Positions 1-34,806 of a DNA stretch of 34,806 bases are shown here, in pieces (positions within the stretch are counted from its first letter, which is position 1; the number at the start of each line of letters is the position of its first letter). Location: positions 1-34,806 of the forward strand of contig NZ_BALY01000019.1 in the NCBI RefSeq assembly GCF_000615445.1. Direction: 5' to 3'. The translations under genes were made by a program, and so were the position numbers. Below the pieces are notes generated by a model. It made no database searches and was not told where the DNA came from. It worked only from the letters and a program-made list of their open reading frames with translations. The DNA comes from Lactobacillus hamsteri DSM 5661 = JCM 6256. Its GTDB lineage: Bacteria > Bacillota > Bacilli > Lactobacillales > Lactobacillaceae.

Positions 1-24
1 TCTTTTCTCTTTTATATTTTTAAA

Positions 25-175
25 TATGAAAAAGAAGGATAACCATCTACGTTTAATCTTGCCAAAAGTGCACAGTATCTCCGTCTTAAAAAACGAAATT
101 CTATTTAACTATGCTTATTTACAAGATTAAAAACGCAACGGCAATCCTTCTTTCTAAATTTGAATTTCAATTGAT
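25..175 (-). ncRNA. Candidate structured small RNA downstream of ribF
   Basis: No gene is seen in 1-199. On the minus strand this stretch folds into one long imperfect hairpin. The outer helix pairs 31-40 with 144-153 (10 bp). A second 10-bp helix pairs 52-61 with 122-131. An inner helix pairs 71-76 with 108-113. Two pairs, in the inner helix and near 42/142, are G-U only if the minus strand is transcribed, which favours that strand. The 3' arm runs into a T-rich tract, as in an intrinsic terminator. A promoter-like sequence lies just upstream, inside the end of ribF. It could be a small RNA, an unusually long ribF terminator, or the leader of a gene beyond the window. No consensus of a known RNA family was recognised. 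Confidence 0.4.
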
Positions 176-181
176 AAAGTC

Positions 182-210
182 AGATTATCATGAAAAAATT
201 TATTTTTCAA
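182..210 (-). promoter_or_regulatory. Candidate promoter for the structured RNA at 25-175
   Basis: On the minus strand, TTGAAA (205-210) is separated by 17 bases from TAATCT (182-187). A TG one base before the -10 gives an extended -10. It overlaps the last codons of ribF, and transcription would start near 175. AT-rich DNA yields chance matches, so this is suggestive only. Confidence 0.4.
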
Positions 211-1141
211 GATTGCAGGCAAAATAATCTTTAATTTGTGTTTGATCTTTTTCAAGTTGCTTTTTCAAACTATCTAGACCATCAAATTTAACCTCACCGC
301 GTGTATACTTAAACCATTTAATAGCGATTGGTTGATCATAAATATTTTCATTAAAATCAAAAATATTTGATTCAATATAAATTTTTCTTTCTTGGTTAAT
401 TGTTACATTATAACCAACGCTAGTCATGGAATTGTACCATTTACCATTAACTTTAGTTTGCGTAGCATACACACCTATTTTAGGCACGGCTTTTTTATCC
501 TGCCAAATTAAATTTGCAGTTGGAAATCCCAATTTATGTCCATTTCTCTTACCATGCCCAACAGTTCCACTCATGACATAATGATGCCCCAATAAATCAT
601 AAGCAAGTTCCATTTGCCCATTTGTAATTGCCTTACGAATCTCAGTCGAACCAATCTTTTTACCCTCAAAAGTTTGCTTAGGTACTTTGATAATATTGAA
701 TCTTCCTTTAGCAAATTCTGGTAAATGCTTCATATTAGCTTTTTCTTTAGGTCCATAAGTATAATCAAAGCCTGCTACAACTGTCGCTGCTTTTAATTTA
801 ACAATCACATTATCAACAAAATCTTGGCCGGAAATTTTACTAAAACTCTTAGTAAACTTAAGAATAATGAGATAATCTACACCGAGTTTAGCCATTTTAT
901 CAGTTTTTTCTTTTAAGCTGTCGATATAGATAAAATCATTGTTTTTCGCATAAACTTCACTTGGATGACGATCAAAAGTCATTACCATTAATGGTAAGTG
1001 TTTTTTTCTTGCCTCTTGCTTGGCAACTGAAATTAAGTGTTGATGGCCCATATGTACACCATCAAAAAATCCTAGTGCCAATACCACTTGACCAGGGGTA
1101 ATATCTTCTTTGACCGGATAAGTTAAATGGATTTCTTGCAA
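200..1141 (-). CDS. ribF: Bifunctional riboflavin kinase / FAD synthetase
   Basis: This cytosolic enzyme makes FMN from riboflavin and ATP, then adenylates FMN to FAD. The N-terminal nucleotidyltransferase half shows FFDGVHMGHQ at residues 25-34 and the STEIR motif near 165-169. The C-terminal flavokinase half shows GKRNGHKLGFPTAN near 197-210. The 313-residue length is normal for a bacterial RibF. The start is TTG, with GAAGGA about seven bases upstream. It lies 20 bases after truB, the usual order in Firmicutes, and is probably the last gene of the rimP-nusA transcription unit. No FMN riboswitch is visible in front of it. Confidence 0.95.
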   Translation of the reverse strand: MQEIHLTYPVKEDITPGQVVLALGFFDGVHMGHQHLISVAKQEARKKHLPLMVMTFDRHPSEVYAKNNDFIYIDSLKEKTDKMAKLGVDYLIILKFTKSFSKISGQDFVDNVIVKLKAATVVAGFDYTYGPKEKANMKHLPEFAKGRFNIIKVPKQTFEGKKIGSTEIRKAITNGQMELAYDLLGHHYVMSGTVGHGKRNGHKLGFPTANLIWQDKKAVPKIGVYATQTKVNGKWYNSMTSVGYNVTINQERKIYIESNIFDFNENIYDQPIAIKWFKYTRGEVKFDGLDSLKKQLEKDQTQIKDYFACNLEK

Positions 1142-1161
1142 AATAAATTCCTTCGTTTCAC

Positions 1162-2055
1162 TTATTCATTTGCTAACAACATTAAATCAGGTTTAAAGAT
1201 TGAGCCTGTCTTTTTATAGATAGCCTTAACTTTGCCATTGTAACGTAATGCAACTTTTTTAGCATTCGTTTTCAGTTCTATTGCAGCACCATTTTTCACT
1301 TTTAGCCATTTTCCATTAGTAAGATCAATAGTTTCATAATCCTTAAAGAATGCATCAATAGGCTGAATTAACTTGGCAGCTTCATTTGGATTTTCTTCAA
1401 TCTCACTTAATTTTACTGCTTGTGTAATATCAAATCCAGAACTTGCAGTTCTTCTAAGATAAGTCATAACTGCCGGTTCATTCATTTTTTCGCCCAGATC
1501 ATTAACTAATGATCTAACATAAGTACCTTTGCTACATTCAATTTCGAAATCAAAACTTTCTTGTCCTTTTTCTTCATCAAAATGCGGCTCATTTTTCAAA
1601 GAATAATCAAAAATATTTACTTGACGTTTTGGGCGTTCAACCTCAATACCCTCACGTGCATACTCGTAAAGGTGCTTGCCATTAACCTTAATAGCAGAAT
1701 AAATTGGAGGAACTTGTTCTATTTCTCCCTTAAATTTATCCATACCATTTTGAATTTCTTCAGATGAAAATGGTTTTGACATCTTCTTTTCTTGCAAAAT
1801 CTTGCCATCGGTATCATAAGAATCTGTTGCATAACCAAATAAGCCCGTACCTTCATACTTTTTTGGACGCGTATGCATCATTTCAATTAGTTTAGTTGCC
1901 TGACCAATTGCGATTGGCAAAACACCCGTTACTTCAGGATCCAAAGTGCCTGCATGACCAATTTTTCGAATATGCAAAGCTTTTCGCAAATGGTAAACGA
2001 CATCAGCACTTGTCATTCCTTTGTCTTTATCAATTACTACAATTCCATTTAACAT
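1162..2055 (-). CDS. truB: tRNA pseudouridine-55 synthase TruB
   Basis: TruB converts U55 in the T-loop of most tRNAs to pseudouridine. The catalytic motif GHAGTLDP is at residues 33-40, with the nucleophilic aspartate at 39. The early [10 protein letters not shown] segment and the later [10 protein letters not shown] motif are also typical. The 297-residue length is normal. The ATG is preceded by AAGGA. It sits between rbfA and ribF as in other Firmicutes, but a terminator-like hairpin lies between rbfA and truB, so truB-ribF expression may depend on read-through. I see no convincing promoter in the short gap. Confidence 0.95.
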
Positions 2056-2074
2056 ATTTTTTATCCTTATCTAC

Positions 2075-2105
2075 AAAAAAAGGCGCCCTAACGGCGTCTT
2101 TTTCT
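2075..2105 (-). terminator. Terminator-like hairpin between rbfA and truB
   Basis: GGCGCC (2082-2087) faces GGCGTC (2093-2098) across a five-base loop, with a run of seven T on the minus strand and five on the plus strand. Read on the minus strand the stem has one A-C mismatch; read on the plus strand that pair is G-U. It may act as a partial terminator trimming truB-ribF expression. Confidence 0.55.
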
Positions 2106-2108
2106 TAA

Positions 2109-2471
2109 TTACTTATTCCGTTCAGCATCTTGTTTTTTAACTTCAGCAATTAAACGGTCAATCTTACTACCATATTTAACTGAATTATCACGTTTGAAAA
2201 TAAGTTCAGGAACTTTATAAACTGTCAAAACTTGACCAAGCAAGTGACGAATCATTCCCTTTGCCTTTTCAAAACCTGCAGCAACTTCTTCTTCTTTTTC
2301 AGCATCTTCAGTTAAAAGACTGTAATAAATAGTTGCGTATGACAAATCATTAGTACATTCAACCGCAGTGATAGTAACTTCACTTAAACGGGGATCACGA
2401 ATGTTCTTTTGTAAGATCTTTGTTGTTTCGCGGAGGATTTCTCCTTCAACACGACCAATTCTGTGCTTCAT
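2109..2471 (-). CDS. rbfA: Ribosome-binding factor A
   Basis: RbfA is a small KH-like protein that binds the immature 30S subunit and is needed for 16S rRNA 5'-end maturation and cold growth. The protein begins MKHRIGRVEGEI and contains the family segments DPRLSEVTITAVE and LTVYKVPELIF. I chose the ATG at 2471, giving 120 residues, because AGGAGG lies seven bases upstream and overlaps the infB stop codon (TAGGAGG). The open frame extends further upstream into the end of infB, but that extension is not RbfA-like. It is translationally close to infB, as in B. subtilis. Confidence 0.95.
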   Translation of the reverse strand: MKHRIGRVEGEILRETTKILQKNIRDPRLSEVTITAVECTNDLSYATIYYSLLTEDAEKEEEVAAGFEKAKGMIRHLLGQVLTVYKVPELIFKRDNSVKYGSKIDRLIAEVKKQDAERNK

Positions 2472-2481
2472 GTATTTCCTC

Positions 2482-5189
2482 CTAATATTTAAAGGTATTA
2501 TTGAGCTTAACTTCTTGCATTTCGTAAACTTCAAATTCGTCGCCGACCTTAATGTCATTGTAGCCATTAATAGTCAAACCACAGTCGTTACCTTGCTTAA
2601 CTTCCTTAGCATCATCCTTGTAACGCTTCAAGGAAGCAACTTCACCGTCATACTTGACGATACCGTCACGAATAACTCTAATCTTAGAATGGTTAGTAAC
2701 ATAGCCTTTATCTACGAATGAACCTGCAATAGTACCAACCTTTGATACCTTCCAAGTTTCACGAACAGTAAGGTTACCAGTAACCTTTTCTTCGTAAGTT
2801 GGTTCAAGCATACCCTTCATAGCGGCAGTAACATCGTCAATAGCCTTGTAAATAATGCTGTAAAGACGAATATCTACACCATCGCTTTCAGCTTGTGACT
2901 TAGCAGTTGCAGTTGGACGAACATTGAAACCAATGATGAAGCATTTGAAGCACCAGCCAAAGTAACATCTGATTCGTTAATAGCACCTACGCCTGAGTGG
3001 ATAATATTGACGCGAACACCTTCAACATCAATCTTTTCAAGTGATTGTTGCAATGCTTCTACAGAACCTTGAACATCAGCCTTAAGAACAATGTCAACTT
3101 CCTTCATATTTTCCTTCTTCATAGTATCGAAGAGGTTATCAAGGGTTACGTGAGTTACATTTTCACGTTGCTTTTGCAAAGCTTGTTGAGCTCTTTGTTC
3201 ACCAACTGAACGAGCAGTCTTTTCATCATCAAAGACAACAATCTTATCTGCGGATTCTGGAACATCATTTAAACCAGTAATTTCAACAGGTTCTGATGGA
3301 GTTACCTTCTTAACTTGACGACCACGATCGTTAGTCATTGTACGTATACGACCAAAAGTATTACCAACAACAATTGGATCACCAACATGCAAAGTACCTT
3401 GTTGTACCAAAATATCGGCAACTGGACCACGGCCACGTGACAATCTAGCTTCAATAACAGTACCAATAGCCTTTTGTTTTGGATCTGCCTTAAGTTCCAT
3501 CACATCTGCCTGAAGCAAAATCATTTGAAGCAAATCATCAACGTTTTGACCAGTCTTAGCTGAAATATCCACAAAGATTGTGTCACCACCATAATCTTCT
3601 GGAATCAAATTGTACTTCATCAACTGTTCAGTAACGTGTTGTGGGTTAGCACCTGGAACATCCATCTTGTTGATAGCAACAATAATTGGAACATTAGCAC
3701 TCTTAGCGTGGTCAATAGCTTCGACAGTCTGTGGCATAACACCGTCATCTGCGGCAACAACCAAAACAACGATATCAGTAATTTCTGCACCACGAGCACG
3801 CATGTTAGAGAATGCGGCATGTCCTGGAGTATCTAAGAAAGTAATCAAACGATCATCAAGTCTTACTTGGTAAGCACCGATTCTCTGAGTAATACCACCA
3901 GCTTCGTGATCTGAAACGTGGGTATGACGTAAACGGTCAAGCAAAGTAGTCTTACCGTGGTCAACGTGACCCATGATAGTTACAACAGGTGGACGCTTGA
4001 TTTGGTTCTTAGATTCCTTAGAAGCTTCCATTGCCTTACTATAAGCCTTATCAATATCAGAAATATCTTCATGAACCTTTTGTTGAGCATTAATGCCATA
4101 TTCAGCAGCCAAAAGTTCAATAGTATCTTTATCTAATGATTGGTTTTGGTTAGTCATGATACCGAGCATAAAGAGCTTCTTAACGATTTCAGCTGGTTCA
4201 CGGTGTAAAAGCTTACCTAAATCTTGTGCGTTCATACCTTCATCATAAACTAAAGTTTCTGGTAATGGACGTTCCTTACGTTTAGTAGGTTGCTTCTTAG
4301 GTTGTTGTTCATGTTGACGCTTCTTATTCTTACGACGCTTTCTTTCTTGACGGTCAGAATGTTCGCTATGATTGTTAAAGAATTGATTCTTACCCTTGCG
4401 TCCTGGCTTACCGTTATCACGGCCATGACCATTTCCACGTCTTTCATCTTTCTTTGGTGCTGGAGCTTCACTCAATTCAACCTTAGGAATAGATGGTCTC
4501 TTAGCACCATTGTTTTTATGATTATGATTATTATTTCTAGTGTTGCTACTATTATTGCTATTTTCAGCTTTATCTTTCTTAAAACGAGCTGGAGATGGCT
4601 TCAAAATCTTTGGACCGATAGTCTTCTTTTCAGTCTTTTGAGCCTTAGGAGCTTCTTTAGTAGTAGTACTGCTATTTTGCTTGGTTGATTTAGTATCTTT
4701 CTTTGGATTCTTCAATTGTTCGTGATATTCTTTTTTAGTTTTCTTAGCTTGTTCATCTAAAGTGCTTTCTTCTGCACGCTGTTTCTTCTTGAATTGCTTC
4801 AATAAATCACGTGCTGCAGCTTTAGGCTGATTATTACCTTGTTGACTATTTTGATTATTGCGTTCATTACGACGCTTATTTTGATTATTATTTCTAGTGT
4901 TCTTATTATTTTTATGATGATTATTAGACTTTTTATTTTCAGTCTTCTTTTCATTCTTTCTAATAGAAGAAACAGAAATTTTAATCTTATTATTTTTATT
5001 CGTAGATTTTTCTTGCTTTTTAGCGGGAGCGGAGTTTTGGAAACTGCCCTTCAATTGCTTTACTTGCGAATCTTCTAATGATGACATATGGTTTTTAGCA
5101 TCAAAGCCTAAGTCCTTTGCTTTTTGGACCACAACTTTATTATCGATGCCTAACTCTTTTGCGACTTCGTAAATTCTTTCTTTAGCCAT
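2482..5189 (-). CDS. infB: Translation initiation factor IF-2, interrupted by a one-base deletion
   Basis: IF-2 is the GTPase that places initiator fMet-tRNA on the 30S subunit and promotes subunit joining. From the ATG at 5189 (GGAG eight bases upstream, overlapping the ylxQ stop) the protein has an N-terminal IF2N motif, then about 260 residues rich in Asn, Lys and Gln. A second IF2N-like motif follows near 315-370. The G domain has GHVDHGKT at 407-414, DTPGH at 453-457 and NKMD at 507-510. After about residue 750 the frame shifts near 2936-2943, and the remaining C-terminal part (the initiator tRNA-binding domain) reads in another frame to the stop at 2482. Adding one base gives a 902-residue IF-2. 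The gene is essential, so a sequence error is more likely than a real lesion. Confidence 0.9.
2936..2943 (-). other. Apparent single-base deletion in infB
   Basis: On the minus strand the codons run AAT GCT TCA TCA. IF-2 conservation expects Ala-Phe-Ile-Ile-Gly here, which needs GCT TTC ATC ATT. One T appears to be missing from a run of three. Restoring it joins the two open frames without any other change. Confidence 0.85.
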
Positions 5190-5193
5190 CCAA

Positions 5194-5505
5194 TCACACT
5201 CCTTCATTAATCTTTTTAGTTAACGCTTTATAAAAACCAACATCTGTTAATCCCATAACCTTGCGTTTTTTACCAATAGCATGAGCCAATTCTTCACTAC
5301 TGAAAAGATCAATGATCGAAACATTGACCTTTTTGGCAGCGCGAATTACTTTTTCAGATGTGTTTTCGTGTAAATCACTAGCTAAAATTATGACTTTTAC
5401 TTGTCCTTTATTAAGCGCACTGATTACAGTTTCAGTCCCTGAGACTATCTTTCCTGCTCTCATTGCTAGACCTAATAAATTTAATGCCTTTTGTTTATTT
5501 TGCAA
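5194..5505 (-). CDS. ylxQ: L7Ae-family ribosomal protein, YlxQ
   Basis: This 103-residue RNA-binding protein belongs to the L7Ae/L30e/Gadd45 family and recognises kink-turn RNA. The segments [16 protein letters not shown] (residues 8-23) and [18 protein letters not shown] are typical. The start is TTG, with GGTGAT about nine bases upstream overlapping the end of ylxR. It lies two bases after ylxR, and its stop overlaps the Shine-Dalgarno region of infB, matching the conserved nusA-ylxR-ylxQ-infB order. Its role in the cell is not firmly known. Confidence 0.9.
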
Positions 5506-5507
5506 TA

Positions 5508-5804
5508 TTATTTATCACCAAACAATTCTTTTCTTGCTTTTTGGTGATCAACATAAGAATAAAGTTCTTCATAGAAACTATCTGGCACTTTAGCACCCAA
5601 ACTACGTTCCAAAACTTCACTTTCTTTTGCTGATTCAATCTTGCTTGGATCCAATGAGACATATGCGCCTCTACCTGGCTTTTTACCAGTTGGATCAACG
5701 GAAATATTTTTTTCTTTATCTATTACTACACGAACCAATTCTTTTTTTGGTTGCATTGTATTAGTTAATAAATCTTTCCGCATTGGAATTTTTCTTTTTT
5801 TCAA
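5508..5804 (-). CDS. ylxR: YlxR/RnpM-family RNA-binding protein
   Basis: A 98-residue member of the YlxR (DUF448) family, whose B. subtilis member has been described as an RNase P modulator (RnpM). The conserved start KRKIPMRKDL and the core DPTGKKPGRGAYVSLD are present. The Cys that often follows PMRK in relatives is Asp here. The C-terminal part (about 20 residues) is charged. It lies 14 bases downstream of nusA and directly upstream of ylxQ. The function of this particular copy is inferred from family and position only. Confidence 0.9.
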   Translation of the reverse strand: MKKRKIPMRKDLLTNTMQPKKELVRVVIDKEKNISVDPTGKKPGRGAYVSLDPSKIESAKESEVLERSLGAKVPDSFYEELYSYVDHQKARKELFGDK

Positions 5805-5818
5805 AAGATCACCAATCC

Positions 5819-7015
5819 TTACTCTTCAGTATTATCGTCTGATTCTGAATTTTCTTGTGCAGATTCATCTGCAGTTGTTTCTTCAGCTTCAGTACTTTCA
5901 GTATCTTCAGAAACTGGTGCTTCTACATTTTCTGCTTCAGCATCATCTTCTGTATTCTTACTTTCTTCGTCAACAAATTCTACTTCAGATTCTGGACGAA
6001 TATCAATCTTGTAGCCAGTTAAACGAGCCGCAAGTCTTACATTTTGACCCTTCTTACCAATAGCTAATGATAATTGGTAATCTGGAACAATTACTAAAGC
6101 ACTCTTTTCTTCTTCATCATCACCAAACTGAACGGCAATAACTTCTGCAGGGTTAAGAGCATTAGCAATAAAGTCAGATGGATCATCTTCAAACTTAACG
6201 ATATCGATGTTTTCGCCACCTAATTCGTTAACAACATTTTGAACACGAGCACCACGTTGACCAACACAAGTACCAACTGGGTCAATGTTAGGATCATTTG
6301 ACTTAACTGCAATCTTAGTTCTATCGCCAGCTTCACGAGCTACTGACACAATTTCAACAGTTCCATCATAAATTTCTGGAACTTCTTGTTCAAACAAACG
6401 CTTAACCATATCTGGAGCAGTTCTTGAAACAACGATTTGTGCACCCTTAGCATCTGAACCAACACGAGTTACAAGTACACGAATCTTATCTTGTGGGTTG
6501 TAAGTTTCGTTAGGCATTTGATCACGATGAGGCATAACAGCTTCAACATTACCAATCTTAACGTAAACAAAACGATTATCCTGACGTTCAACTGTACCAG
6601 TAATCAATTCATCTTCATATTGTGAGTATTCACTGACAATTTGGTTTCTTTCAGCTTCACGAAGACGTTGCATTACAACTTGCTTAGCTGTTTGAGCAGC
6701 AATTCTACCAAAGTTCTTTGGAGTTATTTCAAAACGAATTTCATCGCCAACTTCATAAGCTCTATTAATTGCCAAAGCATCTTTTAAGCTGACTTCTAAA
6801 CGATCATCTTGAACTTCATCGACAACAGTTTTAACAGCAATAACCTTAAAGTTACCCTTCTTTTCATCGAATTCAACTTCAACGTTTTGTGCTTGATTAT
6901 AGTTTTTCTTGTATGCAGCTACTAAAGCGGCCTTGATAGCATCAACAATAACATCTTGTTTAATGCCTTTCTTTTCTTCCAAAGTGGCAAACGCTTCTAG
7001 CATTTCTTTAGACAT
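5819..7015 (-). CDS. nusA: Transcription termination/antitermination factor NusA
   Basis: NusA binds RNA polymerase and modulates pausing, intrinsic termination and antitermination. The order is an N-terminal polymerase-binding domain (about 1-125), an S1 domain (about 136-200), KH1 (about 230-285, loop GQRGAR at 252-257) and KH2 (about 300-342, loop GKKGQN at 320-325). A strongly acidic tail of Glu, Asp, Ser and Thr fills residues 343-398. The length is slightly more than B. subtilis NusA because of this tail. It follows rimP by 18 bases. Expression is probably governed by the promoter and leader hairpin at 7531-7613, which may be a NusA-responsive attenuator. Confidence 0.95.
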   Translation of the reverse strand: MSKEMLEAFATLEEKKGIKQDVIVDAIKAALVAAYKKNYNQAQNVEVEFDEKKGNFKVIAVKTVVDEVQDDRLEVSLKDALAINRAYEVGDEIRFEITPKNFGRIAAQTAKQVVMQRLREAERNQIVSEYSQYEDELITGTVERQDNRFVYVKIGNVEAVMPHRDQMPNETYNPQDKIRVLVTRVGSDAKGAQIVVSRTAPDMVKRLFEQEVPEIYDGTVEIVSVAREAGDRTKIAVKSNDPNIDPVGTCVGQRGARVQNVVNELGGENIDIVKFEDDPSDFIANALNPAEVIAVQFGDDEEEKSALVIVPDYQLSLAIGKKGQNVRLAARLTGYKIDIRPESEVEFVDEESKNTEDDAEAENVEAPVSEDTESTEAEETTADESAQENSESDDNTEE

Positions 7016-7033
7016 AAGTTTTGATCAGCCTTT

Positions 7034-7513
7034 CTAAAATTCAATTGCAAAACGAGCATTTGCAATTAACTTACGGGGAATAGTTAAAGTCTTTCGTCTA
7101 GTCTTTATCTTAATTTCAAGCTCAATTTCCTCATCATTGTAAGATTTGAGCGTACCTTCAAACATTTTTTTACCATCAATCTTTTGATAAAGACCAACAT
7201 GGATATACTCGCCATTTGCTTTTTCCCAATCTTTTGCGTTCTTAATGGGACGTTCAACACCGGGAGAAGACAATTCCAAAACATAAGGATCTGGTAATGG
7301 ATCCGGCTCTAAGCTATCAAGCTTTTCTGAAACTTCTTCACTTAAAGCTGCGATTTCATCGATGTCAATACCTCCGGGTTGATCTTTATCAACGTAGATC
7401 CGTAGATAATTTTGACTCTTTTCCTTAACATATTCAATATCAACGAATTCATCACCACGAGCAGCAATGATTGGTTCAATTTCTGAACGAACAAGATCTG
7501 TAACTTTAGACAA
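7034..7513 (-). CDS. rimP: Ribosome maturation factor RimP
   Basis: RimP helps assemble the 30S subunit. The 159-residue protein shows the family core [19 protein letters not shown], then [16 protein letters not shown] and a C-terminal Sm-like half ending [14 protein letters not shown] place the start at TTG 7513, giving MSKVTDLV, because GGAGG lies about eight bases upstream. A longer frame reaching 7555 would use an ATG inside the leader hairpin and a non-RimP-like N-terminus, so it is rejected. It is the first gene of the nusA-infB transcription unit. Confidence 0.93.
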
Positions 7514-7530
7514 AAATTTTCCTCCGTAAT

Positions 7531-7557
7531 AAAAAGAGTGAGCATTACTGCTCACTC
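7531..7557 (-). terminator. Leader terminator/attenuator hairpin before rimP
   Basis: A perfect 9-bp stem pairs 7549-7557 with 7536-7544 around a four-base loop, followed by only five T on the minus strand. It stands downstream of the rimP promoter and upstream of the rimP Shine-Dalgarno sequence, so it is in the rimP leader as well as after polC. The loop and flanking base (GTAAT) complement ATTAC at 7526-7530, right beside the GGAGG. Confidence 0.85.
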
Positions 7558-7585
7558 GAATTTACCTATTCGAACTTCATGAATA

Positions 7586-7613
7586 AGTATACCATGTTTA
7601 CTAATTTTTTCAA
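7586..7613 (-). promoter_or_regulatory. Promoter of the rimP-nusA-infB operon
   Basis: On the minus strand, TTGAAA (7608-7613) and TATACT (7586-7591) are separated by 16 bases, with a predicted start near 7579. It lies in the short gap between the polC stop and rimP. The matches to the vegetative consensus are good, and the position at the head of the operon supports it. Confidence 0.75.
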
Positions 7614-7624
7614 AATTAAGCTAC

Positions 7625-10600
7625 TTAAAATAATGATAATTGATTCTGATCTGGAAGACCTTCTAAGACACCATTATTTTCAAAGTAATCCATAATTGTT
7701 TGTGACACTTTACCGCGTTTAGCCAAATCCTCTTTTGACAAGAATTTTTGTTCCGCACGAGCTGCAACAATTTGCTTAGCAGCATTGTCACCTAAACCAG
7801 GAACGGCATTAAATGGTGCTAAAATAGTATGCTTATCAAGAATCTTGAAGTTCAAAGCCTCAGACTGATCTACATCAACCATTTTAATTTTAATACCACG
7901 TTCCAAACATTCATTGGCAATTTCCAAAACAGTAAGCAAGCTCTTATCCTTTGCAGAAGCGTCCATTCCTTTATCTTGAATAGCTTTCATCGCTGCCTTA
8001 ACAGTATTCTTACCATGACTCATTGCAACTAAATCAAACAAATCGGCACGAACCGAGAAGTAAGCAGTGTAATAAATCTCTGGATAATATACTTTAAACC
8101 ATGCTATACGTAAAGCCATCAAAATATAAGCCGTCGCGTGAGCCTTAGGGAACATGTACTTAATCTTCAAACATGAAGGAATATACCAATCAGGAATATT
8201 CTTATTCTTCTTAAGAACTGCCATATTGTCATCGCTGATTCCTCGACCGTGACGAACAGATTCCATTGTTGAAAAGGCGATTTCTGGTTTAACACCCCAG
8301 TGAATCAAGTCCATCATGATGTTGTCACGACAACCAATTACATCTTTCAATTTGCAGGTACCATTATTAATCAAGTCTTCTGCGTTCCCTAACCATACGT
8401 CAGTACCATGGGAAAGTCCAGAAATCTGCAATAATTCTGAGAATGTTGTCGGTTTAGTTTCTTCAAGCATCCCTCTTACAAATCGTGTTCCGAATTCTGG
8501 TACACCCAAAGTTCCAGTCTTTGATTGAATTTGTTCTGGAGTTACGCCTAAAATCTCTGGACTTGAAAAAAGAGACATAACACCTGGATCATCAGGCGGA
8601 ATTGTTAACGGATCAATTCCTGATAAATCTTGAAGCATTCTGATCATAGTCGGATCATCATGTCCCAAAATATCAAATTTCAAAATATTATCGTGAATTG
8701 AGTGGAAGTCGAAGTGCGTAGTTAGCCATGCAGCGTTCACATCATCGGCAGGATATTGTACAGGAGTAAAATCATAAATATCCATGTCATTTGGAACAAC
8801 AACGATTCCCGCAGGGTGCTGCCCCGTTGTTCTCTTAACACCTGAAACTCCCGCAGCCAAACGATCTAGCTCGGCATTTCTTAACTTCAATTCGCGTTCT
8901 TCATCAAAGTGTTTTGCATAACCGTAAGCAGTTTTATCAGCAACCGTGGCAATAGTTCCGGCACGATATGAATTATCTGGTCCAAACATTACTCGAATAA
9001 AGTTATGGGCAACTGGTTGATAGTCTCCAGAGAAGTTCAAATCGATATCAGGAACCTTATCACCGTGGAAGCCCAAGAATGTCGCAAATGGAATATCCTG
9101 ACCATCTTTAACAAGCGGGGTCCCACACTTCGGACAATCTTTATCTGGCAAGTCGTAACCTGAACCATATTCACCATTGGTAAAGAAGTGTGAATATTTA
9201 CATTTTGGACAACGATAATGTGGTGCCAATGGATTAACTTCCGTAATACCTGACATTGTCGCAACTAAACTTGAGCCAACGGACCCACGAGATCCAACCA
9301 AATAGCCATCTTTATTTGATTTAGCTACCAAACGTTGTGAAATTAAGTAAATAACCGCATAACCATTAGAAATAATTGAATTTAATTCCATATCAACACG
9401 GTCTTTTACGATCTCAGGTAGTGATTTGCCATAAAGCTCATAGGCTTTATTGTAAGTTAAATCCTTCATTTCTTGATCAGCATTATCAATATGTGGAGGA
9501 TACAAACCATCTTTAATTGGGGCAATTTCGCCTAATTCATCAGCAATCTTGTTAGTATTATCAATAACAATTTCTTTAGCCGCATCTTCACCTAAGAAAC
9601 TAAATGCATCAAGCATTTCCTGCGTTGTATAAAAATGTAAATCAGGTTGTGGTTTATTACGGTTTGGATTAGATCTCTGAGCCGAAATCAAAATTGTTCG
9701 ATAAATCTTTTCATGCGGCTCAACGTAATGCGCGTCGCAATCAGCAACAACCGGCTTGCCAAGTTCTTTACCTAGCTTATAAATATTAGTAATAATTTCT
9801 TCCAATTCATCTTCATCAGCAATTAAATGATCTTCAATTAATTGAGAGTAAGCTGCTGGAGGTTGAACTTCCAAGAAATCATAAAACTTGGCCTTTTTAC
9901 GTGCTTCTTCATATCCCTTTTGCATCATGCAATAAAGACTTCGCCTTGCCAACAGCCAGAACCATAAAGAAGGTTATCATGCAATCTTCTTAAATCAGAT
10001 TTTGGTGTTCTTGGAACACGGTAAAAGTTTGTAGTGCTTGCAATAGAAACAAGTTTATACATATTTTTCAAACCGGCTTGATTCTTAGCCAAAATAGTCA
10101 TATGCATTGGACGCGCACGTTTATATACTTCACCATGTTCAGCATAATTATTAAGCTTGCCAAGATTATCTTCATCGAATCTCTTATCAAAGGCATCGAG
10201 AAGCTTAAACATTAAATAACCTGTAGCTTCCGCATCTTGGTTAGCACGGTGGTGGTGTTCCAAAACAACATTATACTTTTTAGCCAAAGAATCCAATGTA
10301 TGTCTTGTTTGTTCAGGATGGAGCAAACGAGATACTTCCAAAGTATCAACAACTGGCTGTGTAATTTCTTCAAGTCCACTTCTGCGAAGAGCTGCATTGA
10401 CAAAGCCAACATCGAATTGAACATTATGACCGCAAAGAGGATCATCGCCATAAAACTCTTTGAATTGCTTAATAACAACATCTTCATCATCAGCTGCACT
10501 AACCATTTCATCAGTAATAGACGTTAAATTAATAGTCTGATCACTCAAAGGATGATGCGGATTGATAAATTTATCAAAGCGATCAATAACTTCACCATTC

Positions 10601-11931
10601 TTCATCTTAACGGCCCCAATTTCAATAATCGTGTCGTAAACTGAAGAAAGTCCAGTTGTTTCAACGTCGAAGATAACAAATTCACGATCTTTATAGCTCA
10701 TATCAGCTGGATTTAACACTAAAAGAGCATGATCATCAATCATATTGGCTTCAACACCGTATAAAACCTTTAAGCCAGCTGCTGCTCCAGCGCTATATGC
10801 TTCTGGGAATGATTGAACATCACCATGATCAGTAATAGCAATAGCAGTTTGACCAAATTTTTTCGCTGCCTTAATAAATTCAGTAGCCGTACTTGTTGCA
10901 TCAAGTTGACTCATATTAGTATGAAGATGAAGTTCAACACGTTTTTTATCGCCTTCATATTTTTCTACACGGCCAACATGTTCAATAGTTTCGAAATTAT
11001 AAATATTGAAAACAACATCATGTTCCCATTGATCATCTGCAGCTGTACCCTGCATTTTTGCCCAAGTACCCGATTTAATTGCGGACAAACTTTCAATTTC
11101 TTCTTTATTTGAAGCAAACTTTTTAAACATGATTGAATCTGTATAGTCAGTAATTTCTCCTGTAAAAATTACAGATCCAGATTTTAATTCTCTAGCTTCA
11201 ATATTGAAAATGTTACCTTCAATTACAACATTACGCGTACCATCTTCAATATCTTGAATTTGCGTAATTGGTGCATTTTCATCTAGCTTTTTATTACCAT
11301 AACTCTTTCGCTTGGTTGGATATTGCCGAGGTTGTGATTTCGGTTTAGTCGGAGCTGCTTCATATGCTTCTTGCATATTTTTTTCATGTTCTTGTTGAAG
11401 CTGTTGTAGACTTTCGAGATTATTTTGTGAACTCGCTTGATCTACTTCGGTAATAAACTTCAAATTGAAGAATCCAAAATTCCTTAATTCTTCAGCTAAA
11501 TCGTCTAATGCTTCTTGTTCAATCAATCCATCAATTACATTGTTATCAACTGGAATAATCCAACGACCATTTTCTTTATCGGGTTTTTGTCCTGCTAAAA
11601 ACTCACGTGCAACTGGTTGCAACACGTTTGAATTCTGCACAGCATAATGCCAGTAATCTGTTAAATATTTGTCAGAACCATCTTTAGTTCCAACAAATAA
11701 ACGTATATTAACAAAATCTTTGAAGTTTTCGGTAACAGCTTTATTTAAAGCATTATATGTTTCAAACTTTAAAGGCGTATCAAAAAGAACGTGGATATCC
11801 CACTTATGTTCTTTAGCGTATACATCCACGTTCTCAACCTCCCCTTTTTGAAGCATTTCATTATCTTCAAAAGAATCGGGGAATTTGATTTGCTTTAAAA
11901 GTTTTAAGAATAAATTGTTTTTATTTGCCAC
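7625..11931 (-). CDS. polC: DNA polymerase III PolC, interrupted by a one-base deletion
   Basis: PolC is the replicative polymerase of low-GC Gram-positives, with built-in 3'-5' exonuclease. The order is an N-terminal domain, an OB fold (about 225-330), a PHP domain (HLHTN, ITDHG) interrupted by a DEDD exonuclease (FDVETTGLS), the rest of PHP, then polymerase. The polymerase part shows a four-Cys zinc site (CPKC twice), [10 protein letters not shown] with catalytic aspartates, and LFDLV. The start is GTG at 11931, six bases after proS. After residue 668 a TGA appears near 9927, and the protein resumes one frame over. Restoring one base gives 1435 residues, the normal size. The gene is essential, so an error in the sequence is likely. 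Confidence 0.92.
9926..9931 (-). other. Apparent single-base deletion in polC
   Basis: The minus strand reads ATT GCA TGA TGC. Restoring one A gives ATT GCA ATG ATG CAA, and the conserved [14 protein letters not shown]. As it stands, the upstream frame stops at a TGA that overlaps an ATG of the downstream frame (ATGATG), so reinitiation is formally possible. The break falls inside the PHP domain, which makes two separate proteins unlikely. Confidence 0.85.
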
Positions 11932-11937
11932 GAAAAA

Positions 11938-13638
11938 TTATCCTAACTCTTTATTTACAAATTCTTCTAATTTATCTACTGAAATTTCAATTGCTTTTTC
12001 ATCACCTGGGCGCTTAACTTCAACAATACCGTCGCCAGCTTTGCGTCCAATAGTAATTCTAATTGGTGCACCAACTAAATCAGCATCATTAAACTTAACG
12101 CCTGGACGTTCCTTACGATCATCGTATAAAACATCATATTTAGCTGAAAGTTCTTTTTCAAGTTTTTGAGCTAATTCAGTTTGTTCATCATTGTTCATCT
12201 TCATTTGAATGATGTGAATTGCAAATGGAGCAATTTCCTTAGGCCAAGCAATGCCGCCTTCTTCAGTCAAGTGTTGTTCAACAACTGCTGAAAGCATTCT
12301 AGTAACACCAATTCCATATGAACCCATGATAACTGGCTTAGCCTTACCATTGTTGTCCAAGAAATCAGCACCCATAGTTGTAGTGTAGTAGGTACCTAAC
12401 TTGAAGATATGTCCAACTTCGATTGAAGTAGTGAACTTAAGTGGTTCGTGATCTACAGGATCTGGTTCACCTTCATTAGCCGTTCTAATGTCAGCAAATT
12501 CGTCAACCTTGAAATCACGGTTTAAGTTTGCATTTTCAAATTGATAGTTAGTTTCATTAGCGCCAACAACTACGTTGTACAAGTCCTTAACAGTATCATC
12601 GGCGATAATCTTATCTGCCCAATCTGCGTTAACAGGACCGACGCCACCCTTTTCACTGCCAGTGATTTCTTTCAATTCTTCTGCATTTGCTTCGCGAACT
12701 TCATCAGCATCAAGAATATGACCTAATTTAACTTCGTTAATTTGCTTATCGCCACGAATTAAAACTAAAACTTTTTGATCATCAGCAATGTATAAAATAC
12801 TCTTAACAATACGAGTTGCAGGAACATTTAAGAATTCTGCAAGCTTTTCAATAGTATCACAATCTGGAGTTGAGACCTTATTTAATTCTTTTGGATCTTC
12901 TGGATCTTGCTTGAAAGTATCAACACTTTTAGCCATTTCAAGGTTAGCAGAGTAAGTACCACTTTCATTAGTAGCAATTGTATCTTCACCAATAGAAGCT
13001 GGAGCTTGGAATTCGGTTGAGTTCTTACCACCCATTGTACCTGAGTCGGCAATTACTGGGTGAACAGTTACGCCACAACGCTTGTAAATAGCTTCAAAAG
13101 CACGCTTTTCATCATCAAATTGTTCATCAAGTTGATCACGAGTTGCTGCGAAACTGTAAGCATCAAGCATAACGAATTCACGACCACGAAGAAGACCAAA
13201 ACGAGGACGGTTTTCATCACGGAACTTAGTTTGAATTTGATATAAAGCAATTGGCATTTGCTTGTAACTCTTCAAATTCTTAGCAATAATTTCAGTAAAA
13301 GTTTCTTCATGAGTAGGTCCAAGTAAACTTTCACGACCGTGACGGTCTTTCAACTTGAACATTTCAGCACCGTACTTCTTGTAACGGCCTGATTCTTGCC
13401 ATAAAGTTGCTGGCAAGAAGTGTGGCATCATCATTTCTGGAACGTTGATTTTTTCCATTTCTTCTTCCATGATATTTTCTGCTTTGCGCAAAACACGGAA
13501 ACCTAATGGAAGGTAGGCATAAACACCAGCAGTAACCTGACGGATGTAGCCTCCACGCAACATTAACTTATGACTTTCAGCAACAGCGTCAGCTGGAGCT
13601 TCTTTCAAAGTTGGCATAAAGAATTTTGATTGACGCAT
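11938..13638 (-). CDS. proS: Prolyl-tRNA synthetase
   Basis: This class II synthetase charges tRNA-Pro. The 566-residue protein has the bacterial-type layout. Motif 1 region VTAGVYAYLPLG is near 35-46, GPTHEE at 107-112, and motif 2 FRDENRPRFG at 139-148 with RGREF at 151-155. An inserted editing domain covers about 225-400. Motif 3 region MGSYGIGVTRML and a C-terminal anticodon-binding domain follow. The start is ATG with AGGAGAT upstream. It lies 27 bases after rseP and six before polC, the order found in many Firmicutes. Confidence 0.97.
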   Translation of the reverse strand: MRQSKFFMPTLKEAPADAVAESHKLMLRGGYIRQVTAGVYAYLPLGFRVLRKAENIMEEEMEKINVPEMMMPHFLPATLWQESGRYKKYGAEMFKLKDRHGRESLLGPTHEETFTEIIAKNLKSYKQMPIALYQIQTKFRDENRPRFGLLRGREFVMLDAYSFAATRDQLDEQFDDEKRAFEAIYKRCGVTVHPVIADSGTMGGKNSTEFQAPASIGEDTIATNESGTYSANLEMAKSVDTFKQDPEDPKELNKVSTPDCDTIEKLAEFLNVPATRIVKSILYIADDQKVLVLIRGDKQINEVKLGHILDADEVREANAEELKEITGSEKGGVGPVNADWADKIIADDTVKDLYNVVVGANETNYQFENANLNRDFKVDEFADIRTANEGEPDPVDHEPLKFTTSIEVGHIFKLGTYYTTTMGADFLDNNGKAKPVIMGSYGIGVTRMLSAVVEQHLTEEGGIAWPKEIAPFAIHIIQMKMNNDEQTELAQKLEKELSAKYDVLYDDRKERPGVKFNDADLVGAPIRITIGRKAGDGIVEVKRPGDEKAIEISVDKLEEFVNKELG

Positions 13639-13665
13639 TCTTATCTCCTAAGTAAATCTATATTT

Positions 13666-14922
13666 TTATTTAATAAAGTAACGATAAATATCATTACCTG
13701 TAACCGCAATAATTAATAATAGCAATAAACCAAAACCAATTAATTCAACAACAGCTTCATGATCTTCGGAGATCGGTTTGCCGCGAACTAATTCAATTAA
13801 ATTAAGCAAAAGTTTACCACCATCTAAGCCAGGAATCGGAATCAAGTTAACGATACCTAAATTGATAGAAATCATTGCTAAAAATGCAAGCACATAGGTA
13901 AAGCCCATTTGTGAAACTTGAGAAGTTTGAGAATAAATTCCCACAGGACCTGAGAGCTTATTTAAACTAAAGTGTCTAAATAAATTGCCTACTGCTGAGA
14001 AAATCATTCCCGTTGTTGAAACCGCCGTGTCCCAGCCACGCTTCAATTTTACGCCAGCATTTTCATTACTTTGAGCTACGATTCCAATTTGATAAACTTT
14101 CTGCTTTTGAATTTTAGCAACTTTTGGCTTAACGACTACGGAGTTAATTTTACCATTCTTTTTAACTTTCATCTGCAAAGCTTTACCTTTGCTTTGATTA
14201 ATTGCAAGAGAAACATCCGCAAAAGAATTCATCTTCTTGCCATTAATTGAAAGAATTTTATCACCTGATTCAATCTTTGCAACTCTGGCAGGTGAATTAG
14301 GTGTTGTCTTAGCAACTGTTGTAGTTGCTGGACCAGGAACTGTAAAAGTCCAAATTAAAAATACTACAAAGCCAAGCACGATATTCATAAATGGACCAGC
14401 AAAATTAGTAGCAAGTTTTTGCCATACATTTGCTTGTTGGAATTGCGTATCGCGTGGAGCAATTATTAATTCCGTTTTATTTTTATCAATAATAGTAGCA
14501 TCGTGATTTACATGATAAGTTACTGGCTTATCTTCATCACCATTTTCGTAGCCAGAAATAATCAAAGCATCAACCAAATCAGCTTTGGTAACTTGAACAG
14601 GAATACCTTCGATTGGCAAATCAGATTCTGACGCATCGATTCTTACAACTTCATTTTTATCATTTAATTGAAGAACAACTGTCATCCCTGGATCTAATTT
14701 ACTTTCGTCATCAGCTCCTGCTAAACGAACGTACCCACCTAAAGGTAACCAACGAATAGTATAAGTTGTTGTCTTTCTTCTCTTTTGGAAAAGTTTTGGC
14801 CCCATTCCAATTGAAAATTCACGAACTAAAATCCCAGATTTCTTTGCCACGATAAAATGCCCGAATTCGTGAACGAATACGAGCAAACCGAATACTACTA
14901 AAAAGATTAGTATACCTTTCAA
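13666..14922 (-). CDS. rseP: RseP/Eep-type site-2 zinc metalloprotease
   Basis: A membrane-embedded protease that cuts transmembrane substrates such as anti-sigma factors, and in enterococci (Eep) lipoprotein-derived peptides. The zinc motif HEFGH is at residues 18-22, in the first membrane helix. A PDZ domain lies around 200-275 (LSINGKKM). The second zinc-ligand motif PGLDGG is at 364-369. About four membrane segments are seen, two of them C-terminal. The 418 residues are normal for the family. It lies 10 bases after cdsA, as in most Firmicutes. The substrate here is unknown. Confidence 0.93.
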   Translation of the reverse strand: MKGILIFLVVFGLLVFVHEFGHFIVAKKSGILVREFSIGMGPKLFQKRRKTTTYTIRWLPLGGYVRLAGADDESKLDPGMTVVLQLNDKNEVVRIDASESDLPIEGIPVQVTKADLVDALIISGYENGDEDKPVTYHVNHDATIIDKNKTELIIAPRDTQFQQANVWQKLATNFAGPFMNIVLGFVVFLIWTFTVPGPATTTVAKTTPNSPARVAKIESGDKILSINGKKMNSFADVSLAINQSKGKALQMKVKKNGKINSVVVKPKVAKIQKQKVYQIGIVAQSNENAGVKLKRGWDTAVSTTGMIFSAVGNLFRHFSLNKLSGPVGIYSQTSQVSQMGFTYVLAFLAMISINLGIVNLIPIPGLDGGKLLLNLIELVRGKPISEDHEAVVELIGFGLLLLLIIAVTGNDIYRYFIK

Positions 14923-14932
14923 AAGCTATCTC

Positions 14933-15730
14933 CTAGTGTACAATACCTAAAACAGCGGCCATTACAGGTAATACAAAAAGCATACTATCGAATCTGTCTA
15001 AGATGCCACCATGTCCAGGTAAAATCTTTCCGGAATCTTTAACGCCATAAAAACGTTTGTAAGCTGATTCAACAAGGTCACCCATTTGACCAACAATGGA
15101 AAGGAAGAATGCTAAAACAAGCATCATTACTTGATCTTGACCCAATGGAACAAAGGCAGTGTAAATAGCCGTACAAATTAAAGCACAGATCACAGCGCCA
15201 ATTGAACCTTCCCAGGTCTTGTTAGGACTAATAACTGGCCACAACTTATGTTTACCAATTTTACGTCCAATCATGTAAGCACCGATATCAGTTGACCAAA
15301 CAACAACAAATACGTAGCAAAGCAATGCTAAACCATTTGCATCACTTCTAATTGCTGCCATATAGTGGAAACCTGTACCAATATATAATGATGCGATTGT
15401 ATAAACACCAACATCATCAAAAGTAGTCTTATTCTTTGATAACACAGTCCAAGTAAGCATTAGCATAACAAGAGCAAAGTAAACTCCAAATTTTGACCAA
15501 TGCATTGGCATTCCTTTAAAGAATGCATCTGGTACTGTCCAGGTTAAAGTTGCCAAAAGTGCCAAAATAAAGTCAACTGATACCAAAAGTTGTTTCTTCA
15601 TTAAAAAGATTTCACTGATACCAACTGCAGCAAAGGCAACTGTTAACCAATCCATCCAAAGTCCACCTGCAAGGACAATTGGAATAAATAAAATTAAAGC
15701 GATAACCGCTGTTATAACACGTTGTTTCAT
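14933..15730 (-). CDS. cdsA: Phosphatidate cytidylyltransferase
   Basis: CdsA makes CDP-diacylglycerol from phosphatidic acid and CTP, the branch point for phosphatidylglycerol and cardiolipin. The 265-residue protein is almost entirely membrane helices. It carries the cytoplasmic signatures SPNKTWEGSIG, and DSGKILPGHGGILDRFDS from residue 232, which match the family pattern closely. It lies 10 bases from both uppS and rseP. The same window encodes a PlsC-like acyltransferase that would supply its substrate. Confidence 0.96.
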   Translation of the reverse strand: MKQRVITAVIALILFIPIVLAGGLWMDWLTVAFAAVGISEIFLMKKQLLVSVDFILALLATLTWTVPDAFFKGMPMHWSKFGVYFALVMLMLTWTVLSKNKTTFDDVGVYTIASLYIGTGFHYMAAIRSDANGLALLCYVFVVVWSTDIGAYMIGRKIGKHKLWPVISPNKTWEGSIGAVICALICTAIYTAFVPLGQDQVMMLVLAFFLSIVGQMGDLVESAYKRFYGVKDSGKILPGHGGILDRFDSMLFVLPVMAAVLGIVH

Positions 15731-15740
15731 TTTTCTCTAT

Positions 15741-16475
15741 CTAACTATCTGACTCATCAACTTTACCAAATCGACGATCGCGATTTTGGTAATTTTCTAC
15801 AAACTCTCTTAAATCATCTTCATTAAAATCTGGCCAAGCTTTATTACTAAAAGCCAATTCAGAATAAGCTATTTGCCATAACAAAAAATTAGAAATTCTT
15901 TGTTCACCTGATGTACGAATCAATAAATCTGGATCACGGTATTCACCAAAACCCGCTGTCATTAAATGATCAGAAATTATATCTTCTGTAATTTCATCAC
16001 TTGATAAATCGCCGGACTTAACTAAATCCGCAATTTCTTGAACAGCTGATGTAATTTCTTTTCGTGCTCCATAATTAAATGCAAAATTAAGAATTAAACC
16101 AGTATTATTTGCGGTTTCATCCATTGCTTTTTGAACAACATCATAAGTATCCTTAGGCAAATGATCTAAATATCCCATAATATTTACCTTAACGTTGTTC
16201 TTCATCAAAGTAGGCATGAATTTGTCAAAAAACTTAACTGGCAAATTCATTAAATACGCAACTTCCTCTTTAGGTCTTGCCCAATTTTCAGTTGAAAAAG
16301 CATATAAAGTTAAAACTTTAATCCCCAACTTATCTGCCGCTAAGGTAATTCTTTCAACGTTATTCATACCTTCTTTGTGTCCAAAAACACGAGGTTTATG
16401 GCGCTTACGGGCCCATCGACCATTACCATCCATAATAATGGCAAGATGATTTAATTGATTCTTCTTTTTACCCAT
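15741..16475 (-). CDS. uppS: Undecaprenyl (isoprenyl) diphosphate synthase
   Basis: UppS condenses isopentenyl diphosphate units onto farnesyl diphosphate to give the C55 lipid carrier for cell wall synthesis. The catalytic segment [10 protein letters not shown] holds Asp16, Asn18 and Arg20. [12 protein letters not shown] and the C-terminal [15 protein letters not shown], then ELAF, are also standard. The 244-residue length is normal. The ATG follows the frr stop by two bases, so the two are probably translationally coupled. It is followed by cdsA. Confidence 0.97.
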
Positions 16476-16477
16476 TA

Positions 16478-17035
16478 TTAGCCTTGAGTGATTTCCTTAC
16501 GCTTTTCGTCAGCAAGTGTATCAATCTTCTTAGTTGCATCGTCAGTAACTTTTTGTACTTGCTTTTCTAAATTACGTTGTTCATCTTCAGTAATTTCGTC
16601 ATCTTTTTGTTGACGCTTAAGAGCGTTCATAGCATCACGACGAACGTTTCTAACCGCAATTTTTGCTTCTTCGGCTTCTTTACCAACTTCCTTGGCAATT
16701 TCTTCTCTTCTTTCACCGGTAAGTTGTGGAATAACCAAACGAATAACTTTACCATCATTTGCTGGAGTTAAACCAAGGTTTGAAGCAAGAAGTGCATGTT
16801 CAATATCATCCAAACTATTTACATCGTATGGAGTGATAAGCAAAACACGAGGTTCTGGAATAGTAACACTTGACATTTGAGTCAATGGAGTTGGTGCACC
16901 ATAGTAATCAACCTTTACACCTTCCAAAAGGCCGGCATTTGCTACACCAGCACGGATGTTACCTAAATTCTTTTGAAAAACCTTAATAGATTTTTCCATA
17001 TTTTCTTTTGCTTTTTCAATAGTTTCGTTGTTCAT
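16478..17035 (-). CDS. frr: Ribosome recycling factor
   Basis: RRF, with EF-G, splits the post-termination ribosome. The 185-residue protein has the normal size and the family segments [33 protein letters not shown], and [13 protein letters not shown] near the C-terminal arm. Its ATG overlaps the pyrH stop by one base (TAATG), the conserved pyrH-frr pairing. Confidence 0.97.
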
Positions 17036-17763
17036 TATTTCTTACCGCCTTCAATTACAGTACCAATATTTTCACCCATAACAACCTTCTTAATGTTGCC
17101 TTCAGTGTTAACGTTAAATACAATTAATGGAATTTCAGTATCCATTGACAATGAACTTGCAGTTCTATCCATAACCTTTAGGTTCTTAGAAATAAGATCA
17201 AGTTGTGTCAATTCAGAATACTTAGTTGCTGATGGATCAAGTTTAGGGTCAGCTGAGTAAACACCATCAACACCATTCTTAGCCATCAAAATTACATCTG
17301 CACCAATTTCGGCCGCACGAAGAGCAGCAGTTGTATCAGTTGAGAAGTAAGGGTTACCTGTACCACCACCGAAGATAACTACACGGCCTTTTTCTAAATG
17401 ACGTACAGCCTTTCTTCTAATATAAGGTTCAGCAACTTGTCTCATTTCAATAGAAGTTTGCATTCTAGTTGGAACGCCGATATGTTCCAAACCATCTTGA
17501 AGTGCCAAACCATTCATAATAGTAGCAAGCATACCCATGTAATCAGCTTGTGCACGTTCCATACCGAGCTTTTCACCGGTTTCACCACGCCACATGTTAC
17601 CGCCACCACAGACGATACCAATTTCAACACCTAAATCATGAACTGATTTAATTTCCTTAGCTAAGTGAGCAATAACTGTAGGGTTAATTCCTGTACCTTC
17701 ATCTCCAGCTAAAGCTTCACCTGAAATTTTTAGAATGATGCGTTTATATTTAACTTGACTCAT
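17035..17763 (-). CDS. pyrH: Uridylate kinase (UMP kinase)
   Basis: PyrH phosphorylates UMP to UDP in pyrimidine nucleotide synthesis. It is an amino-acid-kinase-fold hexamer, unrelated to eukaryotic UMP/CMP kinase. The N-terminal [12 protein letters not shown], the GGGNMWRGE loop, [19 protein letters not shown], and [13 protein letters not shown] motifs are present. The 242-residue length is normal. The ATG has GGAGG upstream. In related genomes it directly follows tsf; here an insertion element separates the two, and a promoter-like sequence lies between the element and pyrH. Confidence 0.97.
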
Positions 17764-17789
17764 AGTAACCTCCTCTAATAGCTCTAATT

Positions 17790-17819
17790 ATTCTACCATA
17801 TAAAGTATTGATATGTAGA
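17790..17819 (-). promoter_or_regulatory. Candidate pyrH promoter
   Basis: On the minus strand TCTACA (17814-17819) and TAGAAT (17790-17795) are spaced by 18 bases. The start would fall near 17783, shortly before the pyrH Shine-Dalgarno sequence. It lies outside the insertion element, so pyrH-frr-uppS-cdsA-rseP-proS-polC need not rely on transcription from tsf. Confidence 0.5.
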
Positions 17820-17860
17820 GTACCAAGTTATTCAAAGTGTTTTTTTATTAAAAATTTATA

Positions 17861-17954
17861 TGAACTACACCGGCACTAAAGTACCGGGTTTCTGGGAACG
17901 CCGAGTAGTGTTTGGGATCTTACATTGATTGCTCAAATACCCAACTCACGGAAC
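17861..17954 (-). ncRNA. Candidate right end / omega-RNA 3' part
   Basis: This is the stretch between the restored tnpB stop and the presumed right end, in tnpB orientation. It finishes with a hairpin (17870-17887, CCGG stems, one G-U pair in the RNA) and GTGTAGTTCA. In studied TnpB systems the guide RNA scaffold comes from this end, and the guide is the flanking DNA just outside. Here that would be the T/A-rich sequence below 17861. This is inferred from family knowledge and position only. Confidence 0.35.
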
Positions 17955-19138
17955 TCAGCTCTTTACCATGGCCAGTCCCTGACCAGTTGGCTTTGCTTTA
18001 TGCAGGATATTAATTGCCGCATTAATATCCCGGTCATGCTTAGTTTGACACTTAGGACAAGTCCATTCACGAATCTCTAATGCTTGGCGCCACTGTTATA
18101 GCCGCATTCTGAACAAATTCTGGAAGTGTTTTTAGGATCTACCGCAATTAGTCTTTTACCGTACCACTTACATTTATATTCCAGCATCTGTCTGAACATC
18201 CGCCATGAGGCATTAGAGATGGCTTTAGCCAAATGATGATTTTGAAGAAGATTTTTGGTTTTCAAATCTTCAATTACAATCACATCATACTGCTTGACCA
18301 AATGAGTCGTTAGCTTATGAAGATAATCCTTGCGCTGATTAGCTGCTTTAGCTTGATACCTGGCTTTTATTTTTTGGGCTTTTTGCCAATTGGCAAAGCT
18401 TTCCAAGCTTCTAGGACAAAGCACTTTTCTATTTTTATCCTGCAAAACTAATAGCTTAGCCAAGTGTCTGCGGCGAGAATATTTTCTTTGCCATGCTTTG
18501 GCTTTCTTTTCAAAATAAGAGCCATCAAAGCTAGGGTATTTCAAGCCATTAGACAGAATGGCTAAATCAGCTATACCGACATCGATGCCAATTTCTCTGC
18601 CAGTTAAGCGAAGCTTTTGGGGTTCATGCACTTCTGCCTGCAGAGACAGATAATACTTGCCCGTTGGTTCAAGCATAACCGTATAGCGTTTGATTTTGAT
18701 ATTTTGCAAAGCTCCGGTCCTGCTTGTCTTAATATAACCCAAATTAGGGATCTTTAAATACCGCTTGCCAGCAATTTTAATGATTGACTTGCCAGTATAA
18801 GACTTCTTCAAATACTTGCGCGAATGAAAACGAGGCTTGCCAGTTCGGCCGCTTTTATCTTGGAAGAAGTTTTTCCAAGACTGAGTTAAAAATTCATTAA
18901 CTACCTGCAGACTTGAAGAATCGCTGTTTTTCAAAAAGGGATATTCCTTCTTGAGCGGCTTAAGCAGATAATTTAGCTTAAACTTGCCCAAAAAAGGCAA
19001 ATTCTTATTATTCTGATAGCGTTCGTTCATCATGGCCAGCATCTGGTTCCAGACAAAACGATCATTGCCAAACATCTGCTCAAGCTGGTCTTGCTGGAGT
19101 TTATTAGGATAGAGCCTTAATTTGATTCCTTTCAGCAC
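17955..19138 (-). pseudogene. tnpB: TnpB (RuvC-type RNA-guided nuclease), frameshifted near the C-terminus
   Basis: TnpB proteins are RNA-guided DNA nucleases of IS200/IS605 elements and relatives of Cas12. Visible parts are a helix-turn-helix N-terminus, RuvC-I with GIDVGIADL (Asp186), RuvC-II with VIVIEDLK (Glu290) and the first zinc-finger pair CSEC (342-345). The frame then stops at TAG near 18077-18079 (353 residues). Restoring one base near 18081-18084 continues with the second Cys pair (CPKC), then [11 protein letters not shown] holding the RuvC-III Asp, to 394 residues. The start is GTG at 19138, with GGGAGG seven bases upstream; an ATG offset by two bases reads straight into a stop. 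As written the protein lacks a catalytic Asp and half the zinc finger. Confidence 0.85.
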
Positions 19139-19209
19139 ATTTGTTCCTCCCTTCTAGTAGCATTATATCAAACATGTGTTCAAGAAAGAATGGGAACAAG
19201 CAAAAAACT

Positions 19210-19261
19210 AAAAAAAAAGCCGGATTCATCACAGGAATTAAAATCCCGTGTTTTCTCCGGC
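19210..19261 (-). terminator. Two-tier hairpin with T9 at the left end of the IS
   Basis: On the minus strand an outer GCCGGA/TCCGGC helix (19256-19261 with 19219-19224) and an inner 7-bp helix including one G-U pair are followed by nine T. It stands between the tsf terminator and tnpB. IS200 is known to carry a left-end stem-loop that blocks incoming transcription, and this hairpin is well placed to do the same. Confidence 0.75.
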
Positions 19262-19272
19262 AAATAATCGAT

Positions 19273-19299
19273 AAAAAAAGAGAGGACCTAAGTCCTCCC
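19273..19299 (-). terminator. Terminator of rpsB-tsf
   Basis: An 8-bp stem (19292-19299 with 19280-19287, one G-U) with a four-base loop is followed by seven T on the minus strand, 14 bases after the tsf stop. It is a standard intrinsic terminator. Confidence 0.92.
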
Positions 19300-19312
19300 T
19301 TGTTAATTTTTA

Positions 19313-20338
19313 TTACTTCATTTGTTCGCGAACTTCGGCAGCAAAGTCTTCTTGCTTCTTTTCGATACCTTCGCCAACTTCGTAGCGTACGAAAGAAACT
19401 AACTTAGCACCATTTTCCTTTAAGAATTCGCCAACAGTCTTGCTGTCATCCATGATGTAATTTTGTGACAAAACAGCAAATTGCTTGTCAACTTGAGTGT
19501 TATCATCAATGAAGCGTTGCATCTTACCAGGAATAATTCTGTCCCAAATCTTTTCTGGCTTGCCTTCTTCTTTAAGTTCAGCCTTGATTTCTTCCTTAGC
19601 CTTAGCTAAAACATCATCAGTTAATTGCTTTTCTGAACCGTAAACAAGGTGTGGCAATGGCTTCTTATGAACCAATTCACGACTTTCGTTGTCTTGGTCG
19701 ATCTTGTGGTTCATTAAAGCTAATTGTTCAGTAATGAATTCGTCATCTAATTCATCTGGTGAGATAACCTTAGGGCTCATAGCTGCGATGTGCATTGCCA
19801 AGTGCTTAGCAGTTGCAGCATCTGCACCTTCTAAAACAGTGATAACACCAATTTGGCCACCATTGTGTTGGTAAGCACCAAATTCTTGGTCATCAGTCTT
19901 TTCTTCCAAAGCAAAACGACGTAAAACAATCTTTTCACCAATTGTAGCAGTTGCATCTACAAATGCTTGGTCTAAAGTCTTGCCATCAGCCATCTTTAAT
20001 TCAGAAGCTTCTTCAGCGTTAGCAGGCTTGCCTTCTGCAATTGTCTTGGTAACATCTTTTACCAAGTTAACAAACTTATCGTTTTGAGAAACAAAGTCAG
20101 TTTCTGAGTTGATTTCAGTCAAAGCTGCATCGTTACCAGCAACGTAAACGCCAGTTAAACCTTCAGCTGCAACACGGTCAGCCTTCTTTTCAGCCTTAGC
20201 CATACCCTTATCGTGAAGGTATTCAACTGCCTTGTCCATGTCACCGTCAACTTCTACCAATGCCTTCTTAGCGTCCATAACGCCAGCACCAGTACGTTCA
20301 CGCAATTCCTTAACTTGCTTTGCAGTAATTTGTGCCAT
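19313..20338 (-). CDS. tsf: Elongation factor Ts
   Basis: EF-Ts exchanges GDP for GTP on EF-Tu. The N-terminal TS-N/UBA domain shows the signature [16 protein letters not shown] near 12-27. The core contains the family segment [11 protein letters not shown]. The 341 residues are longer than the E. coli factor, but I believe this is usual for lactobacilli. The ATG has TAGGAGG upstream. It follows rpsB by 37 bases and ends in a strong terminator. Confidence 0.97.
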
Positions 20339-20375
20339 TGAAAAGTCCTCCTAATAGAACTAATAACAGTAAAAA

Positions 20376-21146
20376 CTAGTCTTCTTTGTGTTCTTCAGCA
20401 CTAACGATTTCGTCTTTGCCGTCAGCATCTTCCTTGAAGTCAACTTCAACAGTGTCATCATCTTGACCTTGTTGACCTTCAATAATAGCATCAGCCATAG
20501 CACCAGCAATTAAACGAATAGCACGAATAGCGTCATCGTTAGCTGGGATAATTACGTCGATAGGATCTGGATCAGTGTTGGTGTCAACCATAGCTACAAC
20601 TGGGATACCCAAAATGTTAGCTTCGTGAACAGCAATCTTTTCCTTCTTAGGATCTACAACGAACAATACGTCTGGAATTCTTGGCATATCTTCGATACCG
20701 CCTAAGAATCTTTCAAGCTTTTCCATTTCCTTAGTTAAAAGTGCAACTTCCTTCTTTGGAAGAACATCAAAGGTACCGTCTTCTGACATTTCCTTTAATT
20801 GCTTTAATCTCTTAACACGGCTTTGGATAGTAACCCAGTTAGTCAAAGTACCACCCAACCAACGTTGGTTTACGTAGTATTGACCTGCACGAGTTGCTTC
20901 TTCAGCAATTGAGTCTTGAGCTTGCTTCTTAGTACCTACAAACAAGAAAACGCCGCCTTCTTGAGCAACAGCCTTCATGAAGTTGTAAGCATCATCTAAC
21001 ATCTTGATAGTCTTTTGCAAATCAATGATGTAGATACCATTTCTTTGAGTAAAAATGTAAGGAGCCATCTTAGGGTTCCAACGACGAGTTTGGTGACCAA
21101 AGTGGACACCTGCTTCAAGCAATTGTTTCATTGTAACAACTGACAT
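20376..21146 (-). CDS. rpsB: 30S ribosomal protein S2
   Basis: S2 is a late-assembling protein of the small subunit body. The signatures [20 protein letters not shown] near the start and [19 protein letters not shown] later are unmistakable. An acidic C-terminal tail of about 30 residues follows the conserved core. The ATG has a strong AGGAGG. It is the first gene of rpsB-tsf, behind a good promoter and a leader of about 120 bases that can fold, consistent with feedback control by S2 as known in E. coli. Confidence 0.98.
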
Positions 21147-21266
21147 AGTAAATTCCTCCTGGTTTTAATCCTCTCAAGCGTTCAATTCGATATCCGACCA
21201 CTACCCTGGGCACCAAGATATCGATCGCTCTTGATGTGTTTTAATTTATATGCCAACACAGCATAC
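21147..21266 (-). promoter_or_regulatory. Structured rpsB leader, candidate S2 autoregulatory site
   Basis: The predicted 5' leader contains a two-tier hairpin. A perfect 7-bp helix pairs CGATATC (21188-21194) with GATATCG (21217-21223) around a 22-base loop. An outer helix pairs 21175-21180 with 21226-21233 with a two-base bulge. S2 represses rpsB-tsf through the leader in E. coli; the same is inferred here from position and structure. No match to a specific leader consensus was established. Confidence 0.5.
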
Positions 21267-21272
21267 TTATAC

Positions 21273-21301
21273 ATGATACTAAAGTTAAGTAGATATTGCA
21301 A
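21273..21301 (-). promoter_or_regulatory. rpsB promoter
   Basis: On the minus strand TTGCAA (21296-21301) and TATCAT (21273-21278) are spaced by exactly 17 bases. The predicted start is near 21266. The -35 box almost touches the stop codon of the preceding gene at 21304. Confidence 0.75.
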
Positions 21302-21303
21302 GA

Positions 21304-22335
21304 CTAAAATTTCACGTTATGTTCCCGCAAAAATTGTTCTTTCCAAGCACGGCTATGATGTTTAAACCAATATTCACGTTTTAACGCTAATCTCTTATCA
21401 TCGAATTGTTCATGATATATCATTTGAACAGGACGACGAGACTTCGTATACTTTGCGCCTTTGCCGCTGTTGTGCATTTTCAAACGATGTCCTAGATCGT
21501 TTGTAAAACCGCCATAAAAACTGCCGTCATTGCATTTCAAAACATAAAAGAAAAACTTACCCGCATTATCATGCTTTTCACGATCTTCGTCAGTCTCCCG
21601 CAAAATTCTTTGCAATTCAGGCTTATATTCGCCATCTGCATCATGAACTTCAATTGCATCTTTAATTACCGTTCCATCTGTTGCCGTATGTTTAACAGCT
21701 TCAACAATAACTAAATTTGCATCTTCACCACGATGAGAAACAAACGGTTGAATCACTTTTACGCTAAGATCATGCTTCATGCAATAGTAACAAATCTCCC
21801 CCAATCTTTCTGGGCGATGAACCATAAACATTTTTCCCTTCATCTTTAGAAGACCGCTTGCCACTTCAATAATCTGTTCAAGATTAATTAAGATTTCATG
21901 ACGGGCAATTGCTTTTTTGCGATCAGGATTTACTTCATGACCTTCTGGCACTTTAAAATATGGCGGATTAACAGTTACAACATCATATGAATCTTTTCGC
22001 AAAAATTTTGGTGCATTAAGTACATTATCTTGATGAACATTGATACGATTTTCCATATGATTGAGTTCAATTGAACGAACTGCTTGGGAGTATGCTTCAT
22101 CTTGAATTTCAATTGCATCATACTTTGCTCTATTAAAATAGGCCATATACATAGTTGCTGCACAGTTTCCTGAGCACAAATCTGCAACCTTGTATTTATC
22201 ATGAATAGCATTTTTAGCCCAATAAGCTAAAAAGAGCGTATCTGATGAAAACGAAAAAGCCGTCTTATCTTGTACAATGCGTAAATTATCACTGTACATG
22301 TAATCAATTCGCTCATTTTTTCCAAGTTCTACCAT
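21304..22335 (-). CDS. tRNA adenine-N6-methyltransferase (TrmN6/YabB type) fused to a GIY-YIG domain
   Basis: Two proteins that are neighbours in B. subtilis (yabB, yazA) are joined here. Residues 1 to about 240 form a Rossmann methyltransferase, with the SAM loop region ADLCSGNCA at 51-59 and catalytic NPPY at 123-126. This resembles enzymes that methylate A37 of tRNA-Val. Residues about 261-343 form a small UPF0213-type GIY-YIG domain with YVLKCNDGSFYGG, Arg284 and Glu321 as likely catalytic residues. The linker (about 240-260) is charged. The ATG at 22335 has AGAGGA upstream. It is divergent from plsC. Its substrate is inferred; the role of the GIY-YIG half is unknown. Confidence 0.85.
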   Translation of the reverse strand: MVELGKNERIDYMYSDNLRIVQDKTAFSFSSDTLFLAYWAKNAIHDKYKVADLCSGNCAATMYMAYFNRAKYDAIEIQDEAYSQAVRSIELNHMENRINVHQDNVLNAPKFLRKDSYDVVTVNPPYFKVPEGHEVNPDRKKAIARHEILINLEQIIEVASGLLKMKGKMFMVHRPERLGEICYYCMKHDLSVKVIQPFVSHRGEDANLVIVEAVKHTATDGTVIKDAIEVHDADGEYKPELQRILRETDEDREKHDNAGKFFFYVLKCNDGSFYGGFTNDLGHRLKMHNSGKGAKYTKSRRPVQMIYHEQFDDKRLALKREYWFKHHSRAWKEQFLREHNVKF

Positions 22336-22341
22336 AAAAAT

Positions 22342-22370
22342 TTTATCCTCTCGCCTTACTTTGCTATAAT
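22342..22370 (+). promoter_or_regulatory. plsC promoter with extended -10
   Basis: TATAAT at 22365-22370 is preceded by TG one base upstream, an extended -10. The -35 at 17 bases (TTTATC) is weak, as extended -10 promoters allow. The predicted start is about 20 bases before the plsC ATG. Confidence 0.65.
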
Positions 22371-22394
22371 ATTTTACAACAATTGGAGGAAATT

Positions 22395-23009
22395 ATGTTT
22401 TATCGTTTTATTAGACCCATTGTTCGCTTCATCGTTTGGGTATTGAACGGACATTTACACGTACATCATAAAGATCGCATCCCCGAAGGAAATTATATTT
22501 TAGTTGCACCGCACCGTACTTGGTGGGAACCGATTATGTTTGCTTTAGCTGCAAGCCCAATGGAATTTATGTTTATGGCTAAAATTGAATTATTCAAAAA
22601 TCCAGTTTTACGATTCATTTTGAAACATGCTCATGCTTTTCCTGTTGATCGTGAACACCCTGGTCCATCTGTATTAAAAATTCCGGTGAAAGGCCTAAAA
22701 GAAGGCAAACTTTCTTTAATTATTTTCCCTTCGGGAACTCGCCATTCTGCCGAGCTTAAAAGTGGTGCTTTGGTAATTGCCAAGCTTTCTAAAAAGCCTT
22801 TGGTTCCTGTTGTTTATCAAGGACCATTAACTTTTAAAGGTTTGCTTAAACGTCAACCTCTGGAAGTTTGCTTCGGTGATCCGATTTATATTGATCGAAA
22901 AACAAAGATGACTCATGAAAATGAAGCTAAATATGATCAAATTTTAAATGAAGCTTGGAATAAATTGGATAAGGAACAAAATCCTGATTTTCATTATGTT
23001 GCAAAATAA
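22395..23009 (+). CDS. plsC: 1-acyl-sn-glycerol-3-phosphate acyltransferase (PlsC-like)
   Basis: The family acylates lysophosphatidic acid to phosphatidic acid at the membrane. The 204-residue protein starts with a hydrophobic amphipathic segment. Block I is HRTWWEP (His40, Glu45), where the usual pattern is H-x4-D. Block III is FPSGTRH (111-117), where FPEGTRS is usual. Block IV is VPVVYQG. The ATG at 22395 follows GGAGG by six bases; a TTG 12 bases upstream would overlap the Shine-Dalgarno sequence and is rejected. A single-gene unit is likely, between its own promoter and a terminator. The active-site changes make the exact substrate uncertain. Confidence 0.85.
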   Translation: MFYRFIRPIVRFIVWVLNGHLHVHHKDRIPEGNYILVAPHRTWWEPIMFALAASPMEFMFMAKIELFKNPVLRFILKHAHAFPVDREHPGPSVLKIPVKGLKEGKLSLIIFPSGTRHSAELKSGALVIAKLSKKPLVPVVYQGPLTFKGLLKRQPLEVCFGDPIYIDRKTKMTHENEAKYDQILNEAWNKLDKEQNPDFHYVAK

Positions 23010-23012
23010 AAA

Positions 23013-23045
23013 GTCGAGAAGTTAATTCTTCTCGGCTTTATTTTT
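23013..23045. terminator. Bidirectional terminator between plsC and the GNAT gene
   Basis: CGAGAAG (23015-23021) pairs with CTTCTCG (23028-23034), extended by G-U/G-C pairs. T-rich tracts follow on both strands. The two genes converge here, and the hairpin can serve both. Confidence 0.88.
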
Positions 23046-23490
23046 ATTTCAATTCCATCGTATCTTCAGAGAAATTAACTGGAAATTCATCCGACCATTT
23101 TTCTACAACTGTATCAATTACTTTAAAACCAAATTTTTTATACAATTTTTTTGCTGCCTGATTATTTGTAAAAACAGCTAGTTTTATCGGTCTAGGTAAT
23201 TCATTTAAAACAAAACTCATCAATTCCGTTCCAACGCCTTGTCGTTGAAAGGCCGGATCAACATACAAAAATTCAATTCGATGCCGACCGCAACCAACGA
23301 AACCGACAATTTTATTATTCTTTACTGCAACATAGATATTACAGGACAAAAAGTATTTCAAATATGATGCATCTTCTAACGCAACAAAGACAGATTCTAG
23401 ATTCTCATTTTTTAATTCTTGCATCCGGCCCTGATTCATAACTTTGCAAATCTGTTTAAAATCATTTGATTGATATTTTCTAATTTTCAT
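23044..23490 (-). CDS. GNAT-family N-acetyltransferase
   Basis: The GNAT fold transfers an acetyl group from acetyl-CoA. In this 148-residue protein the CoA-binding motif A is VDPAFQRQGVGTELM, with QRQGVG at 82-87. Motif B near the end reads NNQAAKKLYKKFGFKVID. I chose the ATG at 23490, giving MKIRKYQSND, because AGGGG lies five bases before it; an upstream extension of 18 residues is hydrophobic and not GNAT-like. The substrate cannot be told from the sequence. The stop lies in the shared terminator with plsC. Confidence 0.85.
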   Translation of the reverse strand: MKIRKYQSNDFKQICKVMNQGRMQELKNENLESVFVALEDASYLKYFLSCNIYVAVKNNKIVGFVGCGRHRIEFLYVDPAFQRQGVGTELMSFVLNELPRPIKLAVFTNNQAAKKLYKKFGFKVIDTVVEKWSDEFPVNFSEDTMELK

Positions 23491-23581
23491 ACATGCCCCT
23501 ATTTCGCTATATATTAAATTTAAAATCAATTTTATCGCCAACATATAAACTTATTCAAATTACATACATAACATCTTCTGA

Positions 23582-23610
23582 TTATTTTATTTAATTTTTA
23601 GTGTTAAAAT
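23582..23610 (+). promoter_or_regulatory. Candidate cfa promoter
   Basis: TAAAAT at 23605-23610 has TG one base upstream (extended -10), about 34 bases before the cfa start. The -35 position is only T-rich (TTATTT). Rated modest because the region is very AT-rich. Confidence 0.45.
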
Positions 23611-23643
23611 GATTACTAGGTTTTTATATATGGAGGGAAATTA

Positions 23644-24822
23644 ATGTTAGAAAAAACATTCTACAAAATGATGCTCAGTAAATCCTTCCCTTTCCCAGTT
23701 AAGGTAACTTATTGGGACGGCAAGAGTGAAGTTTATGGTAACGGCACTCCAGAAATTGAAATTGTCTTTAATGAAAAAATTCCAATTTCCGCAATTACCA
23801 AAAATGCTTCTCTTGCTTTGGGTGAAGGCTACATGGATAAGAAAATTGAAATTCATGGGGACATCCAAAAATTAATTTTCGGTGCTTACACTAGCGCAGA
23901 TAGTTTCATGCGTTCATCTAAGTTCCGCAAGTTTTTACCTAAGCAAAAACATACTGAAAAGCAAAGTGAAGAAGATGTTCAAAGTCACTACGACATCGGT
24001 AACGATTTCTACAAGATGTGGCTTGATCCTACATTAACTTACTCATGTGCTTACTTTGAAGATGACAACACAGATGATCTTGAAAAAGCACAAATTGCCA
24101 AAGTTCATCATATCTTGAACAAGTTACATCCCGAAGAAGGCAAGACTTTGCTTGACATCGGCTGTGGCTGGGGAACTTTAATGCTCACTGCTGCTAAAGA
24201 ATACGGCTTAAAGGTTACCGGAGTAACTTTGAGTGAAGAACAATACAAACTTGTTCAAAAGCGTATTTACGATGAGGGCTTAGAAGACGTTGCTGAAGTT
24301 AAGCTTGAAGATTACCGTGAGCTTGGTGATCAAAAGTGGGATTACATTACCTCCGTTGGTATGTTTGAACACGTTGGTTCAGAAAACTTGAGCGAATATT
24401 TTGCAGATGTTTATAAATACTTAAACCAAGATGGGGTTGCATTGATTCACGGAATTACCCGTCAACAAGGCGGTGCAACCAATGCTTGGATTAATAAATA
24501 CATTTTCCCAGGTGGCTACATTCCAGGTTTACAAGAAATCGTCGGTGATATTGTCGACAACGGTTTACAAATTACTGACATGGAAACCCTTCGTCGCCAT
24601 TACCAAAGAACTTTGGAAATTTGGGACAAGAACTTTAACAGCGTTCGTGACCAAGTTACCGAAAAAATGGGCGAACGTTTCACTCGTATGTGGGACATGT
24701 ATTTGAATGCATGTGCCGCTTCATTTGAATCAGGCAATATTGATGTTATTCAATACTTGCTTACCAAGGGTCCTTCCGGCAAGACCTTGCCAATGACTCG
24801 TAAATACATGCTCGATAAATAA
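23644..24822 (+). CDS. cfa: Cyclopropane-fatty-acyl-phospholipid synthase
   Basis: Cfa adds a methylene group from S-adenosylmethionine to cis double bonds of membrane phospholipid acyl chains, giving for example lactobacillic acid. It protects against acid and stationary-phase stress. The 392-residue protein has the N-terminal lipid-binding part, then [15 protein letters not shown] (114-128), LTYSCAYF, and the SAM loop LDIGCGWG at 170-177. MFEHVG and the C-terminal RMWDMYL, CAASF motifs complete it. The ATG follows GGAGG. It stands alone between its own candidate promoter and a terminator. Confidence 0.97.
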
Positions 24823-24834
24823 ATTCAAACAAAA

Positions 24835-24868
24835 AATAAGCGTTGAGAAATCTCAACGCTTATTTTTA
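24835..24868. terminator. Bidirectional terminator between cfa and pepO
   Basis: A perfect 13-bp stem pairs 24835-24847 with 24852-24864 around a four-base loop. A T tract follows on the plus strand, and the A-rich 5' flank gives one on the minus strand. It serves two convergent genes. Confidence 0.92.
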
Positions 24869-24883
24869 TATCTAATTATATTT

Positions 24884-26824
24884 TTACCAAATTCGTACTC
24901 GCTTGTCAGGATCGAGCCACATACCATCAGTTTCCTTTACATCAAATGCTTCATAAAATTCATCTTGGCATTGTGACGGAATATTAACTCTTGTTGGCTG
25001 TGGAGCATGGACATCAGTCGCAATTTCGGTCTTGATAGCTTCAGGACGTTGTTTTTGAGCCCATGAACGAGCATAGTTTTCAAATAATTCCTTCATACTG
25101 CCACCTTCAGCCTTATTTGCCTGAATAGCACAAGTAAGACCACCCAGATCGGCAATATTCTCGGCAACGACTTGCTTACCATTTAATTTAGCTGGACCAT
25201 AATCTAACCCATCATAAATATCAATGGCTGCTTGCGTACGCTTATTAAATTTCTTGAAGTCGTCGTCAGTCCACCAATTCTTCATATTGCCGAATTCATC
25301 AAACTTGGCACCATTATTGTCAAAAGCATGAGAAATTTCATGAGCAATAGTTGCCCCAATTCCACCATAATTAGTTCCGCGTGATTGATGCAAGTCATAA
25401 AATGGAGCTTGCAAAATAGCTGCTGGGAAAGTAATATCGTTTCTTTGTGGATCGTAGCAAGCGTTGTTAAGATTCCCTGGCATAAGCCATACTGAACGAT
25501 CAACAGGTTCAGTTAATTTATTCAAGCTGTACTTTTCTAAGACCTTGCCCATTGCCTTTTCATTTTCATAAAGGCTCTTATCAGGATCAACTTGAAGCAA
25601 GTCATAAATCTTTTCGATCTTTTCTGGATAACCAATCTTAAGAACTAAGGCACGCAACTTAACAATTGCTTTCTTTTTGGTATCTTCAGAAAGCCAATCA
25701 TTATTTTGAATACGATCTTCATATACCTTGATCATCCGCTGAATCATGTCGGTTACATCAGCCTTGGCATCTTCGCCGAAGTACTTTTTACCATAGTAAA
25801 CACCGATTACTTCATCAAAACTGCTATTTGCAATGTAGTAAGCATGACGGTCCTTAGGAGGAAGTTCACCTTGACCACTCAAAGCTTGGCTATATGGAAA
25901 AGCAGCTTCACGGAAATCTTGAGAAAGTAAGCTAGCTACGCCATTAATAAATTTGGTAATCATCCAACCTTTGATCTCGTCAAAATTATCCGCATTAATT
26001 AATTCTTCAGCATGATCTAAAAATCTTGGTTCCAAAACAATTACTCGCTCTGGCATTTCGGGCACAATTGCTTGCAAGAAACTCTTCATATCAAAGGATT
26101 TGAACTTAGCTAAAAAGTCTTTCATTGAATATGGATTATAGGTAGCTGGATAATCTGACCATTCTTCAGTTGATTTAACGACTATGGCAAGTTTAGCATC
26201 AAATTTCAAAGCATTATCAATATAGATTTCGGCTTCAGGTTCATCGATTCCTGCCATTGTTAAAAGCTTAATAGTTTGCTTTTTCAAAATATCCAAAAGC
26301 TTCTTGGCATCATCTTGCTTGTAGCTGGTTGTATCTGGCAAGAAAGTACTTGGACCGCCAAATTCCAAGACATGAACCTTAGTGTTCATCATATCCGCTT
26401 CAACATCGAATCCAAATGGCAAACTAGCAAATTCATCAAGTTCAACGGCTTGTTTATTTAATTCATCAAAATCTTTGAGTGCTACTAATTTTTTAAGATC
26501 AGCTTGAATTGGCTTAGCGCCATCAGTATTTCTCTTATCAAAGTTTTTAGCAATCTTGTAAAGCGTAATCGCCTTATCAAAATCCTTCACATCAGGCAAC
26601 TGCTCTTCCCCAGATGCAAATTTGTCGAAATCGCCCATTAAGCGCTTTTCAATTTTCATGTCAATGTTAGTATTAACTCCAATTTCGGTACGATCAGCCG
26701 GAATCTGAGCATCTTTTTGCCACTCAGAGTTAACAGCTAAGTACAAATTATCTTGAGGACGAGCATTAACATCTGGCTTAGTTAAATCACCAACACCACC
26801 ACGCACAGCAAGTAAATTCTTCAT
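24884..26824 (-). CDS. pepO: M13-family neutral endopeptidase PepO
   Basis: PepO is a zinc endopeptidase that cleaves oligopeptides inside the cell in lactic acid bacteria, part of the casein-peptide breakdown pathway. The zinc motif HEISH is at 495-499, with the third ligand in ENIADLGG (Glu555, Asp559). The NACYDP and GATIAHE segments are also family marks. There is no signal peptide, fitting a cytosolic enzyme. The 646 residues match known lactobacillar PepO. Lactobacilli often have several PepO copies; which one this is cannot be told. It lies only 22 bases after the ABC exporter pair, so co-transcription is likely. Confidence 0.95.
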   Translation of the reverse strand: MKNLLAVRGGVGDLTKPDVNARPQDNLYLAVNSEWQKDAQIPADRTEIGVNTNIDMKIEKRLMGDFDKFASGEEQLPDVKDFDKAITLYKIAKNFDKRNTDGAKPIQADLKKLVALKDFDELNKQAVELDEFASLPFGFDVEADMMNTKVHVLEFGGPSTFLPDTTSYKQDDAKKLLDILKKQTIKLLTMAGIDEPEAEIYIDNALKFDAKLAIVVKSTEEWSDYPATYNPYSMKDFLAKFKSFDMKSFLQAIVPEMPERVIVLEPRFLDHAEELINADNFDEIKGWMITKFINGVASLLSQDFREAAFPYSQALSGQGELPPKDRHAYYIANSSFDEVIGVYYGKKYFGEDAKADVTDMIQRMIKVYEDRIQNNDWLSEDTKKKAIVKLRALVLKIGYPEKIEKIYDLLQVDPDKSLYENEKAMGKVLEKYSLNKLTEPVDRSVWLMPGNLNNACYDPQRNDITFPAAILQAPFYDLHQSRGTNYGGIGATIAHEISHAFDNNGAKFDEFGNMKNWWTDDDFKKFNKRTQAAIDIYDGLDYGPAKLNGKQVVAENIADLGGLTCAIQANKAEGGSMKELFENYARSWAQKQRPEAIKTEIATDVHAPQPTRVNIPSQCQDEFYEAFDVKETDGMWLDPDKRVRIW

Positions 26825-26846
26825 TCTTTCTCCTTTTAAAACTTAA

Positions 26847-28640
26847 TTACTTATTTTTATTATTTTGCAAAGTGTAAAGATCATAGTAATAACCTTTTTT
26901 AGCAAGAAGCCGTTCATGCGTACCCTTTTCAATAATGCGACCTTTATCCAAAACAATAATTTGGTCTGCATCTGCAATCGTTGAGAGTCGGTGCGCAATC
27001 GCCAAAGTTGTTCTACCTTTACGCAATGTTTTCAGGCCACGTTGAATCATTGTCTCAGTTTCAGTATCGACATTTGCAGTTGCTTCATCTAAAACCAAAA
27101 CCTTTGGATCAGTCACCAAAGTTCTAGCAAATGAAATAAGCTGTCTTTCACCTTGACTGAGTTCTCCGCCGCCTTCAATAACTTTAGCATGATACTTTCC
27201 GGGCATTTTTTCAATAAATTGATCTGCCTGAACAGTTTTAGCAGCTTCCTTAATTTGGTCATCAGTAATTTTATTATTATACAAACGAATATTAGAATTG
27301 ATATCGCCGTAAAACATAAATGGTTCCTGAAGCACTAACCCAAGCTTTTTTCGTAATTCCTCTTTAGGATACTTTTTAATATCAATGCCATCGATTAGGA
27401 TTTGACCTTTATAAAATTCATAAAAGCGCATCATAACATTGATAATTGAGCTCTTGCCCGATCCAGTATGACCTACAATTCCTAAAGTTTCGCCTGGATT
27501 TACAGTAAAATTAATATCATGCAAAATTTCATTTTTGCCATCATAAGAAAAACTTACGTGTTTAAATTCAATTTTGCCTTCATTAATTGTTAGACCTTTT
27601 TGCGCATCTTGCTTAGGCTCATATTCCGTATCATCTAGAATTCTAAAAATTCTCTTACCAGCAACAATCCCATCTTGGAACAAAGTCATTTGATCCATCA
27701 TTGTTGAAATTGGATTAAAGAATTGAGAAATATATTGTGAAAAAGCATATACCACACCAGCTGGAACAAATGTCTTTTGAAGAGGAAAACCAAAATACAT
27801 TAATGAAACAGCTAATGCTAAAGAATAAAGCATACTAGTTAATGGTGATAACAGAAGTGAATTAACACGAATCATATTAAAGCGCGTACTCATTAACCCG
27901 CCATTTTCATCTTCAAATTCACCTGTCATACGATTTTCTTGCTTAAATTGCTGAATCAAAGATACGCCTTCAATTGATTCATTTAAATTTGTATTGATTC
28001 GGCTCAAGCGTTCACGATAATTGCGGTAAAGTTTTGAGCTTTTTCTTGAATACAGCCAAATAATAAACAATAAAATTGGCAAAAAGGCCAACATTAACCA
28101 GCCCGCGGTCACATTGGTGGAGAACATTGCAACCAATGCTGATCCAACGGAGAAAACACTAATAACTACTGTTGACAGAACCGTTAAAAAGTTGCTTAAA
28201 GTCATCGTATCATTGGTTACTCTTGATACGATTGATCCTGCTGGATGCTGATCAAAATAGCGCATCCCCAAAATATGCAATTTCTTATACAACGCCCGCC
28301 GAACACTTTCCAAAGATTTTTCTGAACCTAATGAAAAGAAATATTGATAAATAAACTGCAAAATTGCTTTTAAAAGTGAACCAAAAGCATATAATGCACC
28401 TGCAAAAAGAATAATTTGAACAGTAGCCGTCTGCTTAATCAAGAAATGATCAAGGAAATACTGCAAGCCAAAAGGCAAGAGCATATTGATCACACTAACC
28501 AAAAAGGCACCAACAACTGCAATTCCCATTTCAAACTTAAAGTATTTCACAAAACCCATTAAGCGTTTAAAAATACTCATCTGCTCTTTAACCGGAATTT
28601 CTTTTGACCAGATTGATTCAAATTGATCATCATTATTCAT
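26847..28640 (-). CDS. Heterodimeric ABC exporter subunit with the catalytic Glu (BmrD/LmrD/EfrD type)
   Basis: One half of an ATP-driven exporter, with an N-terminal six-helix membrane domain (about 35-330) and a C-terminal ATPase. Walker A is GHTGSGKS (about 390-397). The signature is LSQGE (494-498) instead of LSGGQ. Walker B is VLVLDE, with the catalytic Glu at 519. Paired with its neighbour, this pattern is typical of asymmetric heterodimers with one weak ATP site. I chose the ATG at 28640, with AGGTAGGTG upstream. It overlaps the end of the partner gene by eight bases, so translation is coupled. The substrate is unknown, often hydrophobic drugs. Confidence 0.92.
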   Translation of the reverse strand: MNNDDQFESIWSKEIPVKEQMSIFKRLMGFVKYFKFEMGIAVVGAFLVSVINMLLPFGLQYFLDHFLIKQTATVQIILFAGALYAFGSLLKAILQFIYQYFFSLGSEKSLESVRRALYKKLHILGMRYFDQHPAGSIVSRVTNDTMTLSNFLTVLSTVVISVFSVGSALVAMFSTNVTAGWLMLAFLPILLFIIWLYSRKSSKLYRNYRERLSRINTNLNESIEGVSLIQQFKQENRMTGEFEDENGGLMSTRFNMIRVNSLLLSPLTSMLYSLALAVSLMYFGFPLQKTFVPAGVVYAFSQYISQFFNPISTMMDQMTLFQDGIVAGKRIFRILDDTEYEPKQDAQKGLTINEGKIEFKHVSFSYDGKNEILHDINFTVNPGETLGIVGHTGSGKSSIINVMMRFYEFYKGQILIDGIDIKKYPKEELRKKLGLVLQEPFMFYGDINSNIRLYNNKITDDQIKEAAKTVQADQFIEKMPGKYHAKVIEGGGELSQGERQLISFARTLVTDPKVLVLDEATANVDTETETMIQRGLKTLRKGRTTLAIAHRLSTIADADQIIVLDKGRIIEKGTHERLLAKKGYYYDLYTLQNNKNK

Positions 28641-30396
28641 TGCTGTCACCTACCTTTTCTTCTAGTTCTTGACGGCGCCACATTTCTGCATACCAGCCAT
28701 CTTGAGCTAGCAATTCATCGTGAGTTCCGCGTTCAACGATTTTTCCATTTTTCAAAACTAAAATTAAATCTGCGTTCATCACAGACGTTAAACGGTGTGC
28801 CGCAATCAAAGTAGTCTTGCCTTGGCGTTCTTTATGAAGTGACTTCAAAATTTCAGTTTCAGTCTTCGCATCAACAGCCGATAAAGCATCGTCCATAATC
28901 AATATTTGGCTATGCTTTAAAAGCGCACGTGCAATTGACATTCTTTGCTTTTGACCACCTGAAAGGGAAACTCCGTTTTCACCAACTAAAGTTTGATATG
29001 AACGAGGCATTTGCAAAATATCATTATGCAAATCACTCTTTTTAGCAGCTTCAATGATTTGATTATCTTCCGCATTTGCCTGTGAAAAAGCAATGTTTCT
29101 TTGAATACTGGTTGAGAATAAATAATTATTTTGTGGTACGTAAGAAATTTGCCGGAGCAAAACATTTAACGGAATTTCACGAATATCATGGCCATTTAAA
29201 GTGATTTCACCATCATAATTATCAAACTCTCTGAGAAGAAGCTGAATAATCGTTGTTTTTCCTGAACCAACACGGCCAACTAAACCTAGTGTCTGTCCCT
29301 TCTTCAGAGTAAAATCAATATTTTGCAAAACGGGAACATCTTTTTCATCAGGATAAGCAAATAAATCAATATGATAGTGTAAATCACCCGCAATATCCTT
29401 AGCAGAGAGACTTTCATCAGCATGTTCATCAGTGATTAAAGGTTTTTCATCCAAAAGTTTTTGAACACGATCATAACTAGCGCTACCACGTTCCAAAATA
29501 TTAAATAAATACCCAATCGCAAACATTGGCCAGACCATATTACCGATATAAGCTATAAATGAAACTAATTGCCCAATTGACAACACTTTATTGCTTACTA
29601 AAAGACCACCATAAATAATGGTAATTGTATAGGTTAAACCAATAATTATTGTGCCTAATGGATCAAATAAAGAATCCCAAATAAATACACGTTTATTGAT
29701 TTTAATAGTTTCATCAACCATTTTATCGAAAGCTTCAGTATCTTCTTTTCCTTGACCAAAAGTCTTCAGAACCTTGATTCCAGAAACTGATTCTTGGGTT
29801 TTATTATTCAATCTTGAAAAAGCTGCCTGCGATTCATTAAAAGAATCATGAAGCCTTTTTCCTAACTTTTGCGCACCCCAAGCTAAAAATGGTAAAGGTA
29901 AAAGGGCAACAATGGTTAAACGAAAATCAACAAAGATAATCATCGCAATCATTGTTGAAAGTCCCATCATAAGCGAATCAACTAAAGTTAAAACACCATC
30001 TCCGGCAACATTTTGAATGGCAGATACGTCATTAGTCGCATGAGCCATTAAATCGCCCGTTCTATGACGTTGATAAAAAGTACGATCCATCTTCATAAAA
30101 TGGGTAAACAATTTTGAACGCATCTGTCGTTCAAGTTCAGCAGCACCGCCCCAAATTTGTTTACGCCAAAAATACCGTAGAACATACAGCACAATCGCTG
30201 CAGCAACAACAGCTAAAACAAGCATTCCATATTGCGCCCATGTTATATGTCCTTTATCTAATTGATCAGACATGAGCCCCAATACGCGCGGAGGTACTAA
30301 GTTAGCAAAGGAAGTTAATGCTAAGAAAATAATTCCTAAAATATAACGTTTCTTTTCTTTTTTAAAAAACCAACCTAATTTACCGAAAATACTCAT
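28633..30396 (-). CDS. Heterodimeric ABC exporter subunit with degenerate Walker B (BmrC/LmrC/EfrC type)
   Basis: The partner exporter half of 587 residues, membrane domain first (about 18-300), ATPase second. Walker A is GRVGSGKT (374-381), the signature is canonical LSGGQ (478-482), and the H-loop His is at 534. Walker B ends MDD, so Asp503 replaces the catalytic Glu. With the LSQGE signature of the partner, one composite ATP site is degenerate and the other, formed by this LSGGQ and the partner's Glu519, is intact. AGGGGTGAT lies before the ATG at 30396. The gene follows the yneF terminator; no clear promoter of its own was seen. Confidence 0.92.
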   Translation of the reverse strand: MSIFGKLGWFFKKEKKRYILGIIFLALTSFANLVPPRVLGLMSDQLDKGHITWAQYGMLVLAVVAAAIVLYVLRYFWRKQIWGGAAELERQMRSKLFTHFMKMDRTFYQRHRTGDLMAHATNDVSAIQNVAGDGVLTLVDSLMMGLSTMIAMIIFVDFRLTIVALLPLPFLAWGAQKLGKRLHDSFNESQAAFSRLNNKTQESVSGIKVLKTFGQGKEDTEAFDKMVDETIKINKRVFIWDSLFDPLGTIIIGLTYTITIIYGGLLVSNKVLSIGQLVSFIAYIGNMVWPMFAIGYLFNILERGSASYDRVQKLLDEKPLITDEHADESLSAKDIAGDLHYHIDLFAYPDEKDVPVLQNIDFTLKKGQTLGLVGRVGSGKTTIIQLLLREFDNYDGEITLNGHDIREIPLNVLLRQISYVPQNNYLFSTSIQRNIAFSQANAEDNQIIEAAKKSDLHNDILQMPRSYQTLVGENGVSLSGGQKQRMSIARALLKHSQILIMDDALSAVDAKTETEILKSLHKERQGKTTLIAAHRLTSVMNADLILVLKNGKIVERGTHDELLAQDGWYAEMWRRQELEEKVGDSNE

Positions 30397-30420
30397 CTAA
30401 TCACCCCTTTTTTTAAAAAC

Positions 30421-30449
30421 AAAAAAAGACGAAGAAAATCCCTCGTCTT
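30421..30449 (-). terminator. Terminator after yneF
   Basis: A 7-bp stem (30443-30449 with 30426-30432) around a ten-base loop is followed by a T run on the minus strand. It separates yneF from the ABC exporter operon. Confidence 0.85.
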
Positions 30450-30479
30450 GTTTATCCAATATTAAATTAAGATATAATC

Positions 30480-30701
30480 TTACTTCTTTTGTTGATGCTT
30501 CATCATGTTCATCACTTGGTTAACCTTCTTAGCAGATGGTTTCTGACCCATTTGTGACATCATAGCAACGATCATATCTTCACTAATTGGAGGATTTTCT
30601 TGGAAATATTTCTTCATATAAGCTCTGGCACCGTAGAAACCACCTACAAGACCAACAGCTAAAGCGACAATAATTAATACAATTGCTAAACCTAAATTCA
30701 T
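30480..30701 (-). CDS. yneF: YneF/UPF0154 family membrane protein
   Basis: A 73-residue protein with one N-terminal membrane helix (about residues 4-26, glycine-rich at its end). A short cytoplasmic part follows with the family segments GARAYMKKYFQENPPI and MMSQMGQKPS. The family is widespread in Firmicutes, and its function is unknown. GGAGG lies 12 bases before the ATG, a longer gap than usual; no better start is in frame. It follows the DUF896 gene in the same orientation, and both lie next to lexA as in B. subtilis (lexA-yneA-yneB-ynzC-yneF region). Confidence 0.9.
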   Translation of the reverse strand: MNLGLAIVLIIVALAVGLVGGFYGARAYMKKYFQENPPISEDMIVAMMSQMGQKPSAKKVNQVMNMMKHQQKK

Positions 30702-30769
30702 AATTAAATAAATCCTCCATTAACTAACATATCTATCTTATCAAAAATAAGAAAAAATTAAAGAAAAAG

Positions 30770-31018
30770 TTAATCTTTTCTAAGTCCTTTTCTTCTTTGA
30801 GCTCTTTTAGCTCTTTCTGAAGTTACTTCTTTACCATTTTTATCAATAATTACAGTATCTTCAAGTTGTTGCTTAAATCCAGCTCTAAAGTTAGCCAAAA
30901 ACTTCTTGTGTAATTCTTTTCTTTCAGCTTCTTCTTCTTCAGTTAAGCCTTCATTTTCTTTCTTATGATACAATTCGTTGATACGATCTGTAACCTTTTT
31001 AATTTCTTCTTTATCCAT
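30770..31018 (-). CDS. ynzC: DUF896 family protein (YnzC-like)
   Basis: An 82-residue, charged, helical protein with the family core INELYHKKENEGLTEEE and a basic C-terminal end KRAQRRKGLRKD. The start at ATG 31018 follows AGAGGTG by six bases; a GTG nine bases upstream would lie inside that site. It is divergent from lexA with a 152-base gap. In B. subtilis ynzC is close to lexA and is described as SOS-related, so control by the LexA box at 31087-31100 is possible. No biochemical function is known to me. Confidence 0.9.
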   Translation of the reverse strand: MDKEEIKKVTDRINELYHKKENEGLTEEEEAERKELHKKFLANFRAGFKQQLEDTVIIDKNGKEVTSERAKRAQRRKGLRKD

Positions 31019-31086
31019 AGTTAACACCTCTTATATATATTGTAGTTTACAGTATTTACGCAAATAAAAAAAGCACAAAATTTCTA

Positions 31087-31100
31087 AGAACGCCTGTTTG
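31087..31100. promoter_or_regulatory. LexA (SOS) operator in the ynzC-lexA gap
   Basis: AGAACGCCTGTTTG matches the Firmicutes LexA box pattern CGAAC-N4-GTTYG at all but the first base. It overlaps the first bases of a candidate lexA -35 box, TTGTAA (31098-31103). That box is followed after 17 bases by an extended -10, TGATAAACT (TAAACT at 31121-31126). LexA bound here would block its own promoter and could also affect divergent ynzC. Confidence 0.75.
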
Positions 31101-31170
31101 TAAATTGCTAAATTATTTGATAAACTTAACTATATAATTATACCAATTCCCACAAACGGAGTGTTCAATT

Positions 31171-31794
31171 ATGAAAAGGAATTACGAATCAAAGCAAATT
31201 GAAATTTTGCAATTTATTTATGACACAGTAGAAAAACGTGGTTTTCCACCAACAGTGCGTGAAATTTGTTCAGCTGTCAGCCTTTCTTCAACTTCAACCG
31301 TCCATGGTCACTTATCACGTCTTGAAAGAAAAGGTTTGCTCGTAAAAGACGCAACTAAGCCTAGAGCAATCGAAATTACTAAGGAAGGTTTAAAGGAATT
31401 AGGCATCAAGCCAAAAGAAATTCCTGTTGTTGGTGTTGTCACCGCTGGTCAACCAATTCTTGCTGTAGAAGATGTAGAAGAATACTTCCCTCTTCCACCT
31501 GATTTAAAATCTGATGCTGGTGAACTCTTCATGCTTAAGGTTCATGGTGAAAGTATGATTAACGCCGGAATCTTAGATGGTGACGAAGTGATTGTAAGAA
31601 AACAATCTACTGCAAACAATGGTGAAATCGTTGTTGCTATGACCGAAGACAATGAGGCTACAGTAAAACGTTTCTATAAAGAAAGCGATCATTATCGTTT
31701 ACAACCAGAAAACGACACCATGGATCCTATTATTTTAGATAAAGTTGCAATTTTAGGTAAGGTTGTCAGCCTTTACCGTAACGGTATTGAATAA
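31171..31794 (+). CDS. lexA: SOS repressor LexA
   Basis: LexA represses DNA-damage genes and cleaves itself when RecA filaments form. The N-terminal winged helix-turn-helix covers about 1-65 ([20 protein letters not shown]). The self-cleavage bond is Ala92-Gly93 in VTAGQ. The catalytic dyad is Ser128 (GESM) and Lys166 (ATVKRF). The 207 residues are normal. The ATG is preceded by CGGAGTG. It is followed by a terminator, so it is a single-gene unit. Control is likely autoregulatory through the box at 31087-31100. Confidence 0.97.
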
Positions 31795-31797
31795 TAA

Positions 31798-31830
31798 AAA
31801 TAGAGCTAATTTTATTTAGCTCTATTTTTT
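31798..31830. terminator. Bidirectional terminator after lexA
   Basis: A 12-bp stem pairs 31798-31809 with 31816-31827, followed by seven T on the plus strand and an A-rich 5' flank. It also fits the end of the convergent SGNH hydrolase gene. Confidence 0.9.
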
Positions 31831-31835
31831 TGCTC

Positions 31836-32618
31836 TCATTTAAGTATTTCAATTAATTTCTTTTCAAATATTGGCAACCATTTTTCCTTATAGCCAGCTC
31901 GCGTTGGATGAATTGGATCCGCCATGTAAATACTATTTTGATCTTTAAAATCTGGATTATTATACAAATCAAGTACTTCTATATTGTACTTTTCAGCCAA
32001 TTCATGACTACGCTCTACCATTTGAGCATATAGTTGATTATCAAAATAAGGATTCGTATAAATCATAATTGGACAGTGCCATTTTTCTTGCGCTGTTAAA
32101 ATCATATATTCCATAGCACCAGTAATTGTTTGCGTGTCAAAATTCTCATCAGAGATTTCACCTAAGTTTTTGCTACCGCGCTTAGTATCATTAGTTGAAA
32201 GTTGTAAAACAAACATTTCCGGAGCTTCTTCATCTAAATTTTCTTTAAAACGAGCAACATAAGAATCTCCAGGATTAAAAGCATCTTGATCAACTAATGT
32301 GGTACCATTTTCCGCATCTTTGATCGCCTCAACGCCATCGTGCTTCCAAAGATAATCAACAAATGATTCACCCAATGCACCAAAACCAAAAGTAACTGAT
32401 GAACCTAAAAATAAAATTTTCTTCTTCAAAAGCGGACTGGCCACTGTATCAGTTTGCTTAACACCATATTTACGATTATTGCCTGGCAAGCCTGCCATTT
32501 GCGTATACAAACGCTGATGTAAGGGATGCTCAGATAAATCTTGTCTTAACTCGGCTACGGCTACTTTTGAGAGATCATTATTTTGGGACATAGAAATTAA
32601 AAATGTTTCGTTACTCAT
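31836..32618 (-). CDS. SGNH/GDSL-family hydrolase
   Basis: A 260-residue esterase-like protein of the SGNH superfamily. Block I is LFLGSSVTFGFG with Ser74 as nucleophile (GSS in place of GDS). Block III is STND with Asn143. Block V is DPIHP with Asp234 and His237. There is no signal peptide, so it is probably cytosolic. The substrate cannot be told. Its start overlaps the end of the UDG-like gene by eight bases, so the two are coupled. GGAAAAAGAG lies before the ATG. Confidence 0.88.
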   Translation of the reverse strand: MSNETFLISMSQNNDLSKVAVAELRQDLSEHPLHQRLYTQMAGLPGNNRKYGVKQTDTVASPLLKKKILFLGSSVTFGFGALGESFVDYLWKHDGVEAIKDAENGTTLVDQDAFNPGDSYVARFKENLDEEAPEMFVLQLSTNDTKRGSKNLGEISDENFDTQTITGAMEYMILTAQEKWHCPIMIYTNPYFDNQLYAQMVERSHELAEKYNIEVLDLYNNPDFKDQNSIYMADPIHPTRAGYKEKWLPIFEKKLIEILK

Positions 32619-33267
32619 TCTCTTTTTCCTTTTCTATATATGGTTTAATTACTTGCCAGTCCTTAGCAATGTCATCTGTTAATTTACGATTATAGAAAAC
32701 AGCTGCTGGATGGTATTGCGGAAAAATTGTATATCTCTCTTCTGACCAAACGTAGCCATCTTCATTGTCATTCAATTTTAAAATTGGTGTATCTTTAATT
32801 ACTTTACCATGTTCTTCCGAAATCTTATGCCCAGCTCCAAGCAATCTTTCTAAGGCAGTATTGCCCACAGCAACGATTAATTTAGGCTGCACTTTTGCAA
32901 TTTCATAATCAAGAAACGGTGCATGGGCTAAAATTTCTTTTTTAGTTGGTTTGCGATTAGGATATTTTATTACTTCCTTATTTTCTCGCTTGCTGAAAAC
33001 CTTTTTTATGCCATAAGGGCGACTGCGCACGGCTGAAGTGATATAAACATCTTCACGTTTTAATCCAATACTAGCAAGTGATTTCATCAATTCCTTACCA
33101 GAATCGCCATGAAAGGGAATATGCGATTCAATTTCTTCACGACCAGGTGCTTCGCCAATAATCATTAAAGCCGGATGAATTGGTCCTGCTCCTTCATTGA
33201 TGCCTTCCAGCTTCATCCCTGCTGATCTATTTTTCACTTTTGCAATTAATTCTTCTGGATATTTCAT
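32611..33267 (-). CDS. Uracil-DNA glycosylase family 4-like protein without iron-sulfur cysteines
   Basis: Family 4/5 UDGs remove uracil from DNA and normally hold a 4Fe-4S cluster through four cysteines. This 218-residue protein has the core motif LMIIGEAPGREE (34-45), PFHGDSG (51-57) and the second motif QYHPAAVF (184-191). It contains no cysteine at all. Positions where relatives have Cys read NRSAGMKL (13-20), AVRSRPY (79-85) and EILAHAPFL (111-119). I chose ATG 33267 with AAGG upstream; a longer frame from 33306 would run through the terminator at 33283-33308. Glycosylase activity is not certain. Confidence 0.82.
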   Translation of the reverse strand: MKYPEELIAKVKNRSAGMKLEGINEGAGPIHPALMIIGEAPGREEIESHIPFHGDSGKELMKSLASIGLKREDVYITSAVRSRPYGIKKVFSKRENKEVIKYPNRKPTKKEILAHAPFLDYEIAKVQPKLIVAVGNTALERLLGAGHKISEEHGKVIKDTPILKLNDNEDGYVWSEERYTIFPQYHPAAVFYNRKLTDDIAKDWQVIKPYIEKEKENE

Positions 33268-33282
33268 ATGAATTCCTTGATT

Positions 33283-33308
33283 AAAAAAGAGTGAACATCT
33301 GCTCACCC
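33283..33308 (-). terminator. Terminator after the NUDIX gene
   Basis: An 8-bp stem pairs 33301-33308 with 33289-33296 (two G-U pairs on the minus strand), with a four-base loop followed by six T. It separates the NUDIX gene from the UDG-like gene. Confidence 0.82.
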
Positions 33309-33318
33309 TTTAGTTTCT

Positions 33319-33738
33319 TTATTTACTTTCTTCAATATGCTGGGTAGCTGCTTGCAAAATTTCATACAAGCCACGATCTTTAGGTAAATATTCTTTAGAT
33401 TCTGCCAATGTTACCCATTTTGAATTCAAAATTTCTTCGACTTGATCCACGACATGTTGATCCGGAACAAATTTACTTAAGAAAAAGCCCACTTTTTTAA
33501 TTGTATTTTCTTCAGTTCGATATTCAATTTCTCGTCTAAAATTAAAATCAAAAATCGGATGAAGCCCTACTTCTTCAGCCACTTCACGCTTAGCAGCCTG
33601 CTCTTCAGTTTCACCTTTTTCAAGATGTCCTTTAGGAAAGCCCCAAGTATGGTGCAAAACACTTTCAACAATTAAAAATAAAAGTTCATTATTTTCTTCA
33701 CGGTAAATTACGCTACCAGCAGAATGTTCATGAATCAT
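33319..33738 (-). CDS. NUDIX hydrolase, probably of diadenosine-polyphosphate type
   Basis: The 139-residue protein contains a complete Nudix box at 37-59 (GHLEKGE, then REVAEEVGL), which binds the metal and cuts the pyrophosphate. The flanking pattern, HSAGSVIYR at the start and TWGFPKGHLEKGE, resembles Ap4A hydrolases, but specificity is inferred. The ATG follows GGAGGAG. It has its own promoter (TATAAT with extended -10) and is divergent from lepB. Confidence 0.88.
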   Translation of the reverse strand: MIHEHSAGSVIYREENNELLFLIVESVLHHTWGFPKGHLEKGETEEQAAKREVAEEVGLHPIFDFNFRREIEYRTEENTIKKVGFFLSKFVPDQHVVDQVEEILNSKWVTLAESKEYLPKDRGLYEILQAATQHIEESK

Positions 33739-33764
33739 ATCGACTCCTCCTTATATGTGTCTAT

Positions 33765-33773
33765 ATTATAACA
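33765..33773 (-). promoter_or_regulatory. -10 region of the NUDIX gene promoter
   Basis: On the minus strand TATAAT (33765-33770) is preceded by TGT (33771-33773), a perfect extended -10. No good -35 is seen. It lies about 27 bases before the ATG. Confidence 0.65.
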
Positions 33774-33809
33774 AAAAATAGATTTAAATAATTCATCTCA
33801 TAAATTTAA

Positions 33810-33839
33810 TTGAACTACGGAATGTTTTTTTGTTACACT
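33810..33839 (+). promoter_or_regulatory. lepB promoter
   Basis: TTGAAC (33810-33815) and TACACT (33834-33839) are spaced by 18 bases, with TG one base before the -10. The start would be near 33846, some 34 bases before the lepB start codon. Confidence 0.68.
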
Positions 33840-33879
33840 AAGAACGTCGAAAACAATAAATATTAATAAGGTGAATAAA

Positions 33880-34515
33880 TTGAATAAGAAAACTAAAGAA
33901 ATTGTTACCTGGTGGTTAGAAGTTATTCTTCTTGCTGCAGCAATTTTTGGCATTTTCTGGGCACTCAACAAATACGTATTTGCCAATTGCACTGTTTCCG
34001 GAATTTCAATGGAACCAACTTTTGATGATAAAGAACGTGTAGTTGCTGTCCGTCATGCTAAGCTTACTCGTGGCGAGGTTGTTGTAGTTGATGCTCCGGA
34101 TGAACCAGGTGCTTTATATATTAAACGTATTATTGGGATGCCTGGTGATACTGTGGTAAGCAAGAACCAACAGATTTACATTAACGGTAAAAAGCTTAAT
34201 CAACCTTGGCTCAAAGCTGGACGTAAAATGACTGATAATGGTGAAGACGGTTTTTCAGGAACTAAATATTCTTATACTCAAAACTTTACTCTTAGTTCTT
34301 TAGCCAAGACCAATAATTATAAGCAATACTACACACCTGCGCAATTAAAGACAATGCAAAGAACAAATAAGGTTCCTAAAGGCACCTACTTTGTAATGGG
34401 TGATCACCGTAGCGTATCTAAAGACAGTCGTTACATTGGTACAATCCCACGTGATAAAGTTGTGGGTGTTGTTAAGTGGCGTTACTGGCCAATTAATAAA
34501 ATGAAGTTTTATTAA
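33880..34515 (+). CDS. lepB: Type I signal peptidase
   Basis: Signal peptidase I removes signal peptides from secreted proteins at the outer face of the membrane. An N-terminal anchor helix spans about residues 9-29. The catalytic Ser43 is in SGISMEPTF and the catalytic Lys82 in YIKRIIGMPGD. The late box GDHRSVSKDSR is also present. The start is probably TTG 33880, six bases after AAGGTG, giving 211 residues; the GTG at 33871 is part of that Shine-Dalgarno site. An extra stretch of about 50 residues between the Lys box and the GDHR box is typical of lactobacilli. It is followed by a strong terminator. Confidence 0.95.
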   Translation: MNKKTKEIVTWWLEVILLAAAIFGIFWALNKYVFANCTVSGISMEPTFDDKERVVAVRHAKLTRGEVVVVDAPDEPGALYIKRIIGMPGDTVVSKNQQIYINGKKLNQPWLKAGRKMTDNGEDGFSGTKYSYTQNFTLSSLAKTNNYKQYYTPAQLKTMQRTNKVPKGTYFVMGDHRSVSKDSRYIGTIPRDKVVGVVKWRYWPINKMKFY

Positions 34516-34524
34516 TTACAACCT

Positions 34525-34556
34525 AAAAGAGGATCGAAATTTCGATCCTCTTTTTT
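34525..34556. terminator. Bidirectional terminator after lepB
   Basis: A perfect palindrome from 34525 to 34554 (GAGGATCGAAA arms) with A and T flanks acts in both directions. The plus strand has six T after the stem. Confidence 0.93.
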
Positions 34557-34566
34557 GTTACAAAAT

Positions 34567-34603
34567 AAAAAACACCATTTTCCACATAATGCGAAAAACG
34601 ATG
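34567..34603 (-). terminator. Minus-strand terminator at the end of a right-hand transcript
   Basis: In minus-strand RNA, 34590-34603 pairs with 34573-34586 over 14 positions, five of them G-U, with a three-base loop and six T after it. On the plus strand those five would be A-C mismatches, so the structure belongs to a transcript entering from the right. No minus-strand coding gene lies in 34516-34806, so it ends either a gene beyond the window or the RNA candidate at 34650-34775. Confidence 0.7.
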
Positions 34604-34609
34604 CCTTCA

Positions 34610-34649
34610 AACGGACCGGACTACCCTACCAGTCCGTTGAGTTTTTATT
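34610..34649 (+). terminator. GC-rich hairpin followed by a plus-strand T run
   Basis: AACGGACCGG (34610-34619) pairs with CCAGTCCGTT (34629-34638), with one A-C mismatch on the plus strand that is G-U on the minus strand. The plus strand continues GAGTTTTTATT. It may be a second terminator for lepB, or a domain of a minus-strand RNA. Confidence 0.45.
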
Positions 34650-34775
34650 AGAAAGAAAAATGAAGCCAGCTGCTTATTCTGAATTACATAAGAGAACATA
34701 CTACAAACGTAAACGCATGCTATTCACTTATTGAAAAATCAGAAAAAGTAGATATTCTGGCTTCATTCCTTTCAT
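34650..34775 (-). ncRNA. Candidate rod-like structured RNA at the right end
   Basis: No convincing gene is seen in 34516-34806. This part forms a long imperfect hairpin. The outer helix AATGAAGCCAG (34659-34669) pairs with CTGGCTTCATT (34757-34767), and GAAAG/CTTTC lie outside it. Further helices pair 34677-34682 with 34739-34744, 34688-34692 with 34727-34731, and 34694-34699 with 34717-34725 (three-base bulge). On the minus strand the 3' arm is followed by TTTTTCTTTC. Its general plan resembles the structure at 25-175. A 24-codon frame at 34660-34734 lies inside but has no good ribosome site. The RNA could be a small RNA, a long terminator, or a small mobile repeat. Confidence 0.4.
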
Positions 34776-34806
34776 ATAACGTAACTAAAATATATCATAC
34801 TATTTG

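Follow-up and report, generated by a model that had tools for sequence, protein, structure and literature searches.

The attenuator class 'rimP-leader' was named by Naville and Gautheret in 2010 (PMC2965389) and is represented in Rfam by the family RF01770 (rimP). In Bacillus subtilis, NusA controls its own synthesis by stimulating termination in its 5' leader (PMC12288461). An operon of Streptococcus agalactiae was reported to yield two RNAs from one start, a short one terminated at +31 and a long one, and NusA feedback was proposed (PMC4448216). Terminators with a terminal G-C pair were proposed to depend on NusA alone, and interrupted distal U-tracts were noted at NusA- and NusG-dependent terminators (PMC8060035). 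The level of NusA decides the efficiency of many terminators, and its setting matters widely.

Here, we analysed a stretch of 34,806 nucleotides (the window) of Lactobacillus hamsteri DSM 5661 = JCM 6256 (contig NZ_BALY01000019.1), taken from an assembly of 1.83 Mb in 81 contigs. A preliminary description had located a terminator within the rimP-nusA leader, past the leader's own promoter, and had pointed to NusA autoregulation through a leader terminator in B. subtilis, which is indeed stated in a review (PMC12288461). We confirmed that this attenuator-like terminator is a real and strongly conserved feature: a hairpin downstream of a promoter was present in all 74 leaders of the genus Lactobacillus.

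Organization of the leader and operon

The leader and the operon were encoded on the minus strand. The upstream gene polC ended at position 7625, 11 bases before the -35 element of an extended -10 promoter found by scanning (7586–7613; TTGAAA-16-TATACT, 10 of 12 matches, with TGG before TATACT). For comparison, we used the leaders of the 74 out of 75 Lactobacillus genomes with a RimP match (the missing genome was 85% complete). A -10 element with at least four of six matches lay upstream of the conserved block in all 74, and TG was present in 68. Since the -10 element ended 6–7 nt before GAAG, the first letters of the block, in 61 of the 74, the block probably begins at +1. The likely transcription start in the window was at 7578–7579, 7–8 nt past the -10 element, where the conserved block GAAGTTCGAATA starts.

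The terminator hairpin (T; GAGTGAGCA-GTAA-TGCTCACTC, 7557–7536) began 28 bases past the end of the -10 element. It was followed by the U-tract TTTTT (7535–7531) and by a tail conserved in the genus leaders, ATTAC (7530–7526). A second hairpin (P1), formed by TTCGAAT (7574–7568) and ATTCGAG (7561–7555), was a candidate competitor of the terminator. The rimP ribosome-binding site GGAGG (7521–7525) started 10 bases downstream of T. The rimP gene (7034–7513; 159 aa; Pfam RimP_N and DUF150_C) had a TTG start at 7513; the start codon was TTG in 73 of the 74 genus genomes and GTG in one, and this conserved weak start might limit expression further. Downstream lay nusA (5819–7015; NusA_N, S1 and KH domains in Pfam), encoding the proposed feedback effector, and the remainder of the operon, namely ylxR, a gene for an L7Ae-type protein, infB and rbfA (2109–5804).

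The frame of infB was broken in this contig, with one part at 2874–5207 and another at 2482–2820 (both minus strand), the latter matching positions 479–583 of the 587 positions of the IF-2 profile. Since infB is an essential gene, the break is probably an indel of the draft assembly. On this contig polC (7625–11931, minus strand), likewise an essential gene, also had a broken frame and was split into two overlapping parts at 9925–11931 (profile positions 3–672) and 7625–9952 (675–1444). No 16S gene was found in this draft genome.

Conservation of the terminator in Lactobacillus

The perfect 9-bp stem of T and its position upstream of the rimP ribosome site agreed with the preliminary description. 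With up to three mismatches, the hairpin pattern occurred once in the window and never in 100 shuffles. In the whole genome it was found at a single place, read on both strands because the pattern is a palindrome. No second copy of the element was detected in this genome, neither with the exact pattern nor with a covariance model built from the genus leader block (R1; one match at E ≤ 0.05). A scan of 5 kb was mildly above chance, with seven terminator-like sites (2.9 ± 1.8 expected) and 20 promoter-like sites (14.0 ± 3.8 expected). The fold of the leader had a z-score of -2.07, and seven of 200 shuffles folded equally well. The proof of the element is its conservation, not these scan or fold statistics.

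The hairpin, the U-tract and the upstream block were present in all 74 genus leaders, in the order GAAGTTCGAATA, 3–7 bases, ATTCGAGTGAGC, loop, GCTCACTC and TTTTT, with few changes; an extra G occurred at ATTCGAGTGAGC in 17 leaders. All eight core pairs of T were intact in the 48 distinct rows of the genus alignment (384 of 384 cells); six pairs were invariant and two changed only to G-U. The terminal pair of T was G-C, and the base before it was C (57 leaders) or G (17), never A. The tail after the stem read TTTTTATTACG in 65 leaders, TTTTTATTGC followed by G or A in six and otherwise in three, and TTTTT was followed by A in 73 of the 74.

Some details of the preliminary description needed correction. 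The five T it had counted after the stem were present at 7535–7531, but T occupies seven of the eight positions that follow the stem (TTTTTATT). Its loop GTAAT contained the true loop GTAA, a GNRA tetraloop, but the last T belongs to the closing A-U pair. Its argument that a weak U-tract marks a NusA-dependent terminator is only suggestive: the U-tract TTTTTATT is interrupted, but the stem is strong (-14.4 kcal/mol).

The terminator in other Bacilli

Leaders were sampled from 80 of 145 other Lactobacillaceae genomes, from 40 of 70 genomes of other Lactobacillales families and from 20 of 66 genomes outside the Lactobacillales. Helix, promoter, energy and covariation counts were based on 211 of the resulting 214 leaders; L143, L235 and L264 were left out, of which L143 and L235 showed a related hairpin by eye. 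Fifteen named Lactobacillus loci that repeat or may repeat genus genomes were excluded from the counts. Among the records, JAEDAG010000002.1 (L044), titled Faecalicatena absiana, carried a Lactobacillus-like rimP, and its name looks wrong.

R1 matched 119 of 151 Lactobacillaceae genomes at E ≤ 0.05, and some of the other genomes had second, weaker matches. In the sense orientation and at E ≤ 0.01, R1 matched the rimP leader in 68 of the 80 leaders sampled from 39 other Lactobacillaceae genera and in 17 of 40 leaders from other Lactobacillales families (an antisense match in L249 was not counted). None of the 20 leaders of other Bacilli was matched by R1. A hairpin search recovered the related stem GAGTGAGCG..CGCTCACTC in many other Lactobacillales and forms of AAGAGTGGG..CCCACTCTT in 19 of the 20 leaders from other Bacilli. 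A loop of the GNRA tetraloop type was present in 44 of 74 leaders of the genus, in 58 of 71 from the rest of the family, in 12 of 37 from other Lactobacillales and in eight of 19 from other Bacilli; at the anchor, 10 of the 211 leaders lacked a clean stem.

Across 87 genera, each represented by one row, 96.4% of the cells of T were paired, compared with 85.5 ± 0.6% after shuffling of partners (reached in none of 500 shuffles). Double-sided changes numbered 88, compared with 25.5 ± 4.7 in shuffles that ignore relatedness (again none of 500). The stem pairs were kept in the genus and covaried over the 87 genera; the loop did not covary with ATTAC.

In some genera, T was distant from the gene (89 nt in L144 and 126 nt in L185), and the hairpin and its tail were kept there. 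In L146 (genus g10), T followed three tRNA genes (Thr, Gly and Leu; 197–332) and lay 3 bases past tRNA-Leu; the arrangement of promoter and leader is therefore not universal in the family. The tRNA genes in this position recall the tRNA gene metY, which precedes rimP-nusA in Escherichia coli. Five leaders that we assign to a Streptococcus-like group (f4; L228, L231, L234, L237 and L240) had a GAGGCG..CGCCTC-type hairpin and no T run. By eye, a second conserved stretch was seen near the start, approximately GTAATNNGATACT in the leaders of many Lactobacillales and GGTAATACT in those of several other Bacilli. This stretch, which lies upstream of T, might serve as a binding site for a protein, independently of P1.

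A second hairpin overlapping the terminator

The preliminary description had suggested that the loop of T or an alternative fold might hide or expose the ribosome site. The loop-based fold was not borne out by the comparisons given below, but a different alternative fold, which that description had missed, is present: P1 shares the bases 7557–7555 (GAG) with the foot of the T stem. P1 forms in the nascent RNA, at a stage when the 3' arm of T has not yet been made (calculated minimum free energy -5.0 kcal/mol). The energies calculated with ViennaRNA were -4.4 kcal/mol for the 7-pair P1, -14.4 kcal/mol for T and -7.2 kcal/mol for T lacking its last three pairs. The closed T was still favoured by approximately 4 kcal/mol even with P1.

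In the genus leaders, completion of T gained on average 4.5 kcal/mol (median 4.0), compared with 6.9 kcal/mol when the upstream sequence was shuffled, and the natural upstream piece hindered completion in all 58 distinct leaders. The same hindrance was calculated for 18 of 33 other Lactobacillaceae genera, five of 27 other Lactobacillales and four of 19 other Bacilli (five of 38 other Lactobacillaceae genera and two of 29 other Lactobacillales genera were left out of the energy test).

We also counted strong helices (a score of 9 or more on a scale of our own) between the 24 upstream bases and the foot of T, using shuffles that ignore relatedness between genomes. Strong P1-like helices linked the two in 28 of the 39 genera of the Lactobacillaceae (29 once one anchor was corrected), compared with 17.8 ± 2.8 in shuffled sequences (reached in none of 200 shuffles). 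A control segment 30 nt further upstream gave 15 of 39 (17.8 shuffled). No clear enrichment of such helices was seen in the remaining Lactobacillales (11 of 29, compared with 7.6 ± 2.0, reached in 20 of 200 shuffles; control segment 16 of 29, compared with 12.5, 17 of 200) or in other Bacilli (10 of 19, compared with 7.8 ± 1.9, 35 of 200; control segment seven of 19, compared with 7.9). The idea of P1 as an antiterminator of all Bacilli was thus rejected, as its helices did not clearly exceed shuffles outside the Lactobacillaceae.

The partners in P1 varied by genus, with ACTC/GAGT, TACTTC/GAAGTG (where the foot becomes AAGT) and ATTTACA/TGTAAAT (where it becomes AAAT). Within the genus Lactobacillus, P1 had no double-sided change, and 88.4% of its cells were paired in an alignment in which MAFFT misaligns 12 of the 48 rows, those with the extra G. 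Its covariation there was 0.034, and one slid control was higher (0.088). Among the 39 family genera, the score between P1 and the foot was 11.22, compared with 10.69 ± 0.19 when upstream segments were permuted (reached in none of 1000 permutations). This signal was carried by seven changed-foot genera, which cannot be counted as independent; the eighth such genus (GGGT) scored better with other feet. We regard the covariation of P1 with the foot of T in the Lactobacillaceae as moderate. The competing 5' hairpin looks like a lineage addition.

The lowest-energy fold of a longer leader (out to ATTACGG) contained no P1 and instead had an outer stem, GGTAAA/TTTATT, around T; the 5' part of this stem lies in a stretch that is variable within the genus. 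P1 could therefore matter only during transcription. A reading of TTCGAAT as a tRNA-like sequence was discarded, as no tRNA was found in the window.

Proposed mechanism and alternatives

The leader is probably a rimP-leader-type attenuator through which NusA feedback adjusts the expression of the rimP-nusA-infB operon. We regard this as the best mechanism because NusA-stimulated leader termination was reported for B. subtilis and a short terminated leader RNA for S. agalactiae; by analogy with these systems, we infer that T in Lactobacillus depends on NusA. RNA polymerase would start at approximately 7578 and meet T within about 50 nt. Were it always effective, a strong terminator some 20–40 nt past the start would silence the operon. 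NusA, the product of the second gene of the operon, would stimulate termination: when it is plentiful, the NusA-bound polymerase would pause at the U-tract, T would close completely, releasing a leader RNA of about 45–50 nt, and when it is scarce, the polymerase would read into rimP-nusA. The strength of T, taken alone, would suggest a terminator that needs no help. The G-C pair at the end of its stem and the interruption in its U-tract are in line with what was proposed for terminators dependent on NusA alone (PMC8060035).

P1 may tune this dependence. It would form first and hold the GAG bases required by the foot of T, so that closing the last three pairs of T would be a strand exchange; through this exchange, a terminator that is otherwise strong would come to depend on a pause or on NusA. 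Feedback by NusA is stated for B. subtilis, and other Bacilli had no clear P1; P1 is therefore not needed for the basic circuit. A more speculative reading, less likely than not, is that P1 is a brake that made the strong, anciently conserved T responsive to NusA in the Lactobacillaceae, with a slow strand exchange that would sense how long the polymerase pauses and thereby the NusA concentration, and that it would have replaced the A-U foot of other Bacilli.

Alternatively, the attenuator might respond to a signal other than NusA, such as RimP, a ribosomal protein, NusG, or the NusB-S10 complex acting on the boxA-like CACTCTTT. A bound factor is suggested by the strong conservation of the stem sequence, and CACTCTTT resembles boxA; however, genera with GGCTCATTT or GCTCACTTTT do not keep this likeness, and the boxA reading was rejected. 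Although RimP was also named as a possible factor by Naville and Gautheret (PMC2965389), it is NusA for which autoregulation is stated in B. subtilis (PMC12288461), and we consider a different signal unlikely.

A simpler possibility is that T terminates the upstream polC, with the rimP promoter in front of it by chance and no regulation involved. The end of polC lies 11 bases before the -35 element in the window and was recognized directly upstream of the leader in 65 of the 74 genus leaders, and in L146 there is no room for a promoter between tRNA-Leu and T, which could end a tRNA operon there. Yet the whole block was kept in the nine genus leaders in which a pattern search found no polC end, and T followed a -10 site in all 74. 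The stem sequence was kept over most of the 87 genera, a constancy that an ordinary terminator does not need, and the short terminated RNAs of S. agalactiae came from the operon's own start (PMC4448216). A mere polC terminator is therefore improbable.

Least probable is an action in translation or as DNA, in which the loop or P1 would hide the ribosome site, or TTCGAAT...ATTCGAG would be an operator at the start site: the ribosome site is indeed only 10 bases past T in the window and P1 is an inverted repeat in the DNA at about +5, but the pairing of the loop with ATTAC, proposed earlier as a pseudoknot, occurred in 26 of 74 genus genomes compared with 25.0 after permuting the tails, the loop paired with the five bases past the U-tract in two of the 29 other Lactobacillaceae genera having this hairpin form, T and the conserved tail persisted where the ribosome site is far away (L144 and L185), and the P1-like helices differed in sequence by genus (ACTC, ACTT, ATTTACA) while their pairing to the foot of T was kept, unlike an operator.

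A NusA-responsive attenuator thus remains our preferred reading. The leader is a very small natural attenuator (approximately 50 nt), with a stem sequence conserved across the Bacilli. Two questions become testable in it: whether NusA reads the letters conserved in the stem, and whether NusA dependence can be created by a competing 5' hairpin alone.

Comparison with known systems

Among the matches listed, the open-access literature contained no description of a Lactobacillus rimP leader or of a P1-like hairpin; the supplement of Naville and Gautheret may list Lactobacillus. The gene order of gbs0413-gbs0418 in S. agalactiae is that of the Lactobacillus operon. As in the Lactobacillus leader, a promoter-proximal terminator is located in the leader of this corresponding operon, but termination was reported at +31 (PMC4448216), and the stems of the Streptococcus-like group f4 lacked the GAGTGAGC form. 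They also had no T run, in spite of the termination reported for S. agalactiae. The nusA operon of B. subtilis likewise has a terminator in the leader of the operon encoding NusA (Mondal et al. 2016, restated in PMC12288461). Its leader is reported to be 180 nt long (PMC2965389), compared with approximately 65 nt in Lactobacillus, and the effect of NusA was measured there (PMC12288461), whereas that on the Lactobacillus leader is predicted from sequence.

The closest resemblance is to the rimP-leader (PMC2965389), which is also the 5' UTR of rimP-nusA-infB with NusA as the proposed factor, and which also consists of a short hairpin with an unusually conserved stem sequence and a T-stretch. The two differ in that the Lactobacillus stem is GAGTGAGC..GCTCACTC rather than GGGc..gCCC and its loop is a GNRA tetraloop. 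The authors of the rimP-leader study saw no antiterminator outside some Gammaproteobacteria (PMC2965389), whereas Lactobacillus has the overlapping candidate P1. RF01770 (gathering cut-off 47 bits) had no match in the window and none at E ≤ 10 in 7400–7700, and among the matches listed it reached the cut-off in none of 61 family genomes. A match to the Rfam family of the small RNA SpF39 was rejected (21 bits against a cut-off of 60; E 1.2–2.4), and the other matches at permissive thresholds were also weak.

The stems of relatives connected the two forms: GAGTGGGC..GCCCGCTC and AAGAGTGGG..CCCACTCTT were intermediate between the Lactobacillus T and the rimP-leader, and other genera and families carried GTGGG(C)..CCCAC or CCCGC stems. 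Because of these intermediates, T of Lactobacillus can be read as a diverged homologue of the rimP-leader. Although neither the stem motif nor RF01770 recognizes it, the Lactobacillus leader thus appears to be a variant of the rimP-leader, to which the intermediate stems link it.
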